Source of the DNA: an uncultured Planctomycetota bacterium
GTDB taxonomy: Bacteria; Planctomycetota; Planctomycetia; Pirellulales; Thermoguttaceae
Assembly (NCBI GenBank): GCA_902796885.1
Contig: CADBQY010000029.1
Location: 1-64,000 of the forward strand
DNA length: 64,000 bases
Direction: 5' to 3'
The notes below the pieces were generated by a model. It did not search any database, was not told the origin of the DNA, and was given only the letters and a program-made list of their open reading frames with translations. How positions within the stretch are numbered: position 1 is the first letter of the stretch; each line of letters opens with the position of its first letter. Of this stretch, positions 1-64,000 are shown piece after piece. The position numbers and the translations under genes are program-made.

Positions 1-1
1 A

Positions 2-74
2 TACCTCCAGAGGGACTTGAACCCACGACCCACGGATTAAGAGTCCGTTGCTCTACCAACTGAGCTATAGAGGC
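2..74 (-). tRNA. tRNA-Lys (anticodon CTT)
   Basis: Read on the minus strand, the 73 nt fold as a complete cloverleaf. A 7-bp acceptor stem (GCCTCTA with TGGAGGT, first pair G-T) is followed by a D arm, the anticodon stem ACGGA/TCCGT around loop CTCTTAA, and a T arm containing GGTTCAAGTCC. The anticodon is CTT (window 39-41), which reads the lysine codon AAG. The discriminator base is A and no CCA is encoded. Confidence 0.95.
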
Positions 75-209
75 ATAGCCATCAAGGCTACCCACATTTT
101 AGCACTTTCAGGGAATGGGTCAAGGGGAGCTCGTTCCGTCTGTTTCAGGTCGTCCGAGTTTTCATTATTGACTTACTCTATGTGACATATCCCAGGCCTA
201 TTTGTCTCA

Positions 210-3200
210 TTACTTTGTTTTAGGTGCCGGATTATAGAGTTCACAAGGCTCGGTATCGAGAACAGGCCATATCAGTTTTCCCTGTTTCTGCGCTTCTTCG
301 TCTCGAAATGCTGAAAGACGTGGAGCGTTGGCGTCCATCCAAAGTATCAAGCGATGCCTGTCTTCTTCCAAAACGGTATCACGGTGGGTTTCGTTGAAAA
401 GAACTGTCCCAAGACGTGATTCTGAAGCCCCGAGATGTCCCGGACGCGATCGGCTACCTCCATGCGGTCCATTCCGAAGCGTTGCGCCCGACATTCCGCC
501 ACTGAAGTAATAAACGTAGGGTCGGAGGTCTTCATAATCCATGGAAAGGGGCTCGACGTTCATTTCTTTGTGACATGGAAGGCATCGTTCTTCTAGTATC
601 GGTCGAATATGCCGGTAGAACGAGAGAGGTTCAACTGGTCCGCATTCCGGTTCAAGGCGGGATGGGGCACGTGAAAAGGCAGACGGAGTAACCTTTGCAA
701 GTTCGTTTTCCAGAGAAATGTCGAGTGGTTCATGACATCCGATGCAAAGGAGATTTTCCCCCGGATGAAGATAGGTTACCGCGCGCATTGTCTGGATCGC
801 CATATTATTCTCGTCGAGAACCTGGAATAAAAGCTGCTTACCGCTCGGTGCTTCAAAATAAACGCTCCCGTCCTCTTCGATCGGAACCGTGCCGAGAGGA
901 ATACGGGGTGTATTCTCTGTAGCATACCCGATCCAGGGAAAATCCATCCACGGATTCGGTTTGGGAATTACTTGAATGACACGTAGTCGCTTTGGTGGAC
1001 GATCGGCAGGTAGAGCAAGATCGGCGACGTTGACATTGACCACTCCGACGGTCGAATTTTGCGGTTTGCCGATATTATCGATCCCCTGAGCAGTCTGTTG
1101 GGGAACTACCGGCGGCTTTTCGCGGGGTGCTAGTGGAATGGGTTCAGAGAGACGGAGTCGCGGATCGTAACCGATCGGTAATATTTCACGCTCGCAGAGG
1201 AGTTCTTCATTTCCGTAGCGATCGAGAAGGATTAAATCTTCCCAACGATTGCACATATAAAGATCCTCAGAAATCGGCCATGGCGAACCGTAGCAGTATT
1301 GGCTACGCGCGGGCATTTCTGACTCTGGGAAAGGAAAATAGGGAGTCAGTCGTTTTATTCGCGACATGTGGTTGTCATCGGGAACACGCAAATCAAGGAT
1401 ACAGAGTGAACCGAATGTTTCACCGTGATGAGGCGCCGCGGTAAAAATCATTCGGTGAGAGTTGGGGATGGCTCTAAATTGAAGTTCGGTCATCGGTAGT
1501 CCGCTTGGCGCGTCCCCGCACGTTCCCCAGCGATGATCGCCGTGGATATTATCGTCGAAAGTATGCCACGGCTGGGGGTAATTTCCGTGTGGGGAACGCG
1601 GATTACGGCCGTCGGGAAAGCATGTCCAATAAGTTGAACCAAGACAGTTTTCGCGATCGGTATAATCCCATCGGGTATAGGCAAGCATACCGTTGTGGTC
1701 GACCGAAGGACGCCATTCGCCGGTTTCAAAGAAGCTGATCGGATAGATGTCTGTTCCGTCTGATTTCATCGTGTGAAGAACCGATGTGGTTACGCGTAAT
1801 TGAGCATCTTCGCCAAAACAACGAATGAACCCTCCTCGTCGTTCTGAAGCAAAAACAAGTCGGCCGGAGGGGAGTTCGCAAACATCAAAATCATTATACG
1901 ACGAGTCGGTTAGTTGGGTTAGTTGAGCGGGAGCGGTTTCAGTTTCGAGGTCGAGTCTGAAGATATTCCAAGTGGTATCGGGTGTCCAAAACCACCGGTG
2001 TTCCGATGCGCCAGAATGGGAAAAGTAGACGGTTTTGCCGTCGTAAGAGACTTCCGGTTTGTAAAAAGAACCATAATTGAGTTCTCTACCCGCAAGTCGG
2101 TTACAATATTGAGTGGGAGAAACTTTTTTTCCTGCAAGAAGATTTTTGATTATCGGATATTTCTCACGCCAGTCTGAAAGGGTGAAAATCCCACCGCCAT
2201 GAATTGAGTTAAAACCATAAACCTGAGTGGCAAAATGTCCGCCGATTCGGTCAGTGTTCGTCAGATTGGTCAGACGGCTTCCGGCATAGCAACCACGAGC
2301 CAAAAAGAGAATGTCAGTTAAGTCATCAAGTTCCGGATTCGAAAACATGAGTTCTCGTCGAAGTGCGGCGGCAAGAAAAAAGTCGGTAGTAAGCCGATTT
2401 TCATCAGGGGCCATTTTCTGAATTTCTTCGGCTATAGACTCGCCGATTTTACGAAGGCCGGATGCGATACGTTCCTCGGTTTCCGGGGGAAGTGTACCGG
2501 TCAAGTCGTTTAAAATATCATATGTGCGGCGAATAACAATCTGGGCAGGTGTGGATTCTTCATCCCTGACGAGTGTTTCGGAATCAAAAAGTTGTTCGGC
2601 AGCGCCTCGGGGAAGTGCAATTTCTCCTGATATCTGTTTCGAGAGTTCAACAAATTGCTCTCCCCAAAATGCAAAGACACCTGGTCGGAATAGGTCGGCG
2701 GAAAGACCCGTGATTCCCAAGCGTTCAGCCTCTTTATCGAATTGTTCCGGAGAACATTCTCTGATTTCTATATTTTTTGGAGGTTTCCAGCCGGGAGGAA
2801 CCTCTATTTCAACCCCGCCCTTTGGAAAGAGTTGCTCGATCACTTCGTTTGAGATTTTGATTTTCACCGTCTCCGTGCCTGATGAGGCAACGGATCCCTC
2901 GAGAGGAATGATACAAGTGGGAAATGTTTCAACGATCTCATTAAACGTGACGGGGTGTTTTTTTCTGTTAAGCATTTCGCGCGGTGCGATAAGGTTTTCG
3001 AAAAAAGTCGAGATGTTCTCCGAAGATTTCTGATCGTCACTTTCAAAATGAAGGAGAAGTATTGTTTTTTCGTCGGCGATAAACGGTACTTTGGGAGATT
3101 CTGTGAGGGAAAAACCTCCTTCCGGTTCTCCTTGCCGAATAAGAAACTCATCTATAAGACCGGAACTAAAAACATCTTGTTCGACTGTGCTACCAATGGC

Positions 3201-3791
3201 GAAAAAATTGGACTCGGATTCATAGAAAGGGCGATCGATATTTCCTTCAAGAAACTTCTGTCCATCGGAATAGACCTCGAACCGGACATCGCTCAGATGA
3301 AGGGTCAGGTAATGCCACTCTCCGTCAGCAAAAAGTTTTTCCGATATGAATGTATCGATGGAGTTTCCCGGAATGTAAAAACCGAGTTTACCGTCTTTCG
3401 GAGTGGTGAAGAGTTCCCAGTGGGATGAGGAAGACTTAGGATCGGCGGCACAGATGATATTATGGTGGCTGGACGGAGGAAATTTAACAAATGCCAACAA
3501 AGTTATCGGTCGAGACATCAGTTCTTTGTGGGATGGGATTAAAAGCGATTTTCCAATAGTATTCCAACAGGTTCCAAACGATTTATCAAAAGAAGGAGAG
3601 AGAAACACCGAAAGCTTTTCGTTAGAGAATGGACCGTCAATTTCCGTATCGAAAGGCGCAACTCGATGTATGGTCGGTGGAAGTTGAGCTTGAATCTGGC
3701 CTATGAATAAAAAAAGACAGATGAGGGAAATTGTCAACGTGACATATCCATAACTTTTCAGTCTTTTTGAGGTGCAATTCGATGTAGTCAT
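210..3791 (-). CDS. HzsA-related secreted protein with LamG-like domain and two haem-c motifs
   Basis: A 1193-residue exported protein. The start at 3791 is chosen because a clean signal peptide follows at once (basic KRLKSYGY, hydrophobic stretch, cut near QIQAQ). An upstream ATG at 3866 would put 25 polar residues ahead of it, and neither start has a strong ribosome site. Residues about 60-240 resemble a LamG/concanavalin-like laminin-G fold. The middle has Trp/His-rich stretches and beta-propeller-like repeats typical of the hydrazine-synthase alpha-subunit-like (HzsA-related) family. Two CxxCH haem-binding motifs, CIGCH (about 1016-1020) and CLPCH (about 1070-1074), lie near the C-terminus. 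Family knowledge: such proteins are frequent in planctomycetes that do not perform anammox, and their substrate is unknown. No hydrazine-synthase partner subunit is nearby, so a true hydrazine synthase is unlikely. An electron-transfer or oxidoreductase role in the cell envelope is inference. Confidence 0.75.
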   Translation of the reverse strand: MTTSNCTSKRLKSYGYVTLTISLICLFLFIGQIQAQLPPTIHRVAPFDTEIDGPFSNEKLSVFLSPSFDKSFGTCWNTIGKSLLIPSHKELMSRPITLLAFVKFPPSSHHNIICAADPKSSSSHWELFTTPKDGKLGFYIPGNSIDTFISEKLFADGEWHYLTLHLSDVRFEVYSDGQKFLEGNIDRPFYESESNFFAIGSTVEQDVFSSGLIDEFLIRQGEPEGGFSLTESPKVPFIADEKTILLLHFESDDQKSSENISTFFENLIAPREMLNRKKHPVTFNEIVETFPTCIIPLEGSVASSGTETVKIKISNEVIEQLFPKGGVEIEVPPGWKPPKNIEIRECSPEQFDKEAERLGITGLSADLFRPGVFAFWGEQFVELSKQISGEIALPRGAAEQLFDSETLVRDEESTPAQIVIRRTYDILNDLTGTLPPETEERIASGLRKIGESIAEEIQKMAPDENRLTTDFFLAAALRRELMFSNPELDDLTDILFLARGCYAGSRLTNLTNTDRIGGHFATQVYGFNSIHGGGIFTLSDWREKYPIIKNLLAGKKVSPTQYCNRLAGRELNYGSFYKPEVSYDGKTVYFSHSGASEHRWFWTPDTTWNIFRLDLETETAPAQLTQLTDSSYNDFDVCELPSGRLVFASERRGGFIRCFGEDAQLRVTTSVLHTMKSDGTDIYPISFFETGEWRPSVDHNGMLAYTRWDYTDRENCLGSTYWTCFPDGRNPRSPHGNYPQPWHTFDDNIHGDHRWGTCGDAPSGLPMTELQFRAIPNSHRMIFTAAPHHGETFGSLCILDLRVPDDNHMSRIKRLTPYFPFPESEMPARSQYCYGSPWPISEDLYMCNRWEDLILLDRYGNEELLCEREILPIGYDPRLRLSEPIPLAPREKPPVVPQQTAQGIDNIGKPQNSTVGVVNVNVADLALPADRPPKRLRVIQVIPKPNPWMDFPWIGYATENTPRIPLGTVPIEEDGSVYFEAPSGKQLLFQVLDENNMAIQTMRAVTYLHPGENLLCIGCHEPLDISLENELAKVTPSAFSRAPSRLEPECGPVEPLSFYRHIRPILEERCLPCHKEMNVEPLSMDYEDLRPYVYYFSGGMSGATLRNGPHGGSRSRPGHLGASESRLGTVLFNETHRDTVLEEDRHRLILWMDANAPRLSAFRDEEAQKQGKLIWPVLDTEPCELYNPAPKTK

Positions 3792-4141
3792 GTCAACTGG
3801 ATTATCAAAAATTCGAAAGTTCGGGCATAATGTGGACAAATGACGCGGATCACGAAAATCCACCACTTTTCCAAAACGATGGATTAATTTTACATCGGCT
3901 TTGAAGAAGAATCAACCGTTCCGAAAACATTCTCCTTCGATATCTCGCGTCATCCTAAAACCAAGGGCCTAATAAAGTCATTTTGCGTAGGAATAGCCGC
4001 CGATGAATTCGAACGGAGCAAGTCGAACGCGAGATGAGTCACTCATACCTGATCACAGAAAAACTCTCATTTCGGCAGGTTCTATTGCGGTTCCGCCTTT
4101 TGAATCACCGCACGAAACAAAGTTTGAATTCCATAAATTGT
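3792..4141. other. Intergenic region, no gene seen
   Basis: About 350 bp between the HzsA-related gene and the flavoprotein gene, both on the minus strand. It contains the promoter listed at 3887-3915 and a 13-bp odd palindrome ATGAGT-C-ACTCAT at 4034-4046. No convincing reading frame or RNA gene was seen. Confidence 0.5.
3887..3915 (-). promoter_or_regulatory. Sigma-70-like promoter of the HzsA-related gene
   Basis: On the minus strand TTGATT (3910-3915) and TAAAAT (3887-3892) are separated by 17 bp. The expected transcription start is near 3880, upstream of both candidate start codons. Confidence 0.55.
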
Positions 4142-4762
4142 TTACCGGATAAAGTTGGTTAGAACAATCGGTTCATTTTCAGGTATCGACAGACTTGACT
4201 TTTCCGCGCATTTAAGCATATAGGCCATATTCCGTGCCAGAGTTCGCATCGTCTGCATTCCCTCAAAATCCTGGATAATCTCTTCCGGATTATGTCCGTG
4301 GGTTGAATTCCAGTACTGTGACGAAACTACCGGCATTTGGAGAATTGTGAAATATTTGTTCAATCGATCGAACGTCGCGCTGGCTCCCCCGCGGCGACAG
4401 TTCACCACACAGGCACCAGGTTTGTGAATCAGGTAACGGCTCGCGGAAAAGAAAACACGGTCAAGTATCGCACAGAGGGCTCCCGGAGCCGAGGCATAAT
4501 AGACCGGCGCTCCGATCACAATTGCGTCGCAAGTTTTTATTCGATCGACGAAATCGATATAGAGCTGATCTTTAAAAACGCATCCTTGTGCGTTCTCTTT
4601 TTGACAGGCGAAACAAGCGGCACATCCTTGTACCGGACGATTCCCGATATGGAAAATTTCAGACTGAATGTCGTCTCGTTCAAGGGTTTTCGCGATTTCT
4701 GAAAGCGCCGTAAAAACGCATCCGTTTTTGTGCGGGCTCCCATTGACCAAAAGAACTTTCAT
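4142..4762 (-). CDS. Flavodoxin-fold NAD(P)H-dependent FMN reductase-like protein
   Basis: A 206-residue cytoplasmic protein beginning MKVLLVNGSPHKNG, the FMN-phosphate loop (GSPHKNG) of the NADPH-dependent FMN reductase / iron-sulfur flavoprotein family. A second hallmark is AIVIGAPVYYASAPG (about 84-98), the flavin-ring loop. A cysteine cluster, CAACFACQKENAQGC (about 48-62), resembles the compact motif that binds an iron-sulfur cluster in iron-sulfur flavoproteins. A purine-rich ribosome site (GAGAGAGGCAGGA) precedes the ATG at 4762. The gene starts 20 bp after the stop of the hydrolase fusion upstream, so the two are probably co-transcribed. The likely role is flavin or quinone reduction; the electron acceptor cannot be told from sequence. 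Confidence 0.8.
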   Translation of the reverse strand: MKVLLVNGSPHKNGCVFTALSEIAKTLERDDIQSEIFHIGNRPVQGCAACFACQKENAQGCVFKDQLYIDFVDRIKTCDAIVIGAPVYYASAPGALCAILDRVFFSASRYLIHKPGACVVNCRRGGASATFDRLNKYFTILQMPVVSSQYWNSTHGHNPEEIIQDFEGMQTMRTLARNMAYMLKCAEKSSLSIPENEPIVLTNFIR

Positions 4763-4782
4763 ATTCCTGCCTCTCTCTTTCT

Positions 4783-6630
4783 TTATTTTTCACTGAGAAA
4801 TTCAAACACGGTCGGTAGGGCCGTGCTGAAATATTCCCAGTTATGAGCGCCGTCACGGACACGGAGTTCTACATTAAAACCCTTTTCTTTCATCTGTTGA
4901 TAAAGGAAAACATTGTTATAAAGGAGTGAATCATCATCACCGCAGTCAAGAAAGAAACGCGTTGTCTTCTTATATTTATTCGGGAACTCTTCGGCCAGAT
5001 AGAAGATATTGTTATCCAGAATTTCTTGCGAAACATTATTCCGATCGACATCGCGAACCGCCGCGCTAATCGCATAACAAGCCGAAAAGAGATCGGGATG
5101 GCGGAGCGTCCAAAGTAGTGAACCATACCCTCCCATCGAAAGCCCAGCCACGGCACGATTTTCACGACCGGAAGCGCAGCGGAACTTCGATTCGATTTCA
5201 GGAATTAGCTCTTTGAGCATAAAATCTTCGTAGCGCTCTTTGTCTCCATCGACATTATTCCGGTACCATGTCAGTTTTGCATCAGGAATGACAATAATTC
5301 GTTTCTTATCCGGTACATCCTTGAAAATACGATCTGAATATTTTTCCAAACGTCCGCGGTCAGGATCAATCCAGGTATTATGGTCGTCGGTTGCGCCGTG
5401 GAGAAGATAAAGTGTTTTCCATGGCCCTCCAAAGGTTAGATAGTTTTTAGGAAGATAAATATTATAAAAGACGTCGCGACCGAGAATCTGACTTTCGATC
5501 ACTTGATCTCTTAAAAGAATACTCGGGGATTCTCCTGATTTAGCAAAAAGACCGGCTTCGATCCGCTTGAGTTTCGAAAGTCCTTCGGAATCCTTGGGGA
5601 GTGGGTCGTCGGATACGACTGATGGAAGAAGGTGTTGCCAGTAAAGGTTTAAAATCCGTTGGTAATCATTCGAATCGGCCGTCGAAGCGATCACCATATC
5701 CTTATCGGGAATGACCACAACATATTGACAATACATTCCGTCTCCTCGGAAAATATTATAACGGCACCGCCAGAACTGATACCCGTATCCTTGCGACCAA
5801 TCGCTATCGGAATCGTCTCCATTGGAGATCTGTTTATTTGTCGCTTCGTCGATCCATTCCGACGACAGAAGTTGTTCACCGTTCCAGCGTCCCTTTTGAA
5901 GAAGAAACTGCGCGAATTTCGCTAGATCTTCGGTATGCATAAAGAGCCCTTGTCCACCCAGACAGACTCCTTCTGGAGACATTTCCCAATAGGGTTTTTC
6001 GATTCCAAGCGGTTTAAAAAGTCGTGGGGTCAACCAATCGAGAGCCGTCTGACCGGTAACCTTTTGCAGAATCGCCGAGAGCATATAGCTGCCTGGTGTA
6101 TTATAACAAAAATGGGTTCCCGGTTCATAAACGACCGGATGTGCCAAGAAAGCACGGACCCAGCTCCCTTCCGAAGGACGCTGCGGCTCATCTTCATGAC
6201 CGCATGACATGGAAAGAAGCGAACGAACTGTCATTTTTTTCAGGTTTTCAGAAGGGTTTTCCGGAAGTTCTTCCGGAAAAAAGTCAACGACTTTATCATC
6301 TAACGATAGTTTTCCTTCGGCCACAGCGAAACCAATCGCCGTCGAAGTAAAACTCTTTGTCAGAGAATACAGACAGTGAGTGGTTGTTGGAGTGTGGGGA
6401 GCCCACCAACATTCGGCGATCACTTTTCCGTGCCGCAAGACCATAAAACTGTTCATCGCATCAATCTTTTCATCCAGATCGGCGATCAGCGCGGAAACTC
6501 CCTCTGATGAAACTCCCTCGGCTTCAGGAGTCGACCTCGGTAACGGACCGCGACCATCCTGGGCAACGATTGGCAGAAGCAAGAAATAAAAGAAAAGAGC
6601 GCAAAGGATTAAACGGGAGTGGCTCATCAT
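4783..6630 (-). CDS. Secreted serine hydrolase (beta-lactamase fold) fused to an esterase D-type domain
   Basis: A 615-residue exported protein. The start at 6630 follows a Shine-Dalgarno AGGAG and opens a signal peptide (LILCALFFYFLLLPIVAQ). The N-terminal half (about 32-335) is a class C beta-lactamase/penicillin-binding-protein-like hydrolase with catalytic motif SLTK (Ser89, Lys92) and second motif YNT (176-178). The C-terminal half (about 370-615) is an alpha/beta hydrolase of the esterase D / CE1 kind: oxyanion region LLHGATDD (409-416), nucleophile elbow GLSMG (Ser498), an Asp within LDCGDDD (561-567), and His596 in GAHNWEYF. Both active sites look intact, so this is a two-enzyme fusion. 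CE1 relatives remove acetyl or feruloyl groups from plant polysaccharides, and beta-lactamase-fold relatives cleave esters or peptides. The substrate is unknown; joint de-esterification of polysaccharide is inference. Confidence 0.85.
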   Translation of the reverse strand: MMSHSRLILCALFFYFLLLPIVAQDGRGPLPRSTPEAEGVSSEGVSALIADLDEKIDAMNSFMVLRHGKVIAECWWAPHTPTTTHCLYSLTKSFTSTAIGFAVAEGKLSLDDKVVDFFPEELPENPSENLKKMTVRSLLSMSCGHEDEPQRPSEGSWVRAFLAHPVVYEPGTHFCYNTPGSYMLSAILQKVTGQTALDWLTPRLFKPLGIEKPYWEMSPEGVCLGGQGLFMHTEDLAKFAQFLLQKGRWNGEQLLSSEWIDEATNKQISNGDDSDSDWSQGYGYQFWRCRYNIFRGDGMYCQYVVVIPDKDMVIASTADSNDYQRILNLYWQHLLPSVVSDDPLPKDSEGLSKLKRIEAGLFAKSGESPSILLRDQVIESQILGRDVFYNIYLPKNYLTFGGPWKTLYLLHGATDDHNTWIDPDRGRLEKYSDRIFKDVPDKKRIIVIPDAKLTWYRNNVDGDKERYEDFMLKELIPEIESKFRCASGRENRAVAGLSMGGYGSLLWTLRHPDLFSACYAISAAVRDVDRNNVSQEILDNNIFYLAEEFPNKYKKTTRFFLDCGDDDSLLYNNVFLYQQMKEKGFNVELRVRDGAHNWEYFSTALPTVFEFLSEK

Positions 6631-6689
6631 TTTTCTCCTAAGCAAAGAGGATCTGTTTCTTACTTAATCCCCTTCCCCACACATAAAAT

Positions 6690-6717
6690 ATTCTAGTACA
6701 TTCGAAAATATCCGCAA
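6690..6717 (-). promoter_or_regulatory. Candidate promoter for the hydrolase-fusion/flavoprotein pair
   Basis: On the minus strand TTGCGG (6712-6717) and TAGAAT (6690-6695) are spaced by 16 bp in the divergent intergenic region. An overlapping TTGAAT could serve as an alternative -35. Confidence 0.4.
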
Positions 6718-6824
6718 GTATTCAACGGTCAGGAGACGCTTAAAGCCTTGCAAATATCGGTTAATTTGGCAAAATAGAGCAGTATGTTTGTATACGGTAA
6801 CCCTGTTCCAAATACGAGGGCTTG

Positions 6825-9800
6825 ATGTTCGGTTCTGTTTTCATGAAAGTGTTTCGCTCGCATAGACCATCGTTCCACAAAGTGAAAAAAATTAAACGTT
6901 GTCTTTCACTTGAACCATTGGAAAATCGATTTCTTCTGGCGGTCATTTCAGGAAACGTTGCCGATATCAACAACTCTCTTCTTACGTCCCCAGCAATTCC
7001 AACCACCGGCGAAATTTCCTCGGCCGTTGACGTCGATATCGAAAAACTCAACAGCAACCCCAACTCTATCTTCTCAATCTATCTTGATTTTGACGGTCAT
7101 GTAACCGCAAACACCAACTGGAACACCATTTATAACGGAGGTGCTGATATCGTAACCCCTCGATTCACCCTAGATGGAAATGTCGACAAGGCCTCATTTT
7201 CCGTTGCCGAAAAAACGGCAATTTATGAGATTTGGCTCCGAGTCTCCGAAGATTATATTCCGTTCGATGTCAACGTGACGACAGTTGAACCACCCATGGA
7301 TGCATTTCTTAATGGCCGTGCGCAGCGGGTCGTGATCGGCGGAAAATACTCCGACTGGTTTGGTAGCGCCACAGGCGGAATTTCCTGGGTCGGAACATTT
7401 ACATCCAAGAGCGATATCCCGAATTTCGTCTTTTCGGAATCGCTCAACGGAAATATTAAGAATATTGCCGAAGTGGTCTCCCATGAAACAGGACACGCTC
7501 TAGGTCTAAACCATAAGGGAAACTCACAGATAAGCGACCAGCAAGAGTATTTCGAAGGAGCCAACGGTTGGGCCCCCATCATGGGAGCCTCTTATTACCA
7601 AGAGTTAACCCAGTGGTCGAAAGGAGAATATGTCGGAGCAAACAATACAGCCGACGAACTGCAAATTATTACTACTCAAAACGGATTCGGATATCGTGAT
7701 GATGATTTTGCGGATTCTTTCATCGATGCAACCCTTCTGAATATCGCGAACGGGATGGGAAACCTATCTGGACTCATCGAAAAAAATACCGATGTTGACT
7801 TCTTCTTCTTTGAATCTGACGGTTCACCTTTGAATTTTTTTATCGGAGGATTGACTGGCGTCACCAATCTGGATGTTTTGGTCACCGTCTATTCCGAAGA
7901 TCTTCAACCGATCTGCGTTTACAATCCGTCCGATTCTCTTTACGTTGAATTTACATTTGCCGAAGAAGCCGGTCGTTACTTTCTTTCCGTTGAAGGTACC
8001 GGCCTTGAAACAGATTGGTCGGGAATATACTCCGATTATGGTAGCCTTGGCGCTTACGTTATTCAAGTGGGCGAACCGGAAAGCCTGGTGGTCACGACGT
8101 TAGACGACTCTGTCGCCAATGACGGACTCCTTTCCTTGCGGGAAGCTGTTCTTCTCGCTTCTGACCGAACATCAATTCTTTTTGACGATTCGTTGGGTAA
8201 CGGAACAATATTCCTAACCGAAGGAGAAATTCTTCTCAACCGACGGGTTATCATTGATGCGTCTCTAAATGGCGGAATGACAATCGATGCCCAGGAAAAT
8301 TCCCGTATCTTTGAAGTCACGGGAAACGCGACGCTTAAAGGGCTTACCCTGACCAGAGGCGGTAAGGTTCAAAGCGGCGCCGCAATCTACAATAACAATC
8401 AACTCTCACTGATCGATTGCGTCGTCACCGAAAATGTCGCGATTGACAATGGCAATTATCTGGTCGGAGGAGGTGCTTTATTTAACGCAAAAGGAGGAGT
8501 CGCAACTCTCAATGGCTGTATGCTGATCGAAAACATCGGAAACTACGGCGGTGCAATTTACAACGCCGGAACACTTTCGATGACTGACACAATGCTGGTC
8601 GATTCGACTTCATGGCAACGCAACGGAGGCGCGGTTTATAATGAAGGATGCCTGACCAGTAACAAGACGCTCTTTTCAAATAACAACGCATTCATCGCCG
8701 AAGGACAAGTAGCCGGGGGGGGTGCTGTCTATAACAGCGACAATGGAGTGGCGTTTTTTATCAAGACGCAATTTAAGGCGAACTCGGCTACATTCGGCGG
8801 TGCAATTTTCAACTTTGGACAGTGCACCGTCGAAGATTCCGTGCTTGATGACAACGTCGCAAAGTATTACCGCGGGGGAGGAATTTACAACTACGCCGAT
8901 TTGACTGTGATTAATACTGTTTTCCGGAATAATATCGCGGCAAACCCGGGAAATCTCATGGTTGGCGGTGGCGCAATCTATAACACGAAGAACTCGACGG
9001 CCCAAATCTCGCAATCTCTTTTTTACGGAAATACAGGATATTTCGGAGGAGCTGTTGTTAATGCCGGTTCGATGTTCATTACAGCCTCAACCCTTACCAA
9101 AAACAATGCCGCCGGAGTTGGGGGCGGAGCGATCCTTAACGCCAATACTCTCTCAATCACGAACTCGATTCTTGTCGACAACACTTCAGCTGGAAGCTAT
9201 CCTGATATTTACCCATATCAAGGCGAGACATCCGGATCGTTCAACGTCACTTCTTTTGTTGATTGGAACATCGGAACAAATAATATTCAATGGAACGGGC
9301 TTCCTCTTTTTGAAAATCCGGATGAAGACGATTTCATCCCGATCTTCGGCTCACAAGCGATCGACGCCGGATCAAACGATTTGGTCGTCACAACAATGGA
9401 TTTAGCAGGGAGCGAACGGATTGTCAACAAGATTGTCGATATCGGCGCGTTCGAATATACTCATCATGGACCGATCAAACTAGAGACGCCAACTATAATC
9501 ACGGGGAACAATGGCATCTTTGTTTCGTACGGTGCTAATCGTCATGAGATAACCTGGTCTCCTTCTGAAAACGCATCGGGTTATGAGTTGGCTTATTCAT
9601 CCGATGATAATCAATGGAAGACGATTCGCACCAACGATACCAAGGCAATCGTAACATCCCTTTCTTATGGTGATAATATCGTCTATCGAGTCCGCGCGCT
9701 CGGGACGGAGTCGTATGCCGACTCGGAGTGGTCCATGTCGCGAACTTTCAATGTCTGTCCGATGGATATTAACGGTGACGGCGATATCTCAGGCGCCGAC

Positions 9801-10049
9801 CGGGTTTTCGTTATGTCTCACTGGTTCTCTGAAAAAGGAGACAATAATTATCGTCACTACTGTGACATCAACGGTGACGGCGATATTTCGAACTCTGATC
9901 TTTCATACCTCATTTCAAATTGGCTTTCGGAAACAGGAGATGAAGGCCTGGTCTATCCTCGATCCCTCGCTGTCGATATTGTATTCGGTAGCTATGACTC
10001 GTCGGAACCGATCGAACAAGAGCCAGTATTCTTTGATTCAATTACATAA
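6825..10049 (+). CDS. Exported metzincin-like protease with beta-helix repeats and a C-terminal dockerin
   Basis: A 1074-residue protein; the ATG at 6825 has GAGGG just upstream. The N-terminus carries the planctomycete export-type motif LEPLENRFLL (29-38) after a basic stretch. Residues about 85-265 form a zinc protease domain with metzincin signature HETGHALGLNH (220-230) and a probable Met-turn, PIMGA (251-255). Residues about 425-880 are glycine/asparagine-rich repeats (GGAIYN, GGAVYN, SGAAIYN) typical of a right-handed parallel beta-helix. A fibronectin-III-like segment follows (about 890-980). The last domain has two calcium-binding dockerin type I repeats, each with DINGDGDIS. Family knowledge: dockerins bind cohesins or act as calcium-stabilised modules; no cohesin is visible here. 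The role is likely extracellular adhesion or proteolysis at a surface. Convergent with the rhamnosidase gene. Confidence 0.85.
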   Translation: MFGSVFMKVFRSHRPSFHKVKKIKRCLSLEPLENRFLLAVISGNVADINNSLLTSPAIPTTGEISSAVDVDIEKLNSNPNSIFSIYLDFDGHVTANTNWNTIYNGGADIVTPRFTLDGNVDKASFSVAEKTAIYEIWLRVSEDYIPFDVNVTTVEPPMDAFLNGRAQRVVIGGKYSDWFGSATGGISWVGTFTSKSDIPNFVFSESLNGNIKNIAEVVSHETGHALGLNHKGNSQISDQQEYFEGANGWAPIMGASYYQELTQWSKGEYVGANNTADELQIITTQNGFGYRDDDFADSFIDATLLNIANGMGNLSGLIEKNTDVDFFFFESDGSPLNFFIGGLTGVTNLDVLVTVYSEDLQPICVYNPSDSLYVEFTFAEEAGRYFLSVEGTGLETDWSGIYSDYGSLGAYVIQVGEPESLVVTTLDDSVANDGLLSLREAVLLASDRTSILFDDSLGNGTIFLTEGEILLNRRVIIDASLNGGMTIDAQENSRIFEVTGNATLKGLTLTRGGKVQSGAAIYNNNQLSLIDCVVTENVAIDNGNYLVGGGALFNAKGGVATLNGCMLIENIGNYGGAIYNAGTLSMTDTMLVDSTSWQRNGGAVYNEGCLTSNKTLFSNNNAFIAEGQVAGGGAVYNSDNGVAFFIKTQFKANSATFGGAIFNFGQCTVEDSVLDDNVAKYYRGGGIYNYADLTVINTVFRNNIAANPGNLMVGGGAIYNTKNSTAQISQSLFYGNTGYFGGAVVNAGSMFITASTLTKNNAAGVGGGAILNANTLSITNSILVDNTSAGSYPDIYPYQGETSGSFNVTSFVDWNIGTNNIQWNGLPLFENPDEDDFIPIFGSQAIDAGSNDLVVTTMDLAGSERIVNKIVDIGAFEYTHHGPIKLETPTIITGNNGIFVSYGANRHEITWSPSENASGYELAYSSDDNQWKTIRTNDTKAIVTSLSYGDNIVYRVRALGTESYADSEWSMSRTFNVCPMDINGDGDISGADRVFVMSHWFSEKGDNNYRHYCDINGDGDISNSDLSYLISNWLSETGDEGLVYPRSLAVDIVFGSYDSSEPIEQEPVFFDSIT

Positions 10050-10058
10050 AAAACGCAC

Positions 10059-10084
10059 AAGGGCCGTATCCTTCACGGCACCTT
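10059..10084 (-). terminator. Probable terminator of the rhamnosidase gene
   Basis: An imperfect hairpin, AAGG-GCCGT with ACGGC-(A)-CCTT around a 7-nt loop, lies between two convergent genes. On the minus strand a run of six T follows about 7 nt after the stem. Confidence 0.45.
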
Positions 10085-10113
10085 ACGCTTCTTGAATTTC
10101 TTTCGTATGTCAT

Positions 10114-13100
10114 TCACTTAACCGTAAAGACATATCGGCCGCTCCCAACGGAATAGCGCATCGCCTTCTTCCCCCCGACTTCAGCCTTTTTCGCCAAATT
10201 CCGAATCGATTCTGGAATCTGCTCGTCTGGGACTACCGTTTCACCTTCGTCATAAGGAACAAGCAGAACAGCGCGTGTATTCTCCGGAACCGAAGCCGTA
10301 AAAGTCAGTTCGCCAGATTCCGGATCGCGTTTCCAGCTCGAAATAACGATTCCATAAGGAGTATTGACGATCGCATGAAGGCGTGTCAGTGGTTCTGAGT
10401 CCGGAATGTCAAGATCGCTACGACGGCAGTTTGGCGCGATCAAAAATTCTCGAAATCCAGGAACCGATGGCTCGCACCCGGCCGAGGGATAGGGCGCTCC
10501 GTTAAATCGGATTCCCGCTAAATATTGGTAAAACCAGGCTGAAATGTCACCGAACATGATATGATTTCGCGAAGATCCGTCTCCCCAGTCTTCCCAGAGG
10601 GTCCCTGCCCCTCGTTCGATCCAGTCATAATAGCACGGCGCGGTCTTCTGCAAGACCATTCGAAGCGCCTTATCGGTTCCTCCGCCCTCGCTCAGAACGC
10701 GTAAAACATATTTCGCCCCCAAAATTCCACAGTCGAAATGATACCCCGTTTGAGTAACCCGATCGATGAGACGCTCATAAACAGCTGCTTTTTCACGTTC
10801 GGATAGAGCATCTACAAGACCTTGATGGATCGAACAAGACTGTGCCGTAATACTTCCATCGGAACAAATACCGGAGTCGCCGTCAATTTGAAGATTGCAA
10901 TAATCGGCCTGGATGCGTTTTGCCAATTCTTCATACTTCCGAGCTTCTTCTTCTTTGCCAAGAATTTTCGCCGTCTGTGAAACAATCTTAACATCTACAT
11001 AGTAGTATCCGCTCGAAGTCACCTGAACGGGAGGCATATTCTTAAACGCGCACCAGTCGCCTAATCCGTGAGACGCGAGATGATCATTATCTTCATGTCC
11101 GACAAGATAATCGACATAAAGCTTCATCGCATCATAGGAGTTTTCAAGGATCCGCTTGTCGCCTCGATAGACGTAAAGCTGCCATGGTATTAGAATAAGT
11201 GCTGAATCCCATGCGGGTCCATTCCCCCACGCATACCCCCAACCTCCGGTCGGAACAATTCCGGGAAGATTTCCGTCTGGACATTGTTCATCGCATAAAT
11301 CACGAATCCATTTTTCATAAGCCGCGGTATTCTCCCAATTATACATGGCTTGTTCGCAAGCTAATTGAGCATCTCCGGTCCAACCGTTCTTTTCACGATG
11401 AGGACAATCTGTAGGATACCCGTCGACAAAATTTGCTCGATACGATGAAAGAGTGGCTGTCTGAATTTGATTGATCAATTTGTTGTCGGTCATCAGATAT
11501 CCCGTTTCGGAAAACCCGTTCGAAATAACGCATGCGGTGAAATCTTCAGGTTCGGGTGCCGTTTCCAATCCCTTGACCTCAATAAACTGAAAACCGTTGT
11601 AAGTGAACCGTGGTTCGAAGATTTCGGAACATTTCCCTCCGGAGATATAGTAGTCGGTCTGGAACGCGCCGGTTTCCCCGACGAAATATCCCGGAGACCC
11701 CTTTAGGAAGTGCTGTTCAATACTTTGACGTTCAATTTCTCCATTTTTCATCCGTTCAGAATAACGGAGACGAACGACCTTTCCTTTGGGAAGATCGCTG
11801 AACCGCACGCGGCACCAGCCGGCAATATTGCGTCCGAGATCGACAATCCACGTGTTCGGCTCTTTCGACGGCGTCACGCAAATAGCGGGAAATTCCTGAA
11901 CGATCATCGTACCGGGAAAAAGAGAAGCGGAAAGAATCCCGCCCGGCGGATCTATCCGTTCGGCTTTTCCGAAATTTTTCTCTTCAAAACCGCCGTCAAC
12001 GATCTCGCCCTGCCTGATACAGTCGTAAACTACCGGGCTGGAAACAGTGTCCCAGCTTTCATCTGTTGCGACGACTTCACAAGATCCGTCGTCATAATGA
12101 AGGTTCAGCTGTGCCAAAAGTCTTGGATTCCCTCGCCATGGCGCGGCGTCAAAGTTCCAAGTCACAATCGAACGTACGTCGTACCATCCGTGTCCCAGTA
12201 AAACATTCAGAGTATGCGTTTCCCCATTGTCTTGCAACTTATCGGTAAGATCGTAGGCGGAATAGAGGACACGGCGGTCATAACGAGTCATCGCCGGATC
12301 AAGAAGACGATTTCCGATCTTTTGGCCGTCAATCGACGCTTCATACATGCCAAGTCCGCTGATAAAGAGGGTTGCGCGGGAAAGATGTTTCCCCATCGCG
12401 GTTTTGAATTCCTTTCGAAAAGCTGGTGAGGTCGACTCGCCGAAACGTCGAAGCTTTCCCCATGGCGCGTCGTCTGCTTCCCAGAGAACCTCGGCGTTGG
12501 GAAGTGACGCATCATCCGTCTCGGGCATTTCCCACCCTTTTTTCAGACTTGAATCCGATTTCCAGCTATTGTCAGTCATCAACTCAAAAATTTTCTTTCC
12601 GAGCGTTCCCCGACCGGGAGTCAAATCGTCAATCGGGTTAATTTCGAAAACAACAAGTTTTAGTAGAATGGCGGGGCGAGTACCGTTATCGGTCTGAATT
12701 TCCGAAGCGAGAACATTCTTTCCCGGCCGAAGAAATTCGGTCACATCGGTAACGCGCAACAGGTCGGGATTAAAAACCATCCCAAAAGACTGCGCGCACC
12801 AGTCGCCATTCATAAGAACGGAAAAAGTTTTGTTGCCGGCATAATACAAAATTGCACAATATCTTTTCGCATCAAGATCCTCCTGAGTAATCCCTAATTC
12901 AAATTCATGACGAACAGCGGATATCTTTCGGTCTGATTCGGAATCGCCGATCCACGAAGCCCCGTCAAGTGAGACTGGTTGCCGCAAAGATGCGGGTTGG
13001 GCAATCCATTCAGCCTTCCAGTCGTCTTGGGAAATGATTCCTGTAGTCCAAGAAGAGGTTGGACTACAACGGGAAATACTTCCATTCTGATCTTTAACCT

Positions 13101-13461
13101 GGACCTTCCAAAACACCTTCATGTCCGAAGAAAGTTTTTTTCCATCATAGGGGATCTGAATCGATTCGCTTGACTCAATCCAGCCGGAATCCCAAAGATC
13201 CGGAGTATCTTTGTCAAGCAAGTCCGAAGTCGATGCCACCGCGATCCGATATGCCGTCTGTTCGAAACCATAGCCGTCACGGGTGGCGCTGTTTTTCCAA
13301 CCTAACCGGGGATCCGGCATATCAATACCGATGGGATTGGAAAGCATTTCGACGGTCAGATCACGAGGGTAAATCGAAGCATCATCGGTCGCAAACGCCG
13401 AAAAAGCAAAGATTCCCGTATAAAGGAGAAGCAAGAAGCTGAAAAATCGAAGTCGGAACAT
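10114..13461 (-). CDS. Secreted alpha-L-rhamnosidase, GH78
   Basis: A 1115-residue exported enzyme. The ATG at 13461 is preferred over 13476 because GAGG lies 9 nt upstream of it and the signal peptide (FRLRFFSFLLLLYTGIFAFSAFA) starts directly. The order of segments matches GH78: an Ig-like N-terminal domain (LGWKN..YRIAVAS..LWDSGW), carbohydrate-binding beta-sandwiches with RATLFISGLGMYEASIDG (about 365-385), an (alpha/alpha)6 catalytic barrel, and a C-terminal beta-sandwich. The conserved catalytic-domain signature DCPHREKNGWTGD lies near residues 683-695, and WEDWGDGSSRNH follows further on. Length is usual for bacterial GH78. Family role: hydrolysis of terminal alpha-L-rhamnose from pectic or other plant and algal glycans. 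With the nearby GH5, GH32-like and esterase genes it suggests a polysaccharide-degrading lifestyle. Confidence 0.92.
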   Translation of the reverse strand: MFRLRFFSFLLLLYTGIFAFSAFATDDASIYPRDLTVEMLSNPIGIDMPDPRLGWKNSATRDGYGFEQTAYRIAVASTSDLLDKDTPDLWDSGWIESSESIQIPYDGKKLSSDMKVFWKVQVKDQNGSISRCSPTSSWTTGIISQDDWKAEWIAQPASLRQPVSLDGASWIGDSESDRKISAVRHEFELGITQEDLDAKRYCAILYYAGNKTFSVLMNGDWCAQSFGMVFNPDLLRVTDVTEFLRPGKNVLASEIQTDNGTRPAILLKLVVFEINPIDDLTPGRGTLGKKIFELMTDNSWKSDSSLKKGWEMPETDDASLPNAEVLWEADDAPWGKLRRFGESTSPAFRKEFKTAMGKHLSRATLFISGLGMYEASIDGQKIGNRLLDPAMTRYDRRVLYSAYDLTDKLQDNGETHTLNVLLGHGWYDVRSIVTWNFDAAPWRGNPRLLAQLNLHYDDGSCEVVATDESWDTVSSPVVYDCIRQGEIVDGGFEEKNFGKAERIDPPGGILSASLFPGTMIVQEFPAICVTPSKEPNTWIVDLGRNIAGWCRVRFSDLPKGKVVRLRYSERMKNGEIERQSIEQHFLKGSPGYFVGETGAFQTDYYISGGKCSEIFEPRFTYNGFQFIEVKGLETAPEPEDFTACVISNGFSETGYLMTDNKLINQIQTATLSSYRANFVDGYPTDCPHREKNGWTGDAQLACEQAMYNWENTAAYEKWIRDLCDEQCPDGNLPGIVPTGGWGYAWGNGPAWDSALILIPWQLYVYRGDKRILENSYDAMKLYVDYLVGHEDNDHLASHGLGDWCAFKNMPPVQVTSSGYYYVDVKIVSQTAKILGKEEEARKYEELAKRIQADYCNLQIDGDSGICSDGSITAQSCSIHQGLVDALSEREKAAVYERLIDRVTQTGYHFDCGILGAKYVLRVLSEGGGTDKALRMVLQKTAPCYYDWIERGAGTLWEDWGDGSSRNHIMFGDISAWFYQYLAGIRFNGAPYPSAGCEPSVPGFREFLIAPNCRRSDLDIPDSEPLTRLHAIVNTPYGIVISSWKRDPESGELTFTASVPENTRAVLLVPYDEGETVVPDEQIPESIRNLAKKAEVGGKKAMRYSVGSGRYVFTVK

Positions 13462-13529
13462 AATAAATAACCTCATATTTTATTGAAAACCGGCTTTCCA
13501 ATCGGGCCCTTCAACGGACTTGCCCCCTA

Positions 13530-13558
13530 ATTTTATCCGAACATTCATCAGAAAACAA
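13530..13558 (-). promoter_or_regulatory. Candidate promoter of the GH78 gene
   Basis: On the minus strand TTGTTT (13553-13558) and TAAAAT (13530-13535) are 17 bp apart, about 70 bp upstream of the start codon. Confidence 0.45.
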
Positions 13559-13607
13559 GATTTCACGATCAATTCACATCTCCTCTCTTCAAAAAATTGA
13601 TAGAAGC

Positions 13608-13635
13608 TTGACCTGAAAATGCTTTTTCTTATAGT
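13608..13635 (+). promoter_or_regulatory. Promoter of the double SGNH hydrolase gene
   Basis: TTGACC (13608-13613) and TATAGT (13630-13635) have a 16-bp spacer. Transcription would start near 13642, about 90 nt upstream of the ATG. Confidence 0.55.
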
Positions 13636-13730
13636 TAGGATGTCGAAAGATTGGGAAAGATTTCTCCCCTACGTTAAATAGAAGCGGAATTTTTCCTATC
13701 ATGTCAATGACCGCAACAGGAGACAGACCT

Positions 13731-15116
13731 ATGACCATCTATCGGATTCGATTCATTTTGATTCTCTTCTCACTGGGATTCACCTCGGTTCTTTTCTCCG
13801 ATGAAAACCCTGCGACAACTCCGGAACCGTTATCACACCCGCAATTCGACAAGATTTGTCAACGAATGGCGCAGGGGAATGTCGACCTTCTCTGGGTTGG
13901 CGATTCGATTGTTAACGGTTTTGCAAACGGGCCTGGCACGAAAATCTTTCATAGGCGCTACGATCACCGAAACGCGATGAGTATCGCGATCGGCGGACTC
14001 CGAACGGGCCATGTGCTTTGGGAACTCGATAACGCACCTGTTGATAAGATCAATCCCAAAATGGCTGTGGTCATGATCGGCACAAACAATGTCGGTCACG
14101 GAAAATCAACTCCGGCTCAAACCGCAGAAGGAATTGTTGCGATCATCAATCGCCTCAAAGATCTCTACCCGAACATGAAAATTCTCCTTCTGGAAGTTTT
14201 TCCTCGCGAGCCAAGCCCCGACGACGATCTGCGTCTGCAAGTCGAGGAAATCAATGCGCTGATTCGCCCTATTTATTCCGACAATAAAGTCGAAAATGTT
14301 AAAATTTACAGCATCAACGATCTCTTCCTAACCGACGAAGGCCATCTTCTCCCGGAAATCATGCATGATTACCTTCACCCGACCGAATTAGGTGACGATA
14401 TCTGGGGAAAAGCGGTTGAACCGTTTATCATCGAAGGTCTCGACGAAAAGCCAATGGAAGCTGTCGGAGAACAGGGAGGTGATGACTGGATGGCCCGTTT
14501 TAATGAAAAAAACGAACTACTCAAACAGAACGAGCGCGGTTATCAGATACTGATGCTCGGCGACTCGATCACTCACTACTGGGAAATCTCTGCCTTCGAC
14601 GAACAGGATGCGCTGACTCCTATTTGGAAGCGATATTATGAAGATCACGGTGCAATCAACCTTGGAATTGCCGGCGATCAAACACAAAATCTCGTATGGC
14701 GTGTCGAACATTATGATTTCTCGAATGTTCATCCGCGTCTCGCGATTATCCTGATCGGAGTCAATAACATTCCAACCGGACACCCCTTTGAATCAACGGC
14801 ATACGCCACGCGCCGGATTGTCAAGATCGTCCGTGAAAAATGTCCAGGAATCAAAGTGATCGTTCTAAAATGTCTTCCTTACCTCTATATGGGACGAATT
14901 GAGTACCAGATGATGGTCGATGACTACAACAAAATTCTCCCATATTATTTTAGGGATATCGAGAATGTCGAACTGATCGATATCGGTGATATGTATCGAG
15001 ATGAAGACAACCTGGTTAACACCGATTTCTTTCCCGACCGTGTTCACCCGAACCGAGACGGTTATCTCCTCTGGGGAGAACGACTCAAATCAAAAGTCTC
15101 GGAAATGTTGGAGTGA
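13731..15116 (+). CDS. Exported protein with two tandem SGNH/GDSL hydrolase domains
   Basis: A 461-residue protein; the ATG at 13731 is chosen because CAGGAGA precedes it at proper spacing and a signal peptide follows (IYRIRFILILFSLGFTSVLFS). Two homologous SGNH domains follow each other. Domain 1 has block I DLLWVGDSI (about 56-64), block III IGTNNVGHG and block V HDYLHPTELG. Domain 2 has ILMLGDSIT, IGVNNIPTGH and DRVHPNRDG. Each has a Ser in GDSI and a Gly-x-(T/V)-Asn-Asn block, so both may be active. Eukaryotic PAF-acetylhydrolase-like relatives cleave acetyl esters. Tandem copies in one chain may act on two acetyl positions of the same glycan, which is inference. Confidence 0.85.
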   Translation: MTIYRIRFILILFSLGFTSVLFSDENPATTPEPLSHPQFDKICQRMAQGNVDLLWVGDSIVNGFANGPGTKIFHRRYDHRNAMSIAIGGLRTGHVLWELDNAPVDKINPKMAVVMIGTNNVGHGKSTPAQTAEGIVAIINRLKDLYPNMKILLLEVFPREPSPDDDLRLQVEEINALIRPIYSDNKVENVKIYSINDLFLTDEGHLLPEIMHDYLHPTELGDDIWGKAVEPFIIEGLDEKPMEAVGEQGGDDWMARFNEKNELLKQNERGYQILMLGDSITHYWEISAFDEQDALTPIWKRYYEDHGAINLGIAGDQTQNLVWRVEHYDFSNVHPRLAIILIGVNNIPTGHPFESTAYATRRIVKIVREKCPGIKVIVLKCLPYLYMGRIEYQMMVDDYNKILPYYFRDIENVELIDIGDMYRDEDNLVNTDFFPDRVHPNRDGYLLWGERLKSKVSEMLE

Positions 15117-15145
15117 TTTTCTATTTTCAAGCCATCTTCAAAAAA

Positions 15146-15182
15146 GCGCGGAACAGGCAACACGACATTCCCTGTTCCGCGC
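15146..15182 (-). terminator. Terminator between convergent genes, best for the minus strand
   Basis: A perfect 11-bp stem (GCGCGGAACAG with CTGTTCCGCGC) and a 15-nt loop. On the minus strand a TTTTTT run follows directly, so it terminates the NamZ-fusion gene. It may also slow plus-strand transcripts. Confidence 0.75.
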
Positions 15183-15201
15183 CTTCGTTCAAATCGTTCG
15201 C

Positions 15202-17676
15202 TCAATCATAGATCAGGAAGATTTGTCGGTACGCCATAAAGCGTTCGAAATCGGCTTTCCAAGTCGATTCCATCTCATTGAGAGTCGCTCCTTCCTTGAT
15301 CATTTTCAGAATCTTTTTGTTCATCAGAAGATGATTTGCACCTCGATCGCTGATATGCCCAGGGTAGGTCGCAATCAGCTCGCGCATAAGAGCCAACCCC
15401 ATCTTGACCGGTTCGAAGGCATCCCGATCGGTAATCTCAAAGCGTATCCCGGAAATTTCGACATTTTCAAATGGTCGGGCCGTCGGCGTATACGTAATCG
15501 GTTCAAAACGGACACCTGTCAACGGTCTTTCGGGAGTCGTTTCCCCATGGTCGGCAACCAACGCATTCATCTTAGCTGCCAAATCAACACCATCGATCCA
15601 TGCGGCGCCCATTAATTCAAATGGAGTGTTAGTTCCCCGCCCTACTGAATAACCGGTTCCCTCGGCCAGACAAACTCCAGGGTAAAGAGTTGCCGCGGCA
15701 AGACTACGCATATTCGGTGAAGGGTTCACCCAAGGAAGTCCTGTTTCATCAAAATAGAGCTTCCGTTTCCAGTTAAGAACAGGAACAATCGTCAGATCCA
15801 GGTGAAGCTTCTGCTTGTCGTTAATCATCAACGCAATCTCGCCAACCGTCATTCCGTGTCGGACAGGGATCTGATCGAAATTGATAAACGACTCCTCGCC
15901 CGGATCGGCCAAAGGACCGGCAACGGCCTCTCCGCCAATCGGATTAACCCGATCCAGAACCACGAAGCCGAGTCCGTTATCAGCCGCAGCCTGCATCGCC
16001 ATCCCCATTGTTGAGATGTAAGTATAGAATCGAGCACCAATATCCTGAATATCGAAAACGAGGGTATCAATTCCTTCGAGCATTTCTGGGGTCGGACGGC
16101 GAATTTCGCCGTAAAGGCTGTAAACCGGCGCACCGGTGTCGGGATCATGCGTATCACCGATATTACCCTGGTCGAGTTTCCCCGCAATACCGTGTTCCGG
16201 GCTGAAAAGCGCAACGATATCAAGACCGGCCTTTTTCATCAAAAGTCCAGTCGGAACGCCTTCTCGGCTGATTCCGGTATGATTGGTTACGAGGCCAATA
16301 TGTTTCCCAGCCAGAAGTCGGAAATCGGTATATTGGAGGACATCAATTCCGTTGAGCGTGACATCACTCGGGCACTCTTTAGAATGAATTTTCGCAACAT
16401 GACTCATCGCATCAGATCGGCGGGCATCTAGGTCGATCGGATCGCGCAAAGCGTCAACGGCAATCGCGCCAATTTTGTCAGCGCGACGATTCATAGCGTT
16501 GTTACGATGCTTCGGATGGAGACGGTTACCAAGGACGATCACAAAAAGATCATTGTCGGGATCGATCCAGAATGTGGTTCCCGTGAACCCCGTATGACCG
16601 AATGCCGAAGGAGAATAGTTCCAAGACCTTGCGGCCGTACCGACGCTGCGTCGTTTTTCCCATCCGAGACCGTGAACACCGCCGACCACCTTCCAAGGGT
16701 ATGTCCATAAATGCCAGGTTTCAGGTGAAATAATTTGGACCTTTTCACCGTTTTCTTTGGTAAGAGTCCCATGTCCCAGCATCATTGATGCAAAGACCGC
16801 CAGATCGGGCGCGGTCGTAAAAAGCCCGGCATTCCCGCCATGTCCTCCGATAATCCATGCCTGTGGATCGTGAACCACACCCTTGATCCAACCACGATTC
16901 TTGTCATACTCCGTCGTCTCACAACGGTTATACCAATCTTCGGCAGCCGTTCTTTGAGAGAGAGACGCTTCGCCGACTTTATCTTTGGGTCTAAATCCGG
17001 AATCGAACATCCCAAGTGGCCGATAAATATTTTCTTCTGCAAAATCGCCCAGCTTTTTACCCGAAAAAAACTGAACCATTTTTCCTAATATGAGAAAGTT
17101 TTGACAGATATACCTATAAGACGTTCCCGTTGGAGTCAGAAGCGGCTCGGCCAGTACGCGATCCCAGATCGCGTCAACCGTGGGAACGTGATAGTTGAGA
17201 AACCAAACCGGATTAACCCCTGACATATGTTCCATGCAAAGGCGAAACGTGACATTTTCCTTACCGTTTTGAGCGAATTCGGGCACATAACGGCAGATCG
17301 GATCGTCAAGTGCGTATGCGCCGCGATCAAAAAGAACGGCCATCGAAGTTGCCGTCGCTACGCATTTGGTAATTGAGGCCATGTCAAAAACCGTGTCGAC
17401 CTCCATCGGCAACCGTTCCGGTTCCACTTGACGGTCGCCGAAAGCTTTCAGATAGGCGAGACCGTCTTTTCGGCCGATGGCAATCACCACTCCCGACGTC
17501 TCATCGCCGGACATCATCTCCTCAGCCACCGCATCGACCCACTCAGTCAGTCGGGGATCAAAGTTCAGTTCAGTAGGCTTTTTAATCGGCAGGGAATAAG
17601 GTTCACTTCCGACCGCTATCAAAACAAAGCCGAAGAAAAAAACCGGTAATGAAAACCGTAAAAATTTAATTAACAT
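15202..17676 (-). CDS. Secreted beta-lactamase-fold hydrolase fused to NamZ-type exo-N-acetylmuramidase (DUF1343, GH171)
   Basis: An 824-residue exported fusion; the ATG at 17676 has GAGG upstream, then a signal peptide (FLRFSLPVFFFGFVLIAVGS). Residues about 38-425 are a class C beta-lactamase-like serine hydrolase with SITK (Ser101, Lys104) and a later HTGFTGT motif. Residues about 443-824 match DUF1343/NamZ: GLVTNHTG, FSPEHGIAG, FDIQDIGARFYTYI, LDRVNPIGG, WVNPSPNM, EGTGYSVGRGT. In Bacillus subtilis NamZ (YbbC) lies beside NagZ and the beta-lactamase-fold amidase AmiE (YbbE) in the muropeptide-rescue cluster. The fusion therefore reads naturally as an AmiE-like amidase joined to NamZ, releasing MurNAc from peptidoglycan fragments outside the cytoplasm. 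The family assignments are firm; the joint pathway is inference. Confidence 0.88.
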   Translation of the reverse strand: MLIKFLRFSLPVFFFGFVLIAVGSEPYSLPIKKPTELNFDPRLTEWVDAVAEEMMSGDETSGVVIAIGRKDGLAYLKAFGDRQVEPERLPMEVDTVFDMASITKCVATATSMAVLFDRGAYALDDPICRYVPEFAQNGKENVTFRLCMEHMSGVNPVWFLNYHVPTVDAIWDRVLAEPLLTPTGTSYRYICQNFLILGKMVQFFSGKKLGDFAEENIYRPLGMFDSGFRPKDKVGEASLSQRTAAEDWYNRCETTEYDKNRGWIKGVVHDPQAWIIGGHGGNAGLFTTAPDLAVFASMMLGHGTLTKENGEKVQIISPETWHLWTYPWKVVGGVHGLGWEKRRSVGTAARSWNYSPSAFGHTGFTGTTFWIDPDNDLFVIVLGNRLHPKHRNNAMNRRADKIGAIAVDALRDPIDLDARRSDAMSHVAKIHSKECPSDVTLNGIDVLQYTDFRLLAGKHIGLVTNHTGISREGVPTGLLMKKAGLDIVALFSPEHGIAGKLDQGNIGDTHDPDTGAPVYSLYGEIRRPTPEMLEGIDTLVFDIQDIGARFYTYISTMGMAMQAAADNGLGFVVLDRVNPIGGEAVAGPLADPGEESFINFDQIPVRHGMTVGEIALMINDKQKLHLDLTIVPVLNWKRKLYFDETGLPWVNPSPNMRSLAAATLYPGVCLAEGTGYSVGRGTNTPFELMGAAWIDGVDLAAKMNALVADHGETTPERPLTGVRFEPITYTPTARPFENVEISGIRFEITDRDAFEPVKMGLALMRELIATYPGHISDRGANHLLMNKKILKMIKEGATLNEMESTWKADFERFMAYRQIFLIYD

Positions 17677-17816
17677 GGTTTATGACCTCATTCATTTTCA
17701 ATCACGGGCAATCGCCTCGGAATCTCGAAGCATATAAATGATGATTACACATAAGACCATCTTAATAAGAACGAACTCGCTTGTCCAGAGTTTTCGAAAA
17801 TCTCCTCGATAAACAC

Positions 17817-17845
17817 TTGAAATCGGAATAAAAAACGGATACAAT
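17817..17845 (+). promoter_or_regulatory. Promoter of the first Gfo/Idh/MocA gene
   Basis: TTGAAA (17817-17822) and TACAAT (17840-17845) with a 17-bp spacer, 54 bp upstream of the ATG at 17899. Confidence 0.6.
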
Positions 17846-17898
17846 TGCTAAAGAGATCACAGAAACATCAGCATTCCGTAAAATAAAAAGAGGTTCCC

Positions 17899-19200
17899 AT
17901 GAGAACAAAATCATTTCGAAAGAACGCTTTCAGATCTATTGCTACGACGACAGCCCTTATGGCCGCACGAGTCCATGCCGTTGAAAACAACACCCTCAAA
18001 GTCGGCCTCATTGGATGCGGCAGCCGAGGTTGTGGCGCCGCGATCAATACCTTAGAAGCAGATCCGAACGTTGAGCTCTATGCGGTCGGGGATGCTTTTC
18101 GAACGAATGCTCTTGCCGGTCTCGAAGGATTGACCGAACAATTCGGTCAACGAATCAATGTCGCTCCGGATCGGATTTTCGAAGGACTTGACTCGTTTAA
18201 ACAGGTTATTCCCCTTTGCGATGTCATCCTTCTCTGCGAACCGCCGATCTTTCACGTTCGTTCACTCCGATATGCCGTTGAATCGGGAAAACATGTTTTT
18301 TGTGAAAAACCTGCCTGTTCAGACGTCCCGGGAGTCAAGAACATTCTCGAATCAACAGAAATCGCCCGAAAAAACGGCACCACACTCGTCTCAGGACTCT
18401 GTTGGCGGTATCATCCCAACGTCATCGAGATGGTCAATCGAGTCAAAGACGGTCAAATCGGTAGTATCGTCAGCGGCAAGCTCCTCTATTTGTCAAGTCA
18501 ACTCTGGAAACGCCCCCGCCAGCAAGGGGACACGGAAATGAAATTCCAGGTTCGCAACTGGTACAATTTCTCGTGGATTAACGGGGACTTCGTCGTCTCT
18601 CAACATGTCCATACGCTCGACAAGGCGTTGTGGGTCATGAATGATGTTGCTCCCGACGTCTTCTTTGCCCTCGGTGGGCGAATGCAACGAATTGAACAGC
18701 CCAACAACGGCGATGTTTACGATGCTTTCGCATCCTGTCTCGAATACAATTCCGGTGTAACCTTCTATTCCTATTGCCGTCAGCAAAACGCATGCTGGTC
18801 GAAAAACGAGGTGACCATTTCCGGTAGCAAAGGAACCGCTGAACTACTGAGCGGCGTAATAAGAGACTACAACGGCAACATAGTCTATCAGCAGGAAAAA
18901 GGCGCCCATGATATGTACTTGATTGAGCATCAAAAAATGTACGAAGCGATCCGTTCGGGAAATCCGATCAATAACGGTGACTATATGGCAAAGGCGACCA
19001 TGATGGGAATCGCCTGCCGCATGGCCTGCTATAGTGGCGATCGAATCACCTGGGATGAAGCCATGAACAGTGAGATGACGATGGAGCCGACCGGGTACAC
19101 TTGGAACGACATGCCATGGACCCTGCCTGACGAAAATGGTCGCTACTTGATACCGGTTCCGGGAGAGGGACGTCAATGGCATCAGATCGTTAGAAGCTAA
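17899..19200 (+). CDS. Gfo/Idh/MocA family oxidoreductase, tandem copy 1 (Tat signal degraded)
   Basis: A 433-residue NAD(P)-dependent sugar oxidoreductase-like protein with AGAGG before the ATG. The Rossmann motif GLIGCGSRGCG (about 36-46) and the family motif CEKPA (about 135-139) are clear. It is a close paralogue of the gene at 19342, alignable over its whole length. The N-terminus differs: copy 2 has a twin-arginine signal, while here the matching stretch is SFRKNAFRS followed by a short, weak hydrophobic part, so Tat export is doubtful. The shared ending ARVHA is kept, which indicates a decayed signal rather than a different protein. The substrate is unknown; relatives oxidise or epimerise sugars and inositols. 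Confidence 0.85.
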   Translation: MRTKSFRKNAFRSIATTTALMAARVHAVENNTLKVGLIGCGSRGCGAAINTLEADPNVELYAVGDAFRTNALAGLEGLTEQFGQRINVAPDRIFEGLDSFKQVIPLCDVILLCEPPIFHVRSLRYAVESGKHVFCEKPACSDVPGVKNILESTEIARKNGTTLVSGLCWRYHPNVIEMVNRVKDGQIGSIVSGKLLYLSSQLWKRPRQQGDTEMKFQVRNWYNFSWINGDFVVSQHVHTLDKALWVMNDVAPDVFFALGGRMQRIEQPNNGDVYDAFASCLEYNSGVTFYSYCRQQNACWSKNEVTISGSKGTAELLSGVIRDYNGNIVYQQEKGAHDMYLIEHQKMYEAIRSGNPINNGDYMAKATMMGIACRMACYSGDRITWDEAMNSEMTMEPTGYTWNDMPWTLPDENGRYLIPVPGEGRQWHQIVRS

Positions 19201-19255
19201 GACTGTTTCAACGGGTAAACGCTGAGGAAATTTTCTGGCTTTCCCTCATTACCCC

Positions 19256-19284
19256 TTGAATTTGGTATCTCCAAGGAGTATAAA
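19256..19284 (+). promoter_or_regulatory. Promoter of the second Gfo/Idh/MocA gene
   Basis: TTGAAT (19256-19261) and TATAAA (19279-19284) are separated by 17 bp. Transcription should start near 19291, so copy 2 can be expressed independently of copy 1. Confidence 0.6.
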
Positions 19285-19293
19285 GAGTACAAA

Positions 19294-19308
19294 TTGTCCG
19301 TCGGACAA
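19294..19308 (+). promoter_or_regulatory. Candidate operator palindrome at the transcription start
   Basis: TTGTCCG-T-CGGACAA is a perfect 15-bp odd palindrome placed at about +4 to +18 of the promoter at 19256-19284, where a repressor would block initiation. No matching site was seen upstream of copy 1. The binding protein is unknown. Confidence 0.4.
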
Positions 19309-19341
19309 ACGACTTGACCCAGTTTTCAAAGAGGATAAATT

Positions 19342-20658
19342 ATGCAGAAAAAATTTTCACGTCGTCGTTTTATCAAATCGACAGCAATGGGCGCGGCTGC
19401 CTCTTCGGTGCTAATGAGCGCCGCTCGCGTTCACGCCAACGAAAACAACACGCTTAAAGTCGGGCTGATCGGTTGCGGTGGGCGTGGTCGCGGCGCCCTG
19501 GTCAACACCCTGGAAGCCGATCCGAACACCGAACTCGTGGCGGTCGGAGACGCGTTCCGAGAAAACGCCGAAGCGGCCGTTGAAGGATTCACCGAACAGT
19601 TCGAAGAACGCATCAAGGTCACTCCTGATCGCATTTTTGACGGAATAGAATGCTACAAAGATATCGTTCCCCTCTGCGATATCGTTCTTCTCTGTGAAAC
19701 TCCTGGTTTCCGTCCCCGTTCACTCCGTTTTGCCGTAGAGTCGGGAAAACATGTCTTCTGCGAAAAACCTGTTGCCGCCGATGCCGCCGGAATCCGTAGC
19801 GTTATGGAATCGGCTGAAATTGCCAAAAAGAACGGCACTTCACTTGTTTCGGGACTCTGCTGGCGTTATCATCCCGATGTTGTTGAGATGGTCAATCGCG
19901 TCAAAGACGGCGAAATTGGAAATGTTGTCAGCGGCCGTCTCCTCTATCTGACCAGTCAGCTCTGGAAACGCGCCCGCCGTGAAGGTGACACTGAAATGAA
20001 ATACCAAGTACGTAACTGGTACAATTTCGCGTGGCTTTCCGGTGATTTCAACGTTGAGCAACATGTTCATACCCTTGATAAAGCCCTCTGGGTTATGAAT
20101 GATGTCGCGCCGGATACCATTTTCGGACTCGGAGCTCGTATGCAACGCATTCAACAACCGGCCAACGGCGATATTTACGATTCGATGGCCGCCTGTTTCG
20201 AATACAACAATGGGATTTCTTTCTACTCCTACTGCCGTCAGCAAGATAACTGCTGGTCGAAAAATGAAGCGATTATCGCCGGAAGCAAGGGAACCGCCGA
20301 ACTCCTTGCTGGTGTTATTCGTGACTACAACGGCAACGTGGTCTATCAGCAGCAAAAAGGCCCCTACGACATGTATCTGATCGAACATCAGAAAATGTAC
20401 GAGGCGATCCGTAACGGTAATGTGATCAATAACGGTGACTATATGGCCAAAGCAACGATGATGGGCATTGCTGCCCGCATGGCCTGCTACAGCGGTGCTC
20501 GTCTCTCTTGGGCCGACGCGTTGGCCAGTGAAGAATCGATGGCACCGACCGGGTACACATGGGATGACTCCCCGTGGAGCGTCCCCGACGATAAAGGTCG
20601 TTATCTTGTCTCAGTCCCCGGCGAAGGACGCGTTTATCACCAGGTCATTCGCGACTAA
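19342..20658 (+). CDS. Tat-exported Gfo/Idh/MocA family oxidoreductase, tandem copy 2
   Basis: A 438-residue protein with AGAGG before the ATG and a typical twin-arginine signal (SRRRFIK, residues 6-12) ending at ARVHA. The nucleotide-binding motif GLIGCGGRGRG and family motif CEKPV are present; the C-terminal alpha/beta domain holds the substrate site. It is the better preserved member of the tandem pair and ends just before a strong hairpin terminator. Family knowledge: Tat-exported Gfo/Idh/MocA proteins fold in the cytoplasm with NAD(P) bound and then act in the periplasm, often in sugar modification. The neighbouring GH32-like gene supports a carbohydrate role, but the substrate is unknown. 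Confidence 0.9.
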   Translation: MQKKFSRRRFIKSTAMGAAASSVLMSAARVHANENNTLKVGLIGCGGRGRGALVNTLEADPNTELVAVGDAFRENAEAAVEGFTEQFEERIKVTPDRIFDGIECYKDIVPLCDIVLLCETPGFRPRSLRFAVESGKHVFCEKPVAADAAGIRSVMESAEIAKKNGTSLVSGLCWRYHPDVVEMVNRVKDGEIGNVVSGRLLYLTSQLWKRARREGDTEMKYQVRNWYNFAWLSGDFNVEQHVHTLDKALWVMNDVAPDTIFGLGARMQRIQQPANGDIYDSMAACFEYNNGISFYSYCRQQDNCWSKNEAIIAGSKGTAELLAGVIRDYNGNVVYQQQKGPYDMYLIEHQKMYEAIRNGNVINNGDYMAKATMMGIAARMACYSGARLSWADALASEESMAPTGYTWDDSPWSVPDDKGRYLVSVPGEGRVYHQVIRD

Positions 20659-20704
20659 AACCGTTTAACAGGGGAATACCCTAACCGCAAATTCCTTCAC
20701 AAGA

Positions 20705-20757
20705 GCGCCGGAAACTTTCAAGAATTCATTTTGAAATATTTCCGGCGCCTCTTTTTT
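20705..20757 (+). terminator. Strong hairpin terminator or attenuator ahead of the GH32-like gene
   Basis: The outer stem GCGCCGGAAA/TTTCCGGCGC (10 bp, perfect) encloses an inner TTCAA/TTGAA stem and is followed by C-TTTTTT at 20752-20757. It ends the oxidoreductase transcript. The next ATG lies only 13 nt after the T-run. Confidence 0.75.
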
Positions 20758-20769
20758 ACGGAGAGAGTT

Positions 20770-22857
20770 ATGAAAAAAAGTCTTCCTGTCATCGTGATCG
20801 CGACGATTTTCTTGGTTCTTCCCCTTCGCGCAGCCACTCCCCTTGAAGATGCCGTCGCTCTCTGGCATTTTGCCGATACGGCCAATAGTGCCCAATCGCA
20901 TTCCTGGGTTACTATCGAGGGCGATGTTCGGTTAGGGGTTCCTTTGAGTGAAAATGAGGGACAACAGTCACGTCTTCGAGGTGGAGACGGATTTGTCGCC
21001 GATTTTTCAAGGGGCGGGTGGCTCAGTGCCGAAGTCGCGCCCGATTTCGATATCAAAGGAAGACAACTGACCATTTACCTACGTCTTCGCGATCCTTCCG
21101 GGGTGTGGAATGTTCCGATCATCTCTCGTTTCTCAAAAGACAATCGTCCGCAATATCGAGTTTATGCGACTGACAGTATGTTCAGCGCTCAGGCCATTGG
21201 GACGGAAAATTGGCGTCTTCTTTCCGTCAATGCGCCTTTTTCTGAAATGACCTTTGACCGTGGACGCGATCGATGGCATGACATTGTTCTGCGCATCGAC
21301 GGCACAAAACTCAACCTATTTGTTAACGGGCGTCTTTATGATGAAGATTTTATTCTTGGCGACCTCATCGATGGTTTCGGCCCTATTCGAATCGGCGCGG
21401 AACCGGATGAAAACGGTAAAATCACCGATCGATTCCAAGGACAAATCGACACATTCGCCCTTTGGGACCGTCCTCTTTCATACGAAGAGATTCTTTTTAT
21501 ATCCGGAGGACCATGTCTGGCCGACATGCGTCAGTTGACCGATCTCGGCGATGGGGCGTCACTTCAATATTGGATCCCCCCAAACAACTATTCGGTCGGC
21601 GACTGCATGCCGTTTTATGCCGACGGAACATTTCATTTTATGTACCTCCTCGACAAAGGACACCACAGCTCTAAAAATTCTCTGGGGGGGCACCAATGGA
21701 TTCAGGCGACTTCGAAAGACCTAATTCACTGGACACATCAGCCTTTTCTCTTCGAAATGGAAAATCAAGAGGAAGGTTCGTTCTGTACGGGATCGGTCTT
21801 CTATCACGAGGGGATCTATTATGCCTATTATTCAGACCGGGCATTTGAATACCCCGGAGGTGATTACACAGCCCAGTGGATCATGCATGGACAGCTTGCC
21901 ATGGCAATTTCGAAAGATGGAATTCATTTCGAAAAAACTCATGTCGAACCGCTAATTCATCTTCCCGAAGAATATGCCCATACGACGCGCGACCCGGTTG
22001 TTTTCCAAAATCCCATAACAAAAAAGTTTCACATGTATTTTACCACATCGTATCAAGATTACGGTTGCTGGGGCCATGCGGTTTCGGACGATCTCTATCA
22101 CTGGGAACTGACCGACCCGATCTATTCCAAACGAAAAGAAGAGCCGGAATGTCCCGACTGGTTCGAATGGGGAGGGAAATATTACGTAATCGCCAATTTC
22201 AGAAACGGGTTCTGGCTCTGGTCCGATACCCCGACCGGCCCCTGGGACATCCCGCCGGTCCCTAACGAACTGATGCCGGGAATGATCAACGTCCCGAAGA
22301 CTGCTCCATACAAAGACGGCCGACGCATTATCTGCGGTTGGACTCGTGAATACGGCTTTGGCGGACACTCGGTTTTTCATGAACTCATTCGTCATGACGA
22401 CGGCACTCTTGGCGAAAAGTTTGTTCCGGAAATGATACCGCCTACCGATCCTCCAATCATCAGTCAAAAAGATTTTCAACCCGCCGAGACGCGACAGTGG
22501 GATGTTCCAATCTCTGACATGCAGATTCGGATCAGCCTCTCATATCCGCCAGAAAGACGCGACTTAATCCAAGACCTCACATTTCAGTTTTCCGATAACG
22601 CAGTTTTGGTCGTCTCACCTCGAATGCGTTCGGTTTCACTCGGACAGTTTTCTCTTTACAAGATAGATTTTACTTCCGGAAAAATTGATCTGTTAATGAT
22701 TCTCAAAGGAAATATCGCTGACCTGGAAATCAACAACGATAAAACTCTAACTGCCACATTCGACAGAACAACTGAAAGAAAACTGTCCGTTTCGGGGGAA
22801 GGCAATGAAAACGGTTGGCGAATCAATCTCTTTGAGGTAAGTCCTCTAAAACAATGA
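20770..22857 (+). CDS. Secreted GH32-like beta-propeller hydrolase with N-terminal LamG domain
   Basis: A 695-residue exported protein. The start at 20770 follows GGAGAGAG and opens a signal peptide (KKSLPVIVIATIFLVLPLRA); an earlier in-frame codon at 20731 lies inside the terminator hairpin and is rejected. Residues about 30-235 are LamG/concanavalin-like (ALWHFADTA, DGTKLNLFVNG, IRIGAEPDENG). Residues about 255-530 form a five-bladed propeller of the GH32/GH43/GH68 type: GDCMPFYADGTFHFMYL, SKDLIHWTHQP, GSFCTGSV, TRDPVVF (near 407) and a final blade with FEWGGKYYVI. A small beta-sandwich ends the chain. Family knowledge: GH32 and relatives cleave fructans or sucrose. The classic WMNDPNG is not visible, so the substrate may differ. 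Confidence 0.75.
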   Translation: MKKSLPVIVIATIFLVLPLRAATPLEDAVALWHFADTANSAQSHSWVTIEGDVRLGVPLSENEGQQSRLRGGDGFVADFSRGGWLSAEVAPDFDIKGRQLTIYLRLRDPSGVWNVPIISRFSKDNRPQYRVYATDSMFSAQAIGTENWRLLSVNAPFSEMTFDRGRDRWHDIVLRIDGTKLNLFVNGRLYDEDFILGDLIDGFGPIRIGAEPDENGKITDRFQGQIDTFALWDRPLSYEEILFISGGPCLADMRQLTDLGDGASLQYWIPPNNYSVGDCMPFYADGTFHFMYLLDKGHHSSKNSLGGHQWIQATSKDLIHWTHQPFLFEMENQEEGSFCTGSVFYHEGIYYAYYSDRAFEYPGGDYTAQWIMHGQLAMAISKDGIHFEKTHVEPLIHLPEEYAHTTRDPVVFQNPITKKFHMYFTTSYQDYGCWGHAVSDDLYHWELTDPIYSKRKEEPECPDWFEWGGKYYVIANFRNGFWLWSDTPTGPWDIPPVPNELMPGMINVPKTAPYKDGRRIICGWTREYGFGGHSVFHELIRHDDGTLGEKFVPEMIPPTDPPIISQKDFQPAETRQWDVPISDMQIRISLSYPPERRDLIQDLTFQFSDNAVLVVSPRMRSVSLGQFSLYKIDFTSGKIDLLMILKGNIADLEINNDKTLTATFDRTTERKLSVSGEGNENGWRINLFEVSPLKQ

Positions 22858-22882
22858 TCCGATTTCCTTTGATCCCAGAAAA

Positions 22883-22920
22883 CAAGCGGGCGGAAAGGCC
22901 CTGTCCTTTCCGCCCGCTTG
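22883..22920 (-). terminator. Perfect 16-bp terminator hairpin downstream of carB
   Basis: CAAGCGGGCGGAAAGG and CCTTTCCGCCCGCTTG pair perfectly around the 6-nt loop CCCTGT. Minus-strand transcription meets TTTT right after the stem, so it serves carB. It lies between convergent genes and may act in both directions. Confidence 0.85.
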
Positions 22921-22948
22921 ATGCAGAGCTTTATTCATATGGGTTTCG

Positions 22949-26152
<3,204 letters not shown>

Positions 26153-26199
26153 TTTATTCCTTCTTTCTTCATGAGGGGGTGAACGCTATCCGGATTAAA

Positions 26200-26254
26200 A
26201 GCTCTTATTGGCGGGGGATTTCGCCTCGTAGGACTCCCTGTAACCAAAAGAGCT
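26200..26254 (-). promoter_or_regulatory. Hairpin in the carB leader, possible attenuator
   Basis: In the minus-strand leader AGCTCTT-TTGG pairs with CCAA-T-AAGAGCT (11 pairs, one bulge) and the 3' arm runs into TTTTAA. The enclosed loop has a further GGCG/CGCC stem. The arrangement resembles a weak intrinsic terminator between promoter and gene; whether it regulates carB is unknown. Confidence 0.35.
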
Positions 26255-26271
26255 GTTCACAAATTGGGTTC

Positions 26272-26299
26272 ATTATAGCGATTTTTCGCAGGGTGTCAA
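26272..26299 (-). promoter_or_regulatory. Consensus sigma-70 promoter of carB
   Basis: On the minus strand TTGACA (26294-26299) and TATAAT (26272-26277) match both consensus hexamers exactly, with a 16-bp spacer. The -35 box sits directly after the stop codon of the upstream SGNH gene. Confidence 0.75.
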
Positions 26300-26300
26300 T

Positions 26301-27011
26301 TCAGTCAAGCGAAGTTAGAACGGCGTCGGCAATCGTCTGTCCCAGAAGCCGGACAAAAGGCTGTTTAAAATGAACCCCGTCACTCCACGGCTGTTTATCT
26401 TCATCCTCGTCGATAACCTGATACAGGTCAATCACATCCAAGGCGAACTCGTCGGCAACCTTTTTAGTGTAATCGCCAAGAGCCTTGGAAACAGCGCTGT
26501 TTTGAGAGTTTTCGGTCGGAGTACTCGTCACCAGAAGAAGCTTTGCCTCCGGAGCTTTTTCTCGAATAAAAAGGACCGCCTGACGATAGGCAACTTCCCA
26601 CTCGTGACGATCGCTGGAAAGAGAATGAAGACCGTTATTAAAGGTGATCACGTCATAGCGATTCCCAGAAAGAACCATATTCAGCTCTTCAAAATATTGA
26701 GGATCCGTCACGCATTTTGAACCGGCCCAGTAGGTAATATTGACTTTCCCCTCCAATTCTTCACGCACTGTTGATTGATAAGCGTTACAGATCGAATCAC
26801 CTATCAGAAGAGCGCGGGGTTTCGTCAAGTCGTTAGTATTAAACATATAGATGATCGTCCATTCGATCGATTCTCGCCGACGTGAAGATTCGTTCGGCTG
26901 AAACTCCTTATAGAGTTCGTCTGCCTCTACCTTGAAATTCCAAGACAAGGATCCGAAAAAAATAGAAAGAACAAAAAAGAAAACGGCTGTTCGTCCAATT
27001 CCGCTTTTCAT
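26301..27011 (-). CDS. Small secreted SGNH/GDSL-type hydrolase
   Basis: A 236-residue protein. The ATG at 27011 is preferred over 27029 because AGGAG lies 7 nt upstream of it and the hydrophobic signal (TAVFFFVLSIFFGSLSW) follows. SGNH signatures: block I ALLIGDSICNAY (nucleophile Ser), a GNRYDVITFNNGLHSL stretch with the Asn block, and a C-terminal DGVHF with the catalytic Asp/His pair. Length fits a single-domain lipase/acylhydrolase or carbohydrate esterase. It precedes carB, but carB has its own promoter, so the pair need not form an operon. Substrate unknown. Confidence 0.75.
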   Translation of the reverse strand: MKSGIGRTAVFFFVLSIFFGSLSWNFKVEADELYKEFQPNESSRRRESIEWTIIYMFNTNDLTKPRALLIGDSICNAYQSTVREELEGKVNITYWAGSKCVTDPQYFEELNMVLSGNRYDVITFNNGLHSLSSDRHEWEVAYRQAVLFIREKAPEAKLLLVTSTPTENSQNSAVSKALGDYTKKVADEFALDVIDLYQVIDEDEDKQPWSDGVHFKQPFVRLLGQTIADAVLTSLD

Positions 27012-27759
27012 TGCCACACTCCTATTCATAACTCAAAAAATGATTATCCTTTTCCAACCCGACAGATTACAAAAAACTCATCGTCATTCAATTTTAATAC
27101 AATGGTTTTTCTGATTTCGACTTCGATGCCCATGCGAATTGAGTATACCTAAAAAATCTTAGAGTTTCAATAAAATCCCTCGCCAACACGGAACATCGGG
27201 TGACCGCCACGATAATCATCGTTTAAAACTGCAATCTCCTTATATCATTTTTAATTTGCCACTCGACTAGGCGAAAGATTTTTACATTATTCAATATATA
27301 AAACTTCTAAGAAGTGACACATTAACGAGGATGAATAAAGCTTGGACAAGAAACAGTCCAAAGAAAAAAAATTCATTTTATTCGGTTTCATGATCCAAAT
27401 CTTACTTAGTTTAACTATCTTCATCAATAGATGACGGTTTCAAGAAAAAATCACCATTTTCCCATAAATTTTAGTTTTTCAATGAAAATCTCTGTTTACC
27501 TCTTTTATACTTAATGACATTTGTTACAATAAGAGCGTATTCGTTGGATTGACGGCAATCCCGCTGGATGTTTTCCTAAGTTTGATTCTGACAGACTCAG
27601 AACAAAAGGGCAGTGGAAAATCAGCATTTGCCCTTAATTTCAGGAAAAGACGAGATGGAATCCTCCATGCTCGCTCTTGCTGGCCAATTACCCCGTCCCA
27701 ACAACAAGGGACAACACCGAAATTATTATAAAAATGCTTTCATAAAAGGGAGCAAAACG
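27012..27759. other. AT-rich intergenic region upstream of the AT-hook regulator
   Basis: About 750 bp between divergent genes, clearly richer in A+T than the coding sequence around it. No gene was accepted. A frame continuous with the regulator begins at a GTG at 27613, but its 49 extra residues show no domain and there is no properly spaced ribosome site. Imperfect inverted repeats such as TTGGAC/GTCCAA (near 27341-27362) are present. The region is a plausible place for regulatory binding, including by the AT-hook protein itself. Confidence 0.4.
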
Positions 27760-28956
27760 ATGCCGAACCAAGATGTCACAGAAGATCTCGCTCAACCGCA
27801 GCGGCGTGGTCGTCCCCGTAAAAATCCAGTCGTTGCCGATTTGACCCCCAAGAAAAAACGCGGTCGACCTCGAAAAGAGGTTGATCCGAATCTCCCCCCC
27901 GTGGAACGTAAAAAGAGGGGCCGTCCCCGTAAGCCTGACGCCAAATACCCGACTGTCGCCGACATGAAATCGTTTCGACGCAAGTGGGCGATGATCGACA
28001 TGATGGTTCACCGCGACGACGACCATCCGAATGGTTATTCCGTTGAGGATATGGCGAAACATTTCAATGTGACTACGCGCACCATTCGCCGTGATCTAAA
28101 GATACTGGATGAGATTTTCGGGGGGCTCGATGTCACCCAGGTTCGCTGGGGGCTTAAATGTTATTATCTCGAAAGGATTCCGTTTGGTGAAAACGGAGCC
28201 GCCATCACACGTGACGAACTGGTGTCTCTCTGCATCGCACGCCAACTGATGACGCCTTTTCAGGGAACAGAGCTCGGCGCCCATATTGATAGCGGTTACG
28301 AAAAACTCCGTTCCTGCCTCTCGAAAGAACGTGTCGAATATGCTGACAAAGTCGCTTCTTATTTCAGTAACTTTAACTTCAGCAAGCCACTCGAAAGCAA
28401 ACAGAGTGAAATTTTAAGTCTACTCTACAAGGCGATGGATGGAAACAAAATCGTCAAGTTTGATTACGATTCGGTAAATTCCGGCAAGTCCAAGACCTAC
28501 GAGGTGCACCCTTACAGCTTTATCTACGACAAGGGTTTCATCTATCTTGCGGGCTATAACTGTGAAAAAGGACGTTTCCAACACTGGAAACTTAATCGTT
28601 TCACGAATGCCCAAGTACTTCCGGCCACCTTTGTCCGAACCGATGAATTCGATCCGGAAAAGTACGCCGAAAAGGCCGTTAACCTTTTCATCAGCGACAA
28701 TAAACCCCGTCGTGTCATTTTGAAATTCTCTGAACGATGCGCACTGGGAGTTAAAGAGCTCAATCTGCCGACGATAAAAAGATCCATCCTCAAAAGTAAC
28801 GGATCCATGAAGGTCGAAATGTTCCTGGATTCAAAGAATCCTGCCTTTGTCAACTGGATTCTTTCTTTTGGTTCCGGCGTGAAGATCATTTCGCCACGCT
28901 CACTCCGTAAAGACGTCTGTGACAAGGCCCTGACCATCCGCAAAAAATATTCATAG
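27760..28956 (+). CDS. WYL-domain transcriptional regulator with three AT-hooks
   Basis: A 399-residue protein; the ATG at 27760 has GGGAG about 9 nt upstream. The N-terminal 60 residues hold three AT-hook motifs with the GRPRK core (RRGRPRK at 15-21, KRGRPRK at 33-39, KRGRPRK at 52-58), which bind the minor groove of AT-rich DNA. A DeoR-like winged helix-turn-helix follows (YSVEDMAKHFNVTTRTIRRD, about 93-112). The second half is a WYL-type ligand-binding domain (about 215-325: IVKFDYDSVN, EVHPYSFIY, YLAGYN) with a C-terminal extension. WYL regulators sense nucleotides or nucleic acids and often control stress, DNA-damage or defence genes. AT-hooks on a WYL protein are uncommon. It is followed by a strong terminator, so it is probably monocistronic; its target is unknown. 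Confidence 0.88.
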   Translation: MPNQDVTEDLAQPQRRGRPRKNPVVADLTPKKKRGRPRKEVDPNLPPVERKKRGRPRKPDAKYPTVADMKSFRRKWAMIDMMVHRDDDHPNGYSVEDMAKHFNVTTRTIRRDLKILDEIFGGLDVTQVRWGLKCYYLERIPFGENGAAITRDELVSLCIARQLMTPFQGTELGAHIDSGYEKLRSCLSKERVEYADKVASYFSNFNFSKPLESKQSEILSLLYKAMDGNKIVKFDYDSVNSGKSKTYEVHPYSFIYDKGFIYLAGYNCEKGRFQHWKLNRFTNAQVLPATFVRTDEFDPEKYAEKAVNLFISDNKPRRVILKFSERCALGVKELNLPTIKRSILKSNGSMKVEMFLDSKNPAFVNWILSFGSGVKIISPRSLRKDVCDKALTIRKKYS

Positions 28957-28985
28957 ATTCATTCAGAAAAGGCGGTTAGACCGAT

Positions 28986-29017
28986 GTGGGGGGAAACAAT
29001 TCCCCCCGCTTTCTTTT
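28986..29017 (+). terminator. Rho-independent terminator of the WYL regulator gene
   Basis: GGGGGGAA pairs with TTCCCCCC around loop ACAA, with two more pairs at the base, and is followed by TTTCTTTTTT. Confidence 0.85.
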
Positions 29018-29108
29018 TTGCATGCGCTCCCATTAGCGTTATTTCTGCATTTGCACTCTCGCCTGTGCTCAGTCGCGAAAAGAATCCGATTTTTCTTAGC
29101 GAACAGAG

Positions 29109-29137
29109 TTGAAAAGGGGTCTGCATTCTCCTATAAT
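29109..29137 (+). promoter_or_regulatory. Promoter of the third Gfo/Idh/MocA gene
   Basis: TTGAAA (29109-29114), 17-bp spacer, TATAAT (29132-29137), 63 bp upstream of the ATG at 29201. Confidence 0.65.
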
Positions 29138-29200
29138 CATCTACATGGGTTATTTATCAAACCTTTGTTATCACTCTAGAGCAACAGATTGAGGTTTTCG

Positions 29201-30412
29201 ATGAAACAAACAGGTCAAGTGACACGCCGTCACTTCCTCAAAACGGCGGCCTTTTCTACCCTTCCCCTTTTCGTGGCGGGGCGGGTGCTCGGTAAAGACG
29301 GATTTTTCTCGCCGAGCGAAACAATCAATGTGGGTCTGATTGGCTACGGCGTCCGCCGAAGTGAGGTCGGAACCCGCCCTGGTTCCCGTTTTGCCGCCTT
29401 CTGTGATGTCGACACTCGTCGACTCCCGAAAGAGGAATTCCCTGAATCAAAAATGTTCCAGCATTACGAGGATATGCTTCAGATGCCGGAACTTGACGTT
29501 GTTTCGATCGCCGCGCCAGATCATTGGCATACTAAGATGACGATTGACTCGTGCAAAGCGGGTAAGGACGTCTACTGTGAAAAGCCTTTGACCTTTACCC
29601 TGATGGAAAGTCGCCAAATCGTCGCCGCGGCCCGCAAGTACAACCGCGTGGTCAGTAGCGGCTCACAGCGTGTCATGGAAGACTACGGACATATTATCGC
29701 CCCGATCATTATGTCGGGCGCGATCGGTGAAGTTAAGGAAATCTATGCCGGATGTGCAGGTCCGCCGTCTGAACGGACCTACGAGCCAGAAGAATGTCCT
29801 CCTGAACTCGATTGGGATCGATGGGTCGGCCAGGCTCCTTGGTTTCCCTACAGTAAACGCGCTATTCAGCCGATGACCTGGCGTTTTAATTCCGATTTCG
29901 GTACCGGCGGTCTTGGTGACTGGGGAGGACACAATTTCGGCGGTGCTCTTTATTCGTGTGGAATGGACCATATCGCACCGAAACGAATCTATCCTCCAAA
30001 ATCCGAAAACAATCCGCACGACGGCGTTCGGATCGAAATGGAAAACGGCGTAAACTTCTACCATCGCGTACCGGAAGGATGTTCGATCAAAATTGTTGGA
30101 ACAGAAGGCACCTACTTATTCGGTCAATCGCCTGAAATCCGTCCGATTAAGGCTGTCGATGTTCGCCGATATAGCGGCGGGGCGACCTGCATCGCCGATG
30201 ATTTTCTCTATTGTGTTCGAAATCGGCTTCGTCCGTTCCAAGACGTCTTCTACGGCGCCAATGTCTCAGACTACGGTCATATGTGCATAATCGGCTACAA
30301 GTTCAACCGAGAACTGGAATGGGACAAAGTCAAGATGGAATTCGTTGGCGATCGCGAGGCGACTGCTATGGTCAGCCGTGTTCAGAGAGCGCCATATCAA
30401 ATCGAGGTCTGA
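29201..30412 (+). CDS. Tat-exported Gfo/Idh/MocA family oxidoreductase
   Basis: A 403-residue protein; the ATG at 29201 follows GAGG. A Tat signal TRRHFLK (residues 8-14) leads to a cut near GRVLGKD. The Rossmann motif is short (VGLIGYGVRRSE), and the family motif CEKPL is present (about 126-130). The C-terminal half has the GDWGGHNF segment common in planctomycete members. It is only distantly similar to the tandem pair at 17899-20658, so it represents another subgroup. A HEAT-repeat gene starts 51 bp downstream without a terminator between them, so they are probably co-transcribed. It likely acts outside the cytoplasm on a sugar; the substrate is unknown. Confidence 0.88.
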   Translation: MKQTGQVTRRHFLKTAAFSTLPLFVAGRVLGKDGFFSPSETINVGLIGYGVRRSEVGTRPGSRFAAFCDVDTRRLPKEEFPESKMFQHYEDMLQMPELDVVSIAAPDHWHTKMTIDSCKAGKDVYCEKPLTFTLMESRQIVAAARKYNRVVSSGSQRVMEDYGHIIAPIIMSGAIGEVKEIYAGCAGPPSERTYEPEECPPELDWDRWVGQAPWFPYSKRAIQPMTWRFNSDFGTGGLGDWGGHNFGGALYSCGMDHIAPKRIYPPKSENNPHDGVRIEMENGVNFYHRVPEGCSIKIVGTEGTYLFGQSPEIRPIKAVDVRRYSGGATCIADDFLYCVRNRLRPFQDVFYGANVSDYGHMCIIGYKFNRELEWDKVKMEFVGDREATAMVSRVQRAPYQIEV

Positions 30413-30463
30413 GTGCCGTCACAAAAAAATTCCGTTACAAACAATAAAGACCAGAGGTTATTT

Positions 30464-32218
30464 ATGAAAAAATATATTTGGCTTTCGGCTGCCGCGCTCT
30501 TTGCGTTCCTGCCCGCTCTTCGCGCGGTCGATTTCGGCGATCTGCTCATACGGCTCGACTCGCGTGATTTCTCGGCAGAACGTGATGTTCTCACCGGTCA
30601 GGGCGGCCCCTACATCGGAGAACAAACCAATCCTCACAGTGAAACTCCGATGTTTAAGGCGCGAGACGAATTCTATGCGATGATGTCAAACGCGCTCGGT
30701 AACGACGATAAGTGCGCCGAACTTTCGGCATTCATTCTTGAAGCCGTCGCGAATGAAAATGTCAGTATTGAAACTAAAGTCTGGCTTCTTCACCGTCTTG
30801 GTGAAATCGGACTTCCCGCCGATGTCCCCGCAGTTTCCGCTCTGTTGATTCAGACGGAAGACAAGGAATCTCAACGTCTGGTTGATGCCGCAGCGGCCGC
30901 TCTGGCCAAAATTCCCGGCGAGGAAGCACGGCAAGCCCTTGAAGAGCACCAATCGATTCCTGCCGCTGCCGCTGCACTTGTCATTCGTAATACCACTCCG
31001 ATTTCATTTGACACGACTGAAACCGAGATGCCGCTGGCGCTCTCGAATGTTTCCGATGAAGAAGTTGAGGCTTATCTGACCAACTACAGCGCGTTTGACA
31101 ATGCAACTAAGGTACGCGTTCTGGCGGGACTTACGGCTCGTGACAGCAAAAAGTATCGTTCGTACGCTCTTGACGCTCTTACATCAGACGACGAAGACTT
31201 AAGACGGACAGGTTTCCTGGCTCTCGAAAAAATGGCAACATCCGATGATATCGATATCATCCTTGCCAATCTCAGAAATGACTCCGAAGCGACGATCCAA
31301 TTGGCGAGCCGTGTCGTCGCCGACGGATTTGACGAAGCCCTTGAAACGCGTTTGGCCGCGACCGACAATGCCGACGATTTCCTGATGATCGCCACAATCC
31401 TCACCAATCGCGCCGTTGACATTCGCCCCGATATCTTCAAAAAGACGACGGCTGTCGAATGCCCCGGCCGACTCCGTCTTATGCAACGGGCATGCGATCT
31501 GGCAACCGTAGACGATGTTCCTAGTTTGGTTGCTTCGACTCTCCGAATTCCGCGCGGAAAAGATCATGATGCTGCCGAGAACCTTGTCGCTGGTGTCTGT
31601 CACGGTGATGCCGCTCCGATCATAGCCCTTCTCGACCAATACCCGCCCGAAGCCATCTATCCGATGATGTGCCGCACCGGAGGTGAAGCCGCGAAAATCG
31701 AGCTTGAAAACGCTTTGCGCTCTTCAGATTCGAAAGTTAAAGCAGCCGCCCTGCGTGCACTCCCCGACTGGGCTGACGCCACGTTTTACCAAACAATGAA
31801 AGATTTGCTAACGTCCAGCGACTGTCCCGCCGCGATGTACACCCCGATACTTCGTGCCTTCATTCGAGTTATCTCGCTCCCCGACGATAAAATCGGAATT
31901 GAGATGACCCGCGACGAAAAACTCGCCCAGCTCAAAGAAGCCTACGCATTGGCCAAACGCCCCGACGAGAAACGTTTGATCCTTTCACGTCTGGCGGCAA
32001 ACCGAAACGTGAATTCATTAAAATTCGCCATGGAGTGTGCCGCCGATTCTAAAGTGCAGGACGCCGCCTATGAGGCAATCACGGCGCATGCTCATGATAC
32101 CGCCTTGCGAAAGGAATACCCTGAGCTGATGACCGAAGCGATCCAAATGGTCATTGATAACAGCAAGGACGCCGATCTGATCAAGAAGATCGAAATTTAC
32201 AAAGGGCGGATGGAATAG
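30464..32218 (+). CDS. Secreted HEAT-repeat protein
   Basis: A 584-residue exported protein; AGAGG precedes the ATG at 30464 and a signal peptide follows (YIWLSAAALFAFLPALRA). The rest is almost all helical, with repeated units of the HEAT/PBS-lyase type: AVSALLIQTEDKESQRLV, ALDALTSDDEDLRRTGFLAL, and LRSSDSKVKAAALRALPDWA. HEAT solenoids are protein-binding scaffolds and no catalytic motif is visible. It follows the Gfo/Idh/MocA oxidoreductase closely, and such pairs recur in planctomycetes, so the two may work together at the cell envelope (inference). A hairpin after the stop separates it from the GH5 gene. Confidence 0.8.
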   Translation: MKKYIWLSAAALFAFLPALRAVDFGDLLIRLDSRDFSAERDVLTGQGGPYIGEQTNPHSETPMFKARDEFYAMMSNALGNDDKCAELSAFILEAVANENVSIETKVWLLHRLGEIGLPADVPAVSALLIQTEDKESQRLVDAAAAALAKIPGEEARQALEEHQSIPAAAAALVIRNTTPISFDTTETEMPLALSNVSDEEVEAYLTNYSAFDNATKVRVLAGLTARDSKKYRSYALDALTSDDEDLRRTGFLALEKMATSDDIDIILANLRNDSEATIQLASRVVADGFDEALETRLAATDNADDFLMIATILTNRAVDIRPDIFKKTTAVECPGRLRLMQRACDLATVDDVPSLVASTLRIPRGKDHDAAENLVAGVCHGDAAPIIALLDQYPPEAIYPMMCRTGGEAAKIELENALRSSDSKVKAAALRALPDWADATFYQTMKDLLTSSDCPAAMYTPILRAFIRVISLPDDKIGIEMTRDEKLAQLKEAYALAKRPDEKRLILSRLAANRNVNSLKFAMECAADSKVQDAAYEAITAHAHDTALRKEYPELMTEAIQMVIDNSKDADLIKKIEIYKGRME

Positions 32219-32248
32219 TCTGTCATCTTTCGAGATCGTTTTTCAATT

Positions 32249-32280
32249 GGGGCAAAACGGCTTAAAAGCTGTTTTGCTCC
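32249..32280 (+). terminator. Hairpin after the HEAT-repeat gene
   Basis: GGGGCAAAACGGC pairs with GCTGTTTTGCTCC (13 pairs, two G-T) around loop TTAAAA. Only a short TTTT follows, so termination may be partial and allow read-through into the GH5 gene. Confidence 0.5.
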
Positions 32281-32318
32281 GGCCTTTTGGTTCCTCTTTG
32301 ATGGGAGATAAGCCGACA

Positions 32319-33389
32319 ATGAAAACCGCGTTCATTTTCGTTTTCGTTCTGATCGTCCAGACTATCGCTTCTTTTCTCAACGCCACAGAACCACCGAAAT
32401 TTCGCGGTGCGATGATTTCGCCCGGCAGTTTTCAAGAATCCGATCTCAAGGTTTTGGGCGAAGAATGGAACGCAAACCTTATCCGTTGGCAGATGAATTG
32501 GGGATTCCCTCATGGGAAAGCCGATACGGCAACAATCGAGGAATATTACTCGTGGATTGATGATTCATGTAAATTGCTCGATGCGATGCTCCCCTCTCTC
32601 CGATCCTTAGGAATCAAAGTCTGCCTCGACTTACATACCTCTCCGGGCGGATTCAGCGAAAAAAACATCAACAGAATGTTTGAAGAAAAAGAATTTGCCG
32701 ATGCTTTCGTTGAAACGTGGTGTAGGCTGGCCAATCGTTACAAAGACGAAGAGACCATCTGGGGTTACGATATTCTAAACGAACCGGTGGAAAGTGCTGA
32801 ACAAGCTGCCGTAGGCCTTATGTCATGGCGTGAATTGGCAGAACACACATCTCGGGTCATTCGTGAAATTGATCCCGAGACGCCGATTATCTTCGAACCT
32901 TCGAACTGGGGAGGCCCCACGCACTTTGTCGATCTTGTTCCTCTCGACATTCCGAATGTTATTTACAGCTTTCATATGTACCATCCTCATGAGTTTACAC
33001 ATCAAGGCGTTTTTGGACACATCAGCGATTGGAAACCGACCGTTTATCCCGGTGAGATCAACGGCGTCTACTGGGATAAAACAAAGCTCCGAGAGATTAT
33101 GGCGCCCGTTCTTGAGTTCCAACAGAAATATGATGTCCCGATCTATGTTGGTGAGTTCAGCGCGATCCGGTGGGCTCCTGAGAACAGCGCCTATAGATAT
33201 CTTAAAGATGTCATTGAAATCTTTGAGGAATATGGTTGGGATTGGACCTATCACGCGTTTCGTGAATGGTCCGGTTGGAGCGTTGAGCATACTGAAGATC
33301 GATCTAATAATTCGCCGGCAACCGAGCCGACCGAACGTGAAATTCTGTTGGGGCGTTATTTCAGAAAGAACGATCGTACTACACAATAA
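32319..33389 (+). CDS. Secreted glycoside hydrolase family 5 (cellulase-like)
   Basis: A 356-residue exported enzyme; the ATG at 32319 opens the signal peptide (FIFVFVLIVQTIASFLNA) and has GGGAG upstream at rather long spacing. The GH5 TIM barrel is recognised by LIRWQMNWGFP (strand 2), VCLDLHTSPGG (strand 3), acid/base motif WGYDILNEP (Glu155), SFHMYHPHEF (strand 6 region) and the nucleophile YVGEFS (Glu279), plus the final WTYHAFREW. Both catalytic glutamates are present and the length is typical for a single-domain enzyme. GH5 members cleave beta-glucans, mannans or related beta-glycosides; the subfamily cannot be fixed by eye. Confidence 0.92.
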   Translation: MKTAFIFVFVLIVQTIASFLNATEPPKFRGAMISPGSFQESDLKVLGEEWNANLIRWQMNWGFPHGKADTATIEEYYSWIDDSCKLLDAMLPSLRSLGIKVCLDLHTSPGGFSEKNINRMFEEKEFADAFVETWCRLANRYKDEETIWGYDILNEPVESAEQAAVGLMSWRELAEHTSRVIREIDPETPIIFEPSNWGGPTHFVDLVPLDIPNVIYSFHMYHPHEFTHQGVFGHISDWKPTVYPGEINGVYWDKTKLREIMAPVLEFQQKYDVPIYVGEFSAIRWAPENSAYRYLKDVIEIFEEYGWDWTYHAFREWSGWSVEHTEDRSNNSPATEPTEREILLGRYFRKNDRTTQ

Positions 33390-33798
33390 AAGTTCTTCTA
33401 CCGCAAGATCACGAATGAACTATGATAAGAAGTCATTTCGTAACGGTCTGAATTTGATCCTATACGCGCCGGACAACAAAACCGTAAAACGCTAATTTGA
33501 TAAAACGATCCAGAAACTGACGAATCAGAACGTAAGTGTCAGCACTCTCGATTTTCCGCCTCACAGAACATTGAATAATTGATGTCCGGCCGAGTTTTTT
33601 AAGAACAAAGGATTAAGAATTACAGATAAGAGCCCGATAACGAGCACAAGAAACCGATGTTTTATCTTCTACGACACAAGCCTTTTCGATGTCAATATAA
33701 TATTGTCAGCATCACGAAACGACAATACGGCATTCAATTCACCTTAACTCTTTAAAAAGAATAATCGTGTTAATGGATAACTCTCCAGGCTATCGCTT
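33390..33798. other. Intergenic region, no gene seen
   Basis: About 410 bp between the convergent GH5 and MATE genes. It is A+T-rich, with scattered in-frame stops in all frames. A near-palindrome TGTCAATAT/ATATTGTCA lies around 33692-33710. No strong terminator hairpin, RNA gene or plausible reading frame was found. Confidence 0.4.
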
Positions 33799-35226
33799 TT
33801 AAATCCTTTTGAGCTTCCAACGGCCTGTTTTTAAATAGATTAATGTGATTGCAACCGAAAGGAGCGAGGCCAACGGCGCCGCCCAACCAATCCCGTACAG
33901 AGTTGAACCTGGTATAGAACTAATCAGCCATGCCGCAGGTACGCGAACAAGGAATGTCGGCACCAGGTTATTGACTAGAGTAAAACGTGTATGACCACTG
34001 CCGTTGAGAAACCCATTCGCCGAAAAAACGAACGCTACCAATAAAACATCAAAACAAAACGACTTCATATAAAGTGAACCGGCAGCAATGACTCCCGGCT
34101 CTCTGGTGAAGAGAACGAACGCCGACTCCGGCCAGATCTCCATCCAGAGAAAGAGAAATAACGCGATTCCTCCGCTCAGAAGAACACTTGTTTTCAAAAA
34201 TGATAGCGCACGTTCCGTTTTTCCGGCTCCTAGATTTTGTGCCACAATAGCTGTCAGTGCCATCCCGAACGAAATCGAAAAGAGCATCGTAAATCCGTTC
34301 AGTCGGCAGCAGATCCCGTATCCGGCCGACTCTTCCAATCCCATTCGGTTAATAAACGAAAAGATCAGAATGAACGAAAAATCGATTAGGGTTGATTGGA
34401 TGCTTAGTGGTAACCCGATCACAAAGAGTTTTTTCATCAGTTCGGGTACAATCCGAAAGCTCCGCAGATGAAAATCGAAGAGGTTACCCAGGCGTTTGAT
34501 ATAAAATATTGCAAAAAACATACTCAATGCCTGAGAGGTAACCGTCGCTACCGCCGCACCGACCGGTCCCATTGAAAAGCGGCCTACCAACAGTATGTCT
34601 AACAACGCATTGCACCCGCAGGCAATCCCGACAAAAATCATTGGGCTGATAGAGTTACCAACACCGCGCAAAATGGCGGAAAACCCGTTATAGCCAAAGA
34701 TGAAGACCGTTCCTGCCGAGCAGATCAGCACGTACTTCTCGGCATCGGCGAACGCTTCGCGGGGCGTCTTTAAAAAACTCAGAAGCGAAGGAGAAAACCA
34801 AAACATAAGGGCTGTGATCACAATTGTACAAATCAGAAATGTCGAAAGCATCGTCCCAATGGTTCGCGTTACTTCTTCATACTGCCGCGCCCCAAAAAAC
34901 TTCCCGATCATAACCGTTCCGGCGGTCGTCAAACCAGCCACCCCCATCAGGATGATCGTCACAATCTGGCTTCCGCATGCCACCGCCGACACATCGGCAA
35001 CCCCCGATGCGAAATGTCCGACGATCAAAAGATCGACCGCACCATAGAGAGCCTGTAAAAGATTAGCCGCGAAAAAAGGGATCGCAAAGGTAACGAGGGT
35101 CGAAAGAATCCCTCCTTGGGTCAGATCCCTCTCTCCGCGGAGCAATTCGAGGCGTGGTTCGGAATTGTTTTGGCGAGAATCATTTTCCTCGCTTGATCCT
35201 TCGATGTTCTGTTTCTCTTCGACCAA
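33799..35226 (-). CDS. MATE-family multidrug/Na+ antiporter
   Basis: A 475-residue inner-membrane transporter with about 12 hydrophobic helices in two halves, each starting with a MATE-type segment: residues 43-80 (VTFAIPFFAANLLQALYG, VDLLIVGHF) and the repeat after about 255 (FVIGLPLSIQSTLIDFSF). MatE members exchange Na+ or H+ for cationic drugs or metabolites. The start is inferred as TTG at 35226: no ATG occurs before the first helix, and AGGAAG lies 6-7 nt upstream of this TTG. The first 36 residues are polar and acidic. It is divergent from xseA; the substrate is unknown. Confidence 0.92.
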   Translation of the reverse strand: MVEEKQNIEGSSEENDSRQNNSEPRLELLRGERDLTQGGILSTLVTFAIPFFAANLLQALYGAVDLLIVGHFASGVADVSAVACGSQIVTIILMGVAGLTTAGTVMIGKFFGARQYEEVTRTIGTMLSTFLICTIVITALMFWFSPSLLSFLKTPREAFADAEKYVLICSAGTVFIFGYNGFSAILRGVGNSISPMIFVGIACGCNALLDILLVGRFSMGPVGAAVATVTSQALSMFFAIFYIKRLGNLFDFHLRSFRIVPELMKKLFVIGLPLSIQSTLIDFSFILIFSFINRMGLEESAGYGICCRLNGFTMLFSISFGMALTAIVAQNLGAGKTERALSFLKTSVLLSGGIALFLFLWMEIWPESAFVLFTREPGVIAAGSLYMKSFCFDVLLVAFVFSANGFLNGSGHTRFTLVNNLVPTFLVRVPAAWLISSIPGSTLYGIGWAAPLASLLSVAITLIYLKTGRWKLKRI

Positions 35227-35420
35227 AATTCACTTCCTGACCGCAACGTGACGAAACGGACGTCCGACATTGATGAATTTCCCCTAAAACGGCAACCACC
35301 TAAGTTATTATCGGGAAAATCTTTGTTTCAGGAAGGGGGAGAATTGTTGACGAGAAAATCATATGTTCTTCGATTCCTCAGATCAACAAATCCGCGGTTT
35401 GCGGTCATGTCAACTTATGT

Positions 35421-35449
35421 CTTACGGTCTTCGCATAAAAAGGTATAAT
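35421..35449 (+). promoter_or_regulatory. Candidate promoter of the xseA-coaX-VWA operon
   Basis: A perfect -10 TATAAT (35444-35449) with a weak -35 CTTACG at 17-bp spacing. The start site near 35456 gives a leader of about 108 nt before the xseA ATG. Confidence 0.45.
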
Positions 35450-35563
35450 AGTTGCGTTAGGAAACGCTTGCATCCGTCTTCCGTTGTCAAAACGGTCATT
35501 TGTCATCATTTCTTCGGATTCAAGCAAAATCTTTACAAATATTAAACCGTTCACCCTAAAAGC

Positions 35564-36811
35564 ATGGCTTTCATCGATTATTTTACCTCCCGCACCACAG
35601 ATCCGATGAGCGTCACGGAACTGAACGAGCAGATCAAATCTGTTATCGATCCGACATTCCGAGATATTCGCATCACCGGCGAAATATCCAATCTCAAGAT
35701 CGGAAAACATATTTACTTCAATCTAAAGGACGAATCTTCGACCATTCGATGTTCGATATGGCAGAGTCAAAAGAAAATTCTCTCCTTTGAATTGCAAGAG
35801 GGACTTAAAATCATCTGTCGTGGAAATGTTAGCACCTACGTTAATGGAGGAAGTTATTCACTCAATCTCCTTGAGATCGTTCCTCACGGTGAAGGGGCGG
35901 TACAGCAGGCGCTGAAAAAGCTGATAGAAAAACTCAAAAAAGAAGGCCTCTTACATCCTGAACGTAAAAAAACGATCCCTTCCTCTCCGCGAAGAGTCGC
36001 TGTCGTAACAAGTCTCTCGGGTGCTGCAATTCGCGACTTTCTCAACATGATGCGCCGTCGAAGCCGTCGGGCCGATGTTTTAATCTGCCCGGTTCTGGTT
36101 CAGGGCGTCGAAGCCTCTCGTGACATTGAATCCAAACTATTCCTTCTGAACAGTCTTCGACCGGAATTCAAACCGGATGTCATCGCCCTAATCCGTGGCG
36201 GAGGAAGCACCGAAGACCTCTGGACTTTTAACGAAGAACGCGTCGCTCGTGCCATCTCCGCCTCAGACATTCCGGTCGTCTCGGGGATCGGTCACGAGCA
36301 AGATGTTTCACTTTCGGATTTAGTAGCGGATGTTCGCGCCACGACCCCGACCGATGCCGCAGTTAAAATTTTCCCCGATGACACCGTCTATCCCGCTCGG
36401 CTCGCTCAGATTGAAAAGCAGATTGAACTTCTTCTCCGCGGCCGATGTGCCGATTTGAAAGGAAGATTGGAAAGGCTTGCCCAATCTTCTATTTTTCAAG
36501 ATCCAGAACAGCGAATCCTTGGAATCAAAAAACTCTCATTTGAGCAAACGGCAAAAAGTCTCGACCGTGCGGCCGATGATTTGCTCATTCGAGGAAACTC
36601 CCGCCTTGCCATCCTTTCCGCGTCACTTGATGCGCTCTCCCCACTTGGTGTTCTCTCACGAGGATATTCGATCACCCTCGACGAAAACGGCTCCCCTGTT
36701 CGTGACGCTTCGAGACTTTCCGTCGGGCAAACCCTACGCACACGGGTTGAACGCGGAGGGTATATCAGTTCGGTGATCAAAACAATTTCGACCGATCAGG
36801 GAATAAGATGA
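35564..36811 (+). CDS. xseA: Exodeoxyribonuclease VII large subunit
   Basis: A 415-residue cytoplasmic protein. The N-terminal OB-fold (about 15-110) has the family start SVTELNEQIKSVID and the motif ISNLKIGKHIYFNLKD. The central nuclease domain shows VAVVTSLSGAAIRDFLN, IALIRGGGSTEDLWTFN and VVSGIGHEQDVSLSDLVAD followed by RATTPTDAA, all diagnostic of XseA. The C-terminal part is shorter than in E. coli. With XseB it degrades single-stranded DNA; xseB is not visible next to it. No strong ribosome site precedes the ATG. Its last 4 nt overlap the coaX start, so translation is coupled. Confidence 0.95.
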   Translation: MAFIDYFTSRTTDPMSVTELNEQIKSVIDPTFRDIRITGEISNLKIGKHIYFNLKDESSTIRCSIWQSQKKILSFELQEGLKIICRGNVSTYVNGGSYSLNLLEIVPHGEGAVQQALKKLIEKLKKEGLLHPERKKTIPSSPRRVAVVTSLSGAAIRDFLNMMRRRSRRADVLICPVLVQGVEASRDIESKLFLLNSLRPEFKPDVIALIRGGGSTEDLWTFNEERVARAISASDIPVVSGIGHEQDVSLSDLVADVRATTPTDAAVKIFPDDTVYPARLAQIEKQIELLLRGRCADLKGRLERLAQSSIFQDPEQRILGIKKLSFEQTAKSLDRAADDLLIRGNSRLAILSASLDALSPLGVLSRGYSITLDENGSPVRDASRLSVGQTLRTRVERGGYISSVIKTISTDQGIR

Positions 36812-37731
36812 TGAACAATACCTGGCTTACCGCGCGCGAAGGAATTGCAAAGGCGAATGCGCACCTGTCACGTACCATAGCCGTCGATATTGGCAACACT
36901 TCTTACAAACTCGGGATGTTTAATTCGTCACAGCTCGATGCGGCTCGTGCGGCAGGTCTCCCGTTCTCCTATCCGTTTTCGATTGACGATCTTCGTATTC
37001 TCCCTCACCAACTGAAAGTGATACCTATTTGGCTTTCGATTTTTCTTCGCAAACCGGACTTAAAGTCCCGACCACTCTTATGGCTTGTTTCAAGTGTGAA
37101 CAGAACGCGAACCCAAACTTTTTTCGAATTTTTGATAGAGAAGCGGCCCGACGATATTTTCGCGGTTCTCGATCAGGCCGACGTACCGATTCAGACCGAC
37201 TACACCGATCCAACACAGCTCGGTATCGACCGCAAACTGGCCGCGTTGGCCGCAAGCAAGCGCTTTCCCGAACCGACGCCTGTACTCATCGTCGATATAG
37301 GAACTGCCTTAAAACTGGATATTGTCAGCCGTGACGGCATTTTTCTTGGCGGGGTCATCCTGCCCGGCCCCGAAACCCAGCTCGGCTCTCTCTTTAAAGA
37401 AACAGACAAACTTCCCGAACTCCACTGGTCGGCTCGCAACATTCCCGCCTCATATCCCGCACTCAATACAAACGATGCAGTTCAACTAGGCGTGGCGGGT
37501 GGAATTGTCGGCGCCATTTCTTACTTCTACCAAAGGGCGTGTCGCGCTGTCAGGCAGATGTCTCTGCCGATCATCGTTACCGGCGGCGGATCCATTGGGT
37601 TCGAACCCTATCTCCGAAACGCGCTGACGGAACAACATCCCGAGACTTCCGCGACATGGATACGAACCGTTCGTGATCTGGTTCAGTCTGGCATTGAGCT
37701 CACACGTCAATCACTCGCCCTGCACCAGTAG
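36808..37731 (+). CDS. coaX: Type III pantothenate kinase
   Basis: A 307-residue ASKHA-fold kinase that makes 4'-phosphopantothenate, the first step of coenzyme A synthesis. Signatures: N-terminal phosphate loop AVDIGNTSYKLG, a GIDRKLAALAA motif preceded by PTQL, and VDIGTALKLDIV followed by GGVILPG, matching the family DxGTAxxxD...GGxIxPG pattern, with Lys-Leu where many members have Thr. The C-terminal part has VTGGGS. The start overlaps the xseA stop by 4 nt. About 45 extra N-terminal and linker residues make it longer than the usual 255-260. Confidence 0.9.
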   Translation: MMNNTWLTAREGIAKANAHLSRTIAVDIGNTSYKLGMFNSSQLDAARAAGLPFSYPFSIDDLRILPHQLKVIPIWLSIFLRKPDLKSRPLLWLVSSVNRTRTQTFFEFLIEKRPDDIFAVLDQADVPIQTDYTDPTQLGIDRKLAALAASKRFPEPTPVLIVDIGTALKLDIVSRDGIFLGGVILPGPETQLGSLFKETDKLPELHWSARNIPASYPALNTNDAVQLGVAGGIVGAISYFYQRACRAVRQMSLPIIVTGGGSIGFEPYLRNALTEQHPETSATWIRTVRDLVQSGIELTRQSLALHQ

Positions 37732-37759
37732 GCCAAGACAAAATTCAGAGATTAACCCG

Positions 37760-39973
37760 ATGAAGAAAATGCAATCGATTATTCGAATTCTTTATATCAC
37801 GGCTTTTCTTCTTCTCGGATCTGTTTTTTTCCCTTTTTCCCACATATGCAAAAACCCCGGCAAAACGGTTTACTGTTTGGCCGATGTCAGCCGGAGTATC
37901 ACGCCGGAAAATTTAAAATATGAAGAAGAAATCATCAATCGATTTCAACTTCAGGCTCGCGAAACAAAAGCGGTTTTTAAGATTATCACATTTGCCGAAT
38001 CGCCCTCGCCGCCTAAAGAATATTTCTCTCCCGTAACGCCAACCGATGCGAACCGGACCAATCCCGAATCGGCGCTTCTGAGAGCCGCCGAATTCGCGCG
38101 TTATGACACATTGCCTGAAATCCTCCTTATTTCAGACGGCGGTGAAAACATTGGAGATCTCTGCCACGCCGCCCGTCGGTTTCGCCTTCCGATTTCGGTC
38201 ATTCCTCTTCCACCTACGCCGACACCGGAAGTTTCGATAGCGCAATTTAAGGTTCCGTTTTCCGTCCGACGTTGGGAACCCTTTTACGTCATCGTGACGA
38301 TATTCTCAAATACCGAGACCAAAGCCCGACTTTCCCTTTACGAAAACGAAACACTAATCGATGAAAAGGCGGTTCCCATTCAAGTTGGAAAGTCAGAGCA
38401 TACCTTTTTTTGTCGCTCCGAATCGAGCCATAAGTCTCTCTGGAAAATCACACTCAATTCGGATGATGACACGATCGTCGAAAACAACGCAATCTCGGCT
38501 GTTACCGAAATTTTACCTCCAAATCATCTCCTTTTTGTCTCACTTGAACCATCGGAACTCTCTTTATTTATCGAAATGTTAAATAAGTCCGGATTTACAT
38601 CGACCGTCATTTCCCCAGAAGAGTTTCCCGAAAATACAGATTCACTCAAAAGCTTCGATATTATATTTCTTTCCGACATCCCGGCGGAGAGTCTTAATCC
38701 GCGACAATTTCGAACACTCGACGACAATGTCCGCAATCGCGGATCCGCTCTTTTCGTAACCGGCGGTCCCCATTCGTTTGCCGTCGGTCAGTACGCCGGT
38801 TCCGACTTGGAATCTATCCTTCCGGTCCGCGCCGACTATACTCCTGATCAAAGCGATGGGAATTCCGCGATCAGTTTTCTCATCGATCGTTCCGGATCGA
38901 CGAAAGGGGAAAAACTCCGCTATGCCAAAAGCGCCCTCACCGAAGCGCTCAGGCTCCTTTCGGGAAAAGATCGGATGGGAGTTATCGCCTTCGACCAATC
39001 TCCGGAAGTGATTCTACCTCTCCAATACGCGCTCATCACTCCGACGGTACGCCATGCGGTCGAAAATATTTCTTCTGGCGGAGGAACGGATATCACTCCG
39101 GCCATACGCAAAGCAGAAGAACTTCTGAATAACACATCTATGAAAAAGAAGCACATCATCCTCCTTTCCGACGGGATATCCTCTCCGATCGATGACAAAG
39201 AACTGATCGATGATCTGCGACGTGAAAAGATCACACTTTCAATCATTCTTTCAGACGACTCCCCGCAGAAGAATATTCTGCGTTCTCTTGCCGAAGAAAC
39301 AGGAGGACGATTCTACCAATCGACCAATCCGTCATCAATACCACGTCTTTTCATAAACGAAACAGAACGAATCCGCCTGGCGGCCATTGAAGAAACAGAA
39401 GCGGTTCCCGTCAAGATTCTTAACAACGATCTGACCGCCTTGCTTCCAACCCCTCTTCCTCCGCTGAAAGGATACATGCGTACTGAAGCCAAAAATGGAT
39501 CGAATCTGCTTTTGGCAATGCCGGATCATCGTCCTCTCCTAGTTCAGCGGCGTCTCGGCCTTGGGTCAGTTACTGTCTGGACATCGGACATTACTCCCCG
39601 ATGGTCGGCCGCATGGCTTTCTTCCGACGAAGCTCCGCTCTTCTGGTCAGCGCTTCTCCGCCGCTCCGAAAAGGCGCTTCCCCAGCCTTTCGCCCCTGTT
39701 ATCGAATCCTCTCCGGAATATTACCCTTCCGCCGGCGGAGAAGATTTTCTGAAAAAAATTTCTGAAATCACCAACGGTCAGTTCAACCCGACACCGGAAG
39801 ATTTCTTTAAAAACCGACATCGAACTTCAATTCGGTTAAGCTCACGCCGTTTCTTTCTCTTCGCGGCGTTTTTCCTCTTTCTAACGGCTTCTCTGCTCGA
39901 TCGGCTTTCTCAAAGAAGAAATGAACATCATACCCCTTTTCCTCCGAATAGCCGTTTCTGGGATTCTCGTTGA
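37760..39973 (+). CDS. Membrane-anchored protein with two VWA-type regions and an intervening amidotransferase-like domain
   Basis: A 737-residue protein; the ATG at 37760 is followed by a membrane segment (IRILYITAFLLLGSVFFPF). Segment 1 (about 38-150) begins with CLADVSRSI, a VWA-like DxSxS site, and has ILLISDGGENIGD. An Ig-like stretch follows. Residues about 255-370 resemble a class I glutamine-amidotransferase-like fold, with FVTGGPHSFAVG but no clear nucleophile Cys. A full VWA domain (about 370-540) has the metal site FLIDRSGSTKG and ILLSDGISSP. A last membrane helix (RRFFLFAAFFLFLTASLL) lies near the C-terminus. The layout resembles the BatA/BatB-like and VWA-GATase proteins of planctomycetes, which may hold envelope complexes. 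It follows coaX by 28 bp with no terminator. Role unknown. Confidence 0.75.
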   Translation: MKKMQSIIRILYITAFLLLGSVFFPFSHICKNPGKTVYCLADVSRSITPENLKYEEEIINRFQLQARETKAVFKIITFAESPSPPKEYFSPVTPTDANRTNPESALLRAAEFARYDTLPEILLISDGGENIGDLCHAARRFRLPISVIPLPPTPTPEVSIAQFKVPFSVRRWEPFYVIVTIFSNTETKARLSLYENETLIDEKAVPIQVGKSEHTFFCRSESSHKSLWKITLNSDDDTIVENNAISAVTEILPPNHLLFVSLEPSELSLFIEMLNKSGFTSTVISPEEFPENTDSLKSFDIIFLSDIPAESLNPRQFRTLDDNVRNRGSALFVTGGPHSFAVGQYAGSDLESILPVRADYTPDQSDGNSAISFLIDRSGSTKGEKLRYAKSALTEALRLLSGKDRMGVIAFDQSPEVILPLQYALITPTVRHAVENISSGGGTDITPAIRKAEELLNNTSMKKKHIILLSDGISSPIDDKELIDDLRREKITLSIILSDDSPQKNILRSLAEETGGRFYQSTNPSSIPRLFINETERIRLAAIEETEAVPVKILNNDLTALLPTPLPPLKGYMRTEAKNGSNLLLAMPDHRPLLVQRRLGLGSVTVWTSDITPRWSAAWLSSDEAPLFWSALLRRSEKALPQPFAPVIESSPEYYPSAGGEDFLKKISEITNGQFNPTPEDFFKNRHRTSIRLSSRRFFLFAAFFLFLTASLLDRLSQRRNEHHTPFPPNSRFWDSR

Positions 39974-39998
39974 CCCGAAAGAGTAAAATGTTTAGAAT
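39970..39998 (+). promoter_or_regulatory. Promoter of the Sel1-repeat gene
   Basis: TTGACC (39970-39975) overlaps the stop codon of the VWA gene; a 17-bp spacer leads to TAGAAT (39993-39998). The transcript would begin at about 40005 with a 7-bp hairpin, GCGCGAA/TTCGCGC (40004-40027). Confidence 0.55.
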
Positions 39999-40067
39999 GA
40001 AGCGCGCGAACAGAGGTCTTTTCGCGCCTTACCGATAAACATAATTTCATGAGCTGTAACTGACGAT

Positions 40068-40718
40068 ATGATCATTCTTGCCACGGCAATCGTTTCCTTT
40101 CTCGCCGGATTCCTTTTCTGTCTGAAACTCCAATCCGTTCTGACTCGCAAAAAGGGTATTCTCTATCATCTTGCGAAAATTCTCCATCTCATTCCGGCGC
40201 ATCAGCAGTTTTCCGAAGAAGACGTCTCGGCGCCTGGACAGAAAGACGCCGAAGCGCTCTATCGGAAAGGACGTTCATTTCAGTCGGGTCGCGGCGAAAG
40301 ACAGAATCTCTCCGAAGCTCAGATATGGTACCGAAAAGCCGCTAAATTGGGCCATCTACGCGCCCAACTTGAACTGGCATCCATTTCGGCACATGGGCCC
40401 GCGGAATTACGAGACCCGGTCGAAGCCGCCCAGTGGTGGAAGGTCGCCGCCGAGCTCGGAGACGAATACGCTCAATACGAACTGGGTCTCTGTTACTTAA
40501 CCGGGACCGGAATCAAAAAGAACACCGCCGAGGCCCTGCGCTGCTGGCAAAAGGCGGCTCAACAGGGAGAAATGCACGCCACCTGTGCTATAGCCGACTG
40601 CTACGCCAAAGGAATCGGCGTCAAACAGGATTACTCCGAAGCCGTTCGAATCTGGAAGAAGGCCGCCGAAGCCGGAAGTATCGAAGCTCAGGAAAAACTT
40701 CGAATAATCCATCGATGA
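40068..40718 (+). CDS. Membrane-anchored Sel1-repeat protein
   Basis: A 216-residue protein with an N-terminal membrane anchor (ATAIVSFLAGFLFCLKL) and then about four Sel1-type repeats of roughly 36 residues: AEALYRKGRSFQSG, AQIWYRKAAKLGHLRAQLEL, YAQYELGLCYLTGTGIKK and CAIADCYAKGIGVKQDYSEA. Sel1 solenoids are TPR-like protein-interaction scaffolds in the periplasm or at the membrane. No enzyme motif is present. It has its own promoter, so it need not belong to the xseA operon. Partner unknown. Confidence 0.85.
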   Translation: MIILATAIVSFLAGFLFCLKLQSVLTRKKGILYHLAKILHLIPAHQQFSEEDVSAPGQKDAEALYRKGRSFQSGRGERQNLSEAQIWYRKAAKLGHLRAQLELASISAHGPAELRDPVEAAQWWKVAAELGDEYAQYELGLCYLTGTGIKKNTAEALRCWQKAAQQGEMHATCAIADCYAKGIGVKQDYSEAVRIWKKAAEAGSIEAQEKLRIIHR

Positions 40719-40807
40719 AAATATTTACTATTCATCTTGTGAATTTCGAATATCTTATCCATTTCTCGATATTGTTTCGAATCCCTTCACGAAACGCTTC
40801 AAAATAC

Positions 40808-40836
40808 TTTTCAATCGTCGTTTGATCGAATAAAAT
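40808..40836 (+). promoter_or_regulatory. Weak candidate promoter of the beta-helix gene
   Basis: TTTTCA (40808-40813) and TAAAAT (40831-40836) at 17-bp spacing, about 100 bp upstream of the ATG at 40935. Confidence 0.3.
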
Positions 40837-40934
40837 AGCGTAGGACGGTAAGTCTTGAATGAAGGAATTCTTTCCCGAGTTTTAGACCAGACTTTCGATG
40901 CAATTCCGACCGCTAACAGAAAGTAACAATAATC

Positions 40935-43202
40935 ATGAAACGAATCACCTGTCAGATTTTTTTTATTCTCGTCGCTATCCTTCATTCGGCGCGGGCAGCC
41001 GATATTTGGGTTTCGCCAAACGGAAGCGACGACGCACCGGGAACCGAAAACAAACCGGTCCGAACCCTTGCCCAAGGTATCGAGACCTTACGTCGGAATC
41101 GAATGAAAAACCCGGACGTTCCTTCGGCCATTCATATCCTACCCGGACGGTATCAAATGACCGAGACGGTCCTTCTCAACCAAACCGACTCGGGAACGCC
41201 TGAATTTCCCCTCCTGATCGAGGGTGTCAACCCCCCAAAAGATAGCGCGGCGCCCGAAAGCGAACGTGTCATTTTCGCCGGGTCAGAACCGATTTTCGGC
41301 TGGAAAAAGTCGTCTTTCCTCGGCCTTTCTAACGTCTGGGAAACTGATCTGACCGGTACGTCCTTTGATGCCCAACAGGGGGAAACTCCGAAAAAGATCA
41401 AAAATCTCTACTGGAATGATAAACGGCTCATTGAGGCGCGTTATCCAAACTTTGAACCGAGATATCCGTATGCCGGAGGTTACGCGTTCGTTCCGGGTCG
41501 ACTAATCGGCAAATTCGAGCAGTCGGACACCCCCGAAACGCCGACACTCCTTCCTCTGTTGCCGGAAGACTTTCACAATTGGTCAAACCCCGTGGAGGGA
41601 AGCGTCTGCTTCTTCGATCGCTTTAACTACGGAAACAGTATCGCCGACATTTCCCAAGTCGATGCCCAAACCAATACCATAACGGTTGCCCGTCCTTTCT
41701 CAAACGCGCCGCGTGCGGCCGACCGTTTCTATCTTTTCGGTTTGCGCGAAGAGCTCGACGCGCCGGGAGAATGGTACCACGATGTCGAGGGGAAGAAACT
41801 CTACCTGATTCCTCCCGAAGGTGCTGAATTCGACGATGTGACTGTAGTTTCGGCGGCACTCGATCTGATCATCTTGCGACTCGACGGCACCAATCACCTT
41901 CGAATTCGCGGACTTTCTTTCACAGGCACGGACCGTCAGGCCATTTACGGCGAAAATTGCCTTGACGTTCGGATCGAACAATCCCGTTTCTATGAAATGG
42001 GGTATTTTGATGAAGCGGCGATTGAAATTGACGAAGCGATTCGTTGCGGTGTGATCGGTTGCGACCTATTTCAGCTGGGTGGCTATGGCATATCGTTAGG
42101 CGGCGGCGACGCCTATACGATGACCAGAAATGAAAACCTGATTGAAAACAACTACATTCACCACACCGGGCGTCTAAATCGCCACGGATTCGCAATCAGT
42201 TTGGGAGGTTGCGCCACCCGCGTTCGAAACAACCTCTGTCATGATCTTCCGCGCGGAGCGATCATCTACAGCGGCGCCTTTCACCTCTTTGAAAATAATA
42301 TTTTCCGAGACCTAAACACTGACGTCGAAGACACCGGCGCCACCTATACCGACGGTAACAACTGGACCGGTAGCCGCGGCTCGATCATTCGGCATAACCA
42401 CGTGAAAAACAGTGTCGGATTCGCTTTTTCGATGGGATGTTGGGATTTTCATCGGTTCGCCTACGGATTCTATCTCGACGAAAATTGCGGCGGGGTCGAC
42501 GTCTATGACAATCTGATCGAAGAATGTTCCCAAGGGGCCCTTCATCTGCATAACGGTCGAGACAATCACATTTACAACAACATCATTGTCGATTGCGGTA
42601 GCGAAAACGGTGGACACGGATTCCAACTCTCCCTTCAGGGATGGAAGGACGTTCCCGGCGGAACTTTCTACGATCGTCTTCCGTTCATGATTGATCGGTA
42701 CACGCGGGCAATCAAACAGCCTGGTTGGGCCCAGATGCGCGGTTTTATCGACCCAAGAACGGCTGTCGGACGTGACGACAAAACGATCATGACCGGCAAC
42801 TGGGTCGAACGAAACATCTTCTATTTCCCCTCCTACCCCGATTCGATCTATACACGTCACTCGAACTGCAATCTCACCGCGAACGCTTTTGACTGGAATC
42901 TGATCTGGAACGGAACCGATCGAATTAAAACCGATCAAGATAAAGGTTGGGAAGAATGGCAGACCGAAGGAGCTGATCCTCACGGCATCGTCGCCGACCC
43001 GCTCTTTGTCGATCCCGCGTCCGGGGATTACCGACTCTCCCCCTCTTCCCCCGCTTGGGATATCGGTTTTGAACCCTTCACCTTTGACAATATCGGACTG
43101 AAAGAAGACTCCCTGCGAGCCTCCTGGCCGGTCGTCGAAGCCGAAGGACTTCGCGAACATCCGGAATGGTTGACTGTCCCGCGTCAGCCAAAAGTGGACT
43201 GA
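40935..43202 (+). CDS. Secreted right-handed parallel beta-helix protein, probable carbohydrate-active enzyme
   Basis: A 755-residue exported protein with a signal peptide (ITCQIFFILVAILHSARA). It opens with DIWVSPNGSDDAPGTENKPV, the usual start of pectate-lyase-like beta-helix enzymes (DUF1565-type motif). Further features are ARYPNFEPRYP, a GEWYHDVEGKKLYLIPPEG module (about 275-295), and many short asparagine-rich helix turns (ENNYIHHTGR, RNNLCHDLP, YDNLIEECS, YNNIIVDCG). The arrangement resembles GH141-like or galactosidase-like beta-helix enzymes, but catalytic residues cannot be assigned by eye. The last part (DPLFVDPASGDYRLSPSSPA) is the standard end of such helices. A hairpin terminator follows. 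Probable target: plant or algal polysaccharide (inference from family). Confidence 0.75.
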   Translation: MKRITCQIFFILVAILHSARAADIWVSPNGSDDAPGTENKPVRTLAQGIETLRRNRMKNPDVPSAIHILPGRYQMTETVLLNQTDSGTPEFPLLIEGVNPPKDSAAPESERVIFAGSEPIFGWKKSSFLGLSNVWETDLTGTSFDAQQGETPKKIKNLYWNDKRLIEARYPNFEPRYPYAGGYAFVPGRLIGKFEQSDTPETPTLLPLLPEDFHNWSNPVEGSVCFFDRFNYGNSIADISQVDAQTNTITVARPFSNAPRAADRFYLFGLREELDAPGEWYHDVEGKKLYLIPPEGAEFDDVTVVSAALDLIILRLDGTNHLRIRGLSFTGTDRQAIYGENCLDVRIEQSRFYEMGYFDEAAIEIDEAIRCGVIGCDLFQLGGYGISLGGGDAYTMTRNENLIENNYIHHTGRLNRHGFAISLGGCATRVRNNLCHDLPRGAIIYSGAFHLFENNIFRDLNTDVEDTGATYTDGNNWTGSRGSIIRHNHVKNSVGFAFSMGCWDFHRFAYGFYLDENCGGVDVYDNLIEECSQGALHLHNGRDNHIYNNIIVDCGSENGGHGFQLSLQGWKDVPGGTFYDRLPFMIDRYTRAIKQPGWAQMRGFIDPRTAVGRDDKTIMTGNWVERNIFYFPSYPDSIYTRHSNCNLTANAFDWNLIWNGTDRIKTDQDKGWEEWQTEGADPHGIVADPLFVDPASGDYRLSPSSPAWDIGFEPFTFDNIGLKEDSLRASWPVVEAEGLREHPEWLTVPRQPKVD

Positions 43203-43244
43203 CCGTGTCGTAATCTGCCGCAACACTCATAACAAGCGAAAAGA

Positions 43245-43274
43245 GCGCGCCCCTCAACACTCGAAGGAGCGCGC
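43245..43274 (+). terminator. Hairpin terminator of the beta-helix gene
   Basis: GCGCGC-C-CCT pairs with AGG-A-GCGCGC (nine pairs, one mismatch) around a 10-nt loop, followed by ACTTTCTTTATT on the plus strand. Confidence 0.55.
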
Positions 43275-43298
43275 ACTTTCTTTATTCGCACCAAGCGT

Positions 43299-44228
43299 CT
43301 AACAAGTCTCGGGCATAAACGAGGGAAGAAGAATTCCTTTCACAAATGCTTCTCCCCCGCGAATCTGGGCGATATGCGTTTCGGTGTTCCTCGCACCGAG
43401 TTTGAACATTTCGCGCCGCAACTCCAAGGCGTTCGACGGGATCAGCCATGCCGGAGACTTCCCGGGATACCGATTCAATTCCCGTCGAATAAGCGCCGCC
43501 GCTTCAGTCTCGGATTCCGAGCAACCGGGGCCGACCATGTTACTGCCGGGATCGCAGACGGAAGCGCAGAATCCGGTTATTCGACCGGTCGCGAGATTCC
43601 TGGAGAGACTCATTCCCCATATACCCTCCTTATTTTCAACGAAATAACGCAAATCGCTTTCACGGCGAATCCCGCACAAACGGTATTCCAGATCTGCCAT
43701 CTCGGCGACATCCGAAAGCGCTGCGTCGGTCATTTCCTCTCCCTCCGGAGGAATAACCTCAAACCCGCTCTCCGGAACTTTAACCGACATATCCTGAAAG
43801 AACGCAAATGGCACAAAAGCACGGCTGTTGTAAAGGTTAAACGACTCAAAATTGACCGCACTCGATACCAGTCGAAGGGGCAGCTTCTCGCTTTCCGAGA
43901 TGTGGCAGATTTCATCGAGCACCACTCCAGCCGCTCCCTTACCCCAATAATCAGGATGGGCGTTCAGTATCCCAAGCGAAATATGGGTCGGACGCGGATG
44001 AAAAAAAGAAGTCGCCGCAATCCGACCGGATTCCGGATCGGTAGCGACGACACAACACCCCGGATCGAGCGACTCGTAAACCCGTGGAAAGACTAGCATG
44101 CTTTCTTTAGACTGAGCGAAGGGATCGATTCCGCGATGAATTCGATACCATTCATTGAGTGAACGGTAGATCAGCTCGGCCACTTCATCCCAGTCGTCAC
44201 GAATCATCCGCCGTATTTGATAAATCAT
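43299..44228 (-). CDS. GNAT-family N-acetyltransferase, double-domain type
   Basis: A 309-residue cytoplasmic protein with AAAGGA before the ATG. The N-terminal GNAT domain (about 1-155) begins IRRMIRDDWDEVAELI and has the acetyl-CoA motif A, LNAHPDYWGKGAAGVVLDEI, and a motif-B NLYNSRAF. The second half (about 160-309) looks like a divergent second GNAT fold without a recognisable CoA loop. Such two-domain proteins acetylate small molecules or protein ends; the acceptor is unknown. The gene reads away from the SecDF terminator and has room only for a short promoter, so its regulation is unclear. Confidence 0.8.
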   Translation of the reverse strand: MIYQIRRMIRDDWDEVAELIYRSLNEWYRIHRGIDPFAQSKESMLVFPRVYESLDPGCCVVATDPESGRIAATSFFHPRPTHISLGILNAHPDYWGKGAAGVVLDEICHISESEKLPLRLVSSAVNFESFNLYNSRAFVPFAFFQDMSVKVPESGFEVIPPEGEEMTDAALSDVAEMADLEYRLCGIRRESDLRYFVENKEGIWGMSLSRNLATGRITGFCASVCDPGSNMVGPGCSESETEAAALIRRELNRYPGKSPAWLIPSNALELRREMFKLGARNTETHIAQIRGGEAFVKGILLPSFMPETC

Positions 44229-44250
44229 TTTGAACGTCCTTTTTCCGATC

Positions 44251-44288
44251 TCTAAAAAAACGGCGGAGCGCCAAGACTCCGCCGTTTT
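44251..44288 (-). terminator. Terminator of the yajC-secDF operon
   Basis: A perfect 12-bp stem (AAAACGGCGGAG/CTCCGCCGTTTT) with an 8-nt loop. On the minus strand the stem is followed by further T residues and TAGAG. Confidence 0.8.
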
Positions 44289-44307
44289 GGGACCTGTTAC
44301 ATGTGAA

Positions 44308-47300
44308 TCACTTCTTTTTCGCCGACGACTTCAAAAGCCAAAGGAGGCACGGCGAAGCGATAAAGAGCGAGCTGTATGTACCGACAATCACCCCCAGCGT
44401 AATAGCAAAAGCGAAAGTGTGGATTCCGGCACCGCCAAAAATATAGAGGACCAGCGCGACAAACAGCGTCGTCAACGAGGTCAAAATCGTTCGGCTCATA
44501 CATTGATTGATCGTCTGATCGACAATATCTTCATTGATCGTCACGTTTTTACCGGTAATCTCGCGCATTCGGTCAAACAGAACAATCGTATCGTTCAACG
44601 AGTACCCGATCAATGTCAGAATCGCGGCGACGGTCGGAAGACCGATTTTAAACTCAACGATTCCAATAACTCCAAGGTAAGGCGCAAGCCATTTACTCAG
44701 AGCCATAAATCCGAGTACGATCAGGACGTCGTGGATCAAGGCGACTGTCGCTGAAAACCCGAAAACGAGTTTCTTAAACCGGACGCCAATATAGACCACG
44801 ATACAGAACAAACTCCCAAGGAGAGCAAGCCCACCCTGCGTTCTGGCGTAACCGGCAACAGAACTGCCGATCACCTGCGACGATTCGAAGACCGGCCGAC
44901 CGGTTACATCATCGGCCACCCGTTGGGCAAGGAGTCCGACCAACGACTCGTCTTCGGTATCAAAGACAATGCGCCATCGACTGTGGACCTTCTCTCCCTT
45001 GACATCTTCGGGATCGGGACATTCTACGGTATACTTGAGATCCTCAAGTTTATTCTCGTCAAGAAATGCGGTCAGGTGGTCTTTAAAGTAACCGTCAACC
45101 TCTTCTTTGGACTGGGCCGGTTCAATGTCAAAATCAAAAAGAACGCTCTTTTTCACCTCGCCGATCGTCGAGCCGGGAACCGGCACATCTTCGGTTCGGA
45201 TATTTGCGAACGAGCAGTGACTGGTCACCAGATCATCGCCAAACGCCTTGCCAAGAACCGATTCGACTTGATGACGGTATTCTTCAGACTGAACATCGGG
45301 CGGGCAGGACGTACTGATCGAGAAACAACAATCGTCGGAAACCTTACTCCCCGAATGATCTTGTGTCAGCGAGAGTTTACTGACGGCAAGGTCGGGCAGT
45401 TCTTTCAAACTCGACCGGATCTCGCCGATTTGTTTCGGCTGATTAAAGAGAACTTGAACCTGAACGCCTCCGACAAAATCAATGTCGAATATCCCTTTCC
45501 CGCGGGCAAAAAGTCCGACAATTCCGATCACGATCAGAACGAGGGAAAGGACGATAAAATAGACTCTGGACTTCATGAAATGGATGTTTGTCTTCGGGAA
45601 CGGCTTGAGACCGGGAAGGATCGGATAGACACATCGAGTGCCGATCCACCCCTTCCGCTCGCAGGTTTCGAAGATGATTCGCGAGACGTAAGTTGCGGTA
45701 AACATACTGAACAGAACGCCGAGGAAAAGGGTAATCGCGAACCCTTTGATCTGCTCGCTCCCGACGCTGTAAAGAATAACCGCGGTCAGCATCGTCGTGA
45801 TGTTTGAGTCAAAAATCGCGGTAAACGCGCGCGAGAAACCGTTGCGAATCGCCATGCGAAGCGTCGCGCCGCCGGAAAGCTCGTCTCTGATGCGCTCAAA
45901 AATCAGAACGTTGGCGTCCACCGCCATACCGACGGTCAAGACCAAACCGGCGAGACCGTCGAGTGTAAACGCCGCGCGAAGACTGAGCATGACCATCATA
46001 ATCAACAGGAGGTTCATCAGAACCGCGAAAGCGGCGACACATCCTGCGAAACCATAGTACGCGATCATAAAGACGATCACAAGCAAACCGCCCCAGAGAA
46101 TCGAGTTCTTTCCGCGTTGGATCGTATCTTCACCAAGCGTCGGACCGGTCAGCATTCGTGTCACCGGTTCGTCGCTCAGCTGCGCCGGGAGGACACCGCT
46201 CTTCATCACTTTCAAAAGGTCGTCAACGTCACGGTTGATCCGGCGAACCGACTCCTCGGAAAGGTTATTCCCAAAAGTGATCACGCCGCGGCTTTCGATC
46301 TTGTCATTGATGGCCGGAGCCGAATAAAGACTGTCGTTCAGAATGATCCCAAGCTGTCGGCCGCGTGTTCGCTCGGCTCCTCGCTTATAGCGGTCGGTCA
46401 GGTGCTTCATTCGTTCGGCTCCGTCCCGATTCATCTCAAACTGGAGCTCCGGTTCTCCGCGGCTGCCGACTGACTTATTGACACGGGCCATATGTCTGCC
46501 ATAAACGTCATACAGATCGGTCAGCTCTAGGACAAGCACTTCAATCGTCTTTTCAGATTCCTGACCGTTTTCCGCGGCGGGCTGTACCGGCGCTTCACGG
46601 GTGACGACATCGGGCATCGTCCGCAGATCTTCCACCATCGTCGGATCAACGGGAACCCACGATCCGCCCAGAATGATACGGTCTTTCCCAATCGGTTCGG
46701 GAAGACGGATCAAATTATTATCCGCAAGGTCAGGGCGACGGGCAATATCAATCAGTTCCTTTTCTTCCGGCGCCTGGGTCGAAGCGAGGATTCGGAATTT
46801 CAGTTGCCCGGCTTCATTGACTTTCCGTTCAATACGTGCGATCTCGGCCTCATCGGCTTCGGGGATCGTGATCATGATCTCTTTATTGTTGCCGAGCTCC
46901 TGAATTTGGATTTCTCTCACCCCCCCCTGGTTGATACGTTCGGCCAGGACACGTTTGAGATCGTCCATCGTCTGAGCGTCAACACCTTTCTCGGCGGCTA
47001 CGGCACGCTCTTCGTCGGTCGCTTCGTCCGAAATCTTCTGCGTCACCTCATAAACCAAGATCGAACCGCCACGCAGGTCGATCCCCAGATTCAAGCGATG
47101 TCCCAAAAGCCCGTAAACGGTCGAAAAAAGCGCCAAGAAGAAGCAGAAGAACACAATGAAATATCTTCCTTTGTAGTCCTGCATCCGCCAGGCTTTCGCA
47201 AAATAGTTCGCCAGAAGCCAGGATACGAGAAAAATACCGATCACCGTCGCAAAAATGATCGATCCGCCAAGCTGGAGTTTTTTCGCCTGCGGAACGGGTG

Positions 47301-47628
47301 TCACGGTAATATCACTCGGTGAAATCTCGACATCGGGATTGTCTCCGTCAAAAGCGAGATCTTCGGTTGCCTGCGCGTCGCCGGTAGAATCGCTCTCTTC
47401 GGCAGAGACCTCATCGTCTTCAGGCGCCGATTCGACCGCCGTCTCCCCGACTGAGGAAAGCTCCTCAGCAGGAGCCTGATCCGATTGGGCGACGGCGGAC
47501 TGTTCGGTAGGCGCAGCTTGCGGATCATCCTGCGCAAACGCAAAGGGAGCCATAAGAAAGATCGCGATGGCTACGGAGCCGATGATCTGACAGAAAAAAC
47601 TACGAAATACTTGTTTCATCATGAACAT
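44308..47628 (-). CDS. secDF: Protein translocase SecD-SecF fusion
   Basis: An 1106-residue inner-membrane protein. A signal peptide-like start (IIGSVAIAIFLMAPFAFAQ) and an acidic Ala/Glu-rich stretch (about 35-100) precede the SecD part. SecD: a first helix at about 120-140, then NLGIDLRGGSILVYEV, the large periplasmic P1 domain, and the membrane block with GMAVDANVLIFERIRDEL (about 560-580). SecF starts near 690 with FDIDFVGGVQVQVLF and ends with LIGYSLNDTIVLFDRMREI. Fused SecDF is known in several phyla; it uses the proton gradient to pull secreted proteins out of SecYEG. It lies 48 bp after yajC and shares its transcript. Start codons at 47628 and 47622 are both possible. Confidence 0.95.
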   Translation of the reverse strand: MFMMKQVFRSFFCQIIGSVAIAIFLMAPFAFAQDDPQAAPTEQSAVAQSDQAPAEELSSVGETAVESAPEDDEVSAEESDSTGDAQATEDLAFDGDNPDVEISPSDITVTPVPQAKKLQLGGSIIFATVIGIFLVSWLLANYFAKAWRMQDYKGRYFIVFFCFFLALFSTVYGLLGHRLNLGIDLRGGSILVYEVTQKISDEATDEERAVAAEKGVDAQTMDDLKRVLAERINQGGVREIQIQELGNNKEIMITIPEADEAEIARIERKVNEAGQLKFRILASTQAPEEKELIDIARRPDLADNNLIRLPEPIGKDRIILGGSWVPVDPTMVEDLRTMPDVVTREAPVQPAAENGQESEKTIEVLVLELTDLYDVYGRHMARVNKSVGSRGEPELQFEMNRDGAERMKHLTDRYKRGAERTRGRQLGIILNDSLYSAPAINDKIESRGVITFGNNLSEESVRRINRDVDDLLKVMKSGVLPAQLSDEPVTRMLTGPTLGEDTIQRGKNSILWGGLLVIVFMIAYYGFAGCVAAFAVLMNLLLIMMVMLSLRAAFTLDGLAGLVLTVGMAVDANVLIFERIRDELSGGATLRMAIRNGFSRAFTAIFDSNITTMLTAVILYSVGSEQIKGFAITLFLGVLFSMFTATYVSRIIFETCERKGWIGTRCVYPILPGLKPFPKTNIHFMKSRVYFIVLSLVLIVIGIVGLFARGKGIFDIDFVGGVQVQVLFNQPKQIGEIRSSLKELPDLAVSKLSLTQDHSGSKVSDDCCFSISTSCPPDVQSEEYRHQVESVLGKAFGDDLVTSHCSFANIRTEDVPVPGSTIGEVKKSVLFDFDIEPAQSKEEVDGYFKDHLTAFLDENKLEDLKYTVECPDPEDVKGEKVHSRWRIVFDTEDESLVGLLAQRVADDVTGRPVFESSQVIGSSVAGYARTQGGLALLGSLFCIVVYIGVRFKKLVFGFSATVALIHDVLIVLGFMALSKWLAPYLGVIGIVEFKIGLPTVAAILTLIGYSLNDTIVLFDRMREITGKNVTINEDIVDQTINQCMSRTILTSLTTLFVALVLYIFGGAGIHTFAFAITLGVIVGTYSSLFIASPCLLWLLKSSAKKK

Positions 47629-47676
47629 CTCAAGTTGTTACGGAACGTAAACAAAAACTCGCTTACCTAATATTCG

Positions 47677-48066
47677 TCACTTCTCAGAAGAATCCGACTT
47701 CTGATCGGTCTTTTCCGGAAAAACATAATAGATCGACTGAATCGAAAAACGGATTTTGGTATTATTCGAGTCATCCACTTTGAGCACAACCTCACCGGCT
47801 TCTTTGTCCACGGAATGGACCAACGCGATGATCCCGCTCGACGTCATCACCTTGTCGTTCTTTTTCAGCGAATCAAAAAGCTGCTTCATCTGTTTCTCCT
47901 GCCGACGTTTCGGCAAGATAAAGAGAAGGTACATCGCAATCAAAAAAAGAAAGATCATGCAGATGAAACTGAACATCGTCTGTTGGGGACTTTGTTGCAT
48001 TTTCTGGGCAACCGGTTCTGTGTCCTGCGCAAAGAGAACAAGTCGGCACAAAAACTGGGATATCAT
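47677..48066 (-). CDS. yajC: Preprotein translocase subunit YajC
   Basis: A 129-residue single-pass inner-membrane protein; GGAGG lies upstream of the ATG. One membrane helix (FSFICMIFLFLIAMYLLFILP, about 32-52) is followed by the family motif RRQEKQMKQLFDSLKKNDKVMTSSGI and a small beta domain (VLKVDDSNNTKIRFS). YajC joins SecDF at the translocon, and the gene order yajC-secD-secF is conserved in bacteria, which supports the call. It is somewhat longer than usual because of an N-terminal extension. Confidence 0.93.
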   Translation of the reverse strand: MISQFLCRLVLFAQDTEPVAQKMQQSPQQTMFSFICMIFLFLIAMYLLFILPKRRQEKQMKQLFDSLKKNDKVMTSSGIIALVHSVDKEAGEVVLKVDDSNNTKIRFSIQSIYYVFPEKTDQKSDSSEK

Positions 48067-48114
48067 TTAAACCTCCAATAATTCGGTGCGTATACCAAAT
48101 AACTCGTCTTCATT

Positions 48115-50130
48115 TTACAACGAGATCTCTTTTCCAACAAGACCAGATTGAAGGAAACGCCGTACCTTAATCTGGTTTGCGATAGTCTGGCGAATATAGA
48201 AAGAATGGGAGAACGGGTCGATCCAGATCATCCCTCCGGATCGAGAATCGGTTTGCCAGCTCTCGGGCGCGACTGATTTACGGATTCGATCGGCTAGAGC
48301 GGCGGCCTCGTCGAGCGAAATGTCTTCCTCCGGCGTCGCATAGAAGTGAATCTCGGCATCAAACTCCTCGCCGGCTCCGCTCGAAGTCACCGCAAGCAGA
48401 TCTTCGGTCAGAACGACAAATTTAAGTCCCAGAGGGCTTAAGAGTTCCGAAAGAACCTGCTCCAGCGGTTGCTCTTTGACAATGAGCCGAACAGGAGTTT
48501 CCAGGACTTCCCCGCCGCCGGGAATCGCTGCATAGTCGAAAAAGAAACGAATTTGATATTCTCGTTCTATAAGGATGAGGGCTTCTGAAAGAGGAACCGC
48601 GCGCAGAAAGGAAATCGAAATTGGATTCGAAAGACGATTTTCCCAACAAAGGGTTTCTGGAATCAAAATCTCGGCTTCAACGATTCTTTTTTGCGGAAGG
48701 TGGCGTAAAGAACGAAGCCGATCAAAAAAGACGTAGGCTTTTTCAATTGTCTTCCGGTCGGCCGATAAGACCAAACTCTTCTGATCGGTTCCTCGTTCGA
48801 GAATTGGTGATTTCTCCGATGGGAGAAGTGTCTGATCCAAGACTAGATCGCGAAAGGCGGATTCGAGAATCGATAACGAAAGCTGTTCCGGAAAAAACGA
48901 TTCAGTTCCTTTGTCGGCTGAAAATGGGGATGATTCGGACTCAAAATCATCTCCAATGAGATCGGAACAGTCAAAAATAACTTTTCCGGGAATATCGTTT
49001 TTAATCGATGGATCTGTCAGTATGACTCGATCCTCCCCCATGACAACTTCCAAATGAAAGGAGGTCGCGAACTCATTGATGAACTGCGACGCCGTGAGAT
49101 TTGCCGCCTCATAAGGTGTCCGTTTTTCCCAAGTCACGACCGGCGAGGGAAAATCACGCCAATCAAGTTGAACCGGAACACCAGTCAGCTGATAAAAGAG
49201 GCGGATAAAATCGGCAAGCCCCGCTTGAGCCAATCTGACCTGACGAATGTTCAGGTTAAGACGTTGCTCCAGATTGATCGGATCGTTCGAAGAGCGCGTC
49301 ATCGCCGAGAAAAGAACCGTCACATCGCTATCGGCGTTCGTCGTCACGTCAAAACTTTCACCATCGTTCGCGTTTTCATTCCTATTTTCTTCGGAATGAC
49401 TTTGTGAATCCTCGGTCTGAACGGGATCGACGGCAGTATCCCGCAAATCTTCATGAACGTCGGAGAGCGTTTCGGAAGCCGTCTGTGGTTTATAGGCTTC
49501 GGCTGATTCTTCGATCAATACTGTCTCCTCGTCGTCGGTTGCCAAGTCAAGATCGTCGTTTTTTTCGCCGATTTGATCGGGAAACGCGAAATCATCATAC
49601 CGATTCTCTTCAAGGAAGTCCGGATCATCCGGAAGTGTGCCAATCTCTGCGTCAACAGTATCGTACTCTCCCGAAACCGCTGAAATCTCGGAATTGGAAG
49701 AGGGGCGATCTTCCTCATCTGATCGGTCGCTGAGGGTTTGCGGAACGTCCACGGAAATATCAGATTCTAGGACAGACGGATCTGCGGAAAGAGATTCACC
49801 ATGAACAGCTTCCTTTCGGCCGGAGCTCAAAAGGAAGGAGATCACCGCAGCCAATAGAAACACGATACAGGCAAGAGTGACAATCAAGGGGAACGCGGGA
49901 ATCCCCAAAATCCGAAATTCATCGTCTGGTCTGTCGAAGTCTTCCGCCCCCTCAATAGCGTCGGAACCGCTAATCGAAGGGAGATCAGATCGTTCGTCAA
50001 CCGGAATCACAGGAAGAAAAACCGTTTGACAGTTCGGACAGACCTCAGTTAAATCAGGATTGTTCCGATCCTCAATCAGAAGGACGGAGCCGCAATGCGG
50101 GCAACTCACTTCAAAAGAGCGTTTTTCCAC
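48115..50130 (-). CDS. Zinc-ribbon, single-pass membrane protein with secretin-N/STN-like C-terminal domains
   Basis: A protein of unknown role, about 671 residues. GTG at 50130 is chosen because GGGGAG lies 5 nt upstream; an ATG at 50148 would add six residues. The N-terminus is a zinc ribbon with CPHC (Cys10, Cys13) and CPNC (Cys31, Cys34), cytoplasmic. A membrane helix follows (about 77-100), then a long acidic, low-complexity linker (about 110-270). The periplasmic part has repeated alpha/beta units resembling secretin/TonB short N-terminal (STN) modules, e.g. PLSEALILIEREYQIRFFFD and PLEQVLSELLSPLGLKFVVL. It is the first gene of a run with yajC and secDF (48-bp gap). It may link a cytoplasmic signal to an envelope structure; the partners are unknown. 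Confidence 0.6.
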   Translation of the reverse strand: MEKRSFEVSCPHCGSVLLIEDRNNPDLTEVCPNCQTVFLPVIPVDERSDLPSISGSDAIEGAEDFDRPDDEFRILGIPAFPLIVTLACIVFLLAAVISFLLSSGRKEAVHGESLSADPSVLESDISVDVPQTLSDRSDEEDRPSSNSEISAVSGEYDTVDAEIGTLPDDPDFLEENRYDDFAFPDQIGEKNDDLDLATDDEETVLIEESAEAYKPQTASETLSDVHEDLRDTAVDPVQTEDSQSHSEENRNENANDGESFDVTTNADSDVTVLFSAMTRSSNDPINLEQRLNLNIRQVRLAQAGLADFIRLFYQLTGVPVQLDWRDFPSPVVTWEKRTPYEAANLTASQFINEFATSFHLEVVMGEDRVILTDPSIKNDIPGKVIFDCSDLIGDDFESESSPFSADKGTESFFPEQLSLSILESAFRDLVLDQTLLPSEKSPILERGTDQKSLVLSADRKTIEKAYVFFDRLRSLRHLPQKRIVEAEILIPETLCWENRLSNPISISFLRAVPLSEALILIEREYQIRFFFDYAAIPGGGEVLETPVRLIVKEQPLEQVLSELLSPLGLKFVVLTEDLLAVTSSGAGEEFDAEIHFYATPEEDISLDEAAALADRIRKSVAPESWQTDSRSGGMIWIDPFSHSFYIRQTIANQIKVRRFLQSGLVGKEISL

Positions 50131-50206
50131 TCGATCTCCCCTGGTCATCCTGACGGGACTCTTCCCTTAAAGTGATTTTAAGGTAACATAGAACTATCTT
50201 GGTGCC

Positions 50207-50235
50207 ATTGTACCAAACATACTCAAAAAGGACAA
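50207..50235 (-). promoter_or_regulatory. Candidate promoter of the zinc-ribbon/yajC/secDF run
   Basis: On the minus strand TTGTCC (50230-50235) and TACAAT (50207-50212) are separated by 17 bp. The transcript would start near 50200, about 70 nt before the GTG. Confidence 0.45.
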
Positions 50236-50271
50236 TTCCCTTCGCGGAAAATGTCGTTGAGGAAGGCAAAA

Positions 50272-51651
50272 ATGACAGAACAACTGAATATTCTCTGGGT
50301 AAACGGTAATAACGAAAACATTCCCGAAAAGATCGCGGAACTCCGCAGAAAACTAAGTCCGCAAGGCGATATCGTCAGTCCCAGAGGTAGACAGAAAACG
50401 ATAGAGACGTTCGGCGAGGCACTCACCCCGCAAGAGGTCGTTAAACGGATCTGCGCCGATATCTCAAATAAAGGGATCAAAGCGCTCCTCGACTATAGCC
50501 GCCGGATCGATGGTGCCGATCTAAGCTGCGAAACGATCCGCGTTCCTCGGGAAGAAATCAAGAAGGCCCATCGGAACGCCGACCCCAGCTATCTGACCGT
50601 CATCCGCCGTATTCGCAAAAATATCGAAGAATTCCAGAAAGCGATTCTGCACAAAGACGTCCGGATTCAACGTCCTGGCGGCTGGCTGGCCGAACGATAT
50701 CTTCCGCTCAATAGAATCGGGATCTGCGTTCCCGGCGGTGCCGCGGCGTATCCTTCCACGCTTCTCATGACCGCCGTTCCGGCACAAGTCGCGGGGGTTA
50801 AAGAGATTGCCGTTATGGCTCCTCCGACCCCCAACGGCGCCTACAACCAGGGTCTCTTAGCAGCTCTTGAAGAAATCGGAGTCAGTGAAGTCTACCGGAT
50901 GGGTGGCGCACAAGGGGTTGCCGCCCTCGCTTATGGCGTTGAAGGAATCCCCGCGGTTGATAAGATTGTCGGGCCCGGGAATCTCTTCGTGGCCCTGGCC
51001 AAAAAGCATGTCTACGGTTCTGTCGATATCGACTCGATCGCCGGTCCGAGCGAAGTCGTCGTCATTGTCGACGAATCGACCCGAGCCGATTACACTGCCT
51101 ACGACCTTTTGGCGCAATCCGAACACGCGCCCGGCTCAAGTATCCTAATCGGATGGAACGAGGCCAAATTACGGGAAATCCTCACCGAACTGGAAATGCG
51201 GCTCCGCCAAATTGAACGGGGTGACGCTGCGCGCCTTTCTCTCGAGGAGTTCGGCGCGGTTATCCTCACTAAAGATTGTGACGAAGCCTGTCGAATCGCC
51301 GACCTGATTGCACCGGAGCACCTTCACATCGCCACAGCGGACGCCGAAACTCTCGCCAAAAAGATTCCTCATGCCGGCGCGATCTTCCTGGGGAACTACA
51401 CACCCGTCGCGGTAGGTGATTATGCGGCAGGTCCATCGCATGTTCTGCCGACCGGCGGGACAGCCCGATTCGCCAGTGGTCTTACATCCAACGATTTTCT
51501 CCGTTCGAATAGCCTGATTTATTTCGATCGAACAGGACTCGAAAATATGGCCGACGACATCCATCTCATCGCGACGCTCGAAGGACTGACCGCCCACCGC
51601 GAAAGCGTCGACATCAGACTCGAACCAACGAGCGAAGCGTCCGAAGGTTGA
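50272..51651 (+). CDS. hisD: Histidinol dehydrogenase
   Basis: A 459-residue cytoplasmic enzyme; the ATG at 50272 is preferred over 50251 because GAGGAAGG lies just upstream of it. Signatures: PLNRIGICVPGGAAAYPSTLLM, MGGAQGVAALAYG, DKIVGPGNLFVALAKK, DIDSIAGPSEVVVI, QSEHAPGS, APEHLHIAT (catalytic Glu-His) and GDYAAGPSHVLPTGG. It converts L-histidinol to L-histidine with two NAD+, the last step of histidine synthesis, and binds zinc. No other his gene is nearby. The last 38 bp overlap the 3' end of nfo on the opposite strand. Confidence 0.96.
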   Translation: MTEQLNILWVNGNNENIPEKIAELRRKLSPQGDIVSPRGRQKTIETFGEALTPQEVVKRICADISNKGIKALLDYSRRIDGADLSCETIRVPREEIKKAHRNADPSYLTVIRRIRKNIEEFQKAILHKDVRIQRPGGWLAERYLPLNRIGICVPGGAAAYPSTLLMTAVPAQVAGVKEIAVMAPPTPNGAYNQGLLAALEEIGVSEVYRMGGAQGVAALAYGVEGIPAVDKIVGPGNLFVALAKKHVYGSVDIDSIAGPSEVVVIVDESTRADYTAYDLLAQSEHAPGSSILIGWNEAKLREILTELEMRLRQIERGDAARLSLEEFGAVILTKDCDEACRIADLIAPEHLHIATADAETLAKKIPHAGAIFLGNYTPVAVGDYAAGPSHVLPTGGTARFASGLTSNDFLRSNSLIYFDRTGLENMADDIHLIATLEGLTAHRESVDIRLEPTSEASEG

Positions 51652-52480
51652 CATCGTCCCAATCTTCGGTCTTCCCGTCAATTTCGACCTCTCCTTTCGG
51701 TGTTTCCAAAATCATCGGAAGACCGGCTAGCCGCGGATCGTTGACGAGAAAGCCGAATGTTTCTTTCCCGATGGCGCCGTAACCGATTGCGGCATGCCTG
51801 TCAACCCGGCTGCCGCACCCTTTGACCGAATCATTTAAGTGAATCGCTTTCAGACGATCGATCCCGATGACCGTGTCGAATTCGGTCATCATCTTTTCGT
51901 AGGTTTCTTCCGTACGAAATTCATATCCCGCCGCGAAGATATGACAAGTATCCAGGCATACACCGAGCCTTTCGGGGTAATTTGAAAGGTCGATAATCCT
52001 TGCCAGATGCTCAAATCGCGCGCCTAAACATGTCCCCTGCCCCGCGGTGGTCTCGAGGAGAATTCGTGCCGAGTTTGCCGCTTCTCGAAACGCCTGGTCA
52101 AGCGAGTCGGCCACCAACCGAAGACCCGACTCTTCGGTACCCGTCGTATACGCGCCCGGATGCATCACCACGCCGCTGATCCCCAGCAGATCGGCTCGAT
52201 TCAGCTCGTCGACAAGGGCATTCACCGACTTGGCTCGAAGTTCCTCGTTCGGCGAGGCCGCGTTGATCAAATAGGAATCATGAATGATCGGGTTTACGAT
52301 TCCCGCCTTTTGAAGAGATCCGCGAAACTTTTCCGCAATCTCGGTCGGAATCGGTTTGGCTGACCAGCGATTACTGTTTTTCGAAAAAATCTGTAAAGTC
52401 TTAAATCCTTTGCTCGCGGCTTGGAAAACGGCTTGATCAAATCCTCCGGCGATCGATTCGTGGACTCCGAATAACGGCAT
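51614..52480 (-). CDS. nfo: Endonuclease IV (AP endonuclease)
   Basis: A 288-residue cytoplasmic TIM-barrel DNA-repair enzyme of typical length; AAGGGTGAG precedes the ATG. Signatures: FGVHESIAGG, LQIFSKNSNRW, VMHPGAYTTG (metal His), LLETTAGQGTCLG (metal Glu), GVCLDTCHIFAAGY (metal Asp/His), LKAIHLNDS and a metal-binding DRHAAIGYGAIG. It cuts 5' of abasic sites using three Zn2+. The zinc ligands are present. Its 3' end overlaps hisD by 38 bp on the opposite strand. Confidence 0.96.
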   Translation of the reverse strand: MPLFGVHESIAGGFDQAVFQAASKGFKTLQIFSKNSNRWSAKPIPTEIAEKFRGSLQKAGIVNPIIHDSYLINAASPNEELRAKSVNALVDELNRADLLGISGVVMHPGAYTTGTEESGLRLVADSLDQAFREAANSARILLETTAGQGTCLGARFEHLARIIDLSNYPERLGVCLDTCHIFAAGYEFRTEETYEKMMTEFDTVIGIDRLKAIHLNDSVKGCGSRVDRHAAIGYGAIGKETFGFLVNDPRLAGLPMILETPKGEVEIDGKTEDWDDVNLRTLRSLVRV

Positions 52481-52543
52481 ATCTCACCCTTTGCTGTGCG
52501 AAATTTCACGAAAGAATCTTCCCTTTCCCAAGACCATCATACC

Positions 52544-53572
52544 TTATTTTTTTCTCCAAAAACAGTCGTCTTCAATTCCTTCATTCTTTCGAATCCCGTC
52601 GGTGTCTTTTCGGAAGCGTTTGGCGTCAACCGGATATCCGGCGGTCGGTTCCAAATCGAACCGGCGCCTTTGCCAATATCGATTAAACGCTTCCATCGAT
52701 ATTTCCCGTTGATATTTACTGACGATCGATGAAAGTGCGGTCGGAATATTCGATTCCCCTTTGGCTTGAAAAAGAACGGTCATCCTTCCTCGAGAGAGTG
52801 GAACCCAATAGACACTTAGGGCCCGTGATTCAATTTCTACCCGAAATTTCGATTCGGGAAAGAAACGGGTCAACAGATCTCCGTAACGATTTCGGCCTCC
52901 CAGCTTATCGCAACAGAGAATAATCTCTTTCTTTTCGGAATTCCTTTTAAGAATCGGACGGAGAAGAGAGAGCGCCGTCTCCATTGTAATCTCCGCAAGA
53001 AGTTCGCTTTTGAGTCCTAATCGGTCAATCAGAAGGTTGAATTCTTTCGGTTGAACTCGCCTCGAAGCGATCCCAATGAGACGGACCCCTTCATTTTCCA
53101 AACGCGAGTTTGTGACGGAATAATCCTCCGAAAACCTTTCAATCCAATCTTGAAAACCGGTTAGAGGAAGCGAAAATGAAATTTCCTTCTCCCAGGGCGG
53201 AATAAATTCGATCTCTGCCTGCGGGGCTGATGAAATTTCGTAAATCATCGAAAGCCAGGAGGGATAATAAAGGCACGACGGCTCCTTCCTACGAAAAAGA
53301 GGAAGTTCGTCTTCCCATTTCGCTACGCACTGAAGCGCAAAAAAAAAGGAACGCTCCAATGGGGCGAGATTTCCAGGATGATAAAGACGCTTCGAATCGC
53401 ATATCCTAAATCCCCCTTGAAACCCCATCGCATTGAGGACACGGCGATTGAGAAGTGATAAAGGATCCTCTGTACATGGCGAGTCAATCTCCCACAACGA
53501 AGATGAAACCGTTAACGGCCCAAGATTTGGGCCGTAACCGGCTTCATCTGTACCGAGAAAATAATATTTCAT
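52544..53572 (-). CDS. Divergent ribonuclease HII-like protein
   Basis: A 342-residue protein starting 6 bp after the sigma-factor stop, so probably translationally coupled to it. The N-terminus GTDEAGYGPNLGPL (7-20) matches the RNase HII signature G-(V/T)-D-E-A-G-(R/Y)-G-x-x-x-G-P, with Asp9 and Glu10 as metal ligands. Other RNase HII-like marks follow: CDSKRLYH (DSK motif), ILCCDKLGGRNRYG (third acid region) and SSIVSKYQRE (the usual A-S-I-(I/L)-A-K-x-x-R-D, with Glu for Asp). A long insert (about 80-200) makes it half again as long as RNase HII. An RNase H-fold nuclease on RNA in DNA hybrids is likely, but it is not a standard RnhB; substrate and activity are inference. Confidence 0.65.
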   Translation of the reverse strand: MKYYFLGTDEAGYGPNLGPLTVSSSLWEIDSPCTEDPLSLLNRRVLNAMGFQGGFRICDSKRLYHPGNLAPLERSFFFALQCVAKWEDELPLFRRKEPSCLYYPSWLSMIYEISSAPQAEIEFIPPWEKEISFSLPLTGFQDWIERFSEDYSVTNSRLENEGVRLIGIASRRVQPKEFNLLIDRLGLKSELLAEITMETALSLLRPILKRNSEKKEIILCCDKLGGRNRYGDLLTRFFPESKFRVEIESRALSVYWVPLSRGRMTVLFQAKGESNIPTALSSIVSKYQREISMEAFNRYWQRRRFDLEPTAGYPVDAKRFRKDTDGIRKNEGIEDDCFWRKK

Positions 53573-53578
53573 CAATCG

Positions 53579-55162
53579 TCAGAAAATCTCAATCGTCGAT
53601 GACGAAGAAAGCGAAGAAAGCGTGTCCAGGAAGGGATAGAGTCTCTTCGCCCGCATCGGATGTTGCAGTTTTCGAACGGCGTTAGCTTCAATCTGTCGAA
53701 CGCGTTCTCGCGTCACTTCAAATATTTTCCCGACTTCTTCCAGTGTATAGTTGTATCCGTCAACAAATCCATACCTAAGACGAATGATCTGCCGTTCACG
53801 TTCCGAAAGAGCCGATAGGATGTCTTCCAGAATCCGGCGCAGGTCCGAACGGCTGATTTCGACCATAGGATCGACCTGGCGGGTATCTTCAATCATATCG
53901 CCGTAAACATTTTCACTGTCTTCTCCGACCGGAGTATCGAGTGACAAAGGTTGGCGGCTGGCTCTGAGCGCTTTATCGAGATCGCCAGGCGACGCGCCCG
54001 AGGAACTCGTGATTTCCGCAAGCGTCGTCGACGAATCCCGGTTTACCGAAATCTCTTGTGAAGTCGCGCGGATTGCGCTGATCGATTCCATCACGTGGGC
54101 CGGTACTCGAATATTCTTCCCCTGCTCCGAAATCGCGCGCGTAATAGCCTGATGAATCCACCATGTTGCGTAGGTCGAAAATTTACATCCGCGTTTGTAT
54201 TGAAATTTTTCCACCGCGCGCATCAGCCCCGTATTTCCTTCCTGAATCAGGTCAAGAAAACCGAGCCCGCGGTTTTTGTATTTTTTTGCGATACTGACAA
54301 CCAGACGGAGATTTCCCGACGAAAAATCGCGTTTCGCCAATCCGTACATTTTCGCTGCACCGTCGAGATCCGAAAACTTTTTTTCGAGCCCTAATGCGGT
54401 CTCCCCGGTGCGACGCATCAGTTCGAGGAGTTGCTTCCTAAGATGTCGTGCCTTCTTTTCACGAAAAGAGGGATCATTAAATTTCAATTCGCCTGACTTT
54501 ATCTTAGCGATCTGTTCGCGGAGACGAGTCATCCTGATGCTCATCTTTCGGAGCTTTTCTAGGTAGGGAATCAGAACCGAATTTCTAATACCCAATTCGG
54601 TAAGGAGACGATACCCCTTCTGACGGCGATGGCGAAGACGCCGGAAAGAAACCAGACGCTGCTCAGGCGAAAATCTTCGACTTCGAGCTCGTAATGCGTC
54701 TTTACGATTTTCGATAACAATTTGTTTTAGCGTTTCTAAATGAGGCCGCAACAACCCGTTCAAATGTTTTTTCCGCGGAGCGTTTGTCACCGAGACTTCA
54801 AGCGTTCGATCAAGTCGAAGCGTTCCGTTCTTCACCTTTTCGAGAAGAAGAACGCTTGCGTAAAGGATGTAATCGAGTTGAAAAAGGTACCGTCTGTATA
54901 CGACCCGCGTCTTTTCGATTCTAAGCGCCGCAACCTTTTCCTCCTCTGGACTCATAACCGGAGTTTCCCCCATTTGAATCAGATAGAGATGGATAGGATC
55001 GTCCATCAGAGAATCGGAACCTTTTCGTTTTCGGGACGATGTCAATATTTCGTCCCGTGACTGTTCATTCTCCAGCTCGTCTTCATCGTTCCAAAATCGA
55101 TCGGCCGAGAGATCATCGAAATCCTCGGGTTGTCCTTTCTTCTCCATATTTAAATCTATCAT
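53579..55162 (-). CDS. RNA polymerase sigma-70 factor, RpoD/group 2-like
   Basis: A 527-residue sigma factor. Region 1.2 (about 53-85: [21 protein letters not shown]) is present, but the long acidic region 1.1 of primary sigma factors is replaced by about 50 mixed residues. The non-conserved region (about 90-270) is rich in Arg/Lys. Region 2 has [31 protein letters not shown] and the -10 recognition/melting helix [19 protein letters not shown]. Region 3 includes RVPAHV; region 4 has [14 protein letters not shown] and a helix-turn-helix ending [17 protein letters not shown]. It recognises -10/-35 promoters of the kind seen in this window. Planctomycetes carry several sigma-70 paralogues, so it may not be the primary one. 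An ATG at 55147 is an alternative start. Confidence 0.9.
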
Positions 55163-55287
55163 CCCGTTGCTCTGCTATTCTATATCAATCTGCAATCCCA
55201 GCTAACTTAGTATACATTGCCATGCCTATTTATTTACTCTATTTTCACTATTTTCTTTATTATTCTTTGTGTCCCCACATCAAGCTA

Positions 55288-55305
55288 TCGTTAAAATCGT
55301 TAAAA
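55288..55305. repeat. Two direct 9-bp repeats in the sigma/cmk divergent region
   Basis: TCGTTAAAA is repeated exactly, head to tail, at 55288-55296 and 55297-55305, about 130 bp from both start codons. It could be a paired binding site; two copies are too few to call iterons. Confidence 0.35.
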
Positions 55306-55431
55306 TCGCATCTTTTAGTCCCAAGTTGAATGGAATGGGGTTCTCCCGACGCGATTTTCGTATTAGAATAGCGGCCTGGCATTGAGAATATAGTCCACAA
55401 TGGAAAATCAAAAGAGAAAGCGCAAATAATT

Positions 55432-56121
55432 TTGTCTGAGATCACCGATTTTGTCGTAACGATCGACGGTCCCGCCGGGGGCGGGAAGAGCACGGTCGCC
55501 AAAAACCTTGCAAAAGAACTCAATTTTAACTATCTTGACACAGGAGCAATGTATCGAACAGCGGCGCTCGCGGCTTATCGTGCCGGAATCCCTCTGGAGG
55601 AATACCCTCAAGTCGCTGAATTCTTGAAAGATCGTCGTATCCTCAACCGAGACGGTCGTACATTCCTCGACGGAAACGATATTTCTGACGATATTCGATC
55701 CCCGCTGATCACCTCGCTGACCCGACACACGGCCGATAATCCTCTCGTTCGTCGACAGATGGTTCTTCTCCAGCGGCAGGCCGCCAAGGGACGAAATATC
55801 GTAACCGAAGGGAGAGACCAGGGGACGGAAGTCTTCCCAGACGCCCCCTGCAAGTTCTACCTTACCGCTTCGCCGGAAGTCCGTGCCATCCGACGCATGA
55901 AACAGCTTCAGGAAAACGGGGAATCACCCTCATATCCCGAGATTCTCGCCTCGATCATCAAACGGGACGAGGGTGATATGGCTCGCCAGGTCGGACCGTT
56001 ACGTAAACCTGACGATGCGCATATAGTCGATTCGAGCGATCTGTCCGCTCAAGAGGTTGTTTCACTCATGGCTTCGGTTGTCAAAGAAGCGCTCAAGACC
56101 AAATCATCTTGTGAGATTTAG
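55432..56121 (+). CDS. cmk: Cytidylate kinase
   Basis: A 229-residue cytoplasmic P-loop kinase: DGPAGGGKST (12-21), then the family motif YLDTGAMYRTAAL, a central ISDDIRSPLIT, VTEGRDQGTEVFP (consensus EGRDxGTxVFP) and lid residues RAIRRMKQL. It phosphorylates CMP and dCMP. The start is inferred as TTG at 55432, as no in-frame ATG lies before the P-loop; AAAGAG is about 16 nt upstream, so the ribosome site is weak. A promoter for the next gene overlaps its stop codon. Confidence 0.94.
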   Translation: MSEITDFVVTIDGPAGGGKSTVAKNLAKELNFNYLDTGAMYRTAALAAYRAGIPLEEYPQVAEFLKDRRILNRDGRTFLDGNDISDDIRSPLITSLTRHTADNPLVRRQMVLLQRQAAKGRNIVTEGRDQGTEVFPDAPCKFYLTASPEVRAIRRMKQLQENGESPSYPEILASIIKRDEGDMARQVGPLRKPDDAHIVDSSDLSAQEVVSLMASVVKEALKTKSSCEI

Positions 56122-56137
56122 CGTTTTTGCCTATAAT
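56109..56137 (+). promoter_or_regulatory. Promoter of the secreted hypothetical gene
   Basis: TTGTGA (56109-56114), 17-bp spacer, TATAAT (56132-56137). The -35 box lies inside the last codons of cmk. The leader to the ATG at 56272 is about 130 nt. Confidence 0.6.
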
Positions 56138-56271
56138 GCCAACGTTTAACTCCCCTTTTAGCCGTTGAACTACCGGAATAAAAGCTCGAAAAGAGATGCT
56201 TTTATTTCATCCGGATGTATCGGAACGACCCGCATGATTCCGACGGCAGGAATATCTCAAGTTAAGGACGG

Positions 56272-57969
56272 ATGAGAAATATGTTTGTAAAGGAAACGAA
56301 GTTTTATCTCTTCGGAATCGGTCTTTTGCTCATCGGTGGGATTATCTTTACCGTCCCTGTGTTGGAAGCGCAAAATCGCTCCGCCGCGCAACGTCAGGGG
56401 GGGCTCCCTCTTCCGAGCCGCGGGGGCGCGCCAATACCGACCCCATCCGCTCTCCCTTCGCAACAGCTCGCCTCCCAAGCTCCGCAACCGGCGATGGGAA
56501 AACAGCGCGAATCATGCCTTCTGCGTTCGTCTCGAAAAGTCGGGACTACCGATATGGTCGAAATCGGCATCGAAGGAAACGGAACGGTAATCCAAACCCT
56601 TCTGGGGAGCGAAAGAGTTTCCCCATCCGACAAGATGGAATTGGTCGCGGGTTTCTGTTATGAAGAACGAATCCTCGAATGGAATCCCCTCGCTACAAAT
56701 CCGCATTTAAAGTCGATACGGCAATACACACAAGCCGGAATGCGACGAAACTTCCAAGGGGGAATCACGCGCCCTCTTTTGGACATTTCGCGTAAAAATA
56801 TCATCGTCGATTATGACGGTCAGTCCCTTTCGCTTTACTCGCCGGCCGGTCCTTTTAAAAATGACCAGTATCTCCTGGTTTCGGAACTCCCGATCAACTC
56901 GATCCTTCTTGATTATTTTCTGCCGAACAAAGAGGTGAAACTCGGCGAAGAATGGACACTCCCGACCAACGTCCTTCAAGCACTCCTGGGACTTGAATCG
57001 ATTGAAGCGAACACTGTCCGCTTCGTTCTGACTGCTATTGTCGATGATATGGCCGAGGTCGATCTCTATCTGACGGGAAATCAGAAGGACCCGCAAGGAA
57101 ACCCACTTCCGAGTACAATCCAGGGAGCTGCGCTTGGCGCAAGCATCGCGATGGACATTCAGGGTAAATATCAATTCGACCTGAAATCGAATCGTATGAC
57201 CTGGTTCGGAATGACGATCTCCGAAAAACGCACCGAGAGTCTGGTTGAACCCGGCTTGGACTGGAAAGGAACCATTCGAATCCGAATAGCTCCGATGGAA
57301 AACCCAGAAGAGCTGACCGATGACAAGCTGGCCGAACTGAACGTTCCTCCCACCGACGAATCGTTCAGCTTGATTTACAACGGCCAGAAAGGTCCGTGGA
57401 ATTTTCGCCATGGCCGAGACTGGCGGATGATCGAAGACGGCGAAACCGCTGCGGCTCTGACCCTGGTCGATCACGGTGACGGAATCGCCCAGTGTAATCT
57501 GATGTGGAACGGAAAGATTGATCTTAAATCGATCCCGACAATCTCCGCCTATCAAAACGAACTGCAAAAGGGACTCGGCGAGCAATTCGGCCAGTTCGTC
57601 GACGCTTCGGAATACTATGACCAGGAAGGGCGTCATATCATGTCGGTCGTCATTGACGGAAAATACGAGGACGTACCGTTCCGACGAATCTACTATCTCC
57701 TTACCGATCAATCCGGATATCAGGTTACCGTGATGTACGACATTGCAGCCGACAAACTTGACCGTTTCGGTGATTCGGGACGCGAGATTATTGAGACCCT
57801 CAACATTATCCCGCCACCCGAATCGGCGCCGACCGAAAATAATACCGCTGAGGACGAAAACAGGAATACGAAAACGGAGAAGAAAGACGGCAAAGACAAG
57901 GAGTCTCCCGCTGAACCCGCACCGGGAAATACCGATTCCGCCGAAGAAACAAAAAAAGACAATTCCTAA
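56272..57969 (+). CDS. Secreted or membrane-anchored protein of unknown function
   Basis: A 565-residue protein; AAGGA precedes the ATG. A signal-anchor (FYLFGIGLLLIGGIIFTVPVLEAQ) is followed by a Gln/Pro/Gly-rich stretch, then a globular part with repeated beta-rich units (e.g. VDYDGQSLSLYSPAG, GEEWTLPTNVLQALLGL) and no catalytic motif. The last 45 residues are low-complexity Lys/Glu/Asn-rich. I do not recognise the family; similar proteins of this shape are common in planctomycetes. The 3' 164 bp overlap the antisense tail of the tape-measure-like gene, but that overlap comes from the neighbour, not from this gene. Confidence 0.65.
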   Translation: MRNMFVKETKFYLFGIGLLLIGGIIFTVPVLEAQNRSAAQRQGGLPLPSRGGAPIPTPSALPSQQLASQAPQPAMGKQRESCLLRSSRKVGTTDMVEIGIEGNGTVIQTLLGSERVSPSDKMELVAGFCYEERILEWNPLATNPHLKSIRQYTQAGMRRNFQGGITRPLLDISRKNIIVDYDGQSLSLYSPAGPFKNDQYLLVSELPINSILLDYFLPNKEVKLGEEWTLPTNVLQALLGLESIEANTVRFVLTAIVDDMAEVDLYLTGNQKDPQGNPLPSTIQGAALGASIAMDIQGKYQFDLKSNRMTWFGMTISEKRTESLVEPGLDWKGTIRIRIAPMENPEELTDDKLAELNVPPTDESFSLIYNGQKGPWNFRHGRDWRMIEDGETAAALTLVDHGDGIAQCNLMWNGKIDLKSIPTISAYQNELQKGLGEQFGQFVDASEYYDQEGRHIMSVVIDGKYEDVPFRRIYYLLTDQSGYQVTVMYDIAADKLDRFGDSGREIIETLNIIPPPESAPTENNTAEDENRNTKTEKKDGKDKESPAEPAPGNTDSAEETKKDNS

Positions 57970-60733
57970 ACGCACACTTCTCCATAGTCTTAATTTGAAT
58001 TCGACAAATTTTTCTGACCTGGTTGAGCGCCGCCGCGTCGGTTTCTGCTGTATTTTGGGCTATGGCGGGCAGGTACTGGTCGAGGCGGCTCATGAGGTCG
58101 TCATGGTTTTGAGACTGATTATCTTTGAGTGAGTCGATCGCCATTTCAACGGGGTCTTTCATGTGGCCGAAGGCGGAGGCCTGGAAACGTTCCCAGGTTT
58201 CGGCCATACCTGATTTTTGTCCGACGTTTTCGTTCATGATGCGGTCGGCCATCATATCTTTCAGTTTTTTGTTGTTATCGAGGTCGGCGGATTCCATGGC
58301 CTGTTGATTTTTGAGTTGTTGCCGTTCGAACTCGGTGACATTTCCTCGGGACTCGAGTTGTTCTTGCATAACATCGGTGGCCGATCTTCCGTATGCGGTA
58401 GCGTTCGTGATTTCCGCAGAGAGTTGTTTATCGAGCATACGGAAATAGGCATCGCGTTGTTGTTTAACGGCATCGAGGTATGCCTGGAAGATTTTTGTAT
58501 TGTTTTGGAGTGCGAGGGCGTGTTCTTCTTGGATATTTCGAACTTGGAGTGAGAAGATTTCGGTTTTGAATTTCTTATCAAGGTCTACTTCTTCTCGGGC
58601 TTGGGCGGACTCGAGTTTTCTTTCGTCCTTTTTTCCGAGGATTTCAAGATCTTTATCGAGCTTATACTCGCTGGCGGCTTGTGCGTCGCCGGCATATCGC
58701 CGGGATGCGAGGACGGCGTCTCTTTGGAGTTCATCGCTCCGGTTTGCCATGATTTCGTAGAATTCTTCTCCGGTTTTTCTGTTACCGGTACCGAAGAGAC
58801 CGGTCATATCGGACTCGTATCCTTGTTTGACGGCATCGCGGAGGTTTTTGAGGAGTTCTTCTTGTTTTTTGACCTGTTCTTGGACGAGGGCGAGGGAGGC
58901 CTGTTGGTAGGAGAGCATTTTTTCGGCTATTTTTCTTTCTTCTTCGAGCCGTTTTTGTTCTTCTTCCGCCTGTTTTTTTGCGATGACGGCGGCCTGTGCT
59001 CCTTCTCTTGACCTATCTTCTTCGAACTCTTCTGCGTTTTTGACGGCGATGGTGATGCCGTTTTCGTTTTGGTAGACATAGTGATCGGTTTCGTTATCAT
59101 ATTTGATGAGACCGGACTGAACGCCTTTATTGAAATCGCCCTCGTAGACGGCTCCTGCGGCCATCTGAACCTGGTTTTCCGAGGAGTTTTTCATCCATTT
59201 TTCGCTGTCCTCTTTTATTTTGTTGATTCGGGCGGCGATTTCGGGTGCCATCGCTCCGACCGTTGTGGCGGAAAGGGTATCGGCGAACGACTCGTAGGCC
59301 GTGACGAACTCCTCAAAATCGGCCTTCACAGCGGCCATCGATGTCTCTCGGGCCATCTTGGCAGTAGAAAGGATGCTGGTGAGGGCACGCTGTTGAGTGC
59401 CTTTAGTAGACCAACCGATACCGCGTACGGCTGCTTTAACTGAATCGTCCGCCTCAACACCGCGTTCATCAACAATAGAACGCTGGCGAAACCCCAGAGA
59501 AAGCGCATTCAAAGAAGATTCAACAAAACCAGTTCTGAACTGGGCCGAATCCCTCACCTGTGCTTCTTGTTGGACGTATGTGTCGTAATGCTGTCTGGTT
59601 TCTTTCGCCTGACTTACCTTCTGTTTGAAGATTTCCACTTCCTTTTGGGCGGCCAGACGTTGTTTTTCGATGTTCTGAAGCCGTTCTTGCATGGCAAGAT
59701 CGGCTTCGTTCATTTTGGTTTTGGATTCGGCGAGGATACGGAGGTTTTCGAAACGTTTTCGGTCCATCTCCTCTTCTGCTTTGAACATTGTCTGACGAAG
59801 TTGGGATTCCTGCTGGATGCCGGTGATGGCGATCTTGTTGCGAAGGGTCTGGTGCTCCAACTCCTTCTTCATATCCCCTTCTTTTTTCTTTTGGTGCCGG
59901 TCCCAAAGGTCCTGTAAGGTTAAATATGCTATCTGAGCTGCAGAACCCCAACCAACACCTGCCAAAGCACGAGTTGCCCCAGACGCCATACCAGCAGCCC
60001 TCGTAAAACTACCACTTCTACTAACAGAGGAGGCAACTCGTCGGGCAGAAATTACGTTCTGGTTGGAAGTGGCTATCTTTGCTTGTGCCTCGGTAAGCGC
60101 TCTTGTATTTTGGGTCGAATACCTCGAAGCGCGATAAGTGTCTCTATAGGCCGTGCGCCGTGCTCGTTCGGCAAGTTCTTCGGGTCTGCTATAACCAGCA
60201 CGTCTCGCTCGCTGTAGTGTGTCATTGTATGCCCGTTGTGCGGCTTCGTTAGCGGCATCTGTGCTCTCTCTTCTTATTTTGTCAAGAAGCTCGTTTGCAT
60301 TGGTCCGTGCTTCCCTGGCTTTCTGTCGTGCTTCCTTTGTGGCCTCGCGGCGGTATACCTGTTGGGCGGCACGTAGCTTATCGCCTTTTGACCCCTCAGT
60401 TTCTCGATAGGCTTCTCGTGCTTTAACAAAAGCCTGCTTATTCGTCCTTCTGTCAGATCCGGCAAGCTCATTCGCTAACTCCTTATCTCTACGTTTATCC
60501 AGGTTATCGATAAGTTTGGACAGACCTTCGAGACCTTGCCTAAACTTAAATATTGCCGGAACCAATGTCATCAAGGTCACCCCCACTGTGTGTGATGCCT
60601 TAATCCACTGCCCATGGAACTGCAGTAGCTGTGCGAAGATCGGGGGCAGTTTTGCACCCGACATCGTAAGGTCGCGGACAAGGTCAAGCAGTTTTGAAGC
60701 CTGATCCTCATATTCGTTATTATCAAGAGCCAT
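57806..60733 (-). CDS. Long coiled-coil, tape-measure-like protein with a lost 3' end
   Basis: A 975-residue protein, almost wholly alpha-helical and rich in Lys, Glu, Ala, Arg and Gln. Residues about 20-75 are amphipathic and hydrophobic (VGVTLMTLVPAIFKFRQGLEGL), then come a long charged Arg/Ala stretch, a small hydrophobic segment (about 255-275, ALAGVGWGSAAQIAYLTLQDL) and coiled coils (about 290-400 and 590-830). This pattern and the small chaperone-like genes upstream match phage tail tape-measure proteins. The natural-looking part ends near residue 920 (DQYLPAIAQNTAETDAAA). The last 50 or so residues are Cys/Arg/Phe-rich nonsense from the opposite strand of the neighbouring gene, so the 3' end is truncated. 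No homologue could be searched; tape-measure identity is inference. Confidence 0.55.
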   Translation of the reverse strand: MALDNNEYEDQASKLLDLVRDLTMSGAKLPPIFAQLLQFHGQWIKASHTVGVTLMTLVPAIFKFRQGLEGLSKLIDNLDKRRDKELANELAGSDRRTNKQAFVKAREAYRETEGSKGDKLRAAQQVYRREATKEARQKAREARTNANELLDKIRRESTDAANEAAQRAYNDTLQRARRAGYSRPEELAERARRTAYRDTYRASRYSTQNTRALTEAQAKIATSNQNVISARRVASSVSRSGSFTRAAGMASGATRALAGVGWGSAAQIAYLTLQDLWDRHQKKKEGDMKKELEHQTLRNKIAITGIQQESQLRQTMFKAEEEMDRKRFENLRILAESKTKMNEADLAMQERLQNIEKQRLAAQKEVEIFKQKVSQAKETRQHYDTYVQQEAQVRDSAQFRTGFVESSLNALSLGFRQRSIVDERGVEADDSVKAAVRGIGWSTKGTQQRALTSILSTAKMARETSMAAVKADFEEFVTAYESFADTLSATTVGAMAPEIAARINKIKEDSEKWMKNSSENQVQMAAGAVYEGDFNKGVQSGLIKYDNETDHYVYQNENGITIAVKNAEEFEEDRSREGAQAAVIAKKQAEEEQKRLEEERKIAEKMLSYQQASLALVQEQVKKQEELLKNLRDAVKQGYESDMTGLFGTGNRKTGEEFYEIMANRSDELQRDAVLASRRYAGDAQAASEYKLDKDLEILGKKDERKLESAQAREEVDLDKKFKTEIFSLQVRNIQEEHALALQNNTKIFQAYLDAVKQQRDAYFRMLDKQLSAEITNATAYGRSATDVMQEQLESRGNVTEFERQQLKNQQAMESADLDNNKKLKDMMADRIMNENVGQKSGMAETWERFQASAFGHMKDPVEMAIDSLKDNQSQNHDDLMSRLDQYLPAIAQNTAETDAAALNQVRKICRIQIKTMEKCAFRNCLFLFLRRNRYFPVRVQRETPCLCRLSSPFSYSCFRPQRYYFRSAPIRVAG

Positions 60734-60769
60734 AAAACAAGCAATAAAAGCTAAAAGAAAAATGTAGAA

Positions 60770-61324
60770 CTAGGCTATCAGGAGATGCTTAAAACAGATG
60801 AAAGCCATCAACACGCAAGAAACCAACAACCTTAACACGTTGGTTCCGCGTGTTGTGTTGCAGGTATCAGTCCACAGAAGCGAAGCGAACACGCCGTACA
60901 TGTAAACAAGAATAATAGCCACGGTCTTCCACGGCACTATAACAGCAGCAATGATCACGGCCAGATCAAACAACCGATGCAAACCAATGTAGCCAAGGTT
61001 CAGCCAAATCCAATAAAAAGGAAGTCCCGGAAAACATACAAAGTGGACATAACAAGGATCACCACCATCCTCAAACAGTGTAAATATACACAAAAGGACA
61101 AGAACAGCACAGATTGTTACCAACAGGATGCAACCAAAATGATCGTTGCCCTCCATAAGGCCACAATGAGAAAAAACACCATCTACCGTAACCGACAGAA
61201 AACTACTCGTATCAAGTAGAAGGGAAATCAGTGTACAAAGAAAGAAAATCGAAAAAGAAAGAATGGAACCACGCCCGTAACCATCAAGACTCGGTGGCCA
61301 CAGTCCCCCCCGTTCCTTCGCCAT
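60770..61324 (-). CDS. Small multi-pass membrane protein of the island
   Basis: A 184-residue protein with about five hydrophobic helices (GSILSFSIFFLCTLISLLL, CILLVTICAVLVLLCIFTLF, FYWIWLNLGYIGLHRLFDLAV, TVAIILVYMYGVFASLLW, LLVSCVLMAFICF). The ATG at 61324 has AAGGAAGAG upstream and lies within the end of the preceding gene (41-bp overlap), so translation is coupled. Its position between chaperone-like genes and the tape-measure-like gene is unusual for a phage tail module. Family not recognised. Confidence 0.6.
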   Translation of the reverse strand: MAKERGGLWPPSLDGYGRGSILSFSIFFLCTLISLLLDTSSFLSVTVDGVFSHCGLMEGNDHFGCILLVTICAVLVLLCIFTLFEDGGDPCYVHFVCFPGLPFYWIWLNLGYIGLHRLFDLAVIIAAVIVPWKTVAIILVYMYGVFASLLWTDTCNTTRGTNVLRLLVSCVLMAFICFKHLLIA

Positions 61325-61781
61325 CTGGCTCTTCCTTCGTTTCTTCATTTACGGAATCACCCAGATCAACCGGTAATTCTGCTTCTCCCCCGTAGGCGGC
61401 ATTCATCATATCGATAATGTTTTTCAGACCTTCTTCGGTCAGTACGCCATCCGGATATATGATCTTAAAATACTCGTCAAACGTTAAACCGGGGTTGTCA
61501 ATAAGCTGATAACCCAACCGAGCAAAACCCTGAATGTCCGAAAGCAAAATGTCTCGGCCCTCCCCCTCCTGGAACGTCAACGTAGCGGCCCTCGATAAAG
61601 CCGCCAACCGAAGCTCCATCTTCTCCTGCTCGCCCAAACCAAGACAGGCCTCCCGAACATTCTCCATATACTTCAAACGGATCCACCGGTTCACCGCCGT
61701 ATGATCGTCAACACCATACGCCCGAACCAAAACATTCGTCCCGTCCGGTAAAGTAAACGGATATTTCTTTACGTCCATCAT
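61284..61781 (-). CDS. Tail-assembly-chaperone-like protein 2 (small, acidic C-terminus)
   Basis: A 165-residue protein beginning MMDVKKYPFTLPDGTNVLV, helical in the middle, with a low-complexity acidic tail (about 135-165). The motif FKIIYPDGVLTEEGL (about 108-122) matches LRELIFPNGLTEESV in the gene upstream. AGG lies near the ATG. Size, charge and position just upstream of a tape-measure-like gene fit a phage tail-assembly chaperone. This is inference from context; no direct family motif is known to me. Confidence 0.45.
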   Translation of the reverse strand: MMDVKKYPFTLPDGTNVLVRAYGVDDHTAVNRWIRLKYMENVREACLGLGEQEKMELRLAALSRAATLTFQEGEGRDILLSDIQGFARLGYQLIDNPGLTFDEYFKIIYPDGVLTEEGLKNIIDMMNAAYGGEAELPVDLGDSVNEETKEEPDGEGTGGTVATES

Positions 61782-61837
61782 TATACCTATTCAACCCCTC
61801 TAAGCAAGTCATTAAACATAAAAAAATCGGAAAATTT

Positions 61838-62623
61838 TCACTGGCTGGTCTGACGCGCCTTCCACGCCTCATACTCCTCCGGACTGTTAAAATGAATAAC
61901 CCCAGGCTTCGGACTCGGTGACGCTTCCGCCCCCCTCGCCTCCAACGATGCCTTGCTCTGGTGAATCATCGCGTCAATGTCCTCATAATGCTCCCGCTCC
62001 TCCGGGAACATGTAACCGAACCAAAACGCCTGGTAATCCGTCAGGTCCAAAATTTGATCGTACGTCCAGTGATACTTCTCCGCCAACATATGGTAAATCC
62101 GTGCTTCGCTCTCCTCCTTCGTCGTCTCATAACGAGGCTTCTTCTCAACCACCTTCAACTCCGGTACCGGCGGCAAATCACGCCACACCGACCGCTTCAT
62201 CTCCGTTACCACGTCAACAGACTCCTCCGTCAGGCCGTTCGGAAATATCAACTCCCGAAGACGATCCTCCTCAACAACACCGCGAGTTAAAAGAACCGCC
62301 AGATGAAGAAGCGCGTCGGCGTTGCTCCACAATAAACGGTACCCTCGACCAGAGGAACCGTTTATCCCGGCAATAATGTCAGATAAACCGGCAACGAACT
62401 CCTCCCGCTCACCAGGCGGGAGGAGTTCGACCTGATCATGATACTCCTTCACCACCCGAGACTTCAACCACATGTCCATATCCAATACGTCACGAAGCCG
62501 AAGCGGATAAATCAACAAAACCGCGTCCTTGTAAAAATAAGGCACTGGCACCTGTGCCAGTGCCGCTGAATGGGGATATGGGAAAATCATGGGATTCAAG
62601 TAAATAGTTGTTGCGATAGACAA
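61838..62623 (-). CDS. Tail-assembly-chaperone-like protein 1
   Basis: A 261-residue protein. A TTG start at 62623 is preferred because GGGAGAAAGG lies about 9 nt upstream; an ATG at 62590 lacks a ribosome site. After a short hydrophobic N-terminus the chain is mostly helical: LRLRDVLDMDMWLKSRVV, the motif LRELIFPNGLTEESV (about 125-140), and a C-terminal half with WTYDQILDLTDYQAFWFGYM. The C-terminus is charged. It shares the (I/L)xP(D/N)G-(V/L)TEE motif with the next gene, so both may descend from one duplicated gene. Two strong inverted repeats lie inside the coding sequence. Role unknown; a tail-chaperone role is inferred from position. Confidence 0.45.
   Translation of the reverse strand: MSIATTIYLNPMIFPYPHSAALAQVPVPYFYKDAVLLIYPLRLRDVLDMDMWLKSRVVKEYHDQVELLPPGEREEFVAGLSDIIAGINGSSGRGYRLLWSNADALLHLAVLLTRGVVEEDRLRELIFPNGLTEESVDVVTEMKRSVWRDLPPVPELKVVEKKPRYETTKEESEARIYHMLAEKYHWTYDQILDLTDYQAFWFGYMFPEEREHYEDIDAMIHQSKASLEARGAEASPSPKPGVIHFNSPEEYEAWKARQTSQ
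62396..62428 (-). repeat. 13-bp inverted repeat inside the first island gene
   Basis: GAACTCCTCCCGC and GCGGGAGGAGTTC form a perfect stem with loop TCACCAG; one further pair (C-G) extends it. It codes for VELLPPGEREEF, so it may be fortuitous, but the stem is unusually strong for coding sequence. Confidence 0.5.
62541..62564 (-). repeat. 11-bp inverted repeat near the start of the first island gene
   Basis: GGCACTGGCAC-CT-GTGCCAGTGCC is a perfect palindrome with a 2-nt centre, about 60 nt downstream of the start codon. In the mRNA it could fold near the ribosome-binding area. Confidence 0.5.
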
Positions 62624-62730
62624 AAACTTGAACCTTTCTCCCGTTTAGCAGAAATAGTAATAACAAATACTACAGAAAAATTACCCAACTTACCAGGATT
62701 GCATGACGGTACCGTTCGCGTTTTAGAAAA

Positions 62731-62973
62731 TCTATAGAAAGAAGGTTGATGAATGAAATCCTGAACCGATGTTTTTTTCTTTGGTTCCTGTTTCGTGACG
62801 GGTTTCCCATCTTTAATAACTATTTTGATGATCTCCCCTCCGCTAAAAATTTCTTCTTATTCTGTGAAAACTTCTGATCCTCCCCATTTTCCCAAATAGA
62901 TTTTCCTTCGCTTGATTGAAATAGATGTCAAATCTCGATCTTTCCGGTGTTGAAATTGAGGAAGTTTTTTCAT
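62731..62973 (-). pseudogene. Tyrosine-recombinase (integrase) N-terminal remnant
   Basis: The ATG at 62973 has a strong ribosome site (AAAGGAG). The first 38 residues (HRKDRDLTSISIKRRKIYLG) resemble the start of planctomycete phage integrases, where an H-K/R...YLG-x-(Y/W)-G pattern opens the arm-binding domain. A TAA follows at 62857-62859 where relatives tend to have Tyr. In the same frame about 42 more codons continue in integrase-like style (EIFSGGEIIK, then KKKTSVQDFI), after which similarity stops. The catalytic domain is absent. It sits beside the 3' end of tRNA-Leu and reads away from it, the usual place of an integrase. The assignment is by pattern memory only. Confidence 0.45.
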
Positions 62974-63098
62974 TAGTTTGGACTCCTTTTTGGATCTCGG
63001 TTTGGGTCTCAAATGACTTTTCGATGGGAGTCCAGATTGAATGCCAAAGGAGAATAAAAAACGCCCAAATGCCTTAAAAATAGACGTTTGAGCGCTAA

Positions 63099-63182
63099 TA
63101 CCGGATCTCGGACTCGAACCGAGACGCCCTCGCGGGCAATGGATTTTGAGTCCATCGCGTCTGCCAATTCCGCCAATCCGGC
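63099..63182 (-). tRNA. tRNA-Leu (anticodon CAA)
   Basis: On the minus strand an 84-nt cloverleaf with acceptor stem GCCGGAT/ATCCGGT, a long class II variable arm (TGCCCGCGAGGGCGT) and anticodon loop CTCAAAA (anticodon CAA, window 63146-63148), reading UUG. The discriminator is A; CCA is not encoded. It flanks the island at 57970-62973. Confidence 0.95.
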
Positions 63183-63355
63183 AAGGAACAACAACCACAT
63201 TCTAAAACAAAGAACCGATTTTGGAAGGGGGCGTCATTTTCAAAAAACTCTCTTGCTATAAGACGCCGGAAAGATTAAACTCCCCCAGGAGTTAATATAG
63301 AGGATCCGAGCGATCCTGAAATTCAATGTTTACCGGATAATTACGAGTCGATCAC

Positions 63356-64000
63356 ATGACCACCATTCCGAAACGGTATCTGTTCTTCTGCGCTCTCTAT
63401 TTCTGCCTGACCGCTACGATGCTTTTCGGTCAGATGCCGCCGGAGAACAAAGGGGTTCTCTCCTTTTCAGTCAAGGTCGCCGAAGAAAACTCACCACTCT
63501 ATTCTTCACCGGATGAAGAAAACAGTTACATGACCGGTCGCGTCAAAGCCGGGGAGATTTTGGAAGTCTGTTTCCGTACTGACGACGGCTGGTGCGCCGT
63601 CCGTCCTCCTGAGGGGAGTTTCTCCTGGATCAACGCCGACTACGTTCTTCGAGGCGGTTCCGGTACCGGAACGGTTATCTGCTCCGACTCCTCCAAGGAA
63701 GTCCCCGTGCGCGTCGGAGCGGCTTCGATCCTAAACAGTTCCGATGTTCAAGTCGGTTTAGAAAACGGTCGACAGGTTCAAATTCTTGGCGAACAAACCC
63801 TTACGGGAAACAAAACGTGGTTGAAAATCTCTCCCCCGCGCGGTGAGTTTCGTTGGATACGTCTCAGCGCGTTAGAACAGGACGAATTTCTCTCACAAAT
63901 TCCGCGTCGTCTTACGCGATACGAAGAATTGCTCGCGGAAAACACTCCTTCCGCGATGCCCGAAAGCAACCTGCAAATCAATCCTGAGACATTCAGTCGG
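63356..64000 (+). CDS. Secreted protein with two SH3-like domains (runs off the window)
   Basis: An open frame from ATG 63356 to the end of the window (215 codons, no stop), so the 3' end is missing. A signal peptide (YLFFCALYFCLTATMLFG) is followed by two repeats resembling bacterial SH3 (SH3b) domains. The first spans about 34-97 (VKVAEENSPLYSSPDEE, GRVKAGEILEV, WCAVRPPEGSFSWINADYV). The second spans about 103-170 (VPVRVGAASILNSS, KTWLKISPPRGEFRWIRLSAL). SH3b domains bind peptidoglycan or peptides in the envelope. The downstream part is unknown, so the function is open. Confidence 0.75.
   Translation, partial: MTTIPKRYLFFCALYFCLTATMLFGQMPPENKGVLSFSVKVAEENSPLYSSPDEENSYMTGRVKAGEILEVCFRTDDGWCAVRPPEGSFSWINADYVLRGGSGTGTVICSDSSKEVPVRVGAASILNSSDVQVGLENGRQVQILGEQTLTGNKTWLKISPPRGEFRWIRLSALEQDEFLSQIPRRLTRYEELLAENTPSAMPESNLQINPETFSR

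Follow-up and report, generated by a model that had tools for sequence, protein, structure and literature searches.

Locus and features

The window is the whole 64,000-nucleotide stretch that was analysed, and covers bases 1-64000 of a contig of 72.6 kb. The draft genome to which the contig belongs, planctomycete to judge by the flanking genes and the integrase type, measures 3.14 Mb, lies in 215 contigs and is 81% complete. The interval under study is 57970-62973, for which the coordinates, strand and gene inventory given by the first-pass annotation were essentially right. All genes of the element are on the minus strand, the strand of tRNA-Leu(CAA), and point away from the 3′ end of the tRNA. 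The features are listed from the tRNA towards the opposite junction, with the basis of each in brackets.

63098-63183, minus strand: tRNA-Leu (anticodon CAA), intact, the presumed integration site (ARAGORN and Rfam)
62737-62973, minus strand: relic of a tyrosine recombinase N-terminus (MKKLPQFQHRKDRDL..KRRKIYLGKWGGSEV), with one internal TAA and the remainder of the gene absent (homology to intact integrases)
61838-62623, minus strand: long tail-assembly-chaperone-like protein, 261 aa, with a TTG start behind GGGAGAAAGG (paralogy with the 165-aa protein; codon usage outside the host range)
62018-62101, minus strand: chaperone-extension-like segment RIYHMLAEKYHWTYDQILDLTDYQAFWF, residues 175-202 of the 261-aa protein (match to a 52-codon ORF of genome G398)
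61284-61781, minus strand: short tail-assembly-chaperone-like protein, 165 aa (paralogue of the 261-aa protein; codon usage outside the host range)
60770-61324, minus strand: multi-pass membrane protein of about 184 aa, its start overlapping the end of the 165-aa gene (hydropathy; codon usage below the host range)
57970-60733, minus strand: tape-measure-like protein of about 917 aa, 3′-truncated (length, helical composition, position after the chaperone-like genes)
57970-58040, no strand: left junction of element and host, without a tRNA-derived direct repeat (frame analysis; repeat search with shuffle test)

The adjoining tRNA-Leu had thus been recognised correctly, and the interval 57970-62973 holds, as was also claimed for it, no capsid, terminase or lysis genes. 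Genes for a major tail protein, distal tail or baseplate are likewise missing between the tRNA-Leu and the host gene, and no sheath, baseplate or spike gene was recognised by reading the listed ORFs of the contig.

Integrase relic

The relic starts with an ATG at 62973, 124 bp from the 3′ end of the tRNA-Leu, and its frame reads MKKLPQFQHRKDRDLTSISIKRRKIYLGKWGGSEVFTE*EEIF from there. The proposed integrase-like fragment is real and homologous to recombinase N-termini: besides its own genome, where no second copy is found elsewhere, it matches ten genomes at E ≤ 0.01 among the 119 family genomes searched, with a best value of 2e-6. The matching frames are mostly 400-480 aa long and carry the motif near their N-termini, and the intact relatives that were scanned match Phage_integrase PF00589 and phrog_1. 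A tRNA-Ala or tRNA-Arg gene stands just upstream in 8 of the 13 other loci of this type of integrase, and in seven of the eight relatives measured the integrase starts 93-119 bp from the tRNA 3′ end, compared with 124 bp in the window. The relic thus places a tyrosine integrase gene beside a tRNA 3′ end, as in tRNA-integrated prophages. The ORF at 62857-63198 around the relic has an odd look because its frame merely reads on through the tRNA-Leu.

A further N-terminal fragment of the same integrase type was observed in another member of the genus (L049, G004:C1:80000-99500, positions 15969-17920), where a probable antitoxin gene, AbiEi, comes directly after it, together with the AbiEii toxin gene (PF08843), so that this island carries a toxin-antitoxin pair.

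Chaperone-like pair

The two small proteins described earlier as sharing motifs are paralogous over most of their length. Residues 28-173 of the 261-aa protein align collinearly with residues 8-153 of the 165-aa protein at a local score of 80, compared with 38.6 +/- 7.4 for shuffled sequences, and 0 of 1000 shuffles reach 80; plain BLASTP does not detect the relationship. The 261-aa protein has an additional C-terminal part, and within it RIYHMLAEKYHWTYDQILDLTDYQAFWF matches RLLGQLAERYHWTPSELLTLTDRDVIWW of the planctomycete genome G398 with a score of 79 (shuffles 26.6 +/- 4.3). The E value of this match is 0.007 for one genome and alone is not significant over 392 genomes; the match carries weight because of its location, in a 52-codon ORF between the Phage_TAC_7 chaperone gene (E 1e-5, above the gathering score) and the tape-measure gene (PHROG match, E 2e-32) of a prophage. 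The single-sequence fold of the 261-aa protein has a mean pLDDT of 42 and was set aside.

The two proteins are probably the long and short forms of a tail chaperone, produced from two genes, as their alignment and the additional segment suggest. No slippery site linking a short and a long form was found, the long form being one uninterrupted gene, and the frames downstream of the 165-aa gene contain the membrane ORF in one frame and nothing chaperone-like. At the end of the 165-aa gene seven G stand in a row, and a +1/-2 shift there would lead into the membrane ORF; the shift of phage Mu is -2. Such a frameshift was not adopted for the 165-aa gene, since the membrane ORF has a start and a Shine-Dalgarno sequence of its own.

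Membrane protein and tape-measure-like protein

Hydropathy bears out the multi-pass membrane protein, with four hydrophobic regions of which at least one is long enough for two passes. Its probable start is the ATG at 61324 behind AGGAAG, inside the 165-aa gene, and the gene stands between the chaperone-like genes and the tape-measure-like gene. Its presence in a tail module had been called unusual; it is mildly notable, and becomes less odd with the small membrane ORF that occupies the same place in the related island L048 described below.

The long tape-measure-like protein is also real, with 917 residues of helical composition (5.3% Pro+Gly; rich in A, E, R, Q, L and K), but its 3′ end is missing. 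Reading on in frame, the first stop comes only at 57806, some 160 bases into the antisense strand of the host ORF 56272-57969, which places the cut in the gene at about 57970-58040. Judged by its homologues in G002 and G006, the host ORF itself is intact. The description of the island as decayed therefore applies to the integrase and to the 3′ end of the tape-measure-like gene, both visibly broken, and not to the chaperone-like genes and the retained part of the tape-measure-like gene, which are open. Because the chaperone-like genes are still open, the decay would be recent or incomplete.

Codon usage and homology searches

The codon-usage reference consisted of the 31 host ORFs in the window (mean log score 0.074, SD 0.023, minimum 0.015). 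The 261-aa gene (-0.082), the 165-aa gene (-0.046) and the membrane gene (-0.008) all fall outside the host range, and the tape-measure-like gene (0.038) falls within it, so that three of the four retained genes have the non-host character that had been suspected when they were found unlike the surrounding housekeeping genes.

In Pfam and PHROGs all four retained proteins stay below the family thresholds; this includes matches to DUF4919, CCSMST1, WH2 and phrog_4810 at E of about 0.01-1, which were taken as chance. The 165-aa gene has no match in the 118 other genomes of the family, six other members of the genus included, and the 261-aa gene is absent from the relatives searched, again with six of the genus among them. 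A search of 392 phylum genomes gave no credible homologue, the extension motif aside; its weak matches in G337, G385 and G325 were not accepted as relatives. In the genomes searched, none of the four retained genes has a credible homologue. Peptide-pattern scans found no relatives of the four proteins in viral contigs and none of the 261-aa protein in genome contigs, and tblastn found none in phages and plasmids. The membrane protein had no homologue in Pfam, PHROGs, viral contigs or phages and plasmids. The genome search for the tape-measure-like protein used its last 277 residues only as query; a match in G668 was rejected as a relative, its surroundings being flagellar and host genes.

Attachment site

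The best match to a direct repeat of the tRNA 3′ end at the left junction has 11 of 12 bases and does not exceed shuffled sequence. The missing att repeat is expected if the far end was deleted, and for this reason only the status of a remnant is claimed. In G002 and G006 the flanking genes are on separate contigs, the tRNA-Leu(CAA) of G002 has other neighbours than in the window, and the gene order around tRNA-Leu is not conserved in the genus.

Parallel loci in related genomes

Locus L048 (G105:C14, 12392-17411) is a second decayed tail island, beside a tRNA-Arg in a genome of the same family. Its genes all lie on one strand and begin with an integrase whose frame is broken. Next come a 771-aa ORF that may be of a defence type, a chaperone (phrog_344, E 1e-5), a tail protein of 107 aa (phrog_337, E 3e-5), an ORF of 87 aa containing a hydrophobic segment, and fragments of a tape-measure gene, after which a host gene follows. 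It shares with the window the same integrase N-terminal arm near a tRNA 3′ end, a chaperone, a small membrane ORF and a truncated tape-measure gene; the two islands agree in gene order and in their fate.

The loci L043/L044, likewise of the same family, resemble the window in the integrase N-terminal arm, the chaperone gene or genes and the tape-measure gene. In L044 (genome G099) the relic-type integrase is accompanied, on the other strand, by a D12-like DNA methylase (by reading), three ORFs and an 874-aa tape-measure-like gene, to which the tape-measure fragments of L048 are related (score 135 vs 34 +/- 5). Two paralogous small proteins of L044 (mutual score 204 vs shuffles 32.6 +/- 6.3) match the phrog_344 tail assembly chaperone at E 1e-10 and 3e-6, and further tail- or connector-like ORFs are present. 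Unlike in the window, the tail genes of L044 face the integrase. The chaperones of L044 and L048 are not alignable with those of the window beyond chance, and the tape-measure proteins only marginally.

Interpretation

The island is very probably the remnant of a prophage at tRNA-Leu which deletion has cut down to part of the tail module. This reading is favoured by the homology of the relic and its tRNA-adjacent relatives, the foreign codon usage, the absence of the genes from relatives and the chaperone-like pair with a long helical protein; it is favoured also by the extension match in G398, the prophage at L044, the parallel relic beside tRNA-Arg at L048 and the truncation of the last gene against host DNA. 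Against it stand the host-like codon usage of the tape-measure-like gene, the open state of the chaperone-like genes, and the outcome that neither an att duplication nor a syntenic empty site was found. As for a tail module, the paralogous pair, the long helical protein and the extension-like segment are present, with no profile match above threshold; the tail assignment draws on the architecture, one 28-residue match and the parallels, and the chaperone and tape-measure functions of the retained genes are putative.

The following course of events is proposed. A tailed phage would have inserted at the 3′ end of tRNA-Leu(CAA) by means of its own tyrosine recombinase. In this ancestral phage the 165-aa short chaperone and the 261-aa long form, which adds an extension to the shared domain, would have coated the tape-measure protein, the one that sets the tail length, and recruited the tail-tube subunit, the short and long forms being supplied by two paralogous genes and not by one frameshifting gene. 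Deletions may then have removed most of the integrase, all that lay between it and the tail chaperones and, at the opposite end, whatever lay beyond the tape-measure gene, the far attachment site included, and the outcome would be a presumably inert prophage remnant.

The first-pass annotation had offered, as the alternative to a prophage remnant, part of an undescribed contractile or tail-like system. Of such a system only the chaperone-like, membrane and tape-measure-like genes would be left, and ordinary tail modules are known in the family and the phylum, so that this proposal finds no support.

A tail-derived particle domesticated and kept by the host, tailocin or gene-transfer-agent-like, with its other genes elsewhere in the genome, would accord with the open chaperone-like genes and retained tape-measure part and with the host-like codon usage of the latter. 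It is nevertheless very unlikely: the tape-measure gene has no 3′ end, genes for a major tail protein, sheath, baseplate or lysis are lacking in the vicinity, the integrase at the tRNA is broken, and neither the six other members of the genus nor the rest of the family has the 165-aa gene, which would not be expected of a system maintained by the host. The draft state of the genome, in 215 contigs, and a left junction that cuts a gene without an att repeat could also come from a metagenome-assembly chimera, in which a phage contig was fused to a host contig at about 58.0 kb and the true element is longer; we give this little credence, since host genes stand on both flanks within one 72.6 kb contig, the right junction has the canonical tRNA-integrase form and the integrase itself is decayed. 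An integrative island or phage satellite with tail-like cargo, which was never a full phage, finds a precedent in the integrase fragment of the same family adjoining the non-phage AbiE genes in G004, but is most improbable, as a chaperone-tape-measure tail core alone is of little use to a satellite, and phage tail genes accompany this integrase type in the relatives L044 and L048.

Chaperone forms and value of the locus

Apart from the short and long chaperone genes, the island considered as a prophage remnant is ordinary genome decay. Tail chaperones elsewhere exist as a short form and a longer, extended form made by frameshifting, and gpG and gpGT bind the tape-measure protein (PMC5009743). 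The window resembles gpG/gpGT of lambda, E/E' of P2 and 41/42 of Mu in having a short and a longer protein with a common N-terminal domain before the tape-measure gene, the longer one with an extension-like segment as in long forms of the gpG/gpGT type; it differs from them in having two paralogous genes in place of one gene with a programmed frameshift, and in lacking a Pfam or PHROG match. The principle of two genes is already known, as short and long chaperones from two genes without frameshifting are reported for T4-like phages (Vladimirov, Gautam and Davidson 2022, as cited in PMC10885494). The likeness to the T4-like pair is one of description, two genes without frameshifting in both, and the window differs in being a truncated planctomycete prophage with the long gene first.

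It is conceivable, and we suggest it tentatively, that phages of this planctomycete type make their chaperones from two paralogous genes, the long one with an in-frame extension domain and the short one overlapped by the start of the membrane gene, as a lineage-specific alternative to frameshifting. If the paralogue pair holds in intact relatives, it would be an independent case of two genes replacing a conserved programmed frameshift.

The locus shows clearly how a prophage decays beside a tRNA, in a phylum from which few prophages have been described. The window, L048 and L044 can be used together as handles for prophages that are missed by current family libraries.

Two other features of the window were recorded. 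Positions 6822-10049 encode a large protein in which beta-helix-like stretches recur and whose C-terminus bears two DxNGDGxIxxxD repeats resembling a dockerin domain, and at 44308-47628 SecD and SecF are apparently fused in one 1106-aa ORF.
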